Notes: generated by a model not told the origin, from the sequence alone. A stretch of DNA of 64,000 nucleotides from Desulfovibrio sp. (GCA_031279825.1 JAITHT010000081.1:62001-126000), one strand, 5' to 3'. Positions 1 to 64,000 are shown, counted from the stretch's first letter. Made by a program: numbers and translations.

Positions 1-1656
1 GGGGGTATAGAAGCCTCGCTCCGCCGCGTCAGCCATTACGATTTTTGGGATGATTCCCTGCGTCGGCCTCTGCTGCAAGAGAGCAAGGCTGATATTCTGG
101 TGTACGGCATGGGGGAGCGCGCCGTTCTGGAAATAGCCGCGCGGGCTGAAAAACTTCTTGCCGCCGACATGCGGCAACGGACAGGGCGAAACAACGGCGA
201 TGCGGGGGAGGCAAAAGAGCGTGAGCCGGATACTCCTCCGGCCCGAACACCCTCTCTTCATGCCGCGTCCGTAAACGGCAAGGAGGTATCCCCCTGCCAT
301 CTTTCCGGAAAAGTCCTGTCGGAAGCCTGCCGCGATGTGCCCGGCACGGCTTGGATGGCTTCCCTGCCCGTGGCGCGTTTCTGGCTCGGACTGGACGCGC
401 CGGAGCATTCGGGCGGGGCGCGTCCCGTGCTCATGCTGCCTTCTCATGAAGCTATACAGGCCGATTCCGCTTTGTTGATGCAGGCCACGGCGTCCCTTGA
501 ACGGCATATGCACGCGGGCGGACAATACGCCGTACAGGAATCGGGCGGGCGGGCGTTGGTGCTCGCTCCGTCGGCCGCGCCCCTTGAACGGGAGGAAATG
601 GATTTTCTCCATGACCTGCCTTACACCCGCTTGCCACACCCCTCCTACACCCTCCCTATTCAGGCATGGGAGGTGATCCGAAGCAGCATTTCCACGCATC
701 GGGGTTGCGGAGGAGGCTGCTCGTTTTGTTCTCTTGCCCTGCATCAAGGCAGGCGTATAAGTTCGCGTTCGCGTGCTTCAATCGTCCGTGAAGCCGCCGT
801 CATCGCCGCCGGCCCCGCCGGCGGCTTGGGCTCATCGCCTGAAGCGTCGAAAACTCCGCGTTGGGCCGGCGCCATCAGCGATGTTGGCGGTCCGAGCGCC
901 AATATGTGGCAGGCCCTTTGCGCGTTGCCCCGAGGCGCCGGCTGCGCCCGGTCCAGTTGCCTGCATCCGGCGCCCTGTCCCTTATTCCGCGTGAAGCAGG
1001 GTGATGCGCTACGTTTGCTGAGGGAGATAGCGTCCCTGCCGGGCGTGCGCCATGTGCGCGTGGCCAGCGGTTTGCGTTTCGATTTGCTTCTTCGGGACAG
1101 CGAGGCCTTGCACGGCTATATATCGGAATTTACCGGCGGCCAGATTAAGGTCGCGCCTGAGCACAGCGAAGCTGCCGTGCTCAGACTCATGCGTAAACCG
1201 GGACTGGAGGTATTTGAACGCTTTCTCGCCATATTTGCACGGCATTGCCATGCGGCGGGCAAGCGGCAATACGTCGTCCCGTATCTTATGAGCGCTTTTC
1301 CCGGCTGCACCGAGGCGCACATGCACGATTTGGCCGCCTGGCTCAAAAAAAAACACTGGAAACCGCAGCAGGTGCAGTGTTTTGTTCCCACTCCCGGCAC
1401 CGTGGCTACAGCCATGTTTTATGCGCGCGTTACTCCGGAAGGCGAACCTCTGTATGTTGCCGGGAGCGATAAAGAACGCCTGCGCCAGCATCAATTGATT
1501 AGTCCGGCCAATCCGGAAGGAGAAAGGCACCGGGAGCGGCAACGGAGCGCCGGGGCCGGTACGCGTCACGGCCGGGCACGCGCGCGCAAGAAAACAGGAA
1601 CCTGTACAGAGCGTTTCCAAGGGAATGCCTCCGTTGCTCCCTTGCGAAGCCGTTGA
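1..1656 (+). CDS. YgiQ family radical SAM protein, 5' end outside window
   Basis: The frame is open from base 1, so the start lies upstream; 551 residues are visible. The first residues (GGIEASLRR, then HYDFW) match the conserved core of the YgiQ/UPF0313 family. The radical SAM cluster motif CGGGCSFC (CxxxCxxC) lies near base 706, after STHRG. The downstream LPGVRHVRVASGLRFD and GGQIKVAPEHSE segments are typical of the family, as is the basic, low-complexity tail. The family binds a 4Fe-4S cluster and S-adenosylmethionine, but its substrate is not settled. The gene converges on the next gene, with 12 nt between the two stop codons. The family call is firm; the function is unknown. Confidence 0.93.
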   Translation, partial: GGIEASLRRVSHYDFWDDSLRRPLLQESKADILVYGMGERAVLEIAARAEKLLAADMRQRTGRNNGDAGEAKEREPDTPPARTPSLHAASVNGKEVSPCHLSGKVLSEACRDVPGTAWMASLPVARFWLGLDAPEHSGGARPVLMLPSHEAIQADSALLMQATASLERHMHAGGQYAVQESGGRALVLAPSAAPLEREEMDFLHDLPYTRLPHPSYTLPIQAWEVIRSSISTHRGCGGGCSFCSLALHQGRRISSRSRASIVREAAVIAAGPAGGLGSSPEASKTPRWAGAISDVGGPSANMWQALCALPRGAGCARSSCLHPAPCPLFRVKQGDALRLLREIASLPGVRHVRVASGLRFDLLLRDSEALHGYISEFTGGQIKVAPEHSEAAVLRLMRKPGLEVFERFLAIFARHCHAAGKRQYVVPYLMSAFPGCTEAHMHDLAAWLKKKHWKPQQVQCFVPTPGTVATAMFYARVTPEGEPLYVAGSDKERLRQHQLISPANPEGERHRERQRSAGAGTRHGRARARKKTGTCTERFQGNASVAPLRSR

Positions 1657-1668
1657 TGCCTGAGCCGC

Positions 1669-3285
1669 TCATTGCATCTCAACGCCGGGTAGCACTGATC
1701 GCGGCGTATACTCGACGGATATTCCCATCTTGTCTATGTCAGAGTCTTCCGCTGATATGCTTTGCGGAGTTTCCGGGTTCAGTCGGATAACCAGAGTACC
1801 GGGTTGTTTCAGCAAATCGGCGAAACCACCCATGATGACGCCCACGTCCCGCATCGTCTTGCCCCTCTGCCGGAACTCCTCCGCCGCTTGCGCGCGCAGG
1901 CGCTTGGCGGTTTCCTGCGCCTTATCCCCCGGCTGCTCTCCAACTGCCTGTGCCAGTTGGCTGAAGTAGACGTCAATGGCCTTTTCGTCGACAAGCGTGG
2001 CCCGAGCTTTTTTGAGCAGCAACTCCGGGGGCGATGTCAGCAGTTTTTCCAGAGAGGCGTCCGCCTGGCCATTGACGGTCAGTAATTCGGCTTCCAGCGC
2101 AATGGCGCCGAGCACCTTTTCCGTGAGGCCGGCGTCGCTGATCCGAATATCAATGTTGCCGTCTTTGCGCGCGCCGGTCACTACGAGGCTGCCGGAGAGA
2201 TCCAGCGGATCGTCGTATGCGAGGGGCAAGTCGTCGCCCAGGAAGCTGAAGGCGAATTGGTGGAAAACACGCGGTATGGATAAGGAATCGAAGGAATGTT
2301 TCCAGGAGAATTGTTCCTTGCCCAGCTCCATATCCAGAAAGAAATTTTTCAGGGTCACGGCAGGGGAGGACCGTATGGAGAGATCACGCATGGAAAACTC
2401 CCGCAGCAGCAGAGGCTCCTCCTGCAGCTTTTTCAGCATGGCAAGTACCGGTTCCTTTAAATCGGCTTCTTCAAGGTCTTCAAGTTGCGCGCCGCCTGAT
2501 TTTTCCCATGCCTTGTCAGGCAAAGCGACGACAAAGGGCGTGAAGAGATCCGGCAGGGACATGTGTTGCACGGTTATGGTGCCTACGGTGAGGACGTTCT
2601 GCCCGCTGAGGCGCATTGCGGCGTTTTTCCAGGTGGAGACGCCGCAGCTGAGCAGACGGAGATCGTTTATCCGGTAAGATTCCACCGTAGTCTGGATGCT
2701 GATGGGGCCCGCGTTCGCAACGGCATCGTATCCATCGACAACCAGGGAATCCATATGGAGCCCCTTGGCCTTGTCGATAAGCTGGAGAATAGTCTGCCGG
2801 CTGAACGTCTGCGCATCCTTGTCCCGCAGCACTGCCATCACGCCGTTGAAATCACCTTTCATGCCGGTGATGGACAGGGATGCGCATGAGACCGTCTGGC
2901 TCGGAAGCCCGCTTTCCGGGGTAACGTCAATAGTGAAGCGAATATTTTGGCCGCGCAATGAATCCGCCAGGGCGACGGCTTCCCAGGCGTCAAGCGCATC
3001 GAAGTTAATGCCGGAAACCGTGAAGTCTCCCGCGTGCAGAGAGAGCGTGCCAAGGCCGAAATACGGCAATTCGGCCTTCATTCCTGTCAGGACGACGCTT
3101 TTATTCCAGAAATTGACCGAGATTGAGGAGGCGCTGCCGGGGAGGGCGCGGAGGGCTTCCTCGATTTTTTGAACCTGCTTTTTTTCCCATTGGGAAATAC
3201 CGAAAAATACGCCTGCGGCGGCGACGGCCGCCGCCAGTATCAGGGCGATAAGCTTACCGGATGTTTTTTGGGAAGACCCGCTCAT
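1669..3285 (-). CDS. membrane-anchored protein of unknown function
   Basis: This 538-residue protein has a lysine-flanked N-terminal membrane segment (about residues 11-29, LIALILAAAVAAAGVFFGI). A long soluble part with repeating beta-rich stretches follows, probably periplasmic. The start is supported by AAGGAG five bases before the ATG. I do not recognise a named family with certainty. The overall plan (one N-terminal anchor, then a large extracytoplasmic body with LTVNGQAD/SLVVTGARKDG-like strands) resembles YdgA/DUF945-like or AsmA-like envelope proteins. No catalytic motif is visible. It lies alone, with a repeat-bearing gap upstream. Confidence 0.75.
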   Translation of the reverse strand: MSGSSQKTSGKLIALILAAAVAAAGVFFGISQWEKKQVQKIEEALRALPGSASSISVNFWNKSVVLTGMKAELPYFGLGTLSLHAGDFTVSGINFDALDAWEAVALADSLRGQNIRFTIDVTPESGLPSQTVSCASLSITGMKGDFNGVMAVLRDKDAQTFSRQTILQLIDKAKGLHMDSLVVDGYDAVANAGPISIQTTVESYRINDLRLLSCGVSTWKNAAMRLSGQNVLTVGTITVQHMSLPDLFTPFVVALPDKAWEKSGGAQLEDLEEADLKEPVLAMLKKLQEEPLLLREFSMRDLSIRSSPAVTLKNFFLDMELGKEQFSWKHSFDSLSIPRVFHQFAFSFLGDDLPLAYDDPLDLSGSLVVTGARKDGNIDIRISDAGLTEKVLGAIALEAELLTVNGQADASLEKLLTSPPELLLKKARATLVDEKAIDVYFSQLAQAVGEQPGDKAQETAKRLRAQAAEEFRQRGKTMRDVGVIMGGFADLLKQPGTLVIRLNPETPQSISAEDSDIDKMGISVEYTPRSVLPGVEMQ

Positions 3286-3614
3286 AATAACTCCTTATAA
3301 AATCGTTCCCACTGCGCAAAGCGAAGCGCATCGCGGTCTACGCCGCAGAATAGCGGAATAGACTATTTTCACTTTGAAAATGCTCGTCAACCGGTAGCGT
3401 AAGCGCCGACTTACGTGCACGAAGAGTGAGCGAAACTTGTTTCCGCCGTAAACGACGAGTACAACGTTTCAAAGTTAATCCGCTCCGGGCATGAAAGCAA
3501 ACGCTTTCACACCCCGAAGGGATGAGGGCAGGAATGCCCGAAGTCAGCTTCATTTGTGTCGGCGGCGACGAATGGAGCGTCTCAAAGTGACCAAGCTCCG
3601 GAGTGAGGCGCAAT
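3286..3614. other. 329-nt gap holding a family 1 repeat, no gene
   Basis: No convincing coding region. The middle (3364-3486) is a family 1 structured repeat. The remainder, up to the stop of the hybrid kinase gene, contains short inverted stretches but nothing recognised. Confidence 0.6.
3364..3486 (+). repeat. dispersed structured repeat, family 1, copy A
   Basis: It begins ATTTTCACTTTGAAAAT (palindromic) and runs through CCGGTAGCGTAAGCGCCG and CGTGCACG to a closing ACGTTTCAAAGTTAA. The same order of blocks recurs at 10082-10209, 53262-53388, 55146-55272 and 61494-61618. Each block can form its own hairpin. All copies seen are intergenic. Confidence 0.8.
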
Positions 3615-6600
3615 CTATCTGTCCACGCTGATAAAGGATTGAAAGCAGTTCTGGAGGGCGTCGATATAACGTTGGGTAATGGTATCCAGATCCCCCAGCA
3701 GGACAGAAACCGCTTCAAGATCATTAGCTTCTGCCGCTCTTTCCACACACTGTCCGATTTTGCCGAGTTTGAGCAGACCGAAAACCTCTGCCCGGCTGGC
3801 TAAACGACCGGCAGCTTCCTGCACCAGAATGCTTTTTCCGTCATGGCATCCCTGTCGGGCATCGTTCAGGGCGTCGGTTAACGCATGAATCAATCCGGGC
3901 ACAAGGGGGAGGAGCGTCATATCCACCGTTTCTCCGTCAAGGCCGGGTAAAGGGAAAAGCTGCGTCTCGGTCTGGGGGAAGGCCGCGGAGGCATTGTCGG
4001 ACTGCGGCTGGATCTGCGCGTCCAATTCCTGGGGCGGCATTGTCGCGGTATCGGCTGCGAGCGGGCTTTCTTCCGTCTCGGCACCTGCAGGCGATTTAAC
4101 CGTATGCGATGCGGGATCGGAAGGCGCAGGGGGAGCGGAGATGGCTGACCCGGCATCCTCAGGCGTCGCTGTCGCCGCATCCGCCTCGGGAGAACGGGAC
4201 TCTTTCGCAGGGGTGCCTTTTGCGATCGGTATATCTTTTTTCAAAGAGTCGGCGCTCTCGCCGTCACCTCTTTCAGCGGATATGGCGGCATGGCCCGCGG
4301 ACGGCGGGACTGCGGCCGGAGAAACTGGAAAAAGGGAAGGCTCCGCGGAAATCTCCGAGGATGCACGGGGAGGTTCCGTCGCCTTATTGAGGGCACCGGT
4401 TGCAGCGCTTGTTAGAGGAATATCTATCCGCATGCCGGAACGCTTATTTCTGCCGGGAGCATGTTGCTTTTCTTTTTCGGCGGGCTGTTTTTGAGTACCC
4501 GCGACCGGTCGGACAACGGAGGCGGTGCCCGCCCCGATGGAAACGCCGCTTTTTTTGCCGCCCGCGGAGGCTCCGCCGGCCTGCCCAGGCGCGCGGACAG
4601 AGCCGGACTCCGCACCTGAAGCGGCGGGAGACTGCGTATCCTCGCTTTTTTCTTCAGTGATAATCATATCCAGGAGAGGAGTGGCGCCTCTTTGTCCGGA
4701 AGGGGTGACGTCTTCTTCGGACAGGCTGAGAACCATGGGCGCTGCCCGCGGCTGTTTGCTCGGCTCTGTGGCTTCCTCCAAGGGGGGCAAAGAAACCATC
4801 ACGGGTTTGCCTTGTGGGGCGGGGGCGTTGCGTAAGGCGGCATCTAAAAGATCCAATTCATGGAGACGGGTATCTGTTGAGCTTGAATCGAAGGAAGCAG
4901 GCGCCGCGTCTTTCGGTCGGGACAGAGTTCCCTCTCCTTCCTGATCGCGCCCCCCGGCGCTGAAACGCCTGGTTGCTTCGGCGGCGGGCATGGAAGACAT
5001 CGGTGAAGAGTCCGGCGCACTGGAAAAAACGGCATACCGGGCCGTTGCGTTTTGTTCCCTGTGGCCGGAGCGGATATGCGCGACAAAGGGATCTACCGTC
5101 TGCCGCTCATTGCCGTATTGCGAACGCGCTCTATCCTCGGATGCGCGACCGGATGAGGCGGCGGAGGCTTGAGAGCCGGCGGAAGACGCGGCAATCGGCC
5201 CGTGGGCGCCTGGCAAGGAGGCGGAGAGAGAGGGAGCGGCAAGAAGCACCACTTCTTGCAGGCTCTCACGGGAAAAGGGTTTGCAAAGAATATGGGTAGC
5301 GCCGGCTTTAAGCATACGCTGAGACTGGGCGTCGTGGTTGGTAAGCGCCAAGACGGGAACTGCCCGCTGACCGAATTTTACCTCTTCATGCCGCAAGGCG
5401 CTCAAAGCACTGATAATATCAGGCTCAGGCATGTCCGCGTCAAAAATAATCAGCGAAACCGGTCTCTCCCGAATCAGGGTGATTACTTGGGAATTACTGG
5501 CGGCATCAAGATGTTCATGAGCCAGATCACTAAGATAATGCGACAGCAGCTTACGTTTGCTGTTGGTCATTTCCGCGGCCACAATCAACGGTGTTACGCC
5601 CGGCTGATTGACATCCGACAGGGAATGAAAGCCGGTTTTGGGCGGGATATGGGGGGAAGCGCTCCAATCGGACGCATAGGATTGCCTGGAATCCGACAAG
5701 GGAGAGGGAGAACGGTTCCAAAGCACATTGATGGGCTCATCGTTATCCGGCTCGAAATCCCTTTCTTTGCTTTGCAGGGTATTGTTTTGCCCTTCCGGAG
5801 AAAAAGGGACAGCGGAAAAAGCGGGCTCTCCGGCCGTCAGTGAAAGGCCCGAGGTGGAATCATTCCAGCGTACCGGCTCAGTGATTCCTTCCATATGTTC
5901 GCGAATCGCTTCTTCAGAGGGCAGGGAAAAATGGGCGGTGAAGACAATCTGCGTACCTTCCTCCGGCGAATACTCAACGGTAAAGGTGCCTCCTGTTCCG
6001 GCGGCCAGTTCCCACGCATGGAAAAAGCCGGCATCCGTACGTTGCGCGGAGCCGTTGTCGCTGATGGAAAAAAGGAGATCTCCAGGGTCGTTGCCGTTGG
6101 GATTTTGCCGGACTGCCAGTTGCACGGTGCCTTGTTGCGTCGCTTGTACGGCGTTTTGCAAAAGAAGGGAAAGCGCGCCGCGCAGGCGGGGAGCATTGCC
6201 TTCAAGCAGTGCCGGCAGTGACGGGGTGATATACCAGGAAAAAAGTAGGCCTTTATTTTTTGCCAGCGGCATAATGGTATCATGCACTTCACGAATGAGG
6301 GAGTGAAGATTGAACAAAAAGCTGCCGCCGGAAGTCAGACTGGTATGCCGTTGCGTTTCTTCCAGATCTTCAAGCAGCGACTGGGGATATGAGGAAAAAT
6401 CCTCCTCTGTCAATGAAATAATTTTTGGAGAGGCCGCGAGCGATACCGCGCTGTCGCTCAAGCCGGCAAAATCCGGCGTCAACCCCGGTTCTCGGGGACT
6501 GTCTTGTCGGGAATCCCGGGGAGATTGCATGGATTCCCCGCCACGTTCCTCGGCAAATTCCGCGGAACGTGGCGGCTGTTGCCGATCTTGAGGAGAATCC

Positions 6601-8324
6601 ATTTCAAACGAAGAGGAAAAGGTATCCCATACCGGGGGCAGTATGCTCTGCTGGTATGCGCCAGATTGGGAGGCGACGGATGCCTGTCCGTCAAGGGCAT
6701 GCGTTTTGCCCGTTCCGAACGATGATTGCGCGGGCTTGGCGCGTTCCGTTGCAGCCGGAGCGGGATTTTTGGCGGTATCAGGAGCCGGCGCCGAGGGTGT
6801 GATGTCGGGAGCGAAAACGCTGGCCATATAAGCATAGGCCGGATCCTCAGAATTCCATGCTTCGTTGCCGCTACTTTCGGTCAGCGCGCTTTGCGGGGGT
6901 TGAGGCTGCGGTGGAGCGCCTTCTTTCTTGAGAGACGCTTCAAAAGAAGACAAGGAGTGGAAGGCATCGCTTTCTTGTAAGGATTGAGGAGGCTCCTGCG
7001 TGGGATCCGGCACCGCTTTGCCGTCCGCATGCCGCATTGCGGAGAAAGACAGAGGCGTTTCTTGAGAGCTTGGGGAAGGGACAGGAATATCACCCGGGTC
7101 GGAGTGGAGGGCATCAGGCGTTTCGCCCTGTGCCTTTATATAGTCCAGATCCGCGGTGGCATCACGTTCGTTATCCAGATCTTCCATGGCATGATGGGGG
7201 ATACGGGCCAAGGCGAGTCCGAGCCCTCCCACGGCCAGTCCCCAGAGGCTTCCTTGCACGGCCAGAGCGTGCGGATTAGGCACGCTGGCGGCGTAGAGGG
7301 ACAGAGCGCCTCCCAGCAGCGGCATGACACAGGCTCCGGTAAAGGAGAGAGATCCGGGTCGTCTGTTCGCGAGGGCGGAAACGCAGACAGGCAACATAGG
7401 AAAAAGCAGCAAGGGCCACAAAGGAAAGAGGCGGGACAGCCAGAACATGTCCGGCGCCAGCGGGGCGAGGCAAAGCGCCACACCGGCAATGGAGCAAAGG
7501 TAAGAAATCGCGTCCTGGAGCGTGGATATCGCGCCGGCGCGGAACATGCACCGGCCTACATGGGGCAAAAGCAGGAGGGCCATACCGGGAGCAAGCATTG
7601 CCGGCAAATCCCGCAGAGCTATGTCCCTGTTTGGAGCGGGCAGGGGCAGGACGGCTTGGGCCAGCACGCACAAAAGGAACAGCGCGGCCCATATGCCCCA
7701 TTGCATTCTGCCGGCGATGGCGCGTAAGAGGCAGGCGGCGCAGGCGACAATCAGCAGGCCGGGCAGGATAAGTTCCGAAGGCAGCAGCGCGGGGGGTACG
7801 CTTCCCTGTGGGCTTATGGTGGGGGAGAACCACAAACTCGGCATGGAATCCAAACGCAGATAAATACTCATGGGTAAAAGGCCGGGTTCCGGCAGGAGAA
7901 AGTCGCTGTATGAGGCTATGGTTTCACTATGCCAGACGCCTTGAGCCGATACCGGGCCGGGAGACTCGGAAGTAAACAACTGAGCCCCCCCGGAAGGGAG
8001 TTCGCCAAGACGCATCACCAAGCGGGAACGCCCTGGAAGAGCGGAAGCGCTTGCGCGATTGTTCGGACTTTTGATAATTACCAGACGCAGCCACACGCTT
8101 CCCTGAATTCTCAGAGGGATACCGTTTGTCAGAGGGGCAAAGCGCTCGTGCAGCGTTCCGCTGGAGACGGTGTCGATGGTCTGTTTTCCCTCGGGGTCTA
8201 TCAGCCATGTGAAATAAGGCAGAAGCGGCTCAACGGAATCTATCTGATTCGCCGTGAGCAGCTTGCCATGCGCGGAAATTGCGAATATCAGCACAAAAAC
8301 GCAAGAAAGAAAGGGGCTACGCAT
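3615..8324 (-). CDS. giant hybrid sensor-kinase-like protein with 7TM, HATPase, receiver and degenerate HPt domains
   Basis: This 1569-residue protein starts with a signal peptide and a periplasmic region (to about residue 185). Seven hydrophobic segments follow (about 190-385), in the plan of 7TMR-DISM sensors. Next come a long Pro/Ser/Ala-rich linker, an ATPase-type domain (about 650-830; N-box LLLQNAVQAT, DNG motif FSISDNG), a receiver-like domain (about 915-1035; IIFDADMP and CKPF), a second long low-complexity linker and a C-terminal HPt-like helix bundle. No HisKA phosphoacceptor histidine (H-E/D-x-R) is visible before the ATPase. The HPt histidine position reads AAGRLAS, where the family has AHxLKG. 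The receiver lacks the usual acidic pair. The ATG at 8324 is preferred over an upstream GTG because GAGG lies a suitable distance before it. It may act as a scaffold or an ATP-binding sensor and not as a phosphorelay. Confidence 0.82.
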   Translation of the reverse strand: MRSPFLSCVFVLIFAISAHGKLLTANQIDSVEPLLPYFTWLIDPEGKQTIDTVSSGTLHERFAPLTNGIPLRIQGSVWLRLVIIKSPNNRASASALPGRSRLVMRLGELPSGGAQLFTSESPGPVSAQGVWHSETIASYSDFLLPEPGLLPMSIYLRLDSMPSLWFSPTISPQGSVPPALLPSELILPGLLIVACAACLLRAIAGRMQWGIWAALFLLCVLAQAVLPLPAPNRDIALRDLPAMLAPGMALLLLPHVGRCMFRAGAISTLQDAISYLCSIAGVALCLAPLAPDMFWLSRLFPLWPLLLFPMLPVCVSALANRRPGSLSFTGACVMPLLGGALSLYAASVPNPHALAVQGSLWGLAVGGLGLALARIPHHAMEDLDNERDATADLDYIKAQGETPDALHSDPGDIPVPSPSSQETPLSFSAMRHADGKAVPDPTQEPPQSLQESDAFHSLSSFEASLKKEGAPPQPQPPQSALTESSGNEAWNSEDPAYAYMASVFAPDITPSAPAPDTAKNPAPAATERAKPAQSSFGTGKTHALDGQASVASQSGAYQQSILPPVWDTFSSSFEMDSPQDRQQPPRSAEFAEERGGESMQSPRDSRQDSPREPGLTPDFAGLSDSAVSLAASPKIISLTEEDFSSYPQSLLEDLEETQRHTSLTSGGSFLFNLHSLIREVHDTIMPLAKNKGLLFSWYITPSLPALLEGNAPRLRGALSLLLQNAVQATQQGTVQLAVRQNPNGNDPGDLLFSISDNGSAQRTDAGFFHAWELAAGTGGTFTVEYSPEEGTQIVFTAHFSLPSEEAIREHMEGITEPVRWNDSTSGLSLTAGEPAFSAVPFSPEGQNNTLQSKERDFEPDNDEPINVLWNRSPSPLSDSRQSYASDWSASPHIPPKTGFHSLSDVNQPGVTPLIVAAEMTNSKRKLLSHYLSDLAHEHLDAASNSQVITLIRERPVSLIIFDADMPEPDIISALSALRHEEVKFGQRAVPVLALTNHDAQSQRMLKAGATHILCKPFSRESLQEVVLLAAPSLSASLPGAHGPIAASSAGSQASAASSGRASEDRARSQYGNERQTVDPFVAHIRSGHREQNATARYAVFSSAPDSSPMSSMPAAEATRRFSAGGRDQEGEGTLSRPKDAAPASFDSSSTDTRLHELDLLDAALRNAPAPQGKPVMVSLPPLEEATEPSKQPRAAPMVLSLSEEDVTPSGQRGATPLLDMIITEEKSEDTQSPAASGAESGSVRAPGQAGGASAGGKKSGVSIGAGTASVVRPVAGTQKQPAEKEKQHAPGRNKRSGMRIDIPLTSAATGALNKATEPPRASSEISAEPSLFPVSPAAVPPSAGHAAISAERGDGESADSLKKDIPIAKGTPAKESRSPEADAATATPEDAGSAISAPPAPSDPASHTVKSPAGAETEESPLAADTATMPPQELDAQIQPQSDNASAAFPQTETQLFPLPGLDGETVDMTLLPLVPGLIHALTDALNDARQGCHDGKSILVQEAAGRLASRAEVFGLLKLGKIGQCVERAAEANDLEAVSVLLGDLDTITQRYIDALQNCFQSFISVDR

Positions 8325-8444
8325 GGTGTCTGTCACCTGCCTCGAGAAACGGTTGTCAGGACGCTTTACCCTAGATGTTGGTAATATGCAAACGGGAAAT
8401 CGCGGAGCGCTTTTTCCCGGAGCATTGTGTCATATCCCTATGTT

Positions 8445-9098
8445 TTAAGGCGCGCTCGTCAGTTTTTTTATCACATCCGACACCCGATCCCCCGACGGGG
8501 TCTTGGCGTCGGGATTATTCCGCACAATGACGCGCCAGGATTCCAGAGCGTCTTCCTTACGGTTGAGGTCGTAGTAAAGGACGATGCCGCTGTTGAAAAG
8601 AGCCGCTTCGTGCTTGGGCTCAACAGCAAGGGCGTTTTGAAAAAATTCCAGAGCCTTGTCGTATTGCCGCAGTTTCCGGTACATCACTCCGCAGTCCACC
8701 ATGACATTGGCTTTGCCGGGGACCAGTTCAAGCGCTTTGGTATAGGCATGTACCGACTTGGCCGGTTCGTTGGCGTCAAAGTAGAGATTTCCCAGATGTT
8801 CCCAAGCCTCGGCGTTTTTCGGATCTTGGCGCACGTCTTCTTCATGCCGCAGGATGGAATCAATTATCTGCTTGTCGGGATTCACTGCCGCCGTGATGGG
8901 CGAGTTTACGTCGAGGGGCTTTTTTTGTTCGGAGTTCTGCGCCGTCAGGCCTTCTTCATTCGGGAAGAGGTAACGCCCCAAAACGGCGCCGACCAAGAGA
9001 GTAAGGATCAGCGCCAGTATGAAAGTGGAGCGGGCGACGTAGCGGCCCGCCGCGACTTGTTTGCCGAGGAATTCATATTCTTTGCTGGAATAGTGCAC
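8445..9098 (-). CDS. TPR-repeat protein with N-terminal membrane anchor
   Basis: The protein has 217 residues. A GTG start at 9098 is chosen because GGGAG sits about six bases upstream, and because the longer reading would run into the kinase gene's coding region. Residues about 21-43 form one membrane segment (STFILALILTLLVGAVLGRYLF), followed by tetratricopeptide repeats (AEAWEHLGNLYFDANEPAKS; ANVMVDCGVMYRKLRQYDKA; EAALFNSGIVLYYDLNRKED). The TPR domain is therefore probably extracytoplasmic, or it scaffolds at the membrane, as in CcmI/YbgF-type proteins. It lies 25 bases after the PfkB kinase gene on the same strand and is probably cotranscribed with it. Its specific partner is unknown. Confidence 0.85.
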   Translation of the reverse strand: MHYSSKEYEFLGKQVAAGRYVARSTFILALILTLLVGAVLGRYLFPNEEGLTAQNSEQKKPLDVNSPITAAVNPDKQIIDSILRHEEDVRQDPKNAEAWEHLGNLYFDANEPAKSVHAYTKALELVPGKANVMVDCGVMYRKLRQYDKALEFFQNALAVEPKHEAALFNSGIVLYYDLNRKEDALESWRVIVRNNPDAKTPSGDRVSDVIKKLTSAP

Positions 9099-9123
9099 AA
9101 GAGTCTCCCTGAAATGTTTTTGG

Positions 9124-10065
9124 TCAGGAATTGTCGAAGATTCCGTTATGGCGGCTGAAAAATTCGTCCTCAGAAAAATTGTGCCCCTGTGTGCCCAGGC
9201 ATTCCACGCAAAAAGCGGCGCAGGTCGCTCCCAGACAGGCGGACGCATATAAAGGCAGCCCAAGAAGTATTCCTTTAATCAAGCCGGCCCGGTAGGCGTC
9301 TCCGGCACCGGTGGGGTCCGCAATCGCAATAACCGGTGCCGCGGGTACGGTCTTTTCTTCGCCGCTTTCATTATCCGTCACCAATGACCCGTTTTCTCCA
9401 AAGGTGGTGATAATGCCTTTTCGCGTCATGGCCGCGAGGTCTTTTCTGGAGCGACCGGTAATTTTCATAATGAGCTTGAATTCATACTCGTTGCTTACCA
9501 GAAGCCAGGCCCCCTGGATAGCGGTCAACAACTGCCCGACCGTAAGGACGGGCAGTTGTTGCGCCGGATCGTAAATATAGCGGATCCCTTTTTCTTTATA
9601 AAGAGCCGGATGGCTGTTCATGTCATGAAGGTTGGAGGGGCCGATGTAAGCGATGTCCCCGATCGGATCCAGTGACGGAAAGGCGTAGTTGCTGGGCGTC
9701 ATCATGGCCGCGGCGTGAAAGGCGGTGATCTGGTTGTTCGCTTGATCGGTCATGATATAGGCGCCGGCGGTGAGTTCGTCATCAAGACGGGTGATGCCGA
9801 CGAGAGGCAGGCCGCGCTGTTGCAGGAGCGTGGCGTAGCGGTCGAAATCCTTTCCTACGCTGGCGACAATGATGGGGGCCTCGCCGAGAAGAGCCAGACT
9901 GTGGGCGATGTTGCCCGCATTGCCTCCGGTTTTTTCTTCCAGCCGATCAATACAAAAGGAAACATTCAAAGTATGCAGTTGGTCCGGCAAAAGGGAATCG
10001 GCGAATTTTCCCGGAAAGTTCATGATGCGATCGTAAGCCATGGAGGCGGAAAGATAAATGGACAA
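9124..10065 (-). CDS. PfkB-family carbohydrate/nucleoside kinase
   Basis: A 313-residue ribokinase-fold kinase. The N-terminal PfkB signature GGNAGNIAHSLALLG and the C-terminal signature DPTGAGDAYRAG, with the catalytic aspartate of the GAGD motif, are both present. The closest family pattern is the bacterial adenosine/sugar kinase group (LSASMAYDRIMNFPGKF start), so adenosine or a small sugar is a plausible substrate, but sequence alone does not decide. The start is TTG at 10065 with AAGGAG six bases upstream. The Shine-Dalgarno and the start region form a perfect 6-bp hairpin. The TPR gene follows on the same strand. Confidence 0.9.
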   Translation of the reverse strand: MSIYLSASMAYDRIMNFPGKFADSLLPDQLHTLNVSFCIDRLEEKTGGNAGNIAHSLALLGEAPIIVASVGKDFDRYATLLQQRGLPLVGITRLDDELTAGAYIMTDQANNQITAFHAAAMMTPSNYAFPSLDPIGDIAYIGPSNLHDMNSHPALYKEKGIRYIYDPAQQLPVLTVGQLLTAIQGAWLLVSNEYEFKLIMKITGRSRKDLAAMTRKGIITTFGENGSLVTDNESGEEKTVPAAPVIAIADPTGAGDAYRAGLIKGILLGLPLYASACLGATCAAFCVECLGTQGHNFSEDEFFSRHNGIFDNS

Positions 10066-10077
10066 GGAGTTCTCCTT
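10064..10077 (-). promoter_or_regulatory. Shine-Dalgarno hairpin over the PfkB kinase start
   Basis: Read on the minus strand, AAGGAG-AA-CTCCTT immediately precedes and overlaps the TTG start. The ribosome binding site can pair completely with the six bases that run into the start codon. This is seen directly; any effect on translation is inferred. Confidence 0.5.
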
Positions 10078-10081
10078 ACTT

Positions 10082-10209
10082 AGAGCAGATTACCTTTGAA
10101 ACGTTGCACTCATCGCCCTCGGCGAAAACACGTTTCGCCTCCTCCTCGTGCACGAGAGCCGGCGCTTAGCTGCCGGTTGACAGAGCATTTTCAAAGTGAA
10201 AATGCTCCA
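10082..10209 (-). repeat. dispersed structured repeat, family 1, copy B
   Basis: Reverse-oriented copy. It carries CCTTTGAAACG at its left edge, GGCGAAAACACGTTTCGCC (a hairpin), TCGTGCACGA, GCCGG...GCCGG and a closing AGCATTTTCAAAGTGAAAATGCT, which is a near-perfect palindrome. It sits between the starts of the PfkB gene and the end of cutA. Confidence 0.8.
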
Positions 10210-10382
10210 GGGCATGTTAACGCTATGCCTTTTTGCCCTCCGGCTGCGTCAGATTGTGTCTGCCATCTCGGTCAAATACCGTAAGAGAATATTCCCTCAC
10301 GGCAGACTCATCTTCCTTGCCGGAGAAGAAAAATTCTATAGTGTTAACACGTCCTAAGCGGAAGATCGCGAGGAGATCCGGG

Positions 10383-10718
10383 TCAGCCGCGCCGTCTGCC
10401 GTGCAGGGTTTCTTCGGCGATCCATTGCAGGAAATCGGCATGGCCGCGCGCTATCTTCATCGCCACGATACAGGGAACATCATAAGTGTGGAGTTCTCTC
10501 GTCCTTTTTTCCAGGGCCGCATAGTCGGCGGCCGTGGTTTTGAGGATACACACGCTTTCTTTAGACTGTTGCATCGCGCCCTGCCACCAGTACAAGGACT
10601 CAATATCATGCAGCACGTTCGCGCAGGCGGCCAGACGTTCCTGTACCAGAGTCCCGGCCAGGGCGCAGGCTGTCGCTCGATCCGGCGCGGTCACATAAAC
10701 AAAAAGAATATCATCCAA
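10383..10718 (-). CDS. cutA: divalent-cation tolerance protein CutA
   Basis: CutA family, 111 residues from the TTG at 10718, which has AGGGGG eight bases upstream and gives the usual family length. An ATG at 10748 would add ten residues that do not resemble the family. The core is typical: LFVYVTAPDRATACALAGTLVQE, RLAACANVL, SLYWWQG, VCILKTTAADYAALEKR, LHTYDVPCIVAMKI, FLQWI. CutA forms small trimers linked to copper and other divalent-metal tolerance; its biochemical role is unclear. It ends near the 10.2 kb repeat, and an intergenic stretch lies upstream. Confidence 0.93.
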   Translation of the reverse strand: MDDILFVYVTAPDRATACALAGTLVQERLAACANVLHDIESLYWWQGAMQQSKESVCILKTTAADYAALEKRTRELHTYDVPCIVAMKIARGHADFLQWIAEETLHGRRRG

Positions 10719-11078
10719 AAGACCATCCCCCTGATGCCGATGCCGCATACGACGCGCCTGTATTCAGAAGTCCCCTGTGCCTCACGGGCGTACGGCGACG
10801 CTTCGCGCGATCAAAGCGGGAGCGATTTTCTTCTGAAACTGCTCTAATCCCGATTCTGCTCTTGCCTTCCGGACCTTTTGTCTTTTATAGCGTAAATGTA
10901 TACGTTTGACAAACAGGGGACGGCAAGAATGATCGGTCGGGGAGGGTCGTCCGCTTCGCCTGTTTTCCGGCGAGGCGGTTACTTCCGAAGTCATCCGTCA
11001 GGGTGATTGCGGGAGGCGCACGGCGTGTTTGCAAGCGAAGCGCTGCAATGGTAATTTCTCTTGCAAGGGGAGGTATGC
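10719..11078. other. 360-nt gap before nth, no gene recognised
   Basis: No coding region is convincing on either strand. The stretch includes an AT-richer core near 10888-10915 with a partial dyad (GTAAATGTATACGTTTGAC), which could be a promoter or operator for one of the divergent genes cutA and nth. No tRNA or known riboswitch fold is recognised. Confidence 0.4.
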
Positions 11079-11759
11079 ATGTCCCGAAAAGCAATGGAAA
11101 AAAAACAGGAATCGTGTCCGGATGGATTACGGACGGTGGCTGAAAAGGTGCTTCTCCTTCTTAAAAAGCGTTACCCGAATCCGCATACGCATCTGAATGC
11201 CGCTGATCCGTGGCAATTGCTGGTGGCGACCATACTCGCCGCTCAATGTACCGATGCGCGGGTTAATATGGTCACCCCCGCGCTTTTTGCGCGCTGGCCC
11301 ACGGTCCGGGATATGGCCTCGGCTGATCAGGCGGAAATAGAACATCATATCCGTTCCACGGGTTTTTTCCGCAACAAGGCGAAGAATATTCTGGCCGCCG
11401 CCCGGCGGGTGAGGGACGCCTTTGCCGGCAATGTGCCGAATACCATGCCGGATATCCTTTCTTTACCCGGCGTGGCCCGTAAAACCGCCAATGTTGTCCT
11501 GTTCGGGGCCTACGGCATTAATGAGGGTTTAGCGGTGGATACGCACGTGGGGCGTATAGCCTTTCGCCTTGGTTTGTCTCGCAGCCGCAATCCGTTGCAG
11601 GTCGAACGGGACATGATGGCGCTTTTCCCCCGGGAGGAATGGGGCGACGTGAATCATCGGCTGGTGTGGTTTGGCCGGCATGTTTGCCGGGCGCGGGCGC
11701 CTGTTTGCCGGGATTGCGAAATGGTCCTCTTTTGTGAAAAAAAAGGATTACAAGCGTAA
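11079..11759 (+). CDS. nth: endonuclease III
   Basis: This 226-residue DNA glycosylase/AP lyase removes oxidised pyrimidines. The helix-hairpin-helix LPGVARKTANVVL holds the catalytic lysine (RKTA), and VDTHVGRI holds the catalytic aspartate. The C-terminal 4Fe-4S loop is complete in the C-x6-C-x2-C-x5-C pattern (CRARAPVCRDCEMVLFC). ATG at 11079 is chosen because GGGGAGG lies five bases upstream. A TTG at 11061 would overlap that ribosome binding site. The gene stands alone; the next rightward gene (cheV) is about 150 bases downstream. Confidence 0.97.
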   Translation: MSRKAMEKKQESCPDGLRTVAEKVLLLLKKRYPNPHTHLNAADPWQLLVATILAAQCTDARVNMVTPALFARWPTVRDMASADQAEIEHHIRSTGFFRNKAKNILAAARRVRDAFAGNVPNTMPDILSLPGVARKTANVVLFGAYGINEGLAVDTHVGRIAFRLGLSRSRNPLQVERDMMALFPREEWGDVNHRLVWFGRHVCRARAPVCRDCEMVLFCEKKGLQA

Positions 11760-11912
11760 GGCAATATCTGCCGTCTTTCCTTATTGAAAAAAAAACGGTA
11801 AGATTATACAGTAAATTAAGAAATAGTATGTGATATTTTCAAAAAATACGCCTTTTTCCCAAAGTATGGCGGAAAGACGCGGGCACGGCGGGCTCAAGGA
11901 AAGGAAACGCGC

Positions 11913-12863
11913 ATGGATAGGCCAGATGGGCAGAGCGGCAACAATCTGGAGATAATCGAATTCTATATAGACGAGAACATGGCGGATCGATCTCCCTATC
12001 GAAGTTATTACGGGATGAACGTAGCCAAGGTTATCGAAATTATCAGAAAGCCTCCGGTAACCATCGTTCCCGGCAAGCATCACCAAGCGGCTTTAGGCAC
12101 CTTTAATTTGCGCGGCAAGGTATTGCCGCTTGTTGATCTTGCCCTGTGGCTGGGCAAGTGTCCGCTTGCGGTGGATACGAACAAGGTTATTGTTTCGGAA
12201 TTTTCCGGAGTCGCCACGGCCTTTGTGGTTTCCGGCGTCACTCGCATTTACCGCATGAGTTGGGCGCAGGTTGAGCCGCCGGGGCAATACCTGCAATCCT
12301 TCAGCCATGATTCCGTGACCGGCGTGGTGCGTTTTGACGAGCGCATCGTTTTTTTGCTCGACATGGAGCAGGTTATCAGCAGCATGGATCCTTCCGTCAG
12401 TCTGGCCACCCACGCCAAGCAGGTGGACGCGACCGGAGGGGAGGGATATCATGTGCTCATCGCTGACGATTCTCCGTCAATTCGTAATACCATTGCCGCC
12501 TGCCTCGAACAGGCCCGGTTTACTGTTTCCAAAACCACCTGCGGCCGCGAGGCGTGGGATCAACTGAAAAAGTGGGAAAAACAGGCGAATGCGGAAAACA
12601 GACCCTTGACCGATTACGTCAATCTCGTCATTTCGGATATCGAAATGCCCGAAGTGGACGGGCATACGCTTACCCGCAGGATTAAAGGGGATCCGGCGCT
12701 GAGCGCCATCCCCGTGATTCTTTTTTCCTCGCTTATTTCCGACGTGGTCCATAAGCAGGGACAGCAGGCGGGCGCCGACGATCAGATAGCCAAGCCGGGG
12801 CTGCCGCAATTGACCGAGCGGGCCTGCGCCCTGATTAAAAAGAGTCAGGAGAACAAAGCATAA
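11913..12863 (+). CDS. cheV: chemotaxis protein CheV (CheW-receiver), first paralogue
   Basis: 316 residues. The N-terminal CheW domain (about 10-165; YGMNVAKVIEIIR, LPLVDLALWLG, VTGVVRFDERIVFLLDME) couples receptors to CheA. The C-terminal receiver (about 175-310) has the acidic pair IADD, the phosphoacceptor aspartate in VISDIEMPEVDG, a Ser in LFSSL and the conserved lysine in IAKPG. CheV proteins tune chemotaxis signalling. The start has AAGGA about eight bases upstream. It faces a second cheV gene at 13053-14036, with a family 2 repeat between the two stop codons. Confidence 0.95.
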   Translation: MDRPDGQSGNNLEIIEFYIDENMADRSPYRSYYGMNVAKVIEIIRKPPVTIVPGKHHQAALGTFNLRGKVLPLVDLALWLGKCPLAVDTNKVIVSEFSGVATAFVVSGVTRIYRMSWAQVEPPGQYLQSFSHDSVTGVVRFDERIVFLLDMEQVISSMDPSVSLATHAKQVDATGGEGYHVLIADDSPSIRNTIAACLEQARFTVSKTTCGREAWDQLKKWEKQANAENRPLTDYVNLVISDIEMPEVDGHTLTRRIKGDPALSAIPVILFSSLISDVVHKQGQQAGADDQIAKPGLPQLTERACALIKKSQENKA

Positions 12864-12877
12864 TCAGGCAGGCGTTC

Positions 12878-13019
12878 CTAGTGTTTACTTGCAAAAGTAA
12901 ACACTATAAAATCCTGGAGGGTTTTACGCCGCCGAAGGCGGCGTAAGTCGGCTGAAAACCATGCTTTTCAGCCGACGATCCTGCAAAATATACTTGGAAT
13001 TTTTGCAATGAGACACTAG
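12878..13019 (+). repeat. dispersed structured repeat, family 2, copy A (CTAG-bounded)
   Basis: 142 nt beginning and ending in CTAG. It holds a GTGTTTACTT/AAGTAAACAC hairpin, CCGCCGAAGGCGG and a GTCGGCTGAAAA/TTTTCAGCCGAC hairpin. A near-identical longer copy lies in the opposite orientation at 27235-27389. Here it separates two convergent cheV genes and may end both transcripts. Confidence 0.85.
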
Positions 13020-13052
13020 GAAGAAGCCCTCCCCGTCCCTGAAAAACGGGAT

Positions 13053-14036
13053 CTAATGATGATGCTCGGCTCCGGGCGTTGCCTTGTTGTGTTGAGGGCT
13101 GGTTTGGCCGATAAGATCCAGTACTTTTTCACTGAGCGTTTGCAGATCCGGTTTGGCGAATTGGGCGTCGGCTCCCACGGATTTTCCCCTGTGCTCAAGG
13201 GTTGTGGAAACAATGGAGGAGAAAAGGGCTACCGGCAGATAGTTGAGTTCCGGATCTTCCTTGATTTTACGGCATAATGTCAGGCCGTCCATACGCGGCA
13301 TTTCGATATCCGATATCACCGCGTGTAAGATGGAAGATAAAGGAGTTCCGCTACGCTGGGCATCGGATTTGAGCCTTTTCAGGGTATTCCAGGCGTCCTC
13401 GCCGCTGCTGGTCTGGATGACCCGGAAGTGTCCGGATTCTTCCATCAAACGTTTTACCAGATTGCGGACGTTGTTGGAATCATCGGCATGCAAAATAGTG
13501 TAAACGGTATTGCTGCTCAGGAGTTCGTGCGGCAGACGGCCGAAACGGATGGAAAGGGAAGGATCGAGGTCCGCCACCACATGTTCCATGTCCAGCAGAA
13601 AAACCACCCTTTCCTCCAGTCGGACCACGCCGGTGATGGTGCTGTGGCTCACATTCTGCAAAAAGTTGCCCGGTTCTTCCACCTCGTGCCAACTGAGCCT
13701 GTGGATGCGGTTTACCCCGGAAACCATGAATCCTGTGGTGATATAGTTAAATTCAGTGACGATGATTTTCGCGTCCGCGCTGGATTTTGTTTCCTTGCCG
13801 AGATAACGCGCCAAATTCACCAGGGGGACAATTTTGCCGTCGCGATGTGGGAAGGCGCCTATTACGGAAGGATGCCGCATTTGCGGCATGGCGGTCGCCG
13901 GTTGCATGCGGATAATTTCGACAACCTTTGCCACATTGACGCCGTAATGTCCTCGATAATCGGGCTCATCAAGAAAAAACTCGACTATCTCCAGTTCGTT
14001 CGTGCCGGATTCCAGTAGAATATTTGTCTGTGCCAT
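13053..14036 (-). CDS. cheV: chemotaxis protein CheV (CheW-receiver), second paralogue
   Basis: 327 residues with the same two-domain plan as the cheV gene at 11913. The CheW domain (about 12-165; YGVNVAKVVEIIRMQP, VPLVNLARYLG, TGVVRLEERVVFLLDME) is followed by a receiver with HADDS, VISDIEMPRMDG, LFSSIV and FAKPD, so the phosphorylation residues are kept. The C-terminal tail is short and histidine-rich (GAEHHH). Sequence identity with its neighbour is high in the core and low in the ends, consistent with an old duplication. It is transcribed towards the first cheV. No strong Shine-Dalgarno is seen before the ATG. Confidence 0.94.
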   Translation of the reverse strand: MAQTNILLESGTNELEIVEFFLDEPDYRGHYGVNVAKVVEIIRMQPATAMPQMRHPSVIGAFPHRDGKIVPLVNLARYLGKETKSSADAKIIVTEFNYITTGFMVSGVNRIHRLSWHEVEEPGNFLQNVSHSTITGVVRLEERVVFLLDMEHVVADLDPSLSIRFGRLPHELLSSNTVYTILHADDSNNVRNLVKRLMEESGHFRVIQTSSGEDAWNTLKRLKSDAQRSGTPLSSILHAVISDIEMPRMDGLTLCRKIKEDPELNYLPVALFSSIVSTTLEHRGKSVGADAQFAKPDLQTLSEKVLDLIGQTSPQHNKATPGAEHHH

Positions 14037-14294
14037 GTCGTCACCCGCCGTGGAAAAACTCGCAGCCGCCGGCCTGCAAAGATTGTTTGCCCTGCATGTT
14101 GTTTTGAGAGAAACAGTGCTGATCGTGCGATTGCATACAATTGGCCGGCACTTTTGTATTCGCTCATGCCCGTTCCCGACATTCTCAAGCGAATCGGCGT
14201 TTCTCTGTGTGCCGCGACATGCGGTACCCCTTCAGATCCTTTGGCATATTTTCAGAAATTAGGCAAAGGAAATTCAACCGCAGGCGGACAGACG

Positions 14295-16346
14295 ATGGAC
14301 GGACATATGCCGCGTATGGATATCTCCTCTTATTCACGTCTTTTTTTTCTTTTTTGCCTGTTTGCCCTTATCGGCATATCGTGTCTTTCCATTCCTCTAG
14401 CCTGTTCTTTCGGTCCGTTGGACATGGGAGTTACGGACGTCGTCCGGGTGCTGCTCGCGCATTGCCTCGGCGCGCCGCTGCCTTCTTCCATCACCGTCTT
14501 TTCTCCTGACGGTTTGGAACAGAGGCTTGACGAACAGACGGTGAGCTTGATTGTGGCGGGCATGCGTCTGCCTCGCGTGCTTTCAGCTCTGGCCGTCGGA
14601 GGCGGACTGGCGGTGTCGGGAACGGTCTTCCAGGGAATATTGCGTAATCCTCTGGCAGATCCCTTCACTCTGGGGGTTTCCGGCGGAGCGGCCTTTGGCG
14701 CGGCTCTGGCCATCAGTTGCGGCGTGACCGGAGCGTTTCTGGGCTTCGGCCTGCCGCTGGCCGCTTTTGCCGGGGCCACGGCAGCCCTTGGCGCTGTTTT
14801 ACTCCTCGGCCGTATCGGCGGCGGTCTCAAAAGCGAAACCCTGATACTCGCCGGGGTGGTGATATCCGCTTTTCTCGCGGCGCTTATAACTCTTGTGAAA
14901 GCCTTGGATGAGGCATCGGTGACGGGTATAGTCTTTTGGATTATGGGGAGTTTTCAGGGGCGCGGATGGCAGGAGGCAATCCTGCTGGCTCCGGGACTGG
15001 GAATCGGCTGCACCGCGGTTTTTGTACTGTGGAGGGAACTGGATATCCTTTCCCTGGGAGACGTGTCGGCCAGGCATCTGGGCCTTTCCGCCGACAGGAT
15101 CCGTCTGATCCTGTTGTTGGCGGCCGGATGGATAACGGCAAGCTGTGTGGCTGTCGCAGGAATTATCGGGTTTGTCGGTTTGATTGTACCGCATCTATGC
15201 CGTCTGTTGCTGGGCGCGGGACATGGACGGCTTCTGCCTGCCGCCGCTTTGTGCGGCGGCCTGTTGCTCCTCTGGTCCGATACGGCGGCCCGTTCTATTT
15301 TTCCCGGCGGCGTGGAATTGCCCGTCGGAGTGATTACGGCCTTGCTCGGCGGACCCTTTTTCTGCGGTATCCTTGGAAAAAGAGCGGAGCGCTTTTCCAG
15401 GACGCCCGGCACAGCCGACCATGCGCCTCCTGAATTTCAGGCGAAGGATGCCGTCCGGCGGGAGAATGCCTCCCCGCACGGACAAAATCCCGTTTCCCTC
15501 AACAAAGAAGTTTCAGACGGGCAGCGGTCGGGCGTGGTTATGGAGCCCTGCGCGCTCTGCGAAGACATCTGTTTCGCGTACCGTCCCGCCCGGCGGGAAC
15601 CCTGTTGCCGGACGCTGTCGCATATCTCCCTGTCCTTGCGCCGGGGGGAGTTCGTCGGCCTTCTCGGCCCTAACGGCAGCGGTAAAAGCACTCTGCTGGC
15701 CTGCGTCTCCGGAATACTCGCGCCGCAAAAAGGCAAGGTTCTGGTTATGGGGCGGGAGATCCGGGGACTCCCCGAAAAGCGGCGGGCTCTGCTCTGTGCC
15801 GTGTTGCCTCAGCGCCCCGAGGTTGTGCCCTCCTTCTCCGTATTCTCTCTGGTCATGACGGGCCGCTATGCCTATACCTCTTTTGCGGGCGGCTACGGCA
15901 GGGAGGATGAGGATACCGTCTGGCGGGCGCTGGAAGAAAGCGGCGTAAGCCATCTGGCCGCCAGACCCGCGGATACGCTTTCAGGCGGTGAATTGCAGCG
16001 GGCCTTTCTGGCCAGGGCTCTTGCGCAGGATGCTCCCCTGCTGCTTTTGGATGAAGCCTCGGCAGGCCTTGATCCGGGCTTTCAGACGGCTGTTTTCGAC
16101 GCGCTTGCCCGGCGGAACCGAAAACACGGGCTGACCGTGTTGGCCGCTCTGCACGATCTCAACCTTGCGGCCCTGTATTGCCGCCGTCTGATATTGCTCA
16201 AGCAGGGCCGGATCATTGCCGACGGTCCCGCAGAGAAGGTTTTTACCCCCCATATGCTGCGCACGCTTTACGAAAGCCCCATCGCCACGGTCAGGCATCC
16301 GGCGTCAGATCGGCCGCAGGCCCTGCTTATACCCGGCGCCATGTAA
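14295..16346 (+). CDS. FecCD-type permease fused to its ABC ATPase (iron-siderophore/cobalamin-type importer)
   Basis: 683 residues in one polypeptide. The N-terminal half (about 10-345) is a BtuC/FecCD permease, with many hydrophobic helices and the family signatures LRNPLADPFTLGVSGG and GFVGLIVPHLCRLLLG. After a linker of about 70 residues, an ABC ATPase follows (about 415-665): Walker A GPNGSGKST, signature LSGGELQ, Walker B LLLLDEAS and switch histidine ALHDLN. In this family the two parts are normally separate proteins (BtuC/BtuD, FhuB/FhuC). No binding protein or TonB receptor gene is adjacent, so the substrate (cobalamin, haem or siderophore) is open. ATG 14295 is the first plausible start; ATGs at 14310 and 14319 are alternatives. 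Confidence 0.9.
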   Translation: MDGHMPRMDISSYSRLFFLFCLFALIGISCLSIPLACSFGPLDMGVTDVVRVLLAHCLGAPLPSSITVFSPDGLEQRLDEQTVSLIVAGMRLPRVLSALAVGGGLAVSGTVFQGILRNPLADPFTLGVSGGAAFGAALAISCGVTGAFLGFGLPLAAFAGATAALGAVLLLGRIGGGLKSETLILAGVVISAFLAALITLVKALDEASVTGIVFWIMGSFQGRGWQEAILLAPGLGIGCTAVFVLWRELDILSLGDVSARHLGLSADRIRLILLLAAGWITASCVAVAGIIGFVGLIVPHLCRLLLGAGHGRLLPAAALCGGLLLLWSDTAARSIFPGGVELPVGVITALLGGPFFCGILGKRAERFSRTPGTADHAPPEFQAKDAVRRENASPHGQNPVSLNKEVSDGQRSGVVMEPCALCEDICFAYRPARREPCCRTLSHISLSLRRGEFVGLLGPNGSGKSTLLACVSGILAPQKGKVLVMGREIRGLPEKRRALLCAVLPQRPEVVPSFSVFSLVMTGRYAYTSFAGGYGREDEDTVWRALEESGVSHLAARPADTLSGGELQRAFLARALAQDAPLLLLDEASAGLDPGFQTAVFDALARRNRKHGLTVLAALHDLNLAALYCRRLILLKQGRIIADGPAEKVFTPHMLRTLYESPIATVRHPASDRPQALLIPGAM

Positions 16347-16355
16347 TTCCAAAGA

Positions 16356-16388
16356 TCCGGAGCATTTTCAAAGTGAACAGACTCCGGA
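16356..16388. terminator. shared terminator-like hairpin containing the family 1 repeat end
   Basis: Seven-base arms TCCGGAG/CTCCGGA enclose a loop carrying the family 1 edge sequence CATTTTCAAAGTGAA. It lies between two convergent genes, nine bases after the transporter stop and just before the phosphoesterase stop. No T-run is seen. Confidence 0.5.
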
Positions 16389-16391
16389 CTA

Positions 16392-17549
16392 TCACGGCTT
16401 TGCCGCGCGCAGCACTATGCGGGTTATTTCAGCGGGAACTCCCAGCCTTACGGGAAAACCGCTCCACAGACCCGCCCCGTTGCTTACGTAAAGGCGCATT
16501 CCTTCGGAATGCTTCTTGCCGTTGTCCACCGTATACCAGCCGGCAATAAAGCCGTTGTTGACCTGCTTGACAATCAGGTGCAGACCCAGAATTTGTCCTC
16601 CGTGGGTATGGCCGGACAATTGCATATCCACTCCGGCGCGGGCGTGCTCCGGGGCGGAGTACGGCCGGTGGGCCAGCAAAATGCTCAGCGCGTCTTTGGG
16701 AGCCCCTGCCAGGGCGGCATTAATATCCGGCCCGGGCAGGCCGTAGCGCGAAGACGCTGAATCCGTCACCCCGGCAATGACAACGGGCGTGTTCCGTACG
16801 GAAACTACCCTGTGGCTGTTGGCCAGCATGGTCAGGCCGAGTTCGTCGAAAGCCGTCATCCAGTCCGCGTAATTCACATAATATTCATGATTGCCGGCGC
16901 AGGCGAAAACGCCGGATCGGGCGCGCAGATCCTTAAGCGGCGCCACATCGGCCGCCCGGTCGGCGGTGGTTCCGTCAACAAGATCGCCGGTAAGCAGAAT
17001 AATGTCCGCGTCCAGGGCCGAAACGGCGTCCACAATGGCGCGCGTTCGCGCCTGTCGCAACAGGGCGCTGGCGTGCAGATCGGTGACGTGGACCAGGGTA
17101 AGTCCGTCAAGGGCAGGCGACAGGCCGTCCATAACGATTTCTTCCGTGCGCGCCTCCGGAACGCGCAGGGCGTTGTGTTCCCCATAGGCGGCTAGGGCCA
17201 TGGCGCAAAGGAGCAGGATTCCCGCCCGTCTTGCCGGGGAAAAGGGCCGGGATATCCGCATGCCGGATTTTCGCGCGATGCATAAAAGCAGGGACAGCAG
17301 ATCCGCCGCTAAGGTGAAAAGAGCCAGCAGAACAAAGCTAATGAACGCCCAACTCAAAAGCAGCAGTACGACCGCCGGAAGTTCCGGCGAAGCCAGCCCG
17401 CCGAAATAGAAACGCAGAAAGACGTGCTGCTGGGAAAGGAGCAACGCGGCGACGAACAGGCATCGTTTTGTTGTCCTCCCCAACGGGAGAGGGGCGAGGA
17501 GTCTGCAATACACATACAAAAAAAGAATAGCGGTGATGCAGTGGAACAT
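16392..17549 (-). CDS. membrane metallophosphoesterase, YkuE-like
   Basis: 385 residues. The N-terminal 130 residues hold about four membrane segments. A calcineurin-like phosphoesterase domain follows with all metal-binding blocks: DLHAS (D-x-H), GDLVDG, GNHEYY, LLAHRP and SGHTHGGQ. This plan matches the YkuE/YaeI-type membrane phosphoesterases, some of which act on lipid phosphates. The active site would face the side set by the odd or even number of helices, which I cannot settle. It converges with the ABC transporter gene, and a hairpin separates the two stops. Confidence 0.92.
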   Translation of the reverse strand: MFHCITAILFLYVYCRLLAPLPLGRTTKRCLFVAALLLSQQHVFLRFYFGGLASPELPAVVLLLLSWAFISFVLLALFTLAADLLSLLLCIARKSGMRISRPFSPARRAGILLLCAMALAAYGEHNALRVPEARTEEIVMDGLSPALDGLTLVHVTDLHASALLRQARTRAIVDAVSALDADIILLTGDLVDGTTADRAADVAPLKDLRARSGVFACAGNHEYYVNYADWMTAFDELGLTMLANSHRVVSVRNTPVVIAGVTDSASSRYGLPGPDINAALAGAPKDALSILLAHRPYSAPEHARAGVDMQLSGHTHGGQILGLHLIVKQVNNGFIAGWYTVDNGKKHSEGMRLYVSNGAGLWSGFPVRLGVPAEITRIVLRAAKP

Positions 17550-17785
17550 GAGATTACGCTCTTAAGGGGGAGTGTTATTTATGGAAAACGGCCGCCAGGG
17601 GTCATTTTTACCGCGCGGGCATACCGGAAACGATCCTTGTCGTCATGCGGCGTAAAGGGTATTTTTATCCATTGCCGGAAGAAATAACAAGGGATGCCGC
17701 CGCGTGTTCTCCGCGTCCGTACGGCACTGCACGGCAACAGTCTTGAGCGGAAAATCGCGGCGTCTGCGTCGGGAGCGCGCAAAGT

Positions 17786-18970
17786 ATGGTTGCAGTATCT
17801 CATTGTTTTTCACACCGTGGGGGTGATCCTTCCGCATTTTCCGAATCCGCGACGGGCAAAGCCCCCTCCAGGACTCGGGCCGTCGCCCTGTTTTCCGGAG
17901 GCCTGGACAGTCTTCTGGCTGCAAAGCTCATTCAGGAACAGGGCCTTGATGTCATGTGTCTGCATTTTATTTCGCCTTTTTTCGGCAAAGCGGAAAAGAT
18001 CGTGCATTGGGAGTCCGTTTACGGCCTCTCCATCCAGGCGGTGGATATTTCCGCGGCCTTTGTCGATATGCTGGTCCGCCGACCTACATACGGTTTCGGC
18101 AGTGTGATGAACCCTTGCGTGGACTGCAAGATACTTATGCTGCGCCGTGCCGGCTCCATTATGGAAGAGACCGGCGCCTGCTGCGTCATTTCCGGTGAAG
18201 TACTGGGGCAACGCCCCATGTCCCAACGCCGGGACGCGCTCAATATCATTCGCCGGGACGCCGGGATCAGGGGGCGTCTGTTGCGGCCCCTGTGCGCCAT
18301 GCTCCTTGAGCCCACGGACGCTGAATTGCGGGGGCATGTTGACAGAACCCGGCTTTTGGCCATATCGGGCCGCGGCCGCAAGCAGCAACTGGCGCTGGCC
18401 GGACGCTTCGGCCTGCGGGAAATTCCCTCCCCTGCCGGAGGCTGCCGTCTGACGGAACAGGAAAACGCCCGGAGTTACTGGCCGGTTTTGTTCCATTCCC
18501 CGAGTCCGTCCGCCGATGATTTTCGTCTGGCAAACACCGGCAGACAATATTGGCACGATTGCGATGCGCCGCGCGGCTCCGCGCTCTGGCTGAGCATAGG
18601 CCGTAACCGGGAGGAAAACGAAGCCCTTACGGCGCTTGCCGGGAAAGACGATGTGCTCTTTGCGCTGAGGGATTTCCCCGGTCCCGTCGCTCTGGGACGC
18701 CGTTTCGGGCATATGTGGAGTAGCGAGGCGATACAGGCCGCCGCCGCGCTCGCCGCTTCCTATTCTCCCAAGTGCGTGCGCCGCGTTGAGGAAAAAGGGG
18801 AGCCGGTCGTGATGATCGTCAGGAGCGCCTTTGCGGAGGCTCCGGCGGAGGCCTTGACGGTTTTTCCCTGCCGTAGGCCGAACTTTGTCTGGAGTGAATA
18901 TTCCTGGCCCGAGGCGCATAACGCCGTTCGCGCCGACATGAAGCATGCTAGTGTTTACTTTTGCAAGTAA
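17786..18970 (+). CDS. PP-loop ATPase of MnmA/ThiI type, probable RNA or sulfur-transfer enzyme
   Basis: 394 residues. The PP-loop SGGLDS (about residue 40) binds ATP. MNPCVDCK and a later PAGGCRLTE cysteine match the paired cysteines used by tRNA-thiolating enzymes such as MnmA, while the C-terminal third is not recognised. tRNA 2- or 4-thiouridine synthesis is the likely function, but the exact product is not fixed. The ATG at 17786 is the first in frame; a shorter start near the PP-loop is possible. The last codons and the TAA stop are provided by the family 2 hairpin that follows (18948-18977), so the C-terminus is partly made of repeat sequence. Confidence 0.8.
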   Translation: MVAVSHCFSHRGGDPSAFSESATGKAPSRTRAVALFSGGLDSLLAAKLIQEQGLDVMCLHFISPFFGKAEKIVHWESVYGLSIQAVDISAAFVDMLVRRPTYGFGSVMNPCVDCKILMLRRAGSIMEETGACCVISGEVLGQRPMSQRRDALNIIRRDAGIRGRLLRPLCAMLLEPTDAELRGHVDRTRLLAISGRGRKQQLALAGRFGLREIPSPAGGCRLTEQENARSYWPVLFHSPSPSADDFRLANTGRQYWHDCDAPRGSALWLSIGRNREENEALTALAGKDDVLFALRDFPGPVALGRRFGHMWSSEAIQAAAALAASYSPKCVRRVEEKGEPVVMIVRSAFAEAPAEALTVFPCRRPNFVWSEYSWPEAHNAVRADMKHASVYFCK

Positions 18971-18977
18971 ACACTAG
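18948..18977. repeat. family 2 terminal hairpin, solo copy
   Basis: 30 nt, CTAGTGTTTACTT-TTGC-AAGTAAACACTAG, a perfect 13-bp stem with a four-base loop. It equals the first arm of the family 2 elements at 12878 and 27235. The upstream gene reads through it and stops at its TAA (18968-18970). It lies between convergent genes. Confidence 0.85.
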
Positions 18978-18980
18978 ATA

Positions 18981-19847
18981 TTACAGCCCATCGGGCGTGC
19001 TGAACAAGCCTTCCACCCGCCCCAATGCCATGTGGCAGTGGTAGGCGGCTGCAGTCCAGTTGGGCAACAGCAGTAACCCCTTCAGCAGGGGAGATATAAC
19101 ATTCTGCGCACAAAAGAATATTCCAGAATTGTGCTTGCGCAGCAGGCGGCCCCTCCCTCTCCCATAGGCCCGTGCCTTGGTGAAAGATTGGGCAGTGTGG
19201 ATGACATCCGGGTGGCGGATTTCAAGCTGCGGGCAGCGCCGCACAACGCATCCGTTTTTGCAAGCCCGGACAACATAGTCGGTATCTTCTCCTGACCCCC
19301 ACGGTGTGCCGGCGCCGCTCCCCAAGCTCTCATCAAACAAGCCTGTACGGGCCACAGACTCGCGCGTAAAAAACAGCGTTATGGATGGAGCGCCAATAAA
19401 AAGACTTCGCACGGTTTCATTGCGCTGGCCGCGTGCGAGCATTCTGTTTCTCTCCCAGAATGTTTTGCGATGTGGCTGCGCTTCCAATGAAATTTGTTTC
19501 CCTACAAGTACACTACTCTTTTCCACGTCAAAAGTCGCATTGACTTTTTTTAGCAGACCAGGTGGGTACAAGCAGTCATCATCGGGAAAACATACGACGT
19601 CGCCAGTGCAATGCTTTAGCCCGACGTTACGAGCGCGCGAAAGCCCCTTGGGGCTTCTCAGGTAAACGATAGTCAGTGTCTTGCCATATTTTTCTAACAG
19701 AGGCAGTAAAAAGTGTTCGTCACTGTTCTGGTCCACAATAATGCATGTGAAATTTTTATATTCTTGTAGCGTTAGGGAATGAAGAAAAGCATCAAGCTCG
19801 GAAAATCTTCCTACAGTGGCTAATACAAGGTCAAATGCTCGCTCCAT
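18981..19847 (-). CDS. glycosyltransferase family 2
   Basis: 288 residues with a GT-A fold. Family features are LVLATVGRF at the start, IIVDQNSDEHF, RSPKGLSRARNVGLKHC and the DXD-type CFPDDDCLYPPGL. The later GSGEDTDYVVRAC is the acceptor/base region. It probably transfers a sugar to a surface glycan. It is the last gene of the leftward cluster, and the hairpin at 18948-18977 lies just after its stop. A 249-nt AT-rich gap separates it from the gene before it. Confidence 0.93.
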   Translation of the reverse strand: MERAFDLVLATVGRFSELDAFLHSLTLQEYKNFTCIIVDQNSDEHFLLPLLEKYGKTLTIVYLRSPKGLSRARNVGLKHCTGDVVCFPDDDCLYPPGLLKKVNATFDVEKSSVLVGKQISLEAQPHRKTFWERNRMLARGQRNETVRSLFIGAPSITLFFTRESVARTGLFDESLGSGAGTPWGSGEDTDYVVRACKNGCVVRRCPQLEIRHPDVIHTAQSFTKARAYGRGRGRLLRKHNSGIFFCAQNVISPLLKGLLLLPNWTAAAYHCHMALGRVEGLFSTPDGL

Positions 19848-20096
19848 ATCCCCCTCACGGCATCTATTATATAAGTATTTACAAATGCTATGATGTGGCC
19901 TGTAATACCTCTCTACTTTTTATAAAAAACAATACAAAACAAATATATAATATACACAGTATTATTGCAGCTTGTTTTTGCAGCGCTTTGTAAAAAATAT
20001 AGCAGATTTTTTACGCAGTAAAAAACAGCCTCAGCCCTGTTGTGGATTGAAAAAAGTGATATATGCCTGATATATATCATCATAAAGTGTCAGTTG
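19848..20096. other. AT-rich gap between glycosyltransferase genes
   Basis: About 250 nt, strongly AT-rich compared with the genes around it (many TATAAA-like and poly-A stretches). No coding frame is convincing. It may hold a promoter for the glycosyltransferase family 2 gene or mark a junction of acquired DNA. Confidence 0.4.
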
Positions 20097-21245
20097 CTAT
20101 TCAAGGCGCTTAGCCCACAGTTGCGAAATTTTTTCAGCGCGTTTGGTCCAAGTATATTCATGCAAAAATTTGGAACGAGACGCTTCTGCCAGCCGCTGGC
20201 GCAAAGCCGGGTCTTCAGATAGTTGTGTCAGGGCATCGCGCCAAGCGTTAACATCCCCGTAGGGCCGCAAAAGGCAGCAGGTGGCGCCGGGCCCCGTAAT
20301 TTCTTCAATGGCTGGCATGGCCGAAGCAATGAAGGGTTTGCCATAAGACATGTATTCAAAAATCTTCAAAGGCGACATATATCCTGCCGTGCTATGGCTA
20401 CTGCCACCCTTATGGTCTGCGGCCACAGCCACATGCCCAGCGTAAGGGGCGAGCATGATATCAAAATTGGAATAAGTGTCTGGAAGGTCATATTGAGGAA
20501 CAAAACCACGAAAATGAACATTTTCAGGGGCTTCTTTTTGCCAGCGCGCGACTTCTTCAGGACTGCCGCCCACCAGAAAGAAAGACATAGCGGGAAGGGT
20601 AGCGGCTAGTTGAAAAATAAAGTCAATGCCTCTTCCTTCATAAAGGCTTCCAACATAGCCAACATTCAGGTGCTCTGTCCTTTCTTTTTCAGATGGCGAC
20701 TGCTCAGAGGGCGTGTGCTGCGCATCAGCTCCGTCATGTGCCACCAGAATGGATATATCCTTTCCCAGCAGAGAACGAACTTCACACGCTAGCCCTTGGC
20801 TGATGCACACTATCCCCAAAAAACGGCGCGAAGCGCAGATCTGCCGCAGGCAAAATTTCCATGTGCCCCTGAGCGGGGGCATGTGCAGCTCAATGGCTAC
20901 GGGAAAGCCCAACCACGCGGCGCAACACAAAGAAAAGGGGTCCCGTCCGTAACAGATGCCACCTTTCCCCTGAAGCTTGCGAAAGGCAAGATGACAAAAT
21001 ACAGCAAGAGTATACAGCAATGTGCCCAGAATGCGGAACGGATAGAAGGGCACTGTTTGCAAGTGAAAGTTGTCGTTTGCAACCGCGTAAAAGGCATGGG
21101 GATTGTCCACAGCCGGTGAACCTTTGTGGCAAAATAGCGTTACCGAATAACCAAGACCGGCAAAGGCGGAACACATTTTCATGACATGCACTGAATTTGC
21201 GGCCCGTGATGGAATATTTGAAAGAGACAGGTAGTCAAGATTCAT
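20097..21245 (-). CDS. glycosyltransferase, GT-B (family 4/1-like)
   Basis: 382 residues, GT-B fold. The N-terminal half begins MNLDYLSLSNIPSRAANSVHVMKMCSAF, the acceptor domain start common in this group. In the second half, LNVGYVGSLYEGRGIDFI and FLVGGSPEE lead to the sugar-nucleotide site SPLKIFEYMSYGKPFIAS, followed by an E-x7-E-like catalytic region. It lies downstream of another GT-B gene with eight bases between them, so the two are probably one transcript. Sugar and acceptor are unknown. Confidence 0.92.
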   Translation of the reverse strand: MNLDYLSLSNIPSRAANSVHVMKMCSAFAGLGYSVTLFCHKGSPAVDNPHAFYAVANDNFHLQTVPFYPFRILGTLLYTLAVFCHLAFRKLQGKGGICYGRDPFSLCCAAWLGFPVAIELHMPPLRGTWKFCLRQICASRRFLGIVCISQGLACEVRSLLGKDISILVAHDGADAQHTPSEQSPSEKERTEHLNVGYVGSLYEGRGIDFIFQLAATLPAMSFFLVGGSPEEVARWQKEAPENVHFRGFVPQYDLPDTYSNFDIMLAPYAGHVAVAADHKGGSSHSTAGYMSPLKIFEYMSYGKPFIASAMPAIEEITGPGATCCLLRPYGDVNAWRDALTQLSEDPALRQRLAEASRSKFLHEYTWTKRAEKISQLWAKRLE

Positions 21246-21253
21246 GACGATTG

Positions 21254-22360
21254 CTATCCATTCCCCTTACGCTGCGCGAGGCATAAAGCTGTAAGCCTTT
21301 TTTTGATTATGCGCAGCATACGCCAGAAAGCAGTATACTTCACAGTCCGGAGCAGGGTATGCGAACCGGAAGCAAGTTCTCCGGATAATGCTTTACGTAT
21401 GCCTGAAAGTAGCAAAAGCTTTCGATATGAGTTTGGTAGAGTCGCTGTTGTGTTGCCGCGATCACCCATTGAAGCAGCAATGGCTTTGAACGCATCCTCG
21501 TAGCGCATTGTCTGCTCTTTCCATGTCCAGCCATTGAGCACGCCGTCACGGGCATTGGCCCGTAACACGGTAATATCCATACTTTTCACGGTATGTAAGG
21601 CATCGACAATGCTTTCTACATTTCGTTGGATGAATATCCCATTATGGCCCTCAACAATCAGCTCAGGCATATTGCCCACGCGCGTTGTAATAACCGGCAG
21701 GCCACAGGCCAGAGCCTCCAGTGCCGGATTAGGCGTCCCTTCGCTGGCCGAAGCGCAAACGTACACAGATGCTTTACGATAATATTGGTCTCTGATTTGA
21801 TCATGGGTTAGCGGATGTTGGCATTCTGCGCTGTCGAGATAACGCAGAGGAACATTGGCAATGGCACACGCCTTTTTTATCAGATCAAGCCCCTTCTGCC
21901 CAATGGAACGGGAATTGCCTACCCAGCAGGCCGTAAATGTTTCCGGTGGCAGGGCGGCTGGGGAAAAAAAATCGGTATCTACGCCACGAGGTCCATAAAA
22001 GACCATAGGGAGCATGTCGTGGGCTTTGGCATACATTAATTCGCAATTATACATTGCAGCATAGAAGCGACCTTCTTTATGCGCCTGGTGTGACGAGTCA
22101 AACAGCAAAGGGCAATTGCTTCCCCCGATTATCTGCGCGGGTGGGATAGAAGAAACTAAAGGCAAAAGATACGCTTCGGGAACCAGAAAATAGTCATAGC
22201 CCTGGGGATTAAAATTTGTGTAAATTTCGATAAAATCAAAAAGAACAGATTCTGAAAATTTTTTCTGCATGTTAGAGAAACAATTCCACCATGCACCGCG
22301 CTTATTGTCATAAAACGCAAGCACGCGGATGGGATGCTGTAGGGGCGAAGTTTTTTTCAT
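21254..22360 (-). CDS. glycosyltransferase, GT-B (family 4/1-like)
   Basis: 368 residues. The N-terminal part starts KKTSPLQHPIRVLAFYDNKRGAWWNCF. The donor site region SVYVCASASEGTPNPALEALACGLPVITTRVGNMPELIVEGHNGI carries the conserved E-x7-E pattern (EGTPNPALE), which binds the nucleotide-sugar phosphate. No signal peptide is visible, so it should act at the cytoplasmic face. It is followed eight bases later by another GT-B gene, and preceded by an open frame that extends the surface-carbohydrate gene past a TAG. Confidence 0.92.
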   Translation of the reverse strand: MKKTSPLQHPIRVLAFYDNKRGAWWNCFSNMQKKFSESVLFDFIEIYTNFNPQGYDYFLVPEAYLLPLVSSIPPAQIIGGSNCPLLFDSSHQAHKEGRFYAAMYNCELMYAKAHDMLPMVFYGPRGVDTDFFSPAALPPETFTACWVGNSRSIGQKGLDLIKKACAIANVPLRYLDSAECQHPLTHDQIRDQYYRKASVYVCASASEGTPNPALEALACGLPVITTRVGNMPELIVEGHNGIFIQRNVESIVDALHTVKSMDITVLRANARDGVLNGWTWKEQTMRYEDAFKAIAASMGDRGNTTATLPNSYRKLLLLSGIRKALSGELASGSHTLLRTVKYTAFWRMLRIIKKRLTALCLAQRKGNG

Positions 22361-22387
22361 CTGTAGGTATTGCAGCTTGTGTTACAG

Positions 22388-22582
22388 TTACTTTTTAGAG
22401 AAATAGTATTCAAATTCGCACAGTGCACGAAACAGCCCATTGTATATGGGGTGTGAACCATTTTTTATATGTAGATAATGGTATCTTCTCAATTTATTGT
22501 ATGTTTTTTGAAAAAAACTCATGTCTTCAAAATAATATTCAAAAAAATCGTGAAGCCCCTTATCGATTGCATCTTTTTTTGG
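22388..22582 (-). other. open, coding-like extension after an amber codon of the surface carbohydrate gene
   Basis: Immediately after the TAG at 22583-22585, the same frame stays open for 64 codons to a TAA at 22388-22390. It reads KKDAIDKGLHDFFEYYFEDM... and ends in EFEYYFSKK. The composition is AT-rich but looks protein-like. No good start or Shine-Dalgarno is seen inside it, apart from a weak ATG about 22 codons in. It may be a readthrough extension, the remains of a larger gene product after a nonsense mutation, or the tail of another lost gene. Confidence 0.45.
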
Positions 22583-23965
22583 CTAACTGACATCAGTTTT
22601 CTCCGGCGAAATGAAAACAGCGTCCTTATCAACTGCAACCACGCTTACCCGTGTTAGCTCAGGCTGAATATCCCTCATTCTCGTTATGATATCCAAAATA
22701 TTATTGGGTGCTGCCGTGCCTCTTGGGAATTTGAAGTTTTCAAGTTGCAGCATAACTGCGTTTTTTCCGTGAGGTCTAAGGCGGGAAATGAAAATCCTTT
22801 TGGCGAGAGACAATACATTTCGTACACGGCGTGCCAAGGAAATGCGCGAGGGGCGCCAAAAAGTTTTTTGCCCGTTGGGAAGATAGGTCGCATGGATCCA
22901 TCGGGCTATGCTGCTGGCCGCGCTGCCGGTCAGATTGTGCAAAATGGGTTTGGCGCCGGCAAGAAGCCTGTGGCGGGTCATTTCGTCCCAACCGTTTGCA
23001 TCTATATTTGCAATGTGATCAAGTAGTTCTTGAATGGATGCAGCAGGCAGACCGTATGCCGGGCTGTTGAAGCAATCATCGGGCTGAAAGGATATAACTG
23101 GTTTGCCAAGCATGAGTCCTTCAAGTCCTGTTGTACAGTGCTTATGCACGACTATTGCTGCTGATGCCAGCCAGGGCCGCACGGGGCCGTCATTAATGAC
23201 TGCCACATTAGGATTGTTTTTAAACTCTTCTTGAAGTAGGGCAACGCTTTCTACAGGGTGCGGCCTGTATACAATCGTGCGGTTCTTATTTAACGAATAG
23301 AGGGCGGCAGCAAATTTTTTTATTTCTTGCACGTAGCGCTCTTCTTGGCGGCAAGCTTCCTGGTATTGCGGGCCCTGTTCCGGTGCATAGCAGGGTGATC
23401 CCGGATTAACTATTGCTGCGTACTTTGAGAAAGAGATTCGGGCGTACCTAGATCCGAAGCTGGAATTGAACAGGATGAAATTGCTGCCATTTTTTTTAAT
23501 AATTGCAGGGTCGTGGTAATATGGCAAAAACTCCGGCAATAAAAGATCAAAAGCCGGGTGCCCTGTGACCACTACCTGCTCCCGCTTTTTTTCCGATAGC
23601 CGTTGTTGCGCTATCGGTTTTTGCTTTTCCCCCCAGACCAAAAGAGCGTCAAAGTATGCTTCAATAGCGTCCAGTGGGCCACAAGAGTCCAGTGAAAAAT
23701 CGTGTCTCACATATGCCAAGCCTTCAGCCTGCAGCTCCACAATTTTTCCACCACAGGCAGTGAGTTGCCTGTAAAAATCTTCGCGAAAAAAAGCCAGTCC
23801 TTTATCAAGCATGACGAAAGAGTCGTGGCCTTCAAGGCAGATTCTTTCTACAGGTTCCTTGGTGCCAAGCAATGTTGGGATGCCAAGCGTAGCGAGATGC
23901 AAGGCCAGGTAAAGCTGACCTTCCAGCTCGCGTTTTGCAATTTCAACAGGTATGGCGCAAAACAT
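22583..23965 (-). CDS. surface carbohydrate biosynthesis protein
   Basis: 460 residues to the TAG. It resembles the surface carbohydrate/capsule synthesis family with a GT-B-like fold: AIPVEIAKRELEGQLYLALHLATLGIPTLLG at the start, VVVTGHPAFDLL, TIVYRPHPVE and the HKHCTTGLEGLMLGKPVISF block with a conserved E near the nucleotide site. Such proteins occur in glycan loci and probably handle a sugar or polyol-phosphate donor; the reaction is not known. The same frame remains open after the stop. pseI precedes it by 77 bases on the same strand. Confidence 0.82.
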   Translation of the reverse strand: MFCAIPVEIAKRELEGQLYLALHLATLGIPTLLGTKEPVERICLEGHDSFVMLDKGLAFFREDFYRQLTACGGKIVELQAEGLAYVRHDFSLDSCGPLDAIEAYFDALLVWGEKQKPIAQQRLSEKKREQVVVTGHPAFDLLLPEFLPYYHDPAIIKKNGSNFILFNSSFGSRYARISFSKYAAIVNPGSPCYAPEQGPQYQEACRQEERYVQEIKKFAAALYSLNKNRTIVYRPHPVESVALLQEEFKNNPNVAVINDGPVRPWLASAAIVVHKHCTTGLEGLMLGKPVISFQPDDCFNSPAYGLPAASIQELLDHIANIDANGWDEMTRHRLLAGAKPILHNLTGSAASSIARWIHATYLPNGQKTFWRPSRISLARRVRNVLSLAKRIFISRLRPHGKNAVMLQLENFKFPRGTAAPNNILDIITRMRDIQPELTRVSVVAVDKDAVFISPEKTDVS

Positions 23966-24042
23966 GATATCGATTTTTATCCTTTCATAGGAATTCGCGG
24001 CATGATAGCCAAGGGAGCTTACGGAGAACAGGTATTCGTTAC

Positions 24043-25074
24043 CTATTGCGTCACATGTATCAGCGCGTCCCAGAAAAGTGGCGTACCTTTGGTCAGAGCA
24101 TATTTTGCAACGCGCCCAATCACCAAAGGAAGATATTTGGGGGGCAGACCATGCCCTGGTCTGATGCTGCGCACATTTTGCTCTGTAAATAGCTCGCCGG
24201 CGGCAATGTCCTTCACTACAAAGAGTGAACGGCGAAATATTTTGCTTTCTTTCTCTTTATCCGTCAAATCGTAACATACACGGCCCAGTGCTTGTTCTAC
24301 CGTGCGGATGTCTTGCGCCATCTGTTTGAACTCGTGTGGTTCCATGCTGAAAGAACCGTCCGGGCCGCCATCGGCCCGGGAAAGGGTAAAATGCTTTTCA
24401 ATGATTGTGGCACCGAGGGTCACGGCGGCCACAGCCACGGCGCTGCCCATGGTGTGATCGGAAAGCCCGGCCTTGCAACCAAAGGCCTGGGCCAAGTGTG
24501 GCATGGTGCGCAAATTGGCATCTTCGGGCAGAGCGGGGTAGGCGCTCGTGCATTTGAGCAGGGTCAGTTCCCCCGCGCCATTCTCACGCAGGGCGCGCAC
24601 GGCATCGTCAATTTCGCCCAATGTGGCCATGCCTGTGGACATGATGACCGGTTTGCCCGTGGCGGCAATTTTTTTGAGCAGGGGAATGTCTACCACCTCA
24701 AAGCTGGCGATCTTGTAACGGGAAACGCCGCATTCTTCCAAAAAATCCACGGCGGTGGCGTCAAAGGGGGTGGAAAAGCAGTCCATACCCAAGTCTTTGG
24801 CAAGCCCCATGAGGCGCGGCGTCCATTCCCAGGGCGTGTGCGCCTCTTGATACAGATCATGCAGTGTGCGGCCCTCCCAGAGCGTTCCCTTGATGCGAAA
24901 GTATTCGTTGTCGCACGGAATGGTGAGGGTGTCGGCCGTATAGGTTTGCAATTTTACGGCATCAGCTCCAGAATCTGCTGCTGCCCGAAAAATGCTTTCA
25001 GCGCGCTCAATGCTGCCGTTATGATTGGCGGAAAGCTCCGCAATGACGTTAGCGCGTTTTGTTGGAGCGGACAT
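24043..25074 (-). CDS. pseI: pseudaminic acid synthase
   Basis: 343 residues of the NeuB/PseI family. It condenses 6-deoxy-AltdiNAc with phosphoenolpyruvate to make pseudaminic acid. The NeuB barrel motifs are AELSANHNGSIERAE, DAVKLQTYTADTL, FSTPFDATAVDFLE, YKIASFEVVDIPLL and STGMATLGEI, followed by SDHTMG and IEKHFTLSR. The short C-terminal antifreeze-like domain (RSIRPGHGLPPKYLPLVIGR) is present. The GTLWEGRTLHDLYQEAHTPWEW segment favours PseI over sialic acid synthase. The ATG at 25074 overlaps the TAA of pseGH by one base, so the two genes are coupled. Confidence 0.9.
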   Translation of the reverse strand: MSAPTKRANVIAELSANHNGSIERAESIFRAAADSGADAVKLQTYTADTLTIPCDNEYFRIKGTLWEGRTLHDLYQEAHTPWEWTPRLMGLAKDLGMDCFSTPFDATAVDFLEECGVSRYKIASFEVVDIPLLKKIAATGKPVIMSTGMATLGEIDDAVRALRENGAGELTLLKCTSAYPALPEDANLRTMPHLAQAFGCKAGLSDHTMGSAVAVAAVTLGATIIEKHFTLSRADGGPDGSFSMEPHEFKQMAQDIRTVEQALGRVCYDLTDKEKESKIFRRSLFVVKDIAAGELFTEQNVRSIRPGHGLPPKYLPLVIGRVAKYALTKGTPLFWDALIHVTQ

Positions 25075-26540
25075 TAGCGGGTATCCGAGTTGGTTGTAGT
25101 CGCAAGAGAAAAATGGGCAACGCATATGCCGTCATGTTGCTCATCCGCATGGCGTATAAACCCTGCATGCTCAAAAAATTTCATGGACGGTTGATTGGTG
25201 GTTTTTACAAGGGCGCGAATGCCCTGTACCGCGGGCTCTTGAACAAAAAAGCGGTGACAGGCTCTTTGCAGGCTGACTAAGGCCACTTTTTTCCCTCTGG
25301 CTTCCGGGGATAGGACAATACTTACGTCAACCCACCCCATATTGCCGGAGAAGTGTACATATCCGCATGGTTCTTGATTGTATTCCACAATAAAAAAGAA
25401 AGAATTTTGCTGTAACTTATTTTGAAAGCAACGCACGTGCTCGTCCCGGGTGATGGCTGCATCATGAAAGGAAACTGCGCGAACTGAGGGCGTGTTGGCC
25501 AGATGAAACAAAAAATCTATGTCTGCTGTCGTCACATAGCGTAAAGAGGCTATACACTCCGCAAGAATAGTCAAAGTCCCTTTTCCATCCACTATGGTTT
25601 GCGCGGCTGCCCGCTCGTCCGCATTATCCAGAGCAGTGGCAAATGCGGCTTTTGTAAACGGCATCGCTGTGCCGGCATCTTCCATACCCCGAACAATCTC
25701 TCGCTGGTTTTCCGCCACTGCCACCGTCAGAAACGGCACCTCCAGACAGCACAGCTCCCAACAGGTACTGCCGCCGGCAGTGACGCACAAATCCGTGCTC
25801 AGCAGCAATGAGGGCATATCCGTAACGCGTGGCAAAATTTCAAGCCGCGCCGGGCAGTTCACAAAAGCTTGCTTGATTCGTTCCGCATTCATGGCCCCCT
25901 GGATGACGCGCACGGCGCGTCCTTCCATGGCCGGGATGCTCATATGCTGCGCTATATTTTCAAGATACTCAATAAAGTCTCCGCCGCCAAGCGTGACCAG
26001 GATGTTTTGTGGCGGGACGTTTCGCCTCGTGTGCGGCAGGCGTTCCCTTGCTTCACGAAACTCCCGGCGCAGCAGGGCATAGCGTGGTCCCAGAAGTTTC
26101 TGCCCAATGTCGCCCGCATAGGGCAGGGCCTCAGCGCCAGGGTTCTGATTCAGCAGAATGTCGCAGGAGTACTCAGGTAAATGGGCATAGTCATCAATGA
26201 ACAGAAGGTGATAACCCGCGTCTCGGACAGCTTGCTGACACGCGCAGGTAAAATGATAACCGTCCAGCACTACCCAGGTGTCGGAAGGCGCAAAGCCTGT
26301 TTGGGCCAACTGGCGCAGCATGTCCGCCGGATTTTCTTCGTGCGGCACGGCGTCCGCCAGTTCCAGAAGCGGGACACATTCCGCGCACAGCCGCTCCCTT
26401 ACCCACGGTACATGAACACGCCCCGCAAGTCGGACGTCAAGCCCTTGACCTTGCGCGGCCTGCGCCAGTGCAAGGCAACGCATGACGTGCCCCGTACCCA
26501 TGCGGGGCGTGGCATCAGCGCGGAGGACAATTCGCGTCAT
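25074..26540 (-). CDS. PseG-PseH fusion: sugar-nucleotide hydrolase plus N-acetyltransferase
   Basis: 488 residues. The first part (about 1-330) is PseG, which removes UDP from the pseudaminic precursor: the signature RADATPRMGTGHVMRCLALA starts it, and VTAGGSTCWELCCLEVP is the GT28-like C-domain. The second part (about 340-480) is a GNAT acetyltransferase, matching PseH, with RACHRFFVQEP, RALVKTTNQPSMKFFEHAGF. In Campylobacter and Helicobacter these are two proteins. ATG 26540 follows the PseG family start. The gene overlaps pseF by 26 bases and pseI by one, giving one tight transcript. Confidence 0.9.
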   Translation of the reverse strand: MTRIVLRADATPRMGTGHVMRCLALAQAAQGQGLDVRLAGRVHVPWVRERLCAECVPLLELADAVPHEENPADMLRQLAQTGFAPSDTWVVLDGYHFTCACQQAVRDAGYHLLFIDDYAHLPEYSCDILLNQNPGAEALPYAGDIGQKLLGPRYALLRREFREARERLPHTRRNVPPQNILVTLGGGDFIEYLENIAQHMSIPAMEGRAVRVIQGAMNAERIKQAFVNCPARLEILPRVTDMPSLLLSTDLCVTAGGSTCWELCCLEVPFLTVAVAENQREIVRGMEDAGTAMPFTKAAFATALDNADERAAAQTIVDGKGTLTILAECIASLRYVTTADIDFLFHLANTPSVRAVSFHDAAITRDEHVRCFQNKLQQNSFFFIVEYNQEPCGYVHFSGNMGWVDVSIVLSPEARGKKVALVSLQRACHRFFVQEPAVQGIRALVKTTNQPSMKFFEHAGFIRHADEQHDGICVAHFSLATTTNSDTR

Positions 26541-27225
26541 ATGCGCCGACCGCTGCCGCCAGCTTTTCTGCCAAGCGCCAGTCTTCTTCTGTATCAATAT
26601 CAAGGGCGCGCTCGGCGGGAATGGCGATCAGGTCCACCCCTTCAGAAATGGCGGTTTCGTCTTTGAGAAAGGCCGCCGTATCAAACCAGTAAAGCTGCCC
26701 GGCATCAATAAAGGCCGCGGGCATGTCTTGTGAGCGCATGCAGGCTTTTTCGGGTGGAAAGAGCGGACTGATATTACCCTGTTCGTCCGTTACGACAACC
26801 TGATATATTGGAAAACCTACCTTCTGAGCGGCATACACAAAGCGTTTGTCACCCAAGATGCGGGTCTGGGCGGCGCGAATCACTTCCGGCGTCAGCATGG
26901 GCGCGGTAGGATAGATGTGCGCAAAGGCCGGAATATCCCCCCACTGCTCGATAGCCCACTCCAGCATATGGCGGGCCGCCTTGTGCGCGTGTGTAAAGTC
27001 GTCGGCCAGTTCAGCCGGGCGTAAAAAAGGTACTTCAGCACCATGCCGGCGTGCCACCTCGGCGATTTCCGTATCATCAGTGCTGACAAGCACATGCGCA
27101 AAACAGCCGGACGCCAGCGCGGCCTCAATGGGCCAGGCGATCATGGGCTTGCCCAGAAAAGGCCGGATATTTTTGCGGGGAATTCGCTTTGATCCTCCGC
27201 GTGCGGTAATGATGGCGATATGCAC
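26515..27225 (-). CDS. pseF: pseudaminate cytidylyltransferase
   Basis: 236 residues. It activates pseudaminic acid with CTP to CMP-pseudaminate. Family motifs are AIITARGGSKRIPRKNIRPFLGKPMIAW (CTP binding), VSTDDTEIAEVARRHGAEVPFLRP, AHIYPTAPML and ALDIDTEEDW. The start is GTG, with AGGAGG five bases upstream. That ribosome binding site begins right at the end of the family 2 repeat (27235-27389), so the repeat was placed just upstream of it. Confidence 0.94.
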   Translation of the reverse strand: MHIAIITARGGSKRIPRKNIRPFLGKPMIAWPIEAALASGCFAHVLVSTDDTEIAEVARRHGAEVPFLRPAELADDFTHAHKAARHMLEWAIEQWGDIPAFAHIYPTAPMLTPEVIRAAQTRILGDKRFVYAAQKVGFPIYQVVVTDEQGNISPLFPPEKACMRSQDMPAAFIDAGQLYWFDTAAFLKDETAISEGVDLIAIPAERALDIDTEEDWRLAEKLAAAVGAYDANCPPR

Positions 27226-27234
27226 CGATTCCTC

Positions 27235-27389
27235 CTAGTGTCTAATCGCAAAAATTACAAGTATATTTTTGCGGAGATTTTTGCAGGATCGTCGGCTGAA
27301 AAACATGGTTTTCAGGCGACTTGCGCCGCCTTCGGCGGCGCAAAACCCTCCAGGATTTTCTAGTGTTTACTTTTACAAGTAAACACTAG
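27235..27389 (-). repeat. dispersed structured repeat, family 2, copy B (CTAG-bounded)
   Basis: 155 nt bounded by CTAG, inverted relative to the copy at 12878. It shares the GTGTTTACTT/AAGTAAACAC hairpin (here next to the aminotransferase end), the CCGCCTTCGGCGG hairpin and a GTCGGCTGAAAA-type stem. Its right-hand CTAG provides the TAG stop of the class III aminotransferase; its other end abuts the Shine-Dalgarno of pseF. It sits inside an apparent operon. Confidence 0.85.
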
Positions 27390-28699
27390 GTCAAGCGCTT
27401 GAACCCGCTGACAGCGGGCGCCCCGTTGAGGCGAGCAAGCACATCTCCAGCCTTTTTGGCTTCAGCCAGCTTGGAAAACGCCTGACTGCAGGCCGCAAGA
27501 TAGCGGTCCACATCCGCATCTGTATGCGCGTCCATGAGGTAGCAAAGGTTAGATGCCAAAATGCCCTCTTCAAGCATGCATTGCACAAAGTACGCCTTGA
27601 AGGCAAGGAAGTCCGGCTCATCAAAGGCAAAGTGCGGCATGGCGTCCATGCCCTCGGCATGGGTGGCAAAGCCATGTGTTGCGCCCAATTCTACCCAAGA
27701 TTTTTTGATGCGCTGGCCGAGGCGAGCGAATTTTTCATGGGGGTTGCGCTGGGCATAGGCTTTCATGCACGCCAGAGCCGCTGTGGGGCCCACGCGTTCT
27801 GTCCAGTTGGTGGAAGAAATAAATGTTTTCTGCGCGGCCTGCATGACAGACGCTTTGCCAATGACGGCGGCAATGGCGTAGCCGTTGCCCAAAGCCTTGG
27901 AAAATACCGCCATGTCAGGCTGGACCTTGTGCAGAACAAGATGCGCCCCCCCCAGACAATAGCGAAAGCCAGAGGAAACTTCGTCCATAATGAGCGCCGC
28001 GCCGGTATCGTCCGCCATTTGCCTTACGGCTTCAATAAAACCGGGAGCGGGCATTTCGGAACGGACAGGTTCCATAACAATAGCGGCCAATTGTTTGCCG
28101 TGTTTGGCAACTATGGCATGAAGCTCATCCGGATGGTTGTAACGGAACGGGTAGCACGTTCCCTGAAGTCCGCGCGGCACACCTGATGGCGCGAGGCCTG
28201 GAATAAGGTGCCCGTCCAGCGCGGAGTCTTCCGCCAGGTTGGCGGACAGATACCAGTCGCTCCAGCCGTGGTAGCCGCAAAATGCCGCGACATCACGCCC
28301 GGTATGCGCTCTGGCGATGCGCACGGCAATGCTTAGCGCCTCTCCGCCACCTCGGGCATACCGCACCATGTCTGCCCAAGGGTGAACATCGCACAGAAGG
28401 TCGGCCAGTTCCACCTCTTCCGGGCAGTTGAGGGAACAGGCCACGCCGCCACGGATAGCCCGTGTGACGGCATCATCCACTTCGTCATCAGCGTAGCCCA
28501 ATACGCAGGCGCCGATGCCGCCGATAGACATGTCGAGGTATTCCCTGCCATCCAGGTCCCACACTTTCGCGCCTTTGGCCTTGCTGTAGTATCCAGGCCA
28601 AATACCAAGAGAAAACATGTCCGGGCGTTTGGACAACAGTTGCGTCATGCCGGGTATGCGCTTACGGCCTTGAGTCTGGAGCTGTATGGATTGAGACAT
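27386..28699 (-). CDS. class III aminotransferase, glutamate-1-semialdehyde aminomutase-like
   Basis: 437 residues, PLP fold type I. Typical motifs are WDLDGREYLDMSIGGIGACVLGY, GGGEALSIAVRIAR, FCGYHGWSDWYL, IMDEVSSGFR (the aspartate binds PLP) and SKALGNGYAIAAVIG with the Schiff-base lysine. Members of this type in glycan loci make amino sugars or amino acid side groups; it is not the DegT-type PseC. The start at 28699 has AAGG upstream and lies five bases after the aldo/keto reductase stop. The stop codon TAG is taken from the flanking repeat. Confidence 0.9.
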   Translation of the reverse strand: MSQSIQLQTQGRKRIPGMTQLLSKRPDMFSLGIWPGYYSKAKGAKVWDLDGREYLDMSIGGIGACVLGYADDEVDDAVTRAIRGGVACSLNCPEEVELADLLCDVHPWADMVRYARGGGEALSIAVRIARAHTGRDVAAFCGYHGWSDWYLSANLAEDSALDGHLIPGLAPSGVPRGLQGTCYPFRYNHPDELHAIVAKHGKQLAAIVMEPVRSEMPAPGFIEAVRQMADDTGAALIMDEVSSGFRYCLGGAHLVLHKVQPDMAVFSKALGNGYAIAAVIGKASVMQAAQKTFISSTNWTERVGPTAALACMKAYAQRNPHEKFARLGQRIKKSWVELGATHGFATHAEGMDAMPHFAFDEPDFLAFKAYFVQCMLEEGILASNLCYLMDAHTDADVDRYLAACSQAFSKLAEAKKAGDVLARLNGAPAVSGFKRLT

Positions 28700-28704
28700 G
28701 TCGC

Positions 28705-29598
28705 TTACCTTCGCCAAAGGGCGGGGTTGAGAAGCTCTGGAAACTGAGGGGGAAAAATGGCGTCAAGTTCCTGATATAGCGTGGTTGGAAGGGTAGCGCC
28801 CCGCACGGCAAAGTCAATATTTTGTCTTACTTGATCGGCGGTTTCAGCGCCAAAGAGGATATAGCTCTCAGGGTAGCGTTGCAACATCCAGCCCAAGGCC
28901 CCTTGAAGCGATGCGCAGCCATGTAACGCGCAAGTCTGGCGCAGTTCCGTGAGATACGGAGCCAGGGCGGAAAGTGTCGCGGGGAGTCGCTTTGGCGGCA
29001 TACCCAAGACACCCTGAAGAAAAACAGAGCGAATGTGCAGTTCTTTGCCAGTCTTGCGGGCTGCCTCAAAAATTCCGGCAGCCGCGAATCTGCGGTCGAA
29101 AAGGCTGGCGGGAATTTGCACCACGGAAAGGAGCGGGTGCTCCAGGGCCCGCAACGCAGCTTCGGGGGTATAAACAGATACCCCCAGGCGCTCAACCGCG
29201 CCTTGATCCAAAAACTCTTTCATGACCTCCCCTTGCCAATCATCAAGCAGGGGAAGTTGATCTTCACGATGGAGCATGAGGCAATAGAGTTTTTTTACAC
29301 CTAGCGTAAGCAGCGACTGCGTGATGGACGCCCGTAAGTCCGGGGCGTCAGCAGGGAGCGTGGGCGCAAGCTTGGTAATTATGCGGGCTGCTTTTGTAGC
29401 GTTGCAATGCCGCAGCGCAGTCCCCAAAATAGATTCACTGTTGCCGTAGACTTGCGCTGTGTCAAAATGCGTAATGCCGGCATCCCAGGTGGTACGGACA
29501 ATGCTGTTGGCTTCTTGCTGTTCCGGCCGGCCGGTCGTGTTGGCTATGCCGTAGGCTTGACCCAGCTGCGCTGTGCCGAGGATGAGGGGTGCGGGCAT
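28705..29598 (-). CDS. aldo/keto reductase family protein
   Basis: 297 residues, a TIM-barrel NAD(P)H reductase-like protein. The ILGTAQLGQAYGIAN start, ITHFDTAQVYGNSESILG (Asp and Tyr of the active site), ITKLAP, LMLHRED and the GAETADQVRQNI end block match the family. The active-site lysine lies in ITKLAP, and the histidine in LMLHRED. Relatives are found in pseudaminic/legionaminic and other surface sugar loci; the substrate is not known. It appears to head the leftward operon, with the truncated methyltransferase frame before it. Confidence 0.92.
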   Translation of the reverse strand: MPAPLILGTAQLGQAYGIANTTGRPEQQEANSIVRTTWDAGITHFDTAQVYGNSESILGTALRHCNATKAARIITKLAPTLPADAPDLRASITQSLLTLGVKKLYCLMLHREDQLPLLDDWQGEVMKEFLDQGAVERLGVSVYTPEAALRALEHPLLSVVQIPASLFDRRFAAAGIFEAARKTGKELHIRSVFLQGVLGMPPKRLPATLSALAPYLTELRQTCALHGCASLQGALGWMLQRYPESYILFGAETADQVRQNIDFAVRGATLPTTLYQELDAIFPPQFPELLNPALWRR

Positions 29599-29654
29599 GT
29601 CATATCCATTTTACTCGTTCCACCTTGAGAAGAGGCGGCGCGAATTCTACAGAA

Positions 29655-30014
29655 CTACTGCTTTATTGCGCTACACACCACGAACTCAAAGTATTCCGCG
29701 CGAGCACGGTATGTGCGTCCGACCAGTTCCAGGCTGCTTATGACGAAACCTTCAGACCCCAGCAGTGCCGGGGCGCTCGCCGGATCAAGAAAGCGGAATG
29801 GGTATAAGTTGCCATAATATGGCGAATTTTTCCTCTTGATGCCATCAAGGGTATATGAATCAAGCAAGGTAGCTGGAGCATGTTCGATAAATGCATCACA
29901 ATTGGTGGAAGGAGTATAGAAAAAGAGAAAACCGCCTGGCTTGAGGACGCGATAAGCTTCTCGAAGAAAAGTATGAAATTCGGATACAGCTCCTCTCCTG
30001 AACAGCGTGATAAT
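29655..30014 (-). pseudogene. 5'-truncated SAM-dependent methyltransferase remnant
   Basis: The last 119 residues of a class I methyltransferase are readable. FLREAYRVLKPGGFLFFYTPS is the post-motif III core of the Methyltransf_11 type; an open tail follows to ...EFVVCSAIKQ. The frame meets a TAG at 30015-30017, and the SAM-binding motif I is missing, so the front of the gene is lost. No suitable start exists inside the remnant: an ATG at 29867 would give a 70-residue piece without the core. The break is close to the toxin-antitoxin module. Confidence 0.6.
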
Positions 30015-30100
30015 CTACCTTAATGCAAACTATTTTTCAAGCCTGTGGGGCATAGTGTGTATAAGGAACCGCTGATTTCGATATTGAGAGCCGTGTAAAC

Positions 30101-30421
30101 CTACCGCGCTAACCGTTCCGGTAGTAATTGGGCAATATTTCGCCGTCCGTCTAAAACAGCCACAATCCACACATCCCCATCCACCACGCGATAGAAAATA
30201 CGCCAAGGATAGCACTGTAACTCACGGAACAGAGTTATCCCCGCCGACAATAGCTCCGGTGGATATTTGCCTCGCTCCGGCAGCGTATTCAATGACTGGA
30301 CGGCGGCATCCAGTTCTTCCACCAACCTTTCCGCAACCTCAAGCCCCTCCGCCCCAAGCAGATACTCAAAAATAGCGGCAATGTCGGTATCGGCCTCCGG
30401 CGCGACATGCACTTTAGCCAC
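30101..30421 (-). CDS. ParE/RelE-family toxin
   Basis: 106 residues. The fold pattern is that of the ParE/RelE superfamily: AKVHVAPEADTDIAAIFEYLLG, AERLVEELDAAVQSLNTLPERGKYPPEL, FRELQCYPWRIFYRVVDGDVWIVAVLDGRRNIAQLLPERL. ParE toxins poison gyrase; RelE toxins cleave mRNA, and the sequence does not separate the two with certainty. The start is GTG at 30421, which overlaps the antitoxin stop by eight bases, the usual translational coupling for these pairs. Confidence 0.9.
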   Translation of the reverse strand: MAKVHVAPEADTDIAAIFEYLLGAEGLEVAERLVEELDAAVQSLNTLPERGKYPPELLSAGITLFRELQCYPWRIFYRVVDGDVWIVAVLDGRRNIAQLLPERLAR

Positions 30422-30701
30422 GGCGTTCTTTCTCCTCACGGATTCTCTCCCGCAGCCGTTGGAATACCGTTTCAGCCGGGATGCCCTTGCCCTCTTCAAT
30501 ACTCTTGCTTCCCATTGAAAGGATTTTGAGCAGGGCAAGACTTTCCTGCATGTTGTCGTAATCTTTCACGCCCATAAGCACGGCGGATGCCTCGCCGTTC
30601 TGGGTAATGACCACAGGGCCGGATGTATTGACCTGCTCAAGCACCTTGCCGGTGTTGGCCTTCACATAACTGATAGGCTTAATGTCTTCGCTTAGGCGCA
30701 T
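30414..30701 (-). CDS. Phd/YefM-family antitoxin
   Basis: 95 residues. The N-terminal DNA-binding part (DIKPISYVKANTGKVLEQVNTSGPVVITQNGEASAVLM) is the Phd/YefM pattern. A charged C-terminal tail (RLRERIREEKERRG) is the likely toxin-binding part. It is transcribed first and overlaps the toxin gene by eight bases. A promoter-like -35/-10 pair and a perfect 12-bp palindrome lie upstream, as expected for autorepression. Function is inferred from family and pairing. Confidence 0.92.
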   Translation of the reverse strand: MRLSEDIKPISYVKANTGKVLEQVNTSGPVVITQNGEASAVLMGVKDYDNMQESLALLKILSMGSKSIEEGKGIPAETVFQRLRERIREEKERRG

Positions 30702-30730
30702 AATGCCTCCCGTAATTAATGCCAGGGCTA

Positions 30731-30759
30731 AATTTAGACTGAATTCAGTGCCAAGTCAA
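30731..30759 (-). promoter_or_regulatory. promoter of the toxin-antitoxin pair with palindromic operator
   Basis: On the minus strand, TTGACT (30759-30754), a 17-base spacer and TAAATT (30736-30731) fit a sigma70 promoter. In the spacer, ACTGAATTCAGT (30738-30749) is a perfect 12-bp palindrome, well placed to be the antitoxin's operator. Confidence 0.6.
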
Positions 30760-30774
30760 TCGGACAACGCGGAA

Positions 30775-31281
30775 TGCAGCTTACTGATGCGGTTGGCGTA
30801 TCACGCGCGGGCATGAATCTACGCCGAACATTCTACCGCTGTCGTATTCCCCAAAAGGAGCATCCCATGCCTGACAACGGCCCCAAAGAGCTTTTTACCA
30901 ATCTGCCGACACACGTTTCCTTTTCTCTTAATCCTCAAAAGCAAAGGCCGTGAGGGCTTTGCTGGTTCACAAGCATGGAGGGGAGCCTTATCGATGTAGA
31001 CACCCTCTGGCGCGAAACTTTTGACGCCTCAGAAGAAGAAATCGCTTTTCCCAACAGCCGCGACAAGACGCGAAGGTTCTTGTCCAGGCGTAAACTTTTT
31101 GGCCTTCCTTATTCGACGTCGCTGAAGCCGGCCTGTTTCATTGGCGCCTCCCATGGATGGGGAGAGTATAATGAAAATGCAACGTGTTGGCGATCATATA
31201 CTGGGGATTAAATCAGCGGTTCCCTAAGAGTGGGCCAACTTTGATCCTACAGCCCGCTCCGTGTAATGCGGAGAGGATTGC
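30775..31281. other. about 500-nt gap with no recognised gene
   Basis: Only small frames are present. One at 30867-30953 (+) has AAGGAG before an ATG and would encode 28 residues; one at 30975-31211 (+) has 78 codons. Neither resembles a known family. This may be debris around the toxin-antitoxin module. Confidence 0.35.
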
Positions 31282-31323
31282 AAAAAAAAAAGCGTTCACC
31301 CTTTTGTGGAAAAGGGTGAACGC
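31282..31323 (-). terminator. Rho-independent terminator after modA
   Basis: A 14-bp perfect stem (GCGTTCACCCTTTT/AAAAGGGTGAACGC) with a four-base loop. On the minus strand it is followed by about ten T, the classical intrinsic terminator. It lies about 50 bases after the modA stop. Confidence 0.9.
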
Positions 31324-31373
31324 GATACCGGCGATCCTCGGCCGGCGTGGAAATCATCCCTCAGTATGACGCG

Positions 31374-32138
31374 TTACGGTTGGCCGAATCCGTATTTGCC
31401 GAGGATCTCCCGGCCTTGCGGACCACGCACGAATTCTATGAACTTCGCGGCCTCTTCCTGGTGCGCGGAACCGGCCAGAGGGGCTATAGGGTACTTGACC
31501 GAGTTTTCCTGCCCCAGAAGCAGGGCTATGGCGACCTCGTCCTTTTTCAGCATGGCGTCTGTTCTGTAAACCACGCCGGCCTCAGCTTCCCCTCTGGATA
31601 CATAATCCAATACCTGGCGCACGTTTTCGGCCATAACCATACGATCCGCAAGCGTGTTCCATACTCCGTCCAGAGCTTTGCGCGCATAGCGTCCGGCGGG
31701 CACGGACTCCGGGTTGCCGACGGCTATTTTTTTGATCCCGGATTGGGCCAGATCTTTCGGCGTATTGATACGGATGTTCAGTGAAGACGGCACGATGACG
31801 ACAAGATCATTGACGGCGAACACTATGGGAGTGCCGGCCTTTATTTTGCCGAGGTCAACGGCCTTCTGCATCGTGGCTTCGTCCGCGCTGGCAAAAACAT
31901 CCATCGGCGCGCCCTGTTCGATTTGGCGCAGCAGCACGCCGCTGGCCGCGTAGTTGGTCTGGATCACATCCCGGGTATGTGTTTTATACGCTTTGATGAT
32001 ATCATCAAAAGCGTTGGTCAGGCTGGCGGCCGCCGCAACCAGCACATCCGCCCCCCATGCCTTTGAAGCCGCATTTACGGAAAACATAGCTACTGCGAGT
32101 ATACATGCCATACCGACTTTGCGTATACGCCTGTTCAT
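31374..32138 (-). CDS. modA: molybdate-binding periplasmic protein
   Basis: 254 residues with a Sec signal peptide (about 1-30, ending near KAWGAD). ADVLVAAAASLTNAFDDIIKAY and QTNYAASGVLLRQIEQGAPMDVFASADEATMQKA are the oxyanion-binding blocks of ModA (the AAASL serine and the SG-x-L-x-x-Q-I stretch). Later blocks GNPESVPAGRYARKAL and GEAEAGVVYRTDA also match. It is last in the leftward order modB, modC, modA. A 172-nt gap separates it from modC, so it may have its own regulation or only a long leader. A strong terminator follows. Confidence 0.95.
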   Translation of the reverse strand: MNRRIRKVGMACILAVAMFSVNAASKAWGADVLVAAAASLTNAFDDIIKAYKTHTRDVIQTNYAASGVLLRQIEQGAPMDVFASADEATMQKAVDLGKIKAGTPIVFAVNDLVVIVPSSLNIRINTPKDLAQSGIKKIAVGNPESVPAGRYARKALDGVWNTLADRMVMAENVRQVLDYVSRGEAEAGVVYRTDAMLKKDEVAIALLLGQENSVKYPIAPLAGSAHQEEAAKFIEFVRGPQGREILGKYGFGQP

Positions 32139-32310
32139 AACGGTGATAACCTCCTGTTGTTTGGATAGAGCGCCTCAGTTTGCCGAGATCCTGTATCAGA
32201 CCGTTTGTTCCGCTCAGATATGGGACCGTGGATGCCCACTCCCACACAATGTTTTACTGGAAAATGCACACCGGTGCGCTACCTGTTGTTTTGCTGTATT
32301 GCACGTGTCA

Positions 32311-33030
32311 TCAATACACTTTGTCAAGGAGTTGCTCCTCAAGACTGGTGATCGAATCCCTCGGCATCGTTTCCACGATCCTCCCGTTTTTATAGAGCAG
32401 CACTGTTTCGGCAAAAACCGCGACGTCTTCCGGATCATGAGAAATGATCATTGTCAGAGTCTCTATACCCGTGAGCAAGACGCGCAGTTCATTGCGCATC
32501 CGGCGGCGCAGCAAGGGATCCAGGGCGGAAAACGGTTCGTCTAAAAGAAGCATTTCCGGATCGGCGATCAAGGCTCTGGCCAAGGCGGTACGTTGGCGCT
32601 GACCGCCGGAGATGCTCTCCGGTTTTTGATCGGCCACAGCCCGCAATTCAAAGCGTTCAATAAAAGACTCCACTTTTACGCTATCTTTTTGCGATACCCG
32701 TCGGGAAAAAAGACCACTCAGGGCAAAAGCGATGTTTTCGCGTACACTCAAATGCGGAAATAGCGCGTAATCCTGAAACACGTATCCTATGCCGCGCCTA
32801 GCGGCCGGAACGGCAAGTTTCTTTACGGCGTTGAAAAGCGTGCGTCCTTTCAAGACGATTTTCCCGCCGTCAGGCGTTATAAGACCTGCAAGGCATTGAA
32901 AAGTAATGGATTTTCCGGATCCTGACGGCCCGAACAGTACCAGAGGCCCCTTATCGGCACGAAATTCGGCATCCAGGCGGAATTCGCCGTGTTTAGACGT
33001 AAAATGTTTTTTTATGGCGCATTCAAGCAT
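32311..33030 (-). CDS. modC: molybdate ABC transporter ATPase
   Basis: 239 residues. Walker A LFGPSGSGKSITFQC, signature SISGGQRQRTALARAL, Walker B MLLLDEPFSALDP and switch histidine IISHDPEDV are complete. A ModC of the E. coli type has a C-terminal MOP domain and about 350 residues; this one stops after the ATPase, as in shorter tungstate/molybdate transporters. Neighbours modA and modB confirm the transporter; tungstate cannot be excluded as a substrate. It lies 15 bases after modB. Confidence 0.93.
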   Translation of the reverse strand: MLECAIKKHFTSKHGEFRLDAEFRADKGPLVLFGPSGSGKSITFQCLAGLITPDGGKIVLKGRTLFNAVKKLAVPAARRGIGYVFQDYALFPHLSVRENIAFALSGLFSRRVSQKDSVKVESFIERFELRAVADQKPESISGGQRQRTALARALIADPEMLLLDEPFSALDPLLRRRMRNELRVLLTGIETLTMIISHDPEDVAVFAETVLLYKNGRIVETMPRDSITSLEEQLLDKVY

Positions 33031-33045
33031 GCCGGAGAAGAAGGT

Positions 33046-33744
33046 TTATGTTTTCGGACAGAAAAGCAGATTGGCGCTTACAAGAATGACGGCGCATATT
33101 ACGGATGCCGTCAGGGCCAGGATCGTCGCCTGCGTATCGTGCCCGCCCTGAAAGTCTGCATAGATTGCCACGGCCAGGGTCTGGGTGCGCCCGGGAATAT
33201 TGCCGGCCAACATCATGGTTGCTCCGAATTCTCCCATGCCCCTGGCAAACGACAGCAGGACGCCTGCCAATATGCCCCTGCGGGCCAGAGGCAGAGAAAT
33301 ACGCCAGAAAACCTTCCATTCCGTCGCGCCCAAAGTCCTGGCCGCTTTTTCCAGGTTGTGGTCGACTCCTGCCAGGGCTGCCTTGCAGGAGGTATACGTG
33401 AGCGGAAAGACCACCACAGTGGCCGCGATAATCACGCCGGCAGGACTGAATACCAGACTGACTCCCATGCCGGACAGCCATCCGCCGAGAAGCCCTTGCT
33501 TGCCCAGCAGCAGGATAAGATAGTACCCGATGACCGTAGGAGGCAGCACCAAGGGCAGAGTAAACAGGGCGTCCACGAACGACAGACGCCGGCGCCCGCT
33601 CCGGTTTATGAACCAAGCGGACGCCAGTCCGATAAGCAGGGAAATGGCGGCCGCCAGGAAGGAGCTTTTCATCGACAGCGCTATAGCGGTCATTCTGGGA
33701 CCGCCGGGCGCGAAAATAAGCGCGAGCGAGTCAAGCATGTCCAT
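33046..33744 (-). CDS. modB: molybdate ABC transporter permease
   Basis: 232 residues with five or six membrane segments. The cytoplasmic EAA loop for the ATPase is EKAARTLGATEWKVFWRISLPLARRGILAGVL. The GEFGATMMLAGNIPGRTQTL block is characteristic of ModB. It starts with an ATG at 33744; a second ATG at 33738 is equally possible. It is the first gene of the leftward modBCA group. The 347-base gap upstream holds a family 3 repeat and a small dyad. Confidence 0.94.
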   Translation of the reverse strand: MDMLDSLALIFAPGGPRMTAIALSMKSSFLAAAISLLIGLASAWFINRSGRRRLSFVDALFTLPLVLPPTVIGYYLILLLGKQGLLGGWLSGMGVSLVFSPAGVIIAATVVVFPLTYTSCKAALAGVDHNLEKAARTLGATEWKVFWRISLPLARRGILAGVLLSFARGMGEFGATMMLAGNIPGRTQTLAVAIYADFQGGHDTQATILALTASVICAVILVSANLLFCPKT

Positions 33745-34091
33745 GGGACGAATTGTTGCCTACATCAGGCATATGTCGTTTTTCCTAATATGTATTTATT
33801 ACAAGTGATTTCATACATAGGCCAATGGCCTGTACATGAGGATCGCTTCGCCGAAAAACGCGATTTTCGGCTTGCTCACGCCACTTGTGGCGGCGCGCCG
33901 GACTTTCGTCCGGCGTTGGAAGTCATTTCATAGTGAATAGTGAATTATGAAATGACTTCTCATGTAATGACGTGTAAAAGCGTCATTGTCGGACACTACA
34001 CGCCTGTGTTACCCTTTGTCAAGGATGAAGGGGAAAACGGCAAAAACTTCCGTACGGGTGTCCGCTCAACCGGACTCAAAGGGGGGATGGC
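33745..34091. other. gap between modB and the regulator gene, with a repeat and a dyad
   Basis: No gene. It holds family 3 repeat copy A (33846-33960) and a hairpin/dyad AATGACG...CGTCATT (33966-33987), which lies between divergent modB and the regulator and could be an operator. The AT-rich stretch 33775-33820 on the modB side is a probable promoter area. Confidence 0.45.
33846..33960 (+). repeat. dispersed structured repeat, family 3, copy A
   Basis: It carries CGCCGAAAAACGCGATTTTCGGC (hairpin), CTTGCTCACGCC, CCGGACTTTCGTCCGG (hairpin) and a final AGAAGTCATTTCA...TGAAATGACTTCT-type stem. A close copy is at 55318-55426, and a decayed one at 46410-46493. Confidence 0.85.
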
Positions 34092-35198
34092 GTGCCTGAA
34101 TCATATCCCGGCATTCGTTGCGCATTGAAGAAATATCGCCGGAACAAGGGTCTTTCCCAGGAGGAGTTGGCGTCTCTTGTCAACGTGCGCCGCCAGGCGA
34201 TTTATGACATGGAATCCGGGAAATACCTGCCCAATACGGCTGTGGCGTTGCGTCTGGCCCGTGTCCTTGGCTGCACGGTGGAAATACTCTTTGCTGAGGA
34301 GCGGCCCGCCGCTCAGGGGGCCTTGCGCCTGCTCGGCGACGCGTCATCTCCTTTTTCCAGGCTGGCGCTGGCAAAAGTGCGCGAAACGCTGGTGGGCATC
34401 CCTCTGGACGAGGACAGAGGATTGTCTTTTGAACTGCGTTCTTCCGACGGCACAGTAAGCGGCGATAGGCAAGGGATTACGCTTCTGCCGGGAGCGGATC
34501 CGGAAAAAAACATCCTGATTTTAGGGTGCGATCCCGCTCTTTCCCTGTTGCGCGAGCATACGTCGCGTTTTGCCGCCGGATTGCGCGCGCATGCCATGTT
34601 CGCCTCCAGCGGCCGGGCTTTGCGGGTTCTGTCGGAAGGAGCCTCCCATGTCGCCGGCATCCATTTCCACAGCGACGGAAACGACGACGCCAATATGGCC
34701 GCCGTACGGGCGTATCTGCCGGGAGTTCCCTGCATTCTTGTCGCCTTTTCGCGGCAGGAGGAGGGTTTGATGGTAGCCGCCGGCAATCCGCTCGGCATAC
34801 GGGGAGTGGAGGATCTTGCCCGTCCGGACCTGCGTTTTGCCGGCCGCGAGCAGGGGGCGGCGTTACGCGCTCTGCTGGACGCTTTGCTTACGCGGCAGAA
34901 CATTCCTTCCGACATGGTGCACGGACGCCTGAGAGAGGTCCGCTCGCATTGCGAAGGGGCTTTTCATGTGGCCTGTAATGCGGCGGACGCCGCCACCGGC
35001 TTGCGCGTCATCGCAAAATCCTTCGGCCTTGACTTTATCCCCCTGGCCGTGACTTCTTACGATCTGGCTATTCCCAAGGATATCACGGCCCATCCGGGTG
35101 TGGACGCATTGCTTAATGTGTTGCAATCAGGAGAATTGCGGCGCGAATTGCAGTCCTTGCCCGGCTATGACGTCTCCGAGACCGGCGCGGTGAGTTGA
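34092..35198 (+). CDS. HTH regulator with periplasmic-binding-like domain, likely molybdate-responsive
   Basis: 368 residues. The N-terminal XRE-type helix-turn-helix (about 8-62; LKKYRRNKGLSQEELASLVNVRRQAIYDMESGKYLPNTAVALRLARVLG) binds DNA. The rest is a PBP-like domain (PF12727 type: SSDGTVSGDRQ, LVAFSRQEEGLMVAAGNPLGIRGVEDL, FAGREQGAALRALLDALL). Proteins of this plan are often encoded beside molybdate or tungstate uptake genes. It sits divergent to modBCA and upstream of the FmdE and nap genes, so sensing molybdate, or a molybdenum cofactor product, is the best guess. The GTG start has GGGGG upstream. Confidence 0.85.
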   Translation: MPESYPGIRCALKKYRRNKGLSQEELASLVNVRRQAIYDMESGKYLPNTAVALRLARVLGCTVEILFAEERPAAQGALRLLGDASSPFSRLALAKVRETLVGIPLDEDRGLSFELRSSDGTVSGDRQGITLLPGADPEKNILILGCDPALSLLREHTSRFAAGLRAHAMFASSGRALRVLSEGASHVAGIHFHSDGNDDANMAAVRAYLPGVPCILVAFSRQEEGLMVAAGNPLGIRGVEDLARPDLRFAGREQGAALRALLDALLTRQNIPSDMVHGRLREVRSHCEGAFHVACNAADAATGLRVIAKSFGLDFIPLAVTSYDLAIPKDITAHPGVDALLNVLQSGELRRELQSLPGYDVSETGAVS

Positions 35199-35407
35199 CG
35201 CTTCCCGCCGACCTGCATCGCGACACGCCCGGCAGGCCGCTCTCCCCCCTGTCATGGCTGAAAAATACACTTGTGCCTGAAGATTAATACGTATATAAAG
35301 AAGATGACTTCCTAAAAATCAATTGACTATACTTCCTATATAGTTACAGGCGGAGCTTTTCACAGGCGAATTATCCACTTGATTATCTGCGCAACGGGGA
35401 TGTCTCC

Positions 35408-37081
35408 ATGGATATAGGGTCGTATAGCTTTGAGGAGTTCAAGCAAAAAGCGGCGGATTTTCACGGCTATCCCGCCCCCGGACTGCTTGTCGGCGGGTAT
35501 ATGGTGGCTAAGGCCAAAGCCGCTCTGCCTGAAGACACCCTCTTTGAAGCCATTGTGGAAACCAAGAAATGTCTTCCTGACGCGGTGCAACTCCTTACCC
35601 TCTGCAGCATCGGCAATAACCGGATACACCTCATCAATCTGGGCAAGTACGCCGTTTCTTTGTTTGACAAGCACAGCGGCGAAGGATACCGGGCGTATAT
35701 CGCCCCTGAAACCCTCGCCGCCTATCCGGAAATAGCGGGCTGGTTTCTGAAGCGCAAAGCCAAGAAAGATCAGGACTCCGATCTGTTGTTGCGGGAAATT
35801 GAAAACGCCGGCGACAGCATCTGTTCCCTGCTCCCTATCCGCGTGCATCCCCGTTTTCTGACTCATGCCCATATGGGTTCCGTCTCCCTTTGTCCCCGTT
35901 GCGGCGAGGCCTTTCCCATGGATGACGGCCCTCTGTGCCGAGGTTGCCAGGGGGAGGCCCCCTACACCTCTTTGCGGGATGTTCCCTCTCCGTCCTTTGC
36001 TCTTCCGCGCATCGTGCCGGTGCAGGAGGCTGTGGGAGAAACGGTACTCCACGACATGACCGAAGTCGTGCCCGGGAAATCCAAGGGAGCGGCTTTTTCC
36101 GCAGGTCAGGTCATCAGCGCCGGAGATGTCTGTCGTTTGCAGCATATGGGCCGTTTTTCCGTGGCAGTGAAGAATGATGAGGAGCAAAACGCTGTTTTCA
36201 TACATGAAAACGATGGGATCGCGCATATTGCCGAACGCATGGCCGGAGAGAACGTTCGCTTCACCCTTCCCCCCCGTGAAGGCAAAATTGATTTTCGGGC
36301 CGCGGTTGACGGGCTTTTTACCGTTGACCGGGCCAGATTGACCGCTTTTAACATGTTGCCTGACGTCATGGTCGCCTCCAGGCAGGATGGCCTTTTGGCG
36401 GAAAGTGGTTCGGCGCTTGCCGGGACAAGGATCATTCCACTCTACATCAGCAGGGAGCATTTTGCCCAGGCCCTTGCGATTCTGGATAAGCCCCTGTTTT
36501 CCGTCATGCCGTTGCGCAAGGCCAAAGTGGGTATTCTGGTCACGGGTACCGAGGTCTTCCAGGGGCTTATTCAGGATGGTTTCATTCCCGTTATCTCCGC
36601 CAAGGTTGAACAACTGCACTGTTCCGTCGTCAAAACCGCCGTCGCGCCGGACGATACCGTCGCTATCCGGAAGCATATCGAGGAAATACGCGCCGCAGGC
36701 GCGGACCTTCTGGTGATTACCGGAGGATTGTCCGTCGATCCAGAGGATATAACCCGGGCAACGCTCATGGAAGCGGGCTTGAGCCATATGCTGTACGGCG
36801 CTCCCGTTTTGCCCGGCGCCATGAGCCTGACGGGTTTTCTTCCTTCTCCGGAGCATCAGGGCGTATCCCGCCTGTCCGGAGAGCTGCCTCCGGGGGCCAT
36901 GCAGGTTATCGGCGTGCCGGCTTGCGCCCTTTATCATAAAACGACTTTATTTGACGCGCTGCTGCCGCGCCTTCTGGCCGGAAGGGAAATCTGCAGGGCG
37001 GAACTCGCCTCTTTGGGAGAAGGCGGTTTTTGCATGAACTGCAAGGTATGCACCTGGCCGAAGTGCTTTTTTATAAAGTGA
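35408..37081 (+). CDS. FmdE domain fused to a molybdopterin-binding (MoaB/MoeA-like) domain
   Basis: 557 residues. The N-terminal part (about 1-150; FHGYPAPGLLVGGYM, ETKKCLPDAVQLLTLCSIGNN) is the FmdE fold found with molybdenum formylmethanofuran dehydrogenase. A zinc ribbon follows (CPRCGEAFPMDDGPLCRGC). The second half holds MoCF-biosynthesis-type blocks (KVGILVTGTEVFQG, DLLVITGGLSVDPEDITRATLMEAGL, VLPGAMSLTGF). The end has a cysteine cluster CMNCKVCTWPKC. It lies upstream of nap and next to the molybdate regulator, so molybdenum cofactor handling or insertion for NapA is a reasonable inference. A similar gene in Desulfovibrio is known near nap. Confidence 0.85.
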   Translation: MDIGSYSFEEFKQKAADFHGYPAPGLLVGGYMVAKAKAALPEDTLFEAIVETKKCLPDAVQLLTLCSIGNNRIHLINLGKYAVSLFDKHSGEGYRAYIAPETLAAYPEIAGWFLKRKAKKDQDSDLLLREIENAGDSICSLLPIRVHPRFLTHAHMGSVSLCPRCGEAFPMDDGPLCRGCQGEAPYTSLRDVPSPSFALPRIVPVQEAVGETVLHDMTEVVPGKSKGAAFSAGQVISAGDVCRLQHMGRFSVAVKNDEEQNAVFIHENDGIAHIAERMAGENVRFTLPPREGKIDFRAAVDGLFTVDRARLTAFNMLPDVMVASRQDGLLAESGSALAGTRIIPLYISREHFAQALAILDKPLFSVMPLRKAKVGILVTGTEVFQGLIQDGFIPVISAKVEQLHCSVVKTAVAPDDTVAIRKHIEEIRAAGADLLVITGGLSVDPEDITRATLMEAGLSHMLYGAPVLPGAMSLTGFLPSPEHQGVSRLSGELPPGAMQVIGVPACALYHKTTLFDALLPRLLAGREICRAELASLGEGGFCMNCKVCTWPKCFFIK

Positions 37082-37137
37082 AGGATTTCCATGTCGTTCG
37101 CCGCAACTCCTTATGACGTTTTCACTCCGGGTCGCCC

Positions 37138-37779
37138 ATGAAGAAAATCAACAGAACCTGCGTCTTTATTTCAGGCATGACGGCGATCGCGGTCTGTTTT
37201 CTCGCCGCCTATGGTCTGCGCGCCACTTCATCCACGGCGTTCTGCCTGTCGTGCCATGAGATGCGGATGTATCAGCAGGAACAGACAGTATCTTCCCACG
37301 CCAAAGATAAAGACGGCGGAGACATCGCGTGCGCCCGGTGCCACATCCCGCAGGACGCGGGTCTGCGATATTTTGCTGTAAAAATATATTCCGGCGTTAA
37401 GGATGTGGCCGTGCATTTTTGGGAACAGCCCCAACAACTGAATCGTGTCCGGGCCCAGCAGACGGCCCGCCGTTTCATGGATGACGCCAACTGCCTGGCA
37501 TGCCATGCGGACCTTTATAAAAACGCCAAAGGCGAGGGCTCTGTTTCCGCCATCGGCAAGCTCGCGCATGACGCCTATCTCGGTAGAAACGGTCAGGGCA
37601 AGCGTTTCTGTTCCGGCTGCCATACCAACCTCGCGCACCTGCCGGTTTTTGATCGAGGCATGCAGATTAACGAGGCGTTTGCGTCCCGCCTTTCGCAGAA
37701 CGCTGCCGGTCTTTTGCCCGATGCTGATCCGGGAAGCGCTACGGGATCGGCGGTATTTAACGAGGAGGAAAAACGCTGA
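37138..37779 (+). CDS. napC: NapC/NrfH-type tetrahaem cytochrome c, membrane anchored
   Basis: 213 residues. One N-terminal membrane segment (about 7-29) is followed by four CxxCH haem sites (CLSCH, CARCH, CLACH, CSGCH), the NapC/NirT/NrfH family plan. It takes electrons from quinol and passes them to the periplasmic nitrate reductase. The VSSHAKDKDGGDIACARCHIPQD segment is family-typical. The TGA stop overlaps the ATG of napM (TGATG), so the two are coupled. The nap order C, M, A, D, G, H equals the published Desulfovibrio desulfuricans 27774 cluster. Confidence 0.93.
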   Translation: MKKINRTCVFISGMTAIAVCFLAAYGLRATSSTAFCLSCHEMRMYQQEQTVSSHAKDKDGGDIACARCHIPQDAGLRYFAVKIYSGVKDVAVHFWEQPQQLNRVRAQQTARRFMDDANCLACHADLYKNAKGEGSVSAIGKLAHDAYLGRNGQGKRFCSGCHTNLAHLPVFDRGMQINEAFASRLSQNAAGLLPDADPGSATGSAVFNEEEKR

Positions 37780-38237
37780 TGGCTTCCGTCAAGAAAACCT
37801 TGCTCATAGGGCTTTTTTTTGCCGCCGTCTGCGTGGGCGGATTTTTCGTCTACATTAACGCCGCCTTCCCCACCGTGCGTTGCGAAGCGGCAAAAGTAAC
37901 GCATTTGAACGCGCCGGAAGACTTGTCCGATTGCGCGAGTTGCCATGCGAAAACCACCCCCAGGGATGCCCAGGATTGGAAAGAATCCAAACACGGTGTA
38001 CTGCTGGTCAAATGTTTTGTCTGCCATGGGCAGCCCGACGGTAAAGGCGCGATTCCGTTTAATGCCAAACCTGAATACAAGACCGTCTGCGGCGCCTGCC
38101 ATGAACCGGCGATGAACCGCATGGCGGCGAAATACGGCGAGGTGGGGGACTGCCACACATGCCACCCCAGGCATCAAAACCCCATACACAGAAATGCCTT
38201 TGAAGCGAAAACGGTGACGGATAAAACTTCTTTTTAG
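37779..38237 (+). CDS. napM: NapM-type tetrahaem cytochrome c
   Basis: 152 residues with an N-terminal membrane or signal segment (about 6-25) and four CxxCH sites (CASCH, CFVCH, CGACH, CHTCH). In Desulfovibrio desulfuricans a small cytochrome of this type, NapM, replaces the NapB diheme of enterobacteria and links NapC to NapA. Its periplasmic location is inferred. The start overlaps the napC stop by one base; napA follows after 31 bases. Confidence 0.9.
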   Translation: MASVKKTLLIGLFFAAVCVGGFFVYINAAFPTVRCEAAKVTHLNAPEDLSDCASCHAKTTPRDAQDWKESKHGVLLVKCFVCHGQPDGKGAIPFNAKPEYKTVCGACHEPAMNRMAAKYGEVGDCHTCHPRHQNPIHRNAFEAKTVTDKTSF

Positions 38238-38268
38238 AACATGGAGAAAAATCATCAAGGAGTCAGGT

Positions 38269-40524
38269 ATGACCATTCTCAGACGGGATTTTCTCAAAGG
38301 GACGGCGGCGGCCATAGCCCTTTCCGTACTTGCGGGGCCTGTCAGGGCCGCGCAGAGCGGCGGAGGGGAGGAAAAATGGATTAAAGGCGTGTGCCGTTAC
38401 TGCGGCACCGGGTGCGGCGTCCTGGTGGGCGTGAAGGGCGGCAAGGCTGTATCCATCAAAGGAGACCCCCGCAATCACAACCAGGGACTGCTTTGTCTTA
38501 AGGGCGCCATGCTCATCCCGGTTATCTATTCAGAAGATCGCATTCTCAAGCCTATGATCCGCAAGGGCGGCAAAAACGACCAACTCACTGAAGTCAGTTG
38601 GGAAGAAGCCTTGGATTTCGCGGCGAATCCTTTCAAGAAAGCGCTGGCCGAAGCAGGCCCCGCATCCATTGCCTATTACGGTTCAGGTCAGGCCCTCACG
38701 GAAGAATCCTATGTGGCCAATAAGATGTGGAAGGCGGGTTTCAAATCCAACAACGTGGACGGCAACCCCCGTCTGTGCATGGCCTCCGCCGTGGCCGGCT
38801 ACATTACCACTTTCGGTAAAGATGAGCCCATGGGCACGTACAATGACATTGACGCGGCTTCTTGCTTCTTCATCATCGGCTCCAATACCTCTGAAGCGCA
38901 CCCGGTGCTTTTTCAGCGTATCGCCAAGCGCAAGGAGACCTCTCCGGACGTCAAGATCATCGTGGCGGATCCTCGCCGCACCAATACCTCGCGCATTGCG
39001 GATGTGCATGTTTCCTTCAAGCCCGGCACGGACCTCGCCCTTATGAACGGCATGGCCCATGTGATTATTCGTGAAGAACTGGACGATGCCCGTTTTCACG
39101 GCAAATATTGTAATTTTGTGAAAGGCAATGACCCCGTAAACTTTGAAGAGTATAAAAAGTTTCTTGACGACTACACCCCTGAAAAGGTGGAGAGCATCAC
39201 CGACGTTCCCGCGGCCACCATCGTGAAAATCGCCCGAATGTTCGCGGAATCAAAGGGCACCGTCTCCCTGTGGTGCATGGGCATCAACCAGCGCGTCAGA
39301 GGGGTGTGGGCCAATAACCTCATTCACAACCTGCATCTGCTCACCGGGCACATTTGCCGTCCCGGGGCCACCCCCCTTTCCCTCACCGGTCAGCCCAACG
39401 CCTGCGGCGGCGTACGCGACGTCGGCGCCCTGGCTCATTTGCTGCCCAACGGACGCATGGTGGAGAATGAAGCCCACAGAAAAGAAATGGAAGCGCTGTG
39501 GAATCTCCCTCCCGGCACTATCGCTCCCAAGATGGGCCGCCACACCATAGCGCTTTTTGAGGGCATGACCGCAGGGGACGTGAAAGCCGTGTTCATCCAC
39601 TGCACCAACCCCGCCCATACGCTACCCAACCTCAACAAACTCACCAAAGGCCTGCAAACAGCCTTTGTGGTCCAAACTGAATGTTTTAAAACGGCCGAAA
39701 CCCTGAAATACGCCGACGTGGTTCTGCCTGCGGCTTTCTGGTGCGAGACCGACGGCGTTTACGGCTGTACCGAACGGCGCTACTCGCTCACGGAACAGGC
39801 GATCAAACCTCTGGGAGAGTCCCGCCCGGCCCTGGAAATCCTTATGGATTTCGGCAAGCGAGTGGGGGTTGATCCCAAACTCATCCCCTATCAAAACGCT
39901 TCCGACGTCTGGGAAGAGTGGCGCCTGCTCAGCGCCAAGTCCGTATACAACTTTGCGGGCATCACCAGAGCGCGTCTGAAAAAGGAATCCGGCGTCAAGT
40001 GGCCGTGCCCCACGGAAAATCACCCCGGCACCTATCTGCGTTATGTGCGGGATGACGATCCTATGGTGCCCAAAGATCATCCCAACAAAGTCTTTTTCTA
40101 CGGCAAACCCGACGGCAAGGCGGTCATCTTCCTGCGTCCCTACGATCCGCCCTTTGAACCGGCCGATGCCGAATATCCCTTTGTACTCACCACAGGCAGA
40201 GTCATCGACCACTGGCACACCGCCACCATGACCGGCACCGTACCGGAATTGCGCAAAGCCTACCCCGGCGCGTATGTGGAAATTAATCCGGAAGACGCTA
40301 AAAAACTGTCCATTGTCAACGGCGATCCGGTGGTCCTGGAGACGCGGCGCGACAAGCTGACTTTCCCGGCCAGAATTACGGATACCTGTATGCCGGGTCT
40401 TGTGTTTACCCCCTTCTTTGATCCCAAGCTCATGGTGAACAAGCTCTTCCATGATGCCGCCGATCCTATTTCCAAAGAGCCTGAGTACAAGATATGCGCC
40501 ACCAAGGTATATAAGGTGTCATAA
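38269..40524 (+). CDS. napA: periplasmic nitrate reductase catalytic subunit
   Basis: 751 residues, a molybdopterin oxidoreductase. The twin-arginine signal RRDFLKG (about 5-11) sends it to the periplasm. The 4Fe-4S ligands are CRYCGTGC plus the later C in GLLCLKG. The molybdenum cysteine ligand is in NPRLCMASAV. SNTSEAHPVLFQRI and TNPAHTLPN are cofactor-binding blocks, and the C-terminal TTGRVIDHWHTATMTGTVPEL is family-typical. It reduces nitrate to nitrite. A hairpin with a T-run lies just after its stop. Confidence 0.96.
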   Translation: MTILRRDFLKGTAAAIALSVLAGPVRAAQSGGGEEKWIKGVCRYCGTGCGVLVGVKGGKAVSIKGDPRNHNQGLLCLKGAMLIPVIYSEDRILKPMIRKGGKNDQLTEVSWEEALDFAANPFKKALAEAGPASIAYYGSGQALTEESYVANKMWKAGFKSNNVDGNPRLCMASAVAGYITTFGKDEPMGTYNDIDAASCFFIIGSNTSEAHPVLFQRIAKRKETSPDVKIIVADPRRTNTSRIADVHVSFKPGTDLALMNGMAHVIIREELDDARFHGKYCNFVKGNDPVNFEEYKKFLDDYTPEKVESITDVPAATIVKIARMFAESKGTVSLWCMGINQRVRGVWANNLIHNLHLLTGHICRPGATPLSLTGQPNACGGVRDVGALAHLLPNGRMVENEAHRKEMEALWNLPPGTIAPKMGRHTIALFEGMTAGDVKAVFIHCTNPAHTLPNLNKLTKGLQTAFVVQTECFKTAETLKYADVVLPAAFWCETDGVYGCTERRYSLTEQAIKPLGESRPALEILMDFGKRVGVDPKLIPYQNASDVWEEWRLLSAKSVYNFAGITRARLKKESGVKWPCPTENHPGTYLRYVRDDDPMVPKDHPNKVFFYGKPDGKAVIFLRPYDPPFEPADAEYPFVLTTGRVIDHWHTATMTGTVPELRKAYPGAYVEINPEDAKKLSIVNGDPVVLETRRDKLTFPARITDTCMPGLVFTPFFDPKLMVNKLFHDAADPISKEPEYKICATKVYKVS

Positions 40525-40548
40525 AATCCCTTGGACCATAAACCGAAC

Positions 40549-40579
40549 AAGGGGAGGCTCCCGCCTCCCCTTGATTTTT
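40549..40579 (+). terminator. terminator-like hairpin between napA and napD
   Basis: A nine-base stem AAGGGGAGG/CCTCCCCTT with a six-base loop CTCCCG, followed by GATTTTT. It lies 25 bases after the napA stop and just before napD. It could partly stop transcripts, giving more napCMA than napDGH. Confidence 0.7.
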
Positions 40580-40595
40580 CGTCAGGAATTCTCTT

Positions 40596-40880
40596 ATGGC
40601 TATACTCGGATTTCTCACCCATGTTCTTGCCGGGCAGGCGCGAGTTGTGGAAGATACCTTGAAAGGCATGCCGGAATTCACTACCTACGGTATTCATAAG
40701 GACAGCTATCTGGTCGTGGTGGCTGAAGCTCCCTCGGAACAGTTGGAAGGTCTGCTGGACCGTGTCCGGGGTGTGCAAGGGGTGCTTGCGGTGTATGTCA
40801 CCTCATTGACCCGCGAAGATGAGGACTTGGAAAAAACGGTCCCCGCGCATACACAGCCGGTTCGCAATAAAACGTCCTGA
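40596..40880 (+). CDS. napD: nitrate reductase assembly chaperone NapD
   Basis: 94 residues with a ferredoxin-like fold. VVEDTLKGMPEFTTYGIHKDSYLVVVAEAPSEQLEGLLDRVRGVQGVLAVYVTSLTR is close to the NapD family. NapD binds the twin-arginine signal of NapA and holds back export until the molybdenum cofactor is in place. It starts soon after the hairpin that follows napA and ends a few bases before the GTG of napG. Confidence 0.92.
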   Translation: MAILGFLTHVLAGQARVVEDTLKGMPEFTTYGIHKDSYLVVVAEAPSEQLEGLLDRVRGVQGVLAVYVTSLTREDEDLEKTVPAHTQPVRNKTS

Positions 40881-40890
40881 GGGCTTCGCC

Positions 40891-41373
40891 GTGCCCCTAC
40901 CGTTTTCTTTTCTGCGTCCTCCCGGCGCGGCTCCAGAAAAAGAATTGCGAGCAAGGTGCGTTTCCTGCGGGCAGTGTGTTGCCGTATGCGCTTTTCGCTG
41001 CCTGGAGATGACGCCGGACTCTCTCTTGAGTCCGGACACTCCCAAGATTTTTCATCGTCGGAGCCCCTGTTTTCTCTGTATGAAGTGCTCGGATATCTGC
41101 CCTACCGGCGCTTTACGCCCTGTGCCCGCGGAAAAAGCCGGCATGGGCATGGCCTACCTGGATATCAAACGCTGTGTGGATTACCAGGAAGAAAATCATA
41201 TTATGTGCTGGACCTGCTATGAACGCTGCCCTCTGCGGGGGACGGCCATAGTCCTGCAAAACGGCTACCGACCTGCGGTAACGGATAAATGCGTTGGCTG
41301 CGGGGTCTGCGAATATGTCTGTCCGGTAAAGGCTGTTACCGTGCTGCCCGCTTGGCGCCGGGGGGAGAAATGA
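40891..41373 (+). CDS. napG: NapG-like four-cluster ferredoxin, no signal peptide
   Basis: 160 residues. Four 4Fe-4S motifs are present: CVSCGQCVAVC, CFLCMKCSDICP, CWTCYERCP (with an upstream cysteine) and CVGCGVCEYVCP. NapG normally has a twin-arginine signal and works with NapH to pass electrons from quinol to NapC/NapA. Here no signal peptide is visible with either start. The GTG at 40891 has GAGG upstream; an ATG at 40819 would lie inside napD. The next gene, napH, overlaps by four bases. Confidence 0.8.
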   Translation: MPLPFSFLRPPGAAPEKELRARCVSCGQCVAVCAFRCLEMTPDSLLSPDTPKIFHRRSPCFLCMKCSDICPTGALRPVPAEKAGMGMAYLDIKRCVDYQEENHIMCWTCYERCPLRGTAIVLQNGYRPAVTDKCVGCGVCEYVCPVKAVTVLPAWRRGEK

Positions 41374-42227
41374 AAACGACCGTTCTTTTCCAGCGCAGAT
41401 GCTGCCAGATCGGCACGGCACTGGCCTTCATCGCCATCCCTTTTCTGAATCTGCGGAATATCACGGTGCTTTTCGGCAATTTTCTTTCTTTCAACATGGC
41501 CGGTCTTCCTCTGGCCGATCCCCTTGCTGTGTTGCAGACGCTTGCCGCAGGTTTTCCCGCTTTCGTCTCGCTCGCCGGCGCTGGGGCATCACTCCTTATC
41601 TCCCTTGTTTTGGGCAGAATCTTTTGCTCTTGGATATGCCCCTATGGTTTTTTTTCAGAGATTCTCCATACTCTCGGGAAAAACCGCCGGAGAAAAGGCG
41701 CTGCTTTGCCTGACCCTGTTTCCAGCTCTCAAGCCGGGCGGCTGAAGAACTCCGCCGCGCATGCTTCCGCCTGCCGCTTTTTTGTGGCCTCAACAGGCAT
41801 GCTGGCAGTGCTGTTTTTTTTGCCGGGGCCGTTTTTAAACCAGCTTTCCATGCCCGGCTGGTATTCTAGGGCCCTACAGCAGGGAATTTTTTCCGGAGTC
41901 TTGCTTGTGGGCGCCTTGTGCCTGCCGTGTATGCTTTTTTTAGAGGCGGTGAGCGGCAAGCGCCTCTGGTGCCGTTGGCTTTGCCCGCAATCCGTGCTGA
42001 TTGCCCTTGCGGCGAGTTTTCCCCGCGGCCTTAAGGTGCGCTTCAGTCCTAAAAAATGCTCATGCGGCGGGAATGATCGTCCTTGTCTTTCCGCGTGCTC
42101 CTTGGAGATAAATCCGCGTGCGGAAACAACTGTCCAACGGCTTGCATGCACCAACTGCGGCGATTGCGTGGACGCCTGCCGAGGCCGGGGCAAGGCGCTG
42201 ACGTTCTCCTTTCGAGCCGACCAATAA
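41370..42227 (+). CDS. napH: NapH-type membrane ferredoxin
   Basis: 285 residues. Five or so membrane segments carry two cysteine pairs facing the cytoplasm (CSWICPYG and CRWLCPQ), as in NapH/NosR-type proteins. The C-terminal soluble end has a cysteine-rich cluster (CSCGGNDRPCLSAC) and a standard 4Fe-4S block CTNCGDCVDACRG. NapGH moves electrons from menaquinol. The ATG overlaps the napG stop (ATGA). It ends the rightward nap operon. Confidence 0.9.
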   Translation: MKTTVLFQRRCCQIGTALAFIAIPFLNLRNITVLFGNFLSFNMAGLPLADPLAVLQTLAAGFPAFVSLAGAGASLLISLVLGRIFCSWICPYGFFSEILHTLGKNRRRKGAALPDPVSSSQAGRLKNSAAHASACRFFVASTGMLAVLFFLPGPFLNQLSMPGWYSRALQQGIFSGVLLVGALCLPCMLFLEAVSGKRLWCRWLCPQSVLIALAASFPRGLKVRFSPKKCSCGGNDRPCLSACSLEINPRAETTVQRLACTNCGDCVDACRGRGKALTFSFRADQ

Positions 42228-42305
42228 TGTTCAAGGGATTTACGATATAATCAGGAGGCTTTTTCTTTACAGGGTATTGAACTCCTTTCTCAGCGCGTCA
42301 CGTTA

Positions 42306-42959
42306 TTATGGGCGCGGTTCCGGGTGGGTTTCCAAAATCCGCATGGCCGCCTGTAAATCAGCGGGGTAATTGATGCTGAAAAAAGGAAGGGATTCCTCAA
42401 GGCCGTAAGGGATAAGGTATTGGGCGTTTTCCGGCACGATGCGGGATATCGCGAGTTTGCGCTCCAACAGGCAGTGTTCAAAATAGCGCAGAGACAGGGG
42501 GGAGTATATAGCAACCAGGGATTCCTTCCGGCCGTTTTCCCTATTGGCAAAGGCGGTCAGCAAGGTGCCCTCCGGCCGTTGCCGCCATGCCTGGAGCAGA
42601 AGGGACACGGTCGCCGCATTCATAAAGGGCAGATCGCAGGCAAGCACAAGGCAGGAGGCGCCGGTGCGGCGCAGAGCGCCGGCTACGGCGCCCGCTGGTC
42701 CCATGCCGGGCACATCGTCATGGAGATATTCGAAATCGGCGTGTGCGCGGCCGGCGATGATCACGCGCGGCAAAAATGTTTTCAGAAGGCGGGCCGCGCG
42801 GGTAACAAGGTCAGCCCCGCCGGGCCTGCCGAGAACAATACCGCCCTTATCCCGCCCCAGGCGCGAACTCATGCCTCCGGCGAGCACTATGCCTGTAACG
42901 GCAGTATCTACTATATCCACGCTTTCGGCCTTTTCTCCTCGTTTGCAGAGGCTGTGCAT
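42306..42959 (-). CDS. mobA: molybdenum cofactor guanylyltransferase
   Basis: 217 residues. It adds GMP to molybdopterin, giving the guanine dinucleotide cofactor used by NapA. The GTP site VTGIVLAGGMSSRLGRDKGGI is complete, and VPGMGPAGAVAGALRRTGASCLVLACDLPFM includes the metal-binding CD of the family. The C-terminal part (PFFSINYPADLQAAMRI) is typical. A GTG at 42920, just before VDIVDTAVTG, has AAGG upstream and would give a shorter start. It converges with napH and fits the molybdenum theme of the region. Confidence 0.93.
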   Translation of the reverse strand: MHSLCKRGEKAESVDIVDTAVTGIVLAGGMSSRLGRDKGGIVLGRPGGADLVTRAARLLKTFLPRVIIAGRAHADFEYLHDDVPGMGPAGAVAGALRRTGASCLVLACDLPFMNAATVSLLLQAWRQRPEGTLLTAFANRENGRKESLVAIYSPLSLRYFEHCLLERKLAISRIVPENAQYLIPYGLEESLPFFSINYPADLQAAMRILETHPEPRP

Positions 42960-42994
42960 CCGCCATCATATGTTTGCGGGAGCTTTCCGGCTCT

Positions 42995-43675
42995 CTACTT
43001 GGCCAGCATGACACGCAGGAGATCGGCGCAACCTTCGGCGCCGTGACTCATGCTGTGCAGTTTCTCCACAAATTGCATAAGCTGGTAAATATCCTTAAAA
43101 TCCATACTGGAACAGTATAATTTGGCGTTAAGTTCGTGCATCATGCCCGTAACTTTTTTGTGCTGCCGGCGCACAGCCCGGTAACGCTGCTTGACGTCAT
43201 CCCGATCCACGCCCTCGTCATTAACCCAGGCGATGGTATCTTCAATAGCCGGTTTCAGCATTTTCACGCAAGAAGACACCGCATCAAGAAAATACAGCAA
43301 ATCCCGCTGAAAGACTTCCGGAACAACCACACTACGCATAGCCAGCCATTGCAGGCCGGCTTGTCCGGCATCAAGGATATCGTCTTGCTGGCGGGTATAA
43401 TTGAAAAAAATGTGCTTTTCTACCGGCAGAACAAGGCTTCGCGGCAGATGGTTACGGATATATCGCTTGATGGTGTCGGCCTTTTCTTCCGCTTCGTTCA
43501 CTTCCCGTTGCAGGTCGCTGCATTCTTTGTCGCCCTCGCTGCCGCCGGAGATATAGCATCCCATGGATTCCTCTATAAGCGCCATGCCTATAGCTATCTG
43601 CTCATAGTGCTCAAGCAGGCCGAGGAAAGGTGAACGCGGGGAAATAAGGCCGAAAAAGGGAATACGTAGCGCCAT
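42995..43675 (-). CDS. DUF47 PhoU-like protein
   Basis: 226 residues. PhoU-like helical bundle of the DUF47 (TIGR00153) family: LRIPFFGLISPRSPFLGLLEHYEQI, DLQREVNEAEEKADTIKRYIRNHLPRSLVLPVEKH, DILDAGQAGLQWLAMR, SMDFKDIYQLMQFVEKLHSMSHGAEGCADLLRVML. These proteins accompany Pit phosphate transporters and may regulate them. Start 43675 has AGGAGG eight bases upstream. It is last in the group thioesterase, pit, DUF47, transcribed leftward. Confidence 0.9.
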   Translation of the reverse strand: MALRIPFFGLISPRSPFLGLLEHYEQIAIGMALIEESMGCYISGGSEGDKECSDLQREVNEAEEKADTIKRYIRNHLPRSLVLPVEKHIFFNYTRQQDDILDAGQAGLQWLAMRSVVVPEVFQRDLLYFLDAVSSCVKMLKPAIEDTIAWVNDEGVDRDDVKQRYRAVRRQHKKVTGMMHELNAKLYCSSMDFKDIYQLMQFVEKLHSMSHGAEGCADLLRVMLAK

Positions 43676-43717
43676 ACCACTAACCTCCTGCAAGACGGTA
43701 TTGAAACATGAAATTGC

Positions 43718-44965
43718 TCAGTCCAGGAAGCTCCACCGTAGTATCTGAAAAATAATAATGCAACTGAAACCGGCAATAGGTACCGTCAACACCCAGAAGA
43801 GCAGGATTTTCGCCAATACTCGAAAATCAACCGCATGGAATCCTCTGGCGAGGCCAACCCCTACGACCGAACCGACGGCGGCATGGGTGGTGGATACCGG
43901 CAACCCGAGATTAGAGGCCATCAGCACGGTGGTGGCTGAGCCGAAAGCGACGGCGAATCCCCGGCTGTTATTTATTTTTGTGATGCGCTCGCCTACTGTT
44001 CCCATGACTTTGTATCCCAGACAAAAGATGCCGGAAGCTATGCCCAGCCCTCCCATGATCAGCAACCATACGGGAATATCCAGTTGTCCCGCCATGCTGC
44101 CCTGCGTCGCGATAAAGTAAATGGCGATTACCGGACCGATGGCGTTGGCCACGTCATTGGCGCCCTGGGAAAGGGCCACATAGCATGCCGTTCCCACCTG
44201 CATGCGCCGGAATACTCCCTCGACCTGCGCGCGAGGAGTACCCTCGGGCATATCTTTTTCAATGAGTTTGGGTAGATAGTGGCGTAATACGAGCATACTG
44301 ACGGCGGCAAGCAGCAGGGCAAGACAGATCCCTTGCCAACCCGCAAGATGCATTTGCCGACCGTATGGCGTTTTATAGCAGAACGACAGTATAATAATAG
44401 CCAGCGTAACGGCTATCCAGAATGGAGCCCAACGTATGGCCGACCTGACGATCTGACGGCTGTACAGTATTGTTCCGCGGATATGCACAAAGACAATAAA
44501 GGAAATGAGCGCGCCGAAAAAGGGAGAAACTATCCAGGAGACAATCACGCCGATCAGATTCCACCACTGCACCACGTCAGGCCCCCCGGCAATCAGACCG
44601 AAGCCCACAATACTGCCGACGATGGAGTGCGTGGAAGAAACGGGCAATGCCGTGCATGTGGCGATCAATACCCATAATCCCGAGGACAAAAGAGCGGCAA
44701 ACATGCCGATCATGAGTATCGACTGATTATGAATGACGTCCGGGTTGATTATGCCGCGACAGATGGTGGCGGCGACCTGGGAACCCAGAAAGACCGCTCC
44801 GATGAAATTAAGCAGAGCGGCTATTATGACCGCCTGACGGAGAGAAATGGCCTTGGCGCCCACAGCGGCGGCCATGGAGTTGGCTACGTCATTGGCCCCC
44901 AGGCTGAAGGCCATGAGAAAGCCGCCCAGAACGGCCGCGATAAAAATGCCGTGCGTAAATTCCAT
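43718..44965 (-). CDS. inorganic phosphate transporter, Pit family
   Basis: 415 residues and about ten membrane segments. The two inverted GANDVANSM/GANDVANAI signature blocks (about 24-34 and 270) are present, with SSTHSIVGSIVGF and SSTHAAVGSVVGVG-like repeats, a hallmark of PiT. It imports phosphate with a proton or sodium ion at the cytoplasmic membrane. Its ATG overlaps the TGA stop of the thioesterase, so the two are coupled. The PhoU-like gene follows. Confidence 0.93.
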   Translation of the reverse strand: MEFTHGIFIAAVLGGFLMAFSLGANDVANSMAAAVGAKAISLRQAVIIAALLNFIGAVFLGSQVAATICRGIINPDVIHNQSILMIGMFAALLSSGLWVLIATCTALPVSSTHSIVGSIVGFGLIAGGPDVVQWWNLIGVIVSWIVSPFFGALISFIVFVHIRGTILYSRQIVRSAIRWAPFWIAVTLAIIILSFCYKTPYGRQMHLAGWQGICLALLLAAVSMLVLRHYLPKLIEKDMPEGTPRAQVEGVFRRMQVGTACYVALSQGANDVANAIGPVIAIYFIATQGSMAGQLDIPVWLLIMGGLGIASGIFCLGYKVMGTVGERITKINNSRGFAVAFGSATTVLMASNLGLPVSTTHAAVGSVVGVGLARGFHAVDFRVLAKILLFWVLTVPIAGFSCIIIFQILRWSFLD

Positions 44966-45438
44966 CAGCTTACCGTAAGTGCTTTTGACCGCGTAGGCTG
45001 TTTGGAGTAGGCGCTATCGCCGGAATGCACGTAGAAGGTTCCACCGGCTGTGGCCAACAGGCGATCAGATGAATCGCGCACGGAGGCTGAAGCCACGACC
45101 AATTTACGCCCTTTTTTCACTACGTCGGCCTCGGCGATGATATCGCCTTCCTTGTCCGGATCCGCCGCGCGCAGGTAGCGTATATTCATTTCCGCAGTGG
45201 CAATGGGCTGATGGGAGGCAAAGAGAGAAAGCACGGCGTGGGCCATGCATTCGTCAGCCAAAGTCGCCAGGAGGCCTCCGGCCACCTGCCCTCCCCCCTG
45301 GCGCAGGTGGGGGCCGATGGGCATGACGATGGAAGCCTTGCCCTGTTCGGCAAACGTCAGGCGCACCCGCAGAAAGGCGAACAGGGGGTTAACTTTTTGG
45401 TCAAATTGTCTCACGGCTTCAAGATAGTTTTGAGGCAT
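44965..45438 (-). CDS. PaaI/DUF4442-type hotdog thioesterase
   Basis: 157 residues, hotdog fold. FLRVRLTFAEQGKASIVMPIGPHLRQGGGQVAGGLLATLADECMAHAVLS holds the conserved acid and glycines of PaaI-type acyl-CoA thioesterases; TAEMNIRYLRAA and IIAEADVVKKGRKLVVASASV complete it. Acyl-CoA or a related thioester is the likely substrate; no specific one can be named. The start has AAGGAG five bases upstream. It is the first gene of a unit with the phosphate transporter, an unexpected partner. Confidence 0.9.
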   Translation of the reverse strand: MPQNYLEAVRQFDQKVNPLFAFLRVRLTFAEQGKASIVMPIGPHLRQGGGQVAGGLLATLADECMAHAVLSLFASHQPIATAEMNIRYLRAADPDKEGDIIAEADVVKKGRKLVVASASVRDSSDRLLATAGGTFYVHSGDSAYSKQPTRSKALTVS

Positions 45439-45528
45439 ACACGCTCCTTAGGCGTAATCGCGGCGCTGTCTGCGCTCCTTCGGATACTCCCGCATGCGGT
45501 ATCCGCAGAAAATACACGCGGAGGAGCT

Positions 45529-46392
45529 TCATGCGGGCGGTACGGCGCGTCCCGTGAAACGAAGCAGGCCGTCCAGGGTCGTATAGGGGTGTGGAGGACA
45601 GCCGGGAACATACAGGTCAACGGGCAAATGAGCAAGGGCGCCTTCAGTCCCTTGACCTGAATCGCCGGAGGGCAGAGCCCTGAATATGCCGCCGGAAATG
45701 GCGCACGCTCCCACGGCGATGACGACTTTAGGAGACGCCATGGCGTTATGGCATTTGAACAAGGCTTTCTGCATGTTGTGCGGTACGGGGCCTGTCAGGG
45801 CCATGGCGTCGGCATGCCGGGGAGACGCGACAAAGTCTATGCCGAAGCGGGAAAGATCGAATACCACGGTGCCGAGCACGTTGAGATCCGCCTCACAGGC
45901 TCCGCAACCGGCGGCCGTGACCTGGCGCAAGCGAAACGATAGGGTAAAGGCCCCGCTTGCGGCGCGGGTGGGCGTTAACGGCAATTCGGGCAATTGAAAA
46001 AAACGCTCCTGCCGCAAGGGCAGCGATTGGCTCACGTTTTGCGCTTCGCCTGGCATATACTCCGACGGGCGGATGAGCAGGGCATGCCGCTCGGTGGAAG
46101 CCAGTCTCCAGTCTGTGGTAAACACCAATGCCTGTGTGGGGCAGCTTCCGGCGCAGGCGCCGCAAAAGGTGCATACGCCCATATCTAAAGTCGGAGAGCC
46201 GTTATCACACTCGATAGCCCCTATCGGGCAGGCCAGACGGCACAGGTCACAGTCTCTTCCCTGCGCGCCCGTACAAAGGCCGGCATCAATGAAGGGCCGT
46301 CCCCGAAAACGGGGAGGCAGGGTCGGCGAATCGGCGGGAAAGGGCACGGTACGGTGTTTCTGACGAAATCGCTCGAAAAGGATATCCAGCAT
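45529..46392 (-). CDS. hydrogenase-4/Ehr-type small subunit fused to a ferredoxin
   Basis: 287 residues. The N-terminal ferredoxin-type part (about 35-90) carries DCDLCRLACP and CTFCGACAGSCP, two 4Fe-4S sites as in HycF/HyfH. The rest is a NuoB/HycG/HyfI-like small subunit with the N2-type cluster: CGACEAD, VGACAISGG and PGCPPHPYTTL. In E. coli the two parts are separate proteins. Start 46392 has GAAAGAG upstream. It ends the leftward six-gene operon; a decayed family 3 repeat fills the gap before it. Confidence 0.85.
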   Translation of the reverse strand: MLDILFERFRQKHRTVPFPADSPTLPPRFRGRPFIDAGLCTGAQGRDCDLCRLACPIGAIECDNGSPTLDMGVCTFCGACAGSCPTQALVFTTDWRLASTERHALLIRPSEYMPGEAQNVSQSLPLRQERFFQLPELPLTPTRAASGAFTLSFRLRQVTAAGCGACEADLNVLGTVVFDLSRFGIDFVASPRHADAMALTGPVPHNMQKALFKCHNAMASPKVVIAVGACAISGGIFRALPSGDSGQGTEGALAHLPVDLYVPGCPPHPYTTLDGLLRFTGRAVPPA

Positions 46393-46409
46393 ACAAAGAC
46401 TCTTTCGAT

Positions 46410-46493
46410 TCGCGGTTTTCGGCACGGCTCACGGCGGCTTTGCCGTCGCGCCGCCTTTTAAGGCGGCGCGAAAAGTCACTGATGAGTGATTGC
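46410..46493 (+). repeat. dispersed structured repeat, family 3, decayed copy C
   Basis: CGCGGTTTTCGGC, then GGCTCACGGCGGCTT, CGCGCCG and AAAAGTCACTGATGAGTGA match, in order, the blocks of the copies at 33846 and 55318, with substitutions. It lies between the large and small subunit genes of the hydrogenase-like operon. Confidence 0.6.
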
Positions 46494-46500
46494 TATACGA

Positions 46501-48090
46501 CTACAGGTCATGCCCGCAATAAGAGAGATTAAAGCTTTTGTTGCACAGAGGAAAATCAGAGATCTGCTGCCCTCTCAGAGCCATAGCCAATCCCATCCAG
46601 TTATGGAACGAGGGATCGGCGATCGTGTAAGCGGCCAAACGCCCGCTGTCGTCTGTGATGCCGACATGACACACTTCTCCCCGCCAACCTTCCACAAGAG
46701 AGACGGCAAGATATTCGGGCATAAGCGTAGGTATGGCGGGGGATTCGGCGCATACGGCATCCTCTCCGTCCTCATCAAGAAAATCGGTAAGCAGGCGCTG
46801 ACAGAAGGCGACGGAAGCGGCAATCTCGTCGTGACGCACTTTGGCGCGGGAATATACGTCTCCCGCAGAGGCTACGCATAAATCGGGCGGCGTGGGCAAA
46901 TCAGGCAGGGGCAGACTGTGTCTGGCATCCCGCTTCAGCCCGGAGGCGCGCGCGGCCACTCCCACCATACCGAGGCGCAGGGCCGTTTCCACGGATACGG
47001 AGCCGACGGCGGACAACCTGGCGGCAACCGAAGAAGAATCCCACATAAGCTTGAGGGCGCCCATGACGTCTTTGCCCGTAAGGGTCATTCTTTCCTTGAG
47101 ACGCAAGACCAGAGAATGATTTAAGTCATGGAGGACTCCGCCGGGGACGAGCAGCCCGCGTCCAAAACGGCTGCCGCAAATCATGGCGGACATGTTCAAC
47201 CAATCGCCGCGTAAGCGCCCGCAATAGGATAACGTGGGCAAAAAGCCGATATCCCCGGCCAACGCCCCCATATCTCCCGTATGATTGGCCAGGCGCTCAA
47301 GCTCAAGGGCCAGAGCGCGCACCAACTGACCGCGCGGAGAAGGAGCGGCGTCGGCCAGGGCTTCCATGTTGGTGCAGTATGCCCATGTATGGGCTATAGT
47401 GCTGTCGCCGGCGATGGTTTCCATAAGGGCCAAGGTGCGCGGATACGGGCCGTTCCTGAGCAGGCTTTCCATTCCCCGGTGGTGGTAGCCCAAAGAGATT
47501 TCCAGGTGCAGAACCTTTTCCCCCAGGCACTGGAAACGAAAATGTCCGCACTCTATGACGCCGGCATGGATAGGCCCCACGGATACCTCATGGATGTCGT
47601 CTCCATATATATGGAAAAAGTCCGTATCCCCTATTTCCGGCCCGCCTGTTTTTTCGAAACGTACAGGCTTGAGCCAGGGATGCCCTTCAGGCGTGATGCC
47701 GTGTTTTTCATATATTTCGCGCTCGAACAGATGCATTTGCGGCGTGTGTTTGGCAAAAGAGGTATACCTGCCGGAGACCCCGGCCGTTGCGGCGTGCAGC
47801 TTGCCGCTTGTATCCGAAGCCAGAATGGCGATTAAACGGTGCGTATGTTCGCCGTCTTTCTCCGACGGGGTGAAACACGATGCGGGCAAGGCGAAAAAAG
47901 AGATCACCCTGCCGCCATTCCGAACCGTGTTGACCAGCCAATGGCTGAAATGGCTGAAACTGAGTTGGGGTACGGCCTGTAAAGGGACAGCGCCACCATT
48001 GAGTAACTGCAGTGAGTCAGGGGTTCCGGACGGGAATCCCCCCGCTTGTCCTTGCTGTGATACATTATCGAGATACATGCTGCTTGCCAT
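46501..48090 (-). CDS. hydrogenase-4/Ehr-type large subunit lacking NiFe-binding motifs
   Basis: 529 residues. A NuoC-like front part (about 30-175) is fused to a NuoD/HycE-like body, as in HyfG and HycE. At the position of the L1 motif RxCGxCGFAHS, this protein has ETIAGDSTIAHT, so both cysteines are gone. At the C-terminus, DPCxxC is replaced by a DFPLCNKSFNLSYCGHDL pattern. Both pairs that hold the NiFe centre are missing, which is the mark of the energy-converting hydrogenase-related (Ehr) complexes. It probably couples another redox step to ion pumping. Confidence 0.88.
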   Translation of the reverse strand: MASSMYLDNVSQQGQAGGFPSGTPDSLQLLNGGAVPLQAVPQLSFSHFSHWLVNTVRNGGRVISFFALPASCFTPSEKDGEHTHRLIAILASDTSGKLHAATAGVSGRYTSFAKHTPQMHLFEREIYEKHGITPEGHPWLKPVRFEKTGGPEIGDTDFFHIYGDDIHEVSVGPIHAGVIECGHFRFQCLGEKVLHLEISLGYHHRGMESLLRNGPYPRTLALMETIAGDSTIAHTWAYCTNMEALADAAPSPRGQLVRALALELERLANHTGDMGALAGDIGFLPTLSYCGRLRGDWLNMSAMICGSRFGRGLLVPGGVLHDLNHSLVLRLKERMTLTGKDVMGALKLMWDSSSVAARLSAVGSVSVETALRLGMVGVAARASGLKRDARHSLPLPDLPTPPDLCVASAGDVYSRAKVRHDEIAASVAFCQRLLTDFLDEDGEDAVCAESPAIPTLMPEYLAVSLVEGWRGEVCHVGITDDSGRLAAYTIADPSFHNWMGLAMALRGQQISDFPLCNKSFNLSYCGHDL

Positions 48091-48117
48091 AGCTGCCTTG
48101 TACGAAGATTGTGTCTG

Positions 48118-49590
48118 TCACGGTTTAAAAGCCAAAGCTGCGGCGAGATCCAGGGCTTCGCCGAACCATTCGGGCATCATGATGCCGAGGCTCAGCACAA
48201 GCAGCATAAGACAAAAAGACGGAACGGTCAGAAAGAGATTTTCCGTTCTCGCCGGTCTGATGCCGGGAGGAGTTTTTCCCTGGCACATATGGAGAATCGG
48301 AGTAATCATGCCGACAAAGATAATCCCTAGAAGCGCCAGATATAACAGCGCCGGCCAGAAGTTTCCCTGCCGCAGAATTCCTTGAAGCACGGAATATTCA
48401 CTGATGAACAGGCCAAAGGGAGGAAATCCGGCAATGGCAAATATGCCGGCCAACCATAAGGGACCGGTAAAAGGCAGGGTTTTGGCGAGACCGGTCACGT
48501 CATGGCCGGATTTGGTGTTGTATTTGGCCAGAATATTGCCCGCGAGGAGGAATAAGGCGGCTTTAGCCAGGGAATGATTGATCATATGCAAAACGCCGCC
48601 GCGTGCCGCCTCCATGCCCGAACCCAGGGCAATCAGCAGTATGCCCATGTGTTCGACGCTGGAATAGGCCAGCATGCGTTTGAAATCACCCTGGCCGACG
48701 ATGAACATGGCGGCGACAAGCATGGAAAGAAAGCCGAAGGCCAGTAGCAGACTGCTGGCGAACTCGCCAAATCCCACAGCCGTACTGATCTGGAACAGTC
48801 TGAATATTCCCAGAAAAGCGCAGTTGAGCAACGCGCCTGAAAGCAGGGCCGATACCAAAGAAGGCGCTTCGCTGTGGGCATCGGGCAACCATGTATGCAT
48901 AGGCGCGACGCCCATTTTAGTGCCGTAGCCGATGAAAAGAAAGACAAAGGCGGCTTTGAACCAGCCGGGGTAAATATTGCCGGCGTTAAGGATCAACGCG
49001 TCCACGCTCATGCTTGAAGCAGGGCGTTCCTGGGTATGCACGGAGATGTCCAGAAGCACATTGCCGATAAGCGCCAAGGCTATACCCACGGAACAAATCA
49101 GGAGATATTTCCACGTGGCTTCCAGGGATCTCCGGTGCCGATGAAAATAAATGAGCGGCGCGCTGACCAGCGTTGTCGTTTCAATGCCCACCCAGAGCAG
49201 GCCGAAATGCCGCGTAATCGCAACCAGTACCGCCGACGTTAAAAAAAGCAGCAGGCACGCGGTAAAGGTCGCTTCCGGCGCGTTGGAAAAATGCAGGCCC
49301 TGCTGAAAATCCTTACGTACGCCCGCGGTTTCTGATCGGAAATACCCAACGGCATAGACGGAGGCAACAAAAAAAAGAAGGGTTGTCAGGGTGAGGACAA
49401 GCTTCCCCATGGCATCAAGCTGAAATATTTCTTCATTAAAGGAAATAGGCGGTATTATCCAGCAGGAAAGCGCCAAAAGCAACTCTCCCCCGGCGACCGT
49501 CAACAGCACAAGACGCCTTGGGGCATCCGTCGGAATGAACCAGGAAGCAATAGCGGCGGCAAAGGGCAGGCAAAGCAGTGCGATAAACAT
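48118..49590 (-). CDS. hydrogenase-4/Ehr-type membrane subunit F (NuoM-like)
   Basis: 490 residues and about 14 membrane segments, an antiporter-like NuoL/M/N relative resembling HyfF. Motifs include HFGLLWVGIETTTLVSAPLI, GYGTKMGVAPMHTWLPDAHSEAPS (a conserved lysine and histidine on the proton path) and MLAYSSVEHMGILLIALG. It is expected to pump protons or sodium in the complex. It begins three bases after the stop of the HyfE-like gene. Confidence 0.9.
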   Translation of the reverse strand: MFIALLCLPFAAAIASWFIPTDAPRRLVLLTVAGGELLLALSCWIIPPISFNEEIFQLDAMGKLVLTLTTLLFFVASVYAVGYFRSETAGVRKDFQQGLHFSNAPEATFTACLLLFLTSAVLVAITRHFGLLWVGIETTTLVSAPLIYFHRHRRSLEATWKYLLICSVGIALALIGNVLLDISVHTQERPASSMSVDALILNAGNIYPGWFKAAFVFLFIGYGTKMGVAPMHTWLPDAHSEAPSLVSALLSGALLNCAFLGIFRLFQISTAVGFGEFASSLLLAFGFLSMLVAAMFIVGQGDFKRMLAYSSVEHMGILLIALGSGMEAARGGVLHMINHSLAKAALFLLAGNILAKYNTKSGHDVTGLAKTLPFTGPLWLAGIFAIAGFPPFGLFISEYSVLQGILRQGNFWPALLYLALLGIIFVGMITPILHMCQGKTPPGIRPARTENLFLTVPSFCLMLLVLSLGIMMPEWFGEALDLAAALAFKP

Positions 49591-49593
49591 GAT

Positions 49594-50259
49594 TTAATCC
49601 CGTAGCACCGCAAAGCGGTCCACGTCCGTGGATTCAAAAACCCGGTAAATATGAAGAACGGCAATACCCATAACAAAAATACCCACCAGAATATCCAAAA
49701 GGATGGAAAGCTCAAGCCACAGATTTTCATACTGGATCATAGGCACGTTCAGAAGATAGATACCGTTTTCCAGTACGAGGTAGCCGAAGATTTGATTCAA
49801 GGCGGTTCGCTGCGTGACAATGAGCAGCAGGCCGGCAAAGATGGTAGTGAAAGAGGTGGGAAACACCTGTGAAAATAGAGCGTTAAAGGTAAGTCCCAGA
49901 CGTCCCGCCAGCCAGAGGGAAAGCATAAAGCCGCATAAGCCGATCAGCACGCAGACTGTACTGCCCACATAAGGTCGCATGGCGGAGAACGGAAGTTGCT
50001 TCATTGTGCGCCAGAGCAGCCAGGGGAGCAAGATTCCTTTGGTGCCGAAAAAAATGGCTGCGACCACCCACGGATAGATAGCGGTTTCTCCGGTATGCAT
50101 CAAAAGAGGCAGCGCGCCGAGCAGCATGCCCTGCAATGCGATAAGCCTGATGCAGACGCGGCGGTGTTCAGCCGCAAGAAGGCTCAAATCCGTGAGCACG
50201 ATGAAGCCCAGGATTACATGCAGCCAGCCCATGGAGGAAAAGAAAGGAACGCCGGACAT
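49594..50259 (-). CDS. hydrogenase-4/Ehr-type membrane subunit E
   Basis: 221 residues, about seven membrane segments. It follows the HyfE pattern: LHVILGFIVLTDLSLLAAEHRRVCIRLIALQGMLLG at the start and IFGYLVLENGIYLLNVPM in the middle, the latter recalling NuoK. It forms part of the membrane arm of the complex. Genes on both sides are at three-base spacing. Confidence 0.88.
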   Translation of the reverse strand: MSGVPFFSSMGWLHVILGFIVLTDLSLLAAEHRRVCIRLIALQGMLLGALPLLMHTGETAIYPWVVAAIFFGTKGILLPWLLWRTMKQLPFSAMRPYVGSTVCVLIGLCGFMLSLWLAGRLGLTFNALFSQVFPTSFTTIFAGLLLIVTQRTALNQIFGYLVLENGIYLLNVPMIQYENLWLELSILLDILVGIFVMGIAVLHIYRVFESTDVDRFAVLRD

Positions 50260-50262
50260 AGA

Positions 50263-51237
50263 CTACCTCCATAAACTCAAGGCCGCAAGACAGGCAAACG
50301 AACCTGCCAGGGTAAGCACTTGAGGTACGCGTTCAAGGCGCAGCCGAGCCATGGCCGACTCCACGCAACCTACCAGTGCGGCAATGCAGAGGATCATCAA
50401 CAACATCGTTCCCGCTTCAAGGGCAAAGGAGGGAAAAGACCCGGCAGGACTGCTTCTTTCGGCAAAACCCCATACACCCGCCTGGGGTATGGCTATCCCG
50501 CTGATAATCAGACAGAATATCCACAGTTTCAGGGATGCCGAGTATTCCAGCAAGGCCAGATCCGGACCGCTGTGATCCAGGATCATAACTTCGTGGATCA
50601 TGGTCAGTTCAAGATGCGTATTGGGATCATCCACAGGTATGCGGCTGTTCTCTACAAGCAGCAATAAAAACAAAGCGATGGCAAGCAAGAGGTACATAGG
50701 CCACTCGGCAAGCCAGAGCGTTGCGGGCAAGCCTCCCAGTATCAAGGAGAGACTGTACTCCCGTGATGCATAAGCGAGCACCATAAGGCAGAAAATCAGG
50801 ATGGGCTCGGCCATGGCGGAGAACAGGCTTTCACGCGCGGCGCCCATGCCCTCAAATGCGCTGCCCGTATCCAGAGCCGCAAGTATAAGCATATAGCGGG
50901 AAAAAGCCAGCAAAGCCGGCATAACGATGAAATCGCCGGGAAACGACAGTACGGCCGGCACTCCGCCGAACGGCAACATGAGCAAGGCCGCCAATGCGGC
51001 GGCAACGCCCGCTACGGGCGCGATGCGAAAAAAGCGCGTGGAGGTCTGCGGATAGACCGAATTCTTGCGCAGCAATTTGTTGATGTCAAAATACAGTTGC
51101 AGGAGCGGCCGCCCCTGTCTGCCGGCCACCTTGGCCTTGACCCGGTTGATAATGCCGAAAAGTAACGGCGCCAGAAGCAGGGAAAGCAGCAGGCATGCGA
51201 TCGAAGCGCAATACTGGGCAGGATACGGCTTGATCAT
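50263..51237 (-). CDS. hydrogenase-4/Ehr-type membrane subunit C (NuoH-like)
   Basis: 324 residues, about eight membrane segments. The NuoH/HyfC family pattern is clear: NRVKAKVAGRQGRPLLQLYFDINKLLRK near the start, ALDTGSAFEGMGAARESLFSAMAEP, and RIPVDDPNTHLELTMIHE, the conserved acidic loop. This subunit joins the Fe-S arm to the pumping subunits. The ATG at 51237 overlaps the upstream stop by four bases (ATGA); the longer frame upstream belongs to the HyfB-like gene. Confidence 0.92.
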   Translation of the reverse strand: MIKPYPAQYCASIACLLLSLLLAPLLFGIINRVKAKVAGRQGRPLLQLYFDINKLLRKNSVYPQTSTRFFRIAPVAGVAAALAALLMLPFGGVPAVLSFPGDFIVMPALLAFSRYMLILAALDTGSAFEGMGAARESLFSAMAEPILIFCLMVLAYASREYSLSLILGGLPATLWLAEWPMYLLLAIALFLLLLVENSRIPVDDPNTHLELTMIHEVMILDHSGPDLALLEYSASLKLWIFCLIISGIAIPQAGVWGFAERSSPAGSFPSFALEAGTMLLMILCIAALVGCVESAMARLRLERVPQVLTLAGSFACLAALSLWR

Positions 51238-53231
51238 GTCCACTCCAGAGCCCAGAAAAGGGCAATGAGCAACGCTGCAAGAATGTATAAGATATACAGA
51301 TTGACCAATCCCCGTTGCAGGCCCTTGGCCGATTCGGCCAAAAAGGCTACCGGCCGGAAAAGCAGCCTGTTCCATAGCGAAGTGGGCCAATCAGCCACTT
51401 CCATACTCGCCGTCGCCTCAGACGGGAAAAAAGCGTCCATACGCGGCAGGCGCAGGCGCGCTCGTATCAAGGGTTGCAGAATGGAAGCCAAGCTGTGGGC
51501 AAAAGAGCCTCCGGAATATTGCATGCGCGCTGTGGGTCGGCAGTAGCCGCAATCCCATGTAATACCTTCTTCAGGAGGATATTTGGCCGCAAGAAAACGT
51601 CTTCCTCCGGCAATCAGCGCGCAGGCCAGTAAAAGCAGGCATCCCGTCAGGGCGTACCATGCGAGCAGATCGCCGCCCAAAACAAAATCCGCTTCCACGA
51701 GGGGAGCTGACGGGTAAAGCGTTTGGGAAAACCATTGCAGTGCAATGCGCAATGCGCGTAGCAGAAAGGGACCGGCCAGACTTGCCCACAGGCAGGATGC
51801 CGCCAGAAATACCATAATCAGGCGAAGTTGCGTTTCCGGTTCGCAGGCGTCGTCGCTTTCCCGTCCTCGCGGCGAGCCCAGAAAGGCAAGGCCGAAAAGG
51901 CGGGCGAACGCGAACAGCGCCAAGCCGGCGATGCACCCCAGAACAAAAAAGGCCGCCCAGAAAATCAGGGAAGATTCTGTTCCGCGCGCGGCATCGGAGC
52001 CCAGGGCAAACCCGAGATAGATCAGCATTTCGCTCATGAATCCGTTGAAGGGAGGCATACCGGCGATGGCGGCCGCCCCCATGGCAAAGCATCCGCCGGT
52101 AAGCGGCAGGCGTTTGTATAATCCCCCCAGGTGCTGGATCTGTGTCGTGTGCGTTCCTTCTTTGACTGCGTTGGCCGCGAGAAACAGCAGACTTTTGAAA
52201 AGCGAATGGTTCCACATATGCAGAAAAGCGCCGGCGAGCAACAACGCCATGGCGACGGAAGCTCCGTTGCGACCGGCCAGAAGAGCGGCACCCAGGGCCA
52301 TGCAGATGATGCCCATATTTTCAGCGCTGGAGTAAGCCAGCGTACGCTTCATGTCCGACTGGGCCGCCCCCAGCAGGATGCCCAGTACCCCGGAAAAAGC
52401 CCCCACTCCCATAAGCGTATAGCTCCACCATGGGTCTCCGGGGCCGAACAGGCTGACAATACGGAAGATGCCGTACATGCCCATGTTCAGCATAGTGCCG
52501 GAAAGCAGCACGGCGACATGTCCCGGCGCTGACGAGTGCGCCTCCGGCATCCACATGTGCAGAGGGATGATACCGCATTTGGCACCAAAGCCGATCAAGG
52601 CCAGTATCAGAAAAATTCCTGCGTTTGCGTGGCCGGCAAGGTTCATATAGGAGGTAAAATCCGAAGCCCCCGCCTCTGTGGTCAGCATGGCGAAAAGAAG
52701 CAGGAGAGGCAGGGCGCCGAGATGCGCGGCCACAAGGTATATCCAGCCCGCAAAACGCTCATCGCCCGTTTTGTCGCTATGAGACAGCAAGAAAAACGGC
52801 GCCAGCGACATAATCTCCCAGAGAATCAAAAAAAGCGCTCCGTCAGCGGCGAGAAGCACCATAGCCATAGCGGCTATGAGCAGGCAGAAAAAAAAAGCAT
52901 GCCTGCCGTGACGCAGTTGATCCGCAAGCAGCCGCATTCTGGCCGGAGCGGCGAGAGATGCCAGGCCGGAAAGCAGAAACAGGGGAATGAGAAACACGCA
53001 TGAAAGCGGATCCAGTTGGAGAAGCACTGTTCCCAGCGGCAAAGCAACCGGCGGCGCTACCGTGTGGACGGTCCCCTCCCAGAGGGAGGCGCCGGCGCCG
53101 GCGAGTCCCAGAATCGCGGCCGGAACGATAAACCAGGGAAGAAAACGCCCGGAGTCCCTGGTCGAGCCGCACGACAAACATACAAGGGCGCAGCAGCAAA
53201 TGAGGACAACAGCAGCAAGAATACAGATCAT
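51234..53231 (-). CDS. hydrogenase-4/Ehr-type membrane subunit B (NuoL-like)
   Basis: 665 residues and about 16 membrane segments. HyfB/HycC-like: LIAAMAMVLLAADGALFLILWEIMSLAPFFLLSHSDK, GFGAKCGIIPLHMWMPEAHSSAPGHVAVLLSGTMLNMGMYG and RTLALSSAENMGIICMALG-like blocks. It holds the key lysines and glutamates of the pumping channel. It is the first gene of the leftward operon. ATG 53231 is preferred; a GTG at 53273 lies inside the family 1 repeat, so it is less likely. Confidence 0.9.
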   Translation of the reverse strand: MICILAAVVLICCCALVCLSCGSTRDSGRFLPWFIVPAAILGLAGAGASLWEGTVHTVAPPVALPLGTVLLQLDPLSCVFLIPLFLLSGLASLAAPARMRLLADQLRHGRHAFFFCLLIAAMAMVLLAADGALFLILWEIMSLAPFFLLSHSDKTGDERFAGWIYLVAAHLGALPLLLLFAMLTTEAGASDFTSYMNLAGHANAGIFLILALIGFGAKCGIIPLHMWMPEAHSSAPGHVAVLLSGTMLNMGMYGIFRIVSLFGPGDPWWSYTLMGVGAFSGVLGILLGAAQSDMKRTLAYSSAENMGIICMALGAALLAGRNGASVAMALLLAGAFLHMWNHSLFKSLLFLAANAVKEGTHTTQIQHLGGLYKRLPLTGGCFAMGAAAIAGMPPFNGFMSEMLIYLGFALGSDAARGTESSLIFWAAFFVLGCIAGLALFAFARLFGLAFLGSPRGRESDDACEPETQLRLIMVFLAASCLWASLAGPFLLRALRIALQWFSQTLYPSAPLVEADFVLGGDLLAWYALTGCLLLLACALIAGGRRFLAAKYPPEEGITWDCGYCRPTARMQYSGGSFAHSLASILQPLIRARLRLPRMDAFFPSEATASMEVADWPTSLWNRLLFRPVAFLAESAKGLQRGLVNLYILYILAALLIALFWALEWT

Positions 53232-53261
53232 ACGGCACAGCGGGGCTACAGAATTCAGACC

Positions 53262-53388
53262 AGAGCGGAACACCTTTGAAAGGCGGCATTCGCCGTTTAC
53301 GATGAAAACACGTTTCGCCTACTCTTCGTGTGTGCGGGTCGGCGTTTACGCTACCGGCTGCCAGAGCATTTTCACTGAAAATGTTCTG
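53262..53388 (-). repeat. dispersed structured repeat, family 1, copy C
   Basis: Reverse-oriented copy with AGAGCGGAACACCTTTGAAA at its left edge, a GATGAAAACACGTTTCGCC block, CTACCGGCTGCC and a closing AGCATTTTCACTGAAAATG. It is more diverged than the copy at 10082. It overlaps the alternative GTG start of the HyfB-like gene. Confidence 0.75.
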
Positions 53389-53552
53389 ATGTCGGTTGTG
53401 GTCTGGTTACTCCAAACACCCTCAATAGTCAAGGCGTACGCCGCACCTGTTTTTTTTCGAATCAATGCCGTAAAGGGAAGATGCTCTACGCACACCAGCG
53501 CGGCGCGCGTTCATACGGCGCCGGCGGCCAGGGGAGGAACCTTCAATGTGAA
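53389..53552. other. gap between the HyfB-like gene and sat, no gene
   Basis: Together with the repeat (53262-53388) and the palindrome after sat, this stretch makes up an unannotated gap of about 400 bases. No coding frame is convincing. Confidence 0.4.
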
Positions 53553-53580
53553 GCCCCTATCCGGAATTCCGGATAGGGGC
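53553..53580. terminator. 28-nt perfect palindrome after sat
   Basis: GCCCCTATCCGGAA / TTCCGGATAGGGGC, 14-bp arms with no loop bases between them. It lies about 50 bases after the sat stop. No T-run follows, so it is either a Rho-dependent/stabilising hairpin or a protein site. Confidence 0.6.
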
Positions 53581-53628
53581 ATGTAATCGGGTGATGCCGT
53601 CAAGAACGACCATGTTCGCGGGATGGAC

Positions 53629-54906
53629 TTACATCTTGGCGCCGGAAGCGGCTCCCTGCATTTTGACTTCCACTTTCTCGGTCAGGCTGGCATAGTATTC
53701 ACGCAGGATGTCCAGCACTTCGTCGCGACCGAAGTGATCCGGAATGGCGCTGCCGTCGGAAAGCATTTTCCGCAGCTTGGTACCGGACAGAATGACGCGG
53801 TCGTCTTTGCCGTGCGGGCAGGTACGCAGGGAGGCCATGCCGTCGCACTTGGTGCAGTAAAAGGTCCAGTCAATTTTTAAAGGCTGGCAGAGCAGGTCTT
53901 TAGCCGGGTTGCCCGTGACCGGGATACGATTGAAAATATCCTGAGCTTCGAACATGCCGTAGAAATCCCCCACTCCAGCATGATCGCGGCCGACAATAAG
54001 CCGGTTCATTCCGAAATTCTGACGGAACAAAGCGTGGAGCAACGCTTCACGCGGACCGGCATAGCGCATGTCAAGGGGATAGCCGGCCTGGATGACGTGA
54101 TCTTTCACAAAATACAATTCAACAAGCTTGTTGATGGCCGGCACGCGCACTTCAGCAGGAATGTCGCCGGGCTTCAGATTACCGATCAAAGAATGGATCA
54201 CCACGCCGTCGCACACTTCGACGGCGATTTTCGCCAAATATTCATGGGAACGGTGCATAGGATTACGAAGTTGCAGGGCGGCAACGGTGCTCCAGCCACG
54301 CTTGTCCAATTCGGCGCGCAGCACGCTGGGACGCATGTATACGCCGGCATAATCTTTGGGATAACGCCCTTCGGAAAGCACCTTTACCGGACCGGCCAAG
54401 TTGAATTCCTTCTGCTCCATCACCATCTTGACGCCGGGGTGATCCTTTTCGGCTACTTGCCAGAATTTACTGTCGGAAGAATCTTCGCCGGCACCCTTAA
54501 AGATCGTTTCGCATTCCCACTTTTTTTCCGCGGCGGTCAGGGCGTATTTTTCCGTCACTTTCATCGTGGCGTATATCTCGTCCTTGAAAACCAGAGCGAT
54601 TTCATCATTGACGCTGATGGCGCCGGCCTCGTCCTTGTTTGCGTCAAGGGTAACGGGCACGGGCCAGAAGGTTCCGTCAGCAAGGGTGAACTTCTCGCAA
54701 ACGTTTTTCCAGTCGGCTTTAGTCATGAATCCGTTCAGGGGAGAGAATCCGCCGATACCCATCATAATCAGGTCGCCGCGTACACGAGGACTGATTTCCA
54801 CCTTCTTGAGGCCTGCCGCTTTCTTTACTTCAGCTTCACGGGCAGCGCCTTCAAGCAGACTGCAAACAAGGCCTTTGCCACCATGTGGAGGGACCAGTTT
54901 GGACAT
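53629..54906 (-). CDS. sat: dissimilatory sulfate adenylyltransferase
   Basis: 425 residues. It activates sulfate with ATP to adenosine phosphosulfate, the first step of sulfate respiration. Motifs are [12 protein letters not shown] (the active-site QxRNPxHxxH block) and GRDHAGVG. Cysteines in [16 protein letters not shown] form the zinc-like site found in the bacterial dissimilatory enzymes. The start has GAGGAG upstream. A 28-nt palindrome follows the stop, and a candidate regulatory dyad lies about 110-140 bases upstream. Confidence 0.97.
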
Positions 54907-55012
54907 ATTATACTCCTCAAGATAGGGTTATTAAAGGATAACGAAACCGTAACTCTGCTAATACGTGGATAACTGTAAAACAGTCCGAGAATGCATCAGA
55001 CTTCGCTCACGT

Positions 55013-55046
55013 GTTGACTTTGTGAAAAAAACTACAAAATGTCAAC
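55013..55046 (-). promoter_or_regulatory. dyad upstream of sat, possible Rex-like or other repressor site
   Basis: GTTGAC...GTCAAC arms enclose TTTGTGA and TACAAAA, giving an imperfect 34-base dyad 107-140 bases upstream of the sat start. TTGTGAA is the half-site of Rex, which is known to regulate sat in Desulfovibrio vulgaris; the second half here is poor. TTGACA on the minus strand could instead be a -35 element. Confidence 0.35.
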
Positions 55047-55145
55047 CCTCTTCAGAACAACGCACAGCAAACAGCGCAACGAACGCGGTCTTGCCGTTCC
55101 CGTCTTTCCGCCATGCGCGCTTGCGGAATTTTCGGCAAGCTCTAT

Positions 55146-55272
55146 CCAGAGCCTTTTCAGGTTGAAGATGCTCGTCAACCGGCAGCGTAAACGCCGGTTG
55201 CGTGCACGGGAAGCAGGCGAAACTTGTTTTCGCCGTCAACGATGCGTGCAACGTTTCGTTACTCTGCTCTGG
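55146..55272 (+). repeat. dispersed structured repeat, family 1, copy D
   Basis: Blocks in the same order as the copy at 3364: a GCTCGTCAACCGGCAGCG segment, GGCGAAACTTGTTTTCGCC (hairpin), a GATGCGTGCAACGTTTCGTT stretch and closing AGAG/CTCT ends. It is adjacent to a family 3 copy. Confidence 0.8.
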
Positions 55273-55317
55273 CAGCCCCCTGCGCCGGGAATACACCCCC
55301 GGCCCGGTCCGGTATTG

Positions 55318-55426
55318 TTCGCCGAAAAACGCGGTTTTCGGCTTGCTCACGCCGCTTGTGGCGGCGCGCCGGACTTTCGTCCGGCGTCAGAAGTCATTTC
55401 ATTGAGTGAATTATGAAATGACTTCT
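55318..55426 (+). repeat. dispersed structured repeat, family 3, copy B
   Basis: CGCCGAAAAACGCGGTTTTCGGC, CCGGACTTTCGTCCGG and AGAAGTCATTTCAttgagTGAATTATGAAATGACTTCT are the same three stems as at 33846-33960. It shares more than 80 bases with that copy, differing mainly in the middle of the last stem. Confidence 0.85.
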
Positions 55427-55582
55427 AATAAATACAATGAAATCAGCTAGACAACAGATTGTATTTGTCATGCGGCGTCTATTCTGTTAGGCTGGGATTA
55501 GAATACATCATGGAGGAATTGAGGAATCCGCCCCAAACTCCGTAAGGGGGATCACTTTTTTAAAGCCGACTGCTGATGCGTT

Positions 55583-58500
55583 ATGCGAGAATTTTTGGCG
55601 GATCTTCACATCCACTCCCGTTTTTCCAGGGCGACCAGTCCCAGGTTGAGCGTTCCTCTTTTGGCGGCATGGGCCGGACTCAAAGGGCTCGATGTGCTCG
55701 GCAGCGGCGATTTTACCCACCCCCGGTGGCGCGAAGAATTGCGGCAGCAGGTGATCTACGAAGAGGCGAGCGGTCTTTATCTCCTGCGGGATCCGCAATC
55801 CGCGCACGCCGTCCTGCCCGAACTGCCGGTGGCCGCCATGCGGGGGAAAAGGGCGATCCCGCCGCCTTCAAACATGGAGACGCCTTCTGACGGCGACGCG
55901 GCGAACGTCCGTTTTATGCTGCAAGGGGAAATCAGCTCCATTTATAAACGCGGCGGCAAGGTGCGCAAAGTCCACAATCTGGTCTTTATGCCTAACTTTG
56001 AAGCGGCGGAACGTTTCTGTCTGCGACTTGAGCAGGTGGGGAATCTTCATTCCGACGGCCGCCCCATACTCGGCCTGGATTCCCGCGATCTGCTGGAACT
56101 GGTGCTTGAAACCCATCCCTCGGCTTTTCTTGTGCCCGCGCATATATGGACGCCATGGTTTTCCCTGTTCGGCTCAAAATCCGGTTTTGACAGAATGGAA
56201 GATTGTTTCGGTGACCTGACGGGAGAAATTTTCGCCCTGGAAACCGGCCTTTCTTCCGATCCGGCCATGAACCGCCTGTGGAGCGCTTTGGATAACTGCC
56301 GTCTTGTTTCCAATTCCGATGCCCACTCGGGTGAGAATCTCGGGCGCGAGGCCAATATCTTTGCCGGAGCCGTCAGTTATGACGGTATGCTTAAGGCATT
56401 GAAATATCCCCGGCAGACAGGGGATACGGCTTTTCTCGGCACCATTGAATTTTTTCCTGAAGAAGGCAAATACCATATGGACGGGCACCGCAAGTGCGGC
56501 ATTGTCCTCACCCCGGCGCAAACCCGCGAATGCGGCGGCGTCTGCCCGGCGTGCGGCGCTCCTGTGACCGTAGGAGTTCTTAACCGGGTGATGGAATTGG
56601 CGGATCGCGAAGAACCCCTTTACGGATCTGAGCCGGAAGGGGGAACAGGAGTCGCCCGCGACGGCGGTTTCGCCTCATTGGCGCCTTTGTCCGAGATCCT
56701 GGGGGAGATCCTCGGCAGCGGCTCCAAAACGCGCAAGGTAGGCGACATGTATGCCAAAGCCCTGGAGCGCTTCGGGCCGGAATTGACTATTTTGCGCCGC
56801 ACTCCCGAGGATGCGTTGGCGCGTTTCTTCCCTCCTCTGGGGGAGGCCGTCGCGCGTATGCGCCGGGGGCAGGTACATCTGCAAGGGGGCTATGACGGAG
56901 CATACGGCGTGGTGCGTATGTTCACCGATAAGGAACGCAAAGAACTCATGCGCGGGGCGGTTCCCGTTCCGCGCAAAAAAAACGACGGCGCGACCGTGTC
57001 CCTGCCGTTAATGGCACAATCCCCTCCCCCTACCGACGACGATAACGAGGAGTTCCTCTTTTCCGATCAAGACGTTTCGCAAGAGACACCGCCGGAAATC
57101 CCCCTGCCCCTTCCGGAACAAGGCAAACGTCTCCGGGTGCCCGGCATTGTCGATGGAGAAGTCCCGCTCATGCCTCCGTACAACGGTTCCGCGGGTATCG
57201 CCGCTTTGGGCGGCGCTCCTGCGACCCTTTCCGCGGATGTTCCGGCCACGCATTTTCCGGATTCTCCTTCTTCTCACAGCGTCCTTGCCGTTCCTTCTCC
57301 GGAAGGGGAAAACCCAGCCCCAAGACAGCGTATTGCCTCTCTCGATCTTACCCTGTCTCCCGACGAGTATCCCCCTTTGCCGAAAAACGACATCCCGGCG
57401 CGTTTCAAAACGCCGGCTGTCTCCGGCGTTTCCGCGTCGCAGGTCAGGGACGTCCCGCTCCCTACTGCTCCGCTTCACGCTACGGAAGCTCTCTCGCCGC
57501 AAAAAACGGATCATTCGCAAGAAAGGGCGGTACAGGCTGGCCCCGGCCCGGTGCTGGTGCTGGCCGGGCCGGGCACGGGCAAAACCAGGACGCTCATCGC
57601 CCGCATGCTCTCTCTGCTGGACAAAGGAATAAGCCCCCGGCGCATTCTCGCCGTTACCTTTACCCGGCGGGCGGCTTCGGAGATGGACAGCCGTCTTTCG
57701 GCCGCCTTGGGAACGCAAGTCCCTCTGCCCCGTACCGACACCTTGCACGCCCTGGCTCTGGAGGTTTGGCATAAAACCAACAGGGATACGCCCATCCTGC
57801 TTTCCGAAGAAAACGCTCGCCGGGTCTTTGCCGAGGCTAACAGCGAAGAGAGCGCCCAACTCGTGCGCGAAGGGTGGCAAATCGTTAATCTTTCCCGTGA
57901 GCGTCTGGAAATGCCCCCTCCGGAATTCGTCGAGATGGGCAGGCGTTACATGCGCGCCAAAACCGCCTGGAATCTGCTTGATTATACCGATTTGCTGGAA
58001 TTCTGGCTGGAACGGGTCATGGGGAATCTCTTCACCCGCCCATGGGATCACGTGCTGGTGGATGAGGTGCAGGATCTTTCCCTTCTGCAGCTTACGTTGG
58101 CGCGCTCTCTCTTGCCTGCTTCCGGAGAGGGTTTTTTCGCCATCGGCGACCCGTATCAGTCCATTTATTCCTTTCGGGGCGCGTACGGGCAATGCAGGCA
58201 ATTTCTGAGCGCGGCCTGGCCGGATCTTGAAATCATCCGCCTCCGCCACAACTATCGTTCGCTTAGCGGCATCGTAGAGGCCGCGAGAGCCGTTCTCGGC
58301 AGGCAGGCCGACGGCGCGCCTTTGCTCTCCGTTCGCGGCCGGCAGGCTTCCATTCATTTGTTTGAAGCTCCCGGCGCGGATGCGGAGGCCGCCTGGATAG
58401 CCGGGCGCATCAGCGGTCTTATCGGCCTCGGCAGCCACACTCTCGCCGATGCGGCGAAATCCGGGAAAAAAAACCTCCCGGCGCAATGCGTCCGCGCAAG

Positions 58501-59341
58501 GGAAACAGCCGCCTTCACGCCCCCTGCGGAGCGGATTGCGCGAACTTCGCAGGAGGCTGTGCTCCCGGATGACGATGCAAGGTACAGCCCCGGCGACTTC
58601 GCCATACTCGTCCGTACCCATGCCCTGGGTGCTCCGTACCGTAAAGCTTTGGCTCGGGCGGGCGTCCCTGTATCCGACCCCGCAGCCGACGCCTTTTGGG
58701 CCGATGAACGGGTCGCTCTGATACTCCACGCCGCCGGACGTATGCTCGGTATCGCCGTTGATACCATCGGCGATGCGACTCCCGCCTTCCCCGATAAAAT
58801 TTTGGCAAAGGGCCCGTTAAGCGTTGCCGCCTATATGTCTTCCTCTCCTCCCTTTGACGCGCTGTTCTGGCAGTCCGCAGCCTTTCGTTCCCTGGTAAAA
58901 GCGTACGAAGCCAACGGAGGATGGGCGGAATTGATCTCCTGGATTTCCTTGCAGGACGAACTTGAATTGGTGCGCGGCAAAGCTGAAAAGGTACAGATCG
59001 TCAGCCTGCATGCGGCTAAAGGCCTGGAGTTTCGAGTTATTTTTCTCCCGTGCCTTGAAGACGGCCTGCTCCCCTTTGCCGGGTACGAACTTCTTACCGG
59101 CAAGTTGCCGGAAAAAAGCGTCCGCTTTGACCTTGAGGAGGAACAACGCCTCTTCTATGTGGGTATCACGAGGGCCAAAGATGCCCTTTACCTTTCCTGC
59201 GCCGCCAAGCGGCTTCTCTATGGCCGCGAACTGCGCCTCAAGCCTTCCCGCTTTCTTGCCTGCCTGCCTGAAGAACTTTTCTCCCGTTCAACCCTCGTGG
59301 CCCGCACCAGACGCAAGGAACACCAACTCACACTCTTATGA
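55583..59341 (+). CDS. EndoQ-like PHP nuclease fused to UvrD/Rep-type helicase
   Basis: 1252 residues. The N-terminal part (about 1-440) matches the endonuclease Q / TIGR00375 PHP family: FLADLHIHSRFSRATS (D-x-H-x-H metal site), GSGDFTHPRW, the EISS block, an HNLVFMPN segment, VPAHIWTPW and VSNSDAHSG. A zinc-binding set of cysteines is in RKCGI...RECGGVCPACG. EndoQ cuts DNA at deaminated bases. A Pro-rich linker follows, then a superfamily 1 helicase: AGPGTGKTRT (about 659), VTFTRRAASEM, LVDEVQDLSLLQ (about 822), IGDPYQSIYSFRG, LRHNYRS, SLHAAKGLEF and FYVGITRAKDAL. The fusion suggests a nick-and-unwind repair enzyme. Confidence 0.9.
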   Translation: MREFLADLHIHSRFSRATSPRLSVPLLAAWAGLKGLDVLGSGDFTHPRWREELRQQVIYEEASGLYLLRDPQSAHAVLPELPVAAMRGKRAIPPPSNMETPSDGDAANVRFMLQGEISSIYKRGGKVRKVHNLVFMPNFEAAERFCLRLEQVGNLHSDGRPILGLDSRDLLELVLETHPSAFLVPAHIWTPWFSLFGSKSGFDRMEDCFGDLTGEIFALETGLSSDPAMNRLWSALDNCRLVSNSDAHSGENLGREANIFAGAVSYDGMLKALKYPRQTGDTAFLGTIEFFPEEGKYHMDGHRKCGIVLTPAQTRECGGVCPACGAPVTVGVLNRVMELADREEPLYGSEPEGGTGVARDGGFASLAPLSEILGEILGSGSKTRKVGDMYAKALERFGPELTILRRTPEDALARFFPPLGEAVARMRRGQVHLQGGYDGAYGVVRMFTDKERKELMRGAVPVPRKKNDGATVSLPLMAQSPPPTDDDNEEFLFSDQDVSQETPPEIPLPLPEQGKRLRVPGIVDGEVPLMPPYNGSAGIAALGGAPATLSADVPATHFPDSPSSHSVLAVPSPEGENPAPRQRIASLDLTLSPDEYPPLPKNDIPARFKTPAVSGVSASQVRDVPLPTAPLHATEALSPQKTDHSQERAVQAGPGPVLVLAGPGTGKTRTLIARMLSLLDKGISPRRILAVTFTRRAASEMDSRLSAALGTQVPLPRTDTLHALALEVWHKTNRDTPILLSEENARRVFAEANSEESAQLVREGWQIVNLSRERLEMPPPEFVEMGRRYMRAKTAWNLLDYTDLLEFWLERVMGNLFTRPWDHVLVDEVQDLSLLQLTLARSLLPASGEGFFAIGDPYQSIYSFRGAYGQCRQFLSAAWPDLEIIRLRHNYRSLSGIVEAARAVLGRQADGAPLLSVRGRQASIHLFEAPGADAEAAWIAGRISGLIGLGSHTLADAAKSGKKNLPAQCVRARETAAFTPPAERIARTSQEAVLPDDDARYSPGDFAILVRTHALGAPYRKALARAGVPVSDPAADAFWADERVALILHAAGRMLGIAVDTIGDATPAFPDKILAKGPLSVAAYMSSSPPFDALFWQSAAFRSLVKAYEANGGWAELISWISLQDELELVRGKAEKVQIVSLHAAKGLEFRVIFLPCLEDGLLPFAGYELLTGKLPEKSVRFDLEEEQRLFYVGITRAKDALYLSCAAKRLLYGRELRLKPSRFLACLPEELFSRSTLVARTRRKEHQLTLL

Positions 59342-60486
59342 TGGGAGCTTTGCTCGTGAACGACAGGCCGATTTACTTCGACGGCTTCGCTGATCCGGCG
59401 CTTTGCCGGGAACTGCTGGCGCGTCTGCGTCGGGAAATCGCCGAAACCGACGACGGACGTCTGCGGTTCATGGAGGTTTGCGGCACGCATACCGTGGCTA
59501 TTTTCCGTAGCGGCCTGCGTTCTCTCCTGCCTGAAGGGGTGGAGCATCTGTCCGGCCCGGGCTGCCCGGTATGCGTAACCCATGAGAGGGAAATAGCAGC
59601 TTGCACGGCCATGGCGAAAAAGGAGGGCGTGCTGATCGCCACCTTCGGCGATCTTCTGCGCGTGCCAGGCTCCGGCGGGGACAGTCTGCAACAGGCCAAG
59701 GCGGATGGGGCGGAGATAGAGGTGGTGTATTCTCCTCTGGATGCCCTGAATCTTGCCCGGCAGCGCCGTGACCGCACCGTGGTTTTTTTGGGTGTCGGTT
59801 TTGAAACCACCGCTCCTACCGTGGCCGCCACGGTGCAAATGGCCAGGCAGCGGGACATGGAGAACTTTACCGTACTGACCATGCACAAACTGGTGCCGCC
59901 CGCCCTTGAGGCATTGTTGGCGCAGGATGAGGTTGACGTGGACGCTTTCCTGCTGCCCGGACACGTCTCCACCGTCCTGGGCATACGCCCCTACGCCTTC
60001 ATCGCTGACAGGCATGCGAAACCCGGGGTGGTCGGCGGTTTTGAGCCGGCGGACATTCTTCAATCGCTGCTTCTGATGATCGAGATGCGTAAAATGCGTC
60101 AACCAGCCATAATCAATCAATACCGGCGCGCCGTGGATGATGGCGGCAATCCCCGGGCCCGAGGCATTCTTTTTGACGTCTTCGCGCCGACTGACGCCGT
60201 TTGGCGCGGCATAGGAGTAATTCCGCAAAGCGGTCTTGCCATGCGGGAGGAGTACGCGTCCTTTGATGCCCGGTGCCGCTACGATCTGTGCCTGCCCGAT
60301 ACGCCGGACATTAAAGGCTGCCAGTGCGGCGCTGTGCTTAAGGGCCGGATCGCGCCGAATCAGTGCGCTCTTTTCGGCACGGCCTGCACCCCGGCAAACC
60401 CCGTCGGCCCCTGTATGGTGTCCACGGAAGGCAGTTGCGCCGCTTACTTCACCTATCATCCCGCCGGAAGACTTCCGGCGCGTTAA
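59338..60486 (+). CDS. hypD: hydrogenase maturation protein HypD
   Basis: 382 residues. HypD helps assemble the Fe(CN)2CO group of NiFe hydrogenases. Motifs FMEVCGTHT, GPGCPVCVT, GFETTAPTVA and the C-terminal cysteine set (CQCGAVLKG, CALFGTAC, GPCMVSTEGSC) are complete. Its ATG overlaps the helicase stop by four bases, so the two genes are translationally coupled. larC follows after 13 bases with AAGGAG before it. Confidence 0.95.
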   Translation: MMGALLVNDRPIYFDGFADPALCRELLARLRREIAETDDGRLRFMEVCGTHTVAIFRSGLRSLLPEGVEHLSGPGCPVCVTHEREIAACTAMAKKEGVLIATFGDLLRVPGSGGDSLQQAKADGAEIEVVYSPLDALNLARQRRDRTVVFLGVGFETTAPTVAATVQMARQRDMENFTVLTMHKLVPPALEALLAQDEVDVDAFLLPGHVSTVLGIRPYAFIADRHAKPGVVGGFEPADILQSLLLMIEMRKMRQPAIINQYRRAVDDGGNPRARGILFDVFAPTDAVWRGIGVIPQSGLAMREEYASFDARCRYDLCLPDTPDIKGCQCGAVLKGRIAPNQCALFGTACTPANPVGPCMVSTEGSCAAYFTYHPAGRLPAR

Positions 60487-60499
60487 GGAGTCGCCTTGT

Positions 60500-61366
60500 A
60501 TGTCGACCATAGCTGGCGGTGAGAGCGTTATCCTTTCGGACGAAGGGAGGGGGCCTTCCGCTGACGCGGATGCTCATGGCTGCGGCCACGATCATGGGCA
60601 TAGACATGAAAACACGGCGTCAGCCGCTGACTCCTGCCTTACGGTAAGGGCGATATCCGGCTTGTCGGGCGATATGATTCTTGCGGGGTTGGCCTTGATA
60701 AACGAAGCTTCGCAGGAAGATCTGGATGCCCTTACCGCCGAATTGGATATGGATGTTCTCACCGGCGCATGCAGCCTGGAACGGCGCAGCGTTAATCATA
60801 TAGCGGGCTGGGGGTGTCGTATCCGCCTTCCCCGCGAACATGCCCATCGGGACATGCGCGCCATAACCGACATCATTGAAAAAAGCGCCATGGCGCCGCA
60901 AGCGGCATCTCTGGCGTTGGCGACATTCTCCCTGCTGGCGAATGCGGAAGGCGCGGTGCACGGACTTGCCCCGCATGACGTGGTTTTTCATGAAGTAGGC
61001 GCTTTGGACAGCATTCTGGATATCTGTCTGGCATGTTCGCTGTTTGTCCGCCTTGCGCCCTCCCGTTTCGTGTGCAGTCCTCTGCCCCTCGCCGACGGCG
61101 GCGTGCATTGCGCCCACGGCTGGCTGCCCACCCCGGCGCCGGCGGTGCTTGAATTGCTGCAGGATATTCCCGTGTGCGGTTTTTCCGGTAGAGGAGAAAC
61201 CGTCACCCCCACGGCCATAGCCTTGTTGAGGGGGATGGGGGCGCTTTTCGGCGCGTGGCCGTCCATGCGCATTGAACGCCGCGCCCTGGTTTACGGCAGT
61301 CATGAGTTCAGCGATGCTCCCAACGGCGCCATATGGGCCTTCGGCCCACACTCTCTCCGGATATAG
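60500..61366 (+). CDS. larC: short LarC/DUF111 nickel insertion protein
   Basis: 288 residues. The C-terminal three quarters match the N-terminal part of LarC, which makes the nickel-pincer cofactor by inserting nickel (TVRAISGLSGDMILAGLALI, AHRDMRAITDIIEKS, FHEVGALDSILDICL, LPLADGGVHCAHGWLPTPAPAVLELLQDIPVCGF). Full LarC is about 400 residues; the C-terminal LarC2 part is missing. The N-terminus has a histidine-rich HGCGHDHGHRH, likely to hold nickel. Start 60500 has AAGGAG nine bases upstream. It shares the operon with hypD. Confidence 0.85.
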   Translation: MSTIAGGESVILSDEGRGPSADADAHGCGHDHGHRHENTASAADSCLTVRAISGLSGDMILAGLALINEASQEDLDALTAELDMDVLTGACSLERRSVNHIAGWGCRIRLPREHAHRDMRAITDIIEKSAMAPQAASLALATFSLLANAEGAVHGLAPHDVVFHEVGALDSILDICLACSLFVRLAPSRFVCSPLPLADGGVHCAHGWLPTPAPAVLELLQDIPVCGFSGRGETVTPTAIALLRGMGALFGAWPSMRIERRALVYGSHEFSDAPNGAIWAFGPHSLRI

Positions 61367-61396
61367 ACGCGCTTTGCGGCAGCGGCAATGCTTGGG

Positions 61397-61439
61397 TATT
61401 TCAGGGACACAAGGTATTTCGTTATTTCAGGGACACAAG
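61397..61439. repeat. two 17-nt direct repeats
   Basis: TATTTCAGGGACACAAG occurs at 61397-61413 and again at 61423-61439. It lies between larC and the family 1 repeat. It could be the remains of an insertion-type end, but no transposase gene is nearby. Confidence 0.6.
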
Positions 61440-61493
61440 ACTAATTATCTCATTTAGGCAGTTTATGATACCTTATGCATACCCGCTTTTAGA

Positions 61494-61618
61494 CATTTTC
61501 ACTTTGAAAATATTCCGGTAACCGGCAGCGTAAGCGCCGGCTCTCGTGCACGAGGAGTGGGCGAAACGTGTTTTCGCCGAGGGCGACGAGTGCAGCGTTT
61601 CAAAGTTAACCTGCTCCA
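61494..61618 (+). repeat. dispersed structured repeat, family 1, copy E
   Basis: ATTTTCACTTTGAAAAT start, CCGGCAGCGTAAGCGCCGG hairpin, CTCGTGCACGAG, GGCGAAACGTGTTTTCGCC hairpin and AGCGTTTCAAAGTTAA end. It is the best-preserved copy and differs from the copy at 10082 by about one base in ten. Confidence 0.85.
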
Positions 61619-61624
61619 GAATGC

Positions 61625-61652
61625 AAAAAAAGCAACGTGGCATTCACGTTGC
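61625..61652 (-). terminator. Rho-independent terminator of tRNA-Gly
   Basis: An eight-base stem GCAACGTG/CACGTTGC with a five-base loop, followed on the minus strand by seven T. It lies 14 bases after the tRNA 3' end. Confidence 0.85.
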
Positions 61653-61666
61653 CTTATATGCTCCAA

Positions 61667-61741
61667 TGGAGCGGGAGACGGGACTTGAACCCGCAACACC
61701 CGGCTTGGGAAGCCGGTGCGCTACCATTGCGCTACTCCCGC
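61667..61741 (-). tRNA. tRNA-Gly (anticodon CCC), CCA encoded
   Basis: 75 nt with a seven-base acceptor stem GCGGGAG/CTCCCGC, D-arm AGCGCAATGGTAGCGC, anticodon stem CCGGC/GCCGG and loop TTCCCAA (anticodon CCC), and T-arm GCGGGTTCAAGTCCCGT. TCCA follows the acceptor stem, so the CCA end is encoded. A T-run terminator follows. Confidence 0.97.
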
Positions 61742-62022
61742 AGAACAGTGCAGACATATACGGCAACAAATTTGGCGCGTCAAGTCAAGAGTGGTGATAG
61801 ACGTGTTTAATAGCGGTTTTTAGCGTCTCCTTTTTTCCTGTTTTTTTTCCTTGAACAGCGCACAAGGAATACAAGAAAAACGATGAGGTTCGGAAGCGCG
61901 TATACCCCATCAGGGCGCTATCACAAGATTGACGCCGTATATTATGGTTGCATACGAATCAAAACCGCAAAGCTTTTTTTCTTGATTCCAGGGCGGGGCC
62001 ATATAGGGGGAGATTACCCAGC
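61742..62022. other. gap between tRNA-Gly and the cyclase gene, no gene
   Basis: About 280 bases with no coding frame. The AT-rich part beside the tRNA probably holds the tRNA promoter; I can point to no clear -10/-35 pair. Confidence 0.3.
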
Positions 62023-64000
62023 CTACTTCCTTGTCGCCGTCCAGATGCCGTCCCAATGTTCAGGCGGATTTTGCGACAGCGTTTGGGCGCGTTCCCGATA
62101 CACGGCGTACAGCGCGGCCTCCGGGAAGCGTTTGCACAGAACGGCGAGAGACTCGGCGGCGCGGGGGAAATCGCCGGAACGGTACAGGCCGCAGGCTTCC
62201 TCCCAGGCGAGAAACTCCTCACGGCGGGCGGCCGCATCCTCCCGGCGCAGAGGGGCATACACCCTGACCGGCTGTGACTTGCCCTTGACCCGGATGGTGT
62301 CCAGATAGTGAAACGCGAAAGCCTCCCCGCACCCGGCCATGGTTTCCCCGCTGACCACAAGGCCCACTCCGTATTGCGGGCAGAGTCCTTCCAGACGGGA
62401 GGCCAGATTCACGTTGTCGCCGATGAGGGTATAGTTGACCAATTCCTCCGACCCCATGTTGCCCACATAGGCCGGGCCGGTATGGACTCCCGCCCCGATG
62501 CGCACCCCCACGCCGAATTCCGCCTGAAGCTCCCCGTTCAGGGTCAGGAGCTTTTCCTGCATGGCCAGAGCGGCGCTTACCGCCCGCGCCGGATGCTCCG
62601 GCACGTCCAGGGGCGCGTTCCAGAAGGCCATGAGGGCATCGCCGATAAACTTGTCCAGGGTGCCGCCGTGTTCACGGACAAGAGCGGTCATGGGCGTGAA
62701 ATAACGGTTGAGCAGATTGACCACCTCTTGCGGGGAGAGTTTTTCGGAAAGGGAGGTGAACCCCCGGATGTCGGTGAAGAGGATGGACAGTTCCCGTTCT
62801 TCCCCGGCAAAAAGATTGCCGCGCAGTTTTGTGATGCGTTTGACGATTTCCGGGGAGACGTAGCGGGAAAAGGCGTTACGCAGGATGAGCTTTTGCCGTT
62901 CTTCATGCCAGAAGCGCAGAAAGAGCAGGCTTGCGCCCATGACCGCGACCGTGATCACGCTGTACAGGGGGGAGACGAACAGCCCCTCCGTAAAGAAGCG
63001 GCGGGAGATCAGGACAGCGGCGGCGGGGAGGAGCGCCGCCACCGGCAGGTATATCCGGGGCCGGGCAAAGCCGAAGGCCAGGGCGGCGATAAGGCCGGAG
63101 GCGACAATGCTCAAAAGCTGCGCGGCGGGAGTCCAGGGAGGAATGCCAAGGGCGTTCCCGGTCAGGATGGCGTCCACAACGGCGGCATGAATTTCCACGC
63201 CGGGGTAGATCGGATCAAGGGGAGTCGCGCGGATATCCAGCAGCCCCGGCGCCGATGTGCCCACAAAGACTATCCGCCCCTGCAGAGCGTCCGGGGGCGC
63301 GGTTTTCCGCAGCACGTCCGCCGCGCTGATATAGGGATACGTTCCGCTGGGACCGATAAAAGGAAGAGATACGGAACCCTGTGCGTCCACCGGCGTCGCC
63401 AGCTGCCCTACCCGGACGGATTCAAGGCCGTAAGGCCCGGAACGGAGGATGAGGTTGTTGCTCCCCATGGCCAGCATCAGTGAGCGCAGGGCCAGGGAGG
63501 GGTAGATGTCGCTCCCTACCCGGATGAGCAAAGGCGCCTTGCGCACGATGCCGTCCTCGTCCGGGGCGACGTTGATGAAGCCGAGCGGGGCGGTGTCGAG
63601 CAGGAGGGGCAGAGGCGGCACGGCGTTTTTCGCCGAGGGCAGGGAGCGTTCCAGAGGAATCGCGCCGGGAGAGGACCGTTCGATGCAGGTGACGGAAGGG
63701 GGGATGTCCTGAGCGGCGGACGTGCCGTCAAAACGGCCGTAAAAGCCGAGTACGGCCGGACTGCGCCGCAGGGCCTCCATCAGCAGTCGGTCAAAATCAT
63801 GCAGGCTGTGGGGCAGACTGTCCAGATTCAGGGCAGCGCCCCTGTCTCGGCGCAGGGCTTCGCGCAGCCGCTCCGGCGAGGAGCGATCCGGCTCCGCGAA
63901 CATAATGTCCAGCCCGACGGCGGCCACCCCGTATCCGTTCAGGGCATCCAGCAAGTCCGCCACAAGGTAGCGCGGCCAGGGCCACTGCCCGTATTCCCGC
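62023..64000 (-). CDS. CHASE2-domain adenylate/guanylate cyclase, 5' end outside window
   Basis: The coding frame remains open to the window edge; an in-window GTG at 63963 is not the real start, because upstream residues (REYGQWPWPRYLV) match the CHASE2 entry. About 659 residues are seen. An extracytoplasmic CHASE2 domain (LDIMFAEPDRSSP, YPSLALRSL, VFVGTSAPGLLDIRATPLDPIYPGVEIHA) is followed by three membrane segments and a class III cyclase domain. The metal aspartates are in LFTDIRGFTSL and KFIGDALMAFW; NLASRLEGL binds the ribose/phosphate. It likely makes cAMP or cGMP in response to an outside signal. Confidence 0.93.
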   Translation of the reverse strand, partial: REYGQWPWPRYLVADLLDALNGYGVAAVGLDIMFAEPDRSSPERLREALRRDRGAALNLDSLPHSLHDFDRLLMEALRRSPAVLGFYGRFDGTSAAQDIPPSVTCIERSSPGAIPLERSLPSAKNAVPPLPLLLDTAPLGFINVAPDEDGIVRKAPLLIRVGSDIYPSLALRSLMLAMGSNNLILRSGPYGLESVRVGQLATPVDAQGSVSLPFIGPSGTYPYISAADVLRKTAPPDALQGRIVFVGTSAPGLLDIRATPLDPIYPGVEIHAAVVDAILTGNALGIPPWTPAAQLLSIVASGLIAALAFGFARPRIYLPVAALLPAAAVLISRRFFTEGLFVSPLYSVITVAVMGASLLFLRFWHEERQKLILRNAFSRYVSPEIVKRITKLRGNLFAGEERELSILFTDIRGFTSLSEKLSPQEVVNLLNRYFTPMTALVREHGGTLDKFIGDALMAFWNAPLDVPEHPARAVSAALAMQEKLLTLNGELQAEFGVGVRIGAGVHTGPAYVGNMGSEELVNYTLIGDNVNLASRLEGLCPQYGVGLVVSGETMAGCGEAFAFHYLDTIRVKGKSQPVRVYAPLRREDAAARREEFLAWEEACGLYRSGDFPRAAESLAVLCKRFPEAALYAVYRERAQTLSQNPPEHWDGIWTATRK

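Follow-up and report, generated by a model that had tools for sequence, protein, structure and literature searches.

An EndoQ-type nuclease fused to a UvrD-like helicase in Desulfovibrio and other bacteria, with a possible role in the repair of deaminated bases

Layout of the gene and its two halves

The window analysed here, a stretch of 64,000 nucleotides from Desulfovibrio sp. (GCA_031279825.1 JAITHT010000081.1:62001-126000), contains a gene on the plus strand (55583–59341) with 1252 codons open in one frame. Profile and sequence searches divide the 1252-aa product into an EndoQ-type nuclease, a linker, and a UvrD-like helicase. Such a combination of an EndoQ-type half with a complete UvrD-like helicase half had been proposed in a first-pass annotation, and all the motifs named there are present in the frame. 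Separate profile searches of the two halves lead to the same assignment: TIGR00375 matches the N-terminal half at 2e-40, a score below its curated cut-off, while Pfam profiles match the helicase half only, with E-values of 1e-40 for UvrD-helicase (PF00580) and 2e-26 for UvrD_C (PF13361). Among solved structures, the top match in a sequence search is PfuEndoQ (5zb8/7k30; E 5e-44, residues 6–55 and 127–446), followed by UvrD, PcrA, and Rep. At the level of sequence comparison, chance is excluded as the source of this two-domain match. The low-complexity linker (about residues 466–640; 56978–57502, plus strand) has no domain match. For L125, a fused relative of 1033 aa, the predicted full-length structure consists of two well-folded halves with a disordered linker (pLDDT about 30) and a disordered tail, and because its pTM is 0.56, the relative placement of the two halves is not fixed by this prediction.

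The nuclease domain covers residues 1–465 (55583–56977, plus strand). An AlphaFold model of this region (alignment A2 with 29 sequences; pLDDT 88, pTM 0.89) gives a TM score of 0.88 to 5zb8, normalised by the target, and at most 0.59 to other PHP proteins. The PHP motif D7-L-H9-I-H11 (55601–55615) is invariant in 140 of 140 aligned EndoQ domains, and the GDFTHP motif corresponds to residues 42–47 of the translation. Pairwise alignment equates H131 (55973–55975) with the PfuEndoQ metal ligand H84, H187 (56141–56143) with H139, which is both a metal ligand and a base-pocket residue, G222-L-S224 (56246–56254) with G169/S171, which exclude normal bases, and D246-A-H248 (56318–56326) with D193/H195, of which D193 is a further metal ligand. 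H131, H187, and G222-L-S224 are invariant in all 140 domains, and the Asp of the last motif is kept in 139, the single natural exception among the 140 homologues being D246N in L063, another fused protein of the same order. E116 (55928–55930), also invariant in 140/140, is the probable counterpart of the metal ligand E76; it was placed by conservation, as E76 lies in an unaligned stretch of the pairwise alignment and the spacing to the next His is longer. The residue roles in PfuEndoQ, taken from a review and PDB sequences, include inactivation by each of E76A, H84A, and H139A, and selection of uracil and hypoxanthine by H139, G169, and S171 through exclusion of normal bases (PMC8307549). Because the catalytic and pocket residues are kept in the 140 homologues, both catalysis and lesion selection would be expected; the metal ligands, the pocket residues, and the predicted fold are consistent with cutting at deaminated bases.

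The cysteine zinc site described at first pass corresponds to a conserved His/Cys cluster, a presumed zinc site that is not purely Cys. The presumed ligands H302-x2-C305 ... C321-x2-C324 (56486–56554), kept in 139–140 of the 140 domains, form a His-Cys3 set, and the first of them is Cys in PfuEndoQ and His in nearly all the homologues. Furthermore, the match to TIGR00375, an NCBIfam hypothetical equivalog model, extends over residues 114–443 with 139 bits against a curated cut-off of 326.6, which is passed in none of the 198 genomes of the phylum sample and none of the 150 genomes of the order. The protein is therefore an EndoQ homologue, not a member of the curated model.

The helicase half (about residues 641–1240; 57503–59302, plus strand) is of the SF1A UvrD/Rep type, and the claimed completeness of its motif set holds true, all motifs being intact in the frame. 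Walker A is read as GPGTGKT at residues 662–668 (57566–57586) and motif II as DEVQD at 827–831 (58061–58075); the others are GDPYQSIYSFRGA at 855–867, NYRS at 890–893, SLHAAKGLEF at 1141–1150, and VGITRAK at 1193–1199. The catalytic residues K667, D827, E828, Q859, R865, R892, and R1197 are kept in 108–109 of 109 fused or split helicases. Scores stay below the curated equivalog cut-offs of pcrA (212 of 911 bits), rep (191 of 951), and uvrD (179 of 1144). In a tree, the fused and split helicases are set apart (SH-aLRT 98) from all nine references, which are UvrD and Rep from E. coli plus seven UvrD-like helicases from the order. A separate UvrD-like protein is encoded elsewhere in the same genome.

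The C-terminus carries a candidate beta-clamp-binding motif, QLTLL (residues 1248–1252; 59324–59338, plus strand), for which the family motif is QLxLF. The pattern Q[LMIV]x[LMI][FL] occurs within the last 12 residues in 76 of 104 complete fused proteins, the window included, while shuffled tails gave a mean of 0.5 and a maximum of 5 out of 104. A strict clamp motif is found near the C-terminus in all five split helicases. Many EndoQ domains themselves end in QxxLF, which is the true C-terminus in standalone proteins and lies at the junction with the linker in 39 of the 104 fused ones. In archaea, a C-terminal PIP box of EndoQ binds PCNA with a KD of 55 nM, and PCNA stimulates EndoQ; clamp-like motifs in bacterial EndoQs were pointed out in the same study (Shiraishi 2016, PMC4858679), so that clamp recruitment is not new as an idea. 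Judged from its motif, the fused protein is likely to be recruited to the beta clamp through its C-terminus. The tail of the window protein itself is QLTLL, not the canonical QLxLF.

Downstream, the gene overlaps hypD by four bases, the ATG at 59338 lying inside the stop codon (...TTATGATGG). The coupling to hypD noticed at first pass is thus real as an overlap but is not conserved: apart from the window, hypD adjoins the gene in just one examined relative, the congener G007, and is absent beside the gene in 20 of 20 order loci fetched with flanks, some of which end at contig edges. With adjacency limited to these two cases, a functional link to hypD is not supported and was rejected. No conserved third neighbour gene was found around 140 loci by a crude six-frame clustering, in which several clusters resemble reverse-frame noise or large common families.

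Distribution, phylogeny, and split forms

EndoQ had been described at first pass as a nuclease mainly of Thermococcales and a few bacteria, but its distribution proved far broader. It is encoded in all 150 sampled genomes of the order (all except the window's own at least 95% complete), with a frame of at least 1000 aa in 146 of them, and in 133 of 198 genomes of the phylum sample. The 40 nearest genomes, the window's own among them, represent 21 genera; some part of the fused protein is encoded in 39 of them and the EndoQ part in 37. Of the three that lack the EndoQ part, in our reading, two carry helicase fragments only, on broken contigs, and one is a 65%-complete genome. Lengths of the EndoQ frames in the phylum are bimodal, 51 being of at least 850 aa and the remainder mostly of 400–510 aa. 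Single-frame fusion was seen in 20 of 20 fetched order relatives and in 20 of 20 long frames fetched elsewhere in the phylum, and the helicase was the neighbouring gene in one of 20 fetched short frames.

With each species represented by one genome, a wider scan found at least 586 stretches coding for EndoQ. The best 80 of them comprise 67 fused forms, four with the helicase as the adjacent gene, eight alone, and one cut off; this selection is biased toward fused forms because a fused protein led the query. Isolates among the best 80 are Geobacter argillaceus, Saccharopolyspora hirsuta, Phytoactinopolyspora halophila, Glycomyces salinus, Dactylosporangium siamense, and Fodinibius roseus, and the genome labels include Planctomycetota, Elusimicrobiota, Fibrobacterota, Spirochaetota, Chloroflexota, KSB1, Binatia, and Gastranaerophilales. 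Altogether, fusions are found in about ten other phyla, and at five loci EndoQ and the same helicase are encoded by neighbouring genes.

The set of homologues contains the 104 complete fused proteins and 27 standalone EndoQs. In the EndoQ tree, many of whose branches are weakly supported, a group of 17 rows is all standalone, and a group of 123 rows holds all the fused and adjacent forms plus ten standalone ones. Since all fused and adjacent forms fall into one group, the most economical interpretation is that nuclease and helicase became associated early and were separated later in some cases. The window protein falls into a group of 28 rows (SH-aLRT 100) together with records of Desulfovibrio and Desulfonatronospira, which makes the order evidently Desulfovibrionales, whose members are sulfate reducers.

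Some relatives depart from the fused layout. In the congener G007, EndoQ is a standalone protein of 491 aa, intact at the motifs read, and the helicase half lies on a separate contig beside hypD, with degenerate motifs II, III, V, and VI and a retained QLTLL tail. A helicase degenerate beside an intact EndoQ indicates that the helicase is not essential everywhere. Another genome, G334, has an EndoQ frame, and the 8 kb examined contain no match to the helicase. In G306, of the same genus as G334, EndoQ is shortened with an in-frame stop, and a uracil-DNA glycosylase (UDG) is present. Taken together, the three cases suggest that EndoQ can be spared less easily than the helicase.

Repair of deaminated bases in the order and a proposed mechanism

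Members of the UDG superfamily were found in 12 of the 40 relatives and 42 of the 150 order genomes, mostly as weak matches with only three genomes above 100 bits, in a search that divergent UDGs could escape. For comparison, the figures are 173 of 198 in the phylum sample and 13 of 14 in control genomes, the sole UDG-less control being M. jannaschii, one of three controls with EndoQ. The counts of repair genes given here, including those for EndoV and UvrB, ignore shared ancestry, and UDG may be scarce because it was lost a few times within a single clade. EndoV was found in none of the 40 order relatives, while the same search matched six of the 14 controls. Cooperation of EndoQ with EndoV, in which the two cuts flank the lesion on both sides (PMC4357722), was ruled out for the order by the same counts. 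Three named Desulfovibrio genomes with the fusion have no UDG; in twelve other tested genomes, including Desulfonatronospira, UDG is present. Outside the order, UDG normally accompanies the fused forms, and this coexistence means that the fusion is no mere replacement for UDG; the idea of a general substitute was rejected there. That the fusion stands in for UDG and EndoV within the order is better supported than the replacement of UvrABC-like steps proposed at first pass.

Probably, although with real room for doubt, the fused protein is a clamp-tethered, nick-and-unwind repair enzyme that initiates the excision of deaminated bases independently of a glycosylase and prepares its later steps. 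In this scheme, EndoQ would flip out a uracil, hypoxanthine, or abasic residue and nick the backbone 5′ of the lesion, leaving a 3′-OH and a downstream strand that starts with the lesion. The tethered SF1A helicase, 3′-to-5′ by family, would then load at the EndoQ nick, track 3′-to-5′ on the intact strand, and peel off the strand with the lesion, starting at its 5′ end; a polymerase could then extend the 3′-OH, and a flap nuclease and a ligase could complete the repair. The C-terminal motif would probably dock the protein on the beta clamp, like the PIP box of archaeal EndoQ on PCNA. A helicase step following EndoQ nicking was proposed for archaea in 2015 (PMC4357722) and again in 2021 (PMC8438529). 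What was observed is the homology and predicted fold, the retention of catalytic residues and of the linkage between the halves, the clamp-like motif, and the distribution. From this basis we infer both activities, their coupling, the polarity, clamp binding, and a role as the main dU/dI route for most members of the order. The most far-reaching form of the proposal, to which we give even chances, makes such an enzyme the chief means of repairing deaminated bases throughout an order of mesophiles, most of which have no recognisable UDG or EndoV, and sees it as part of a two-part module spread over about ten phyla. Points that weigh against the explanation are the TIGR00375 score below cut-off, the coexistence with UDG, the helicase decay in G007, the QLTLL tail, and the pTM of 0.56.

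The alternative that survives best takes EndoQ as the working part and gives the helicase half no more than a minor accessory role or that of a tether to DNA or to the clamp, unwinding being dispensable for repair. EndoQ is indeed the better conserved half, with about 56–70% identity to most order relatives against about 40–60% over the helicase; the 27 standalone EndoQs, the frame of G334, and G007, whose separated and degenerate helicase still ends in QLTLL, point in the same direction. A passive tether, however, would not need the ATPase/helicase catalytic residues kept in the 109 fused or split helicases of many phyla, and retention of the helicase as a separate adjacent gene at five loci also speaks against it; this alternative is unlikely, if worth keeping in mind. 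Somewhat less probable still is a main role in another nick-dependent process, such as strand discrimination at mismatches or in connection with replication, for which EndoQ would have been repurposed and in which the clamp would set the strand direction. The logic of mismatch repair would also accommodate a UvrD-like helicase with a clamp motif, and the presence of UDG in most other fusion-bearing phyla would make deamination repair redundant there, but the invariant pocket residues H187, G222, and S224 are equivalent to those selecting uracil and hypoxanthine in PfuEndoQ (PMC8307549).

Anti-phage defence against uracil-containing or otherwise base-modified DNA, a role suggested for bacterial EndoQ in the same review (PMC8307549), is very improbable: the PADLOC models GajB and RTasHel match the helicase half, but only at the level of the helicase superfamily; no GajA-type partner, defence neighbourhood, or conserved partner was found around the 140 loci; and presence in 150 of 150 order genomes is housekeeping-like, unlike the patchy occurrence of defence genes. 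A lesion nuclease and a UvrD-like helicase in one chain might also stand in for nucleotide excision repair, as the first-pass annotation had it, but this has hardly any chance, because UvrB is encoded in 40 of 40 relatives, 38 of them above the curated cut-off, including the window's own genome (1032 bits).

Comparison with known systems

The Desulfovibrio EndoQ homologue reported by Shiraishi et al. (2015, 2016; PMC4357722, PMC4858679) almost certainly belongs to the same family as the window protein. A Desulfovibrio homologue has thus been known since 2015, when a helicase step after the nick was also drawn as a hypothesis (PMC4357722). A helicase fusion is not mentioned in the running text of the two papers, of which PMC4357722 also has domain drawings with lengths (Fig. 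9A), and no publication describing an EndoQ-helicase fusion was found in the searchable text of open-access papers. New here are the wide spread and conservation of the fusion as a bacterial module, and its coincidence with missing UDG and EndoV in the order. EndoQ thereby seems to be a frequent module in bacteria, in physical union with the helicase activity already proposed for the next step, and the order offers bacteria where the fusion may be the sole dedicated way of dealing with uracil in DNA. With a mesophile background free of UDG and EndoV, the role of EndoQ in living cells is testable by a single gene deletion. If the proposal is true, there would be a glycosylase-independent main pathway for uracil in bacterial DNA.

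Endonuclease Q (PfuEndoQ PF1551, TkoEndoQ, MacEndoQ, and the Bacillus pumilus enzyme) has the PHP fold, the C-terminal domain, the metal ligands, the base pocket, and a C-terminal sliding-clamp motif in common with the window protein, which also has a presumed zinc domain. The known archaeal EndoQs are, however, standalone proteins of about 420 aa without the fused SF1A helicase, and the zinc site of Endonuclease Q is Cys4, whereas that of the window protein is presumed to be His-Cys3 and its score lies below the TIGR00375 cut-off. Gabija GajB is likewise a UvrD-like helicase working with a nuclease, but the window protein has no defence context, and GajA is an OLD/TOPRIM nuclease, not a PHP/EndoQ protein. 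UvrD, PcrA, and Rep share with the window helicase the complete SF1A motif set and the domain order. The window helicase differs from them in its separate group in the tree, in its Walker A (GPGTGKT, not GAGSGKT), and in the span from NYRS to motif V, which is 253 in the window and has a median of 211 in the order, against 280 in E. coli UvrD/Rep. Furthermore, unlike these helicases, it is preceded by EndoQ and followed by a clamp motif at its end.

Neighboring genes in the window

Downstream of hypD, the gene overlapping the stop codon of the fusion, a LarC-like nickel-insertion gene (window 60236-61366, + strand) was identified by a Pfam profile match, which covers only the first 60% of the profile (the LarC1 part). 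On the opposite strand, genes for large multi-spanning membrane proteins (49594-53273, -), resembling membrane subunits of group-4 hydrogenase or complex I, adjoin a putative sulfate adenylyltransferase gene (53629-54906, -), these names being given by sequence impression.

Repair genes for deaminated bases

EndoV was found in none of the 40 genomes of the order searched, and UDG-superfamily matches were found in just 42 of 150 order genomes; this combination is unusually low for bacteria. One UDG match lies in genome G306, whose EndoQ (locus L201) is shortened with an in-frame stop. In this genome and in G334 (L202), both of a single genus of the order, no helicase half was found near EndoQ.

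Split, frameshifted and substituted forms

In G007, from the genus of the window, the two halves are separated: EndoQ stands alone (L197:2784-4259, +) and the helicase is relocated (L198:2131-4470, -). In this helicase, motifs II, III, V, and VI are gone, but the QLTLL tail, a candidate beta-clamp-binding sequence, and the neighboring hypD remain. In G008 (L200), the EndoQ half is spread over two overlapping frames upstream of an intact helicase frame; the frameshift, near residue 280-300, may be an assembly error or decay. There is also a natural variant: the fused protein of G021 (L063:5161-8283, -), with helicase motifs present, carries a D-to-N substitution at the position of D193 of the archaeal reference PfuEndoQ, the residue altered in crystal entry 7k31.
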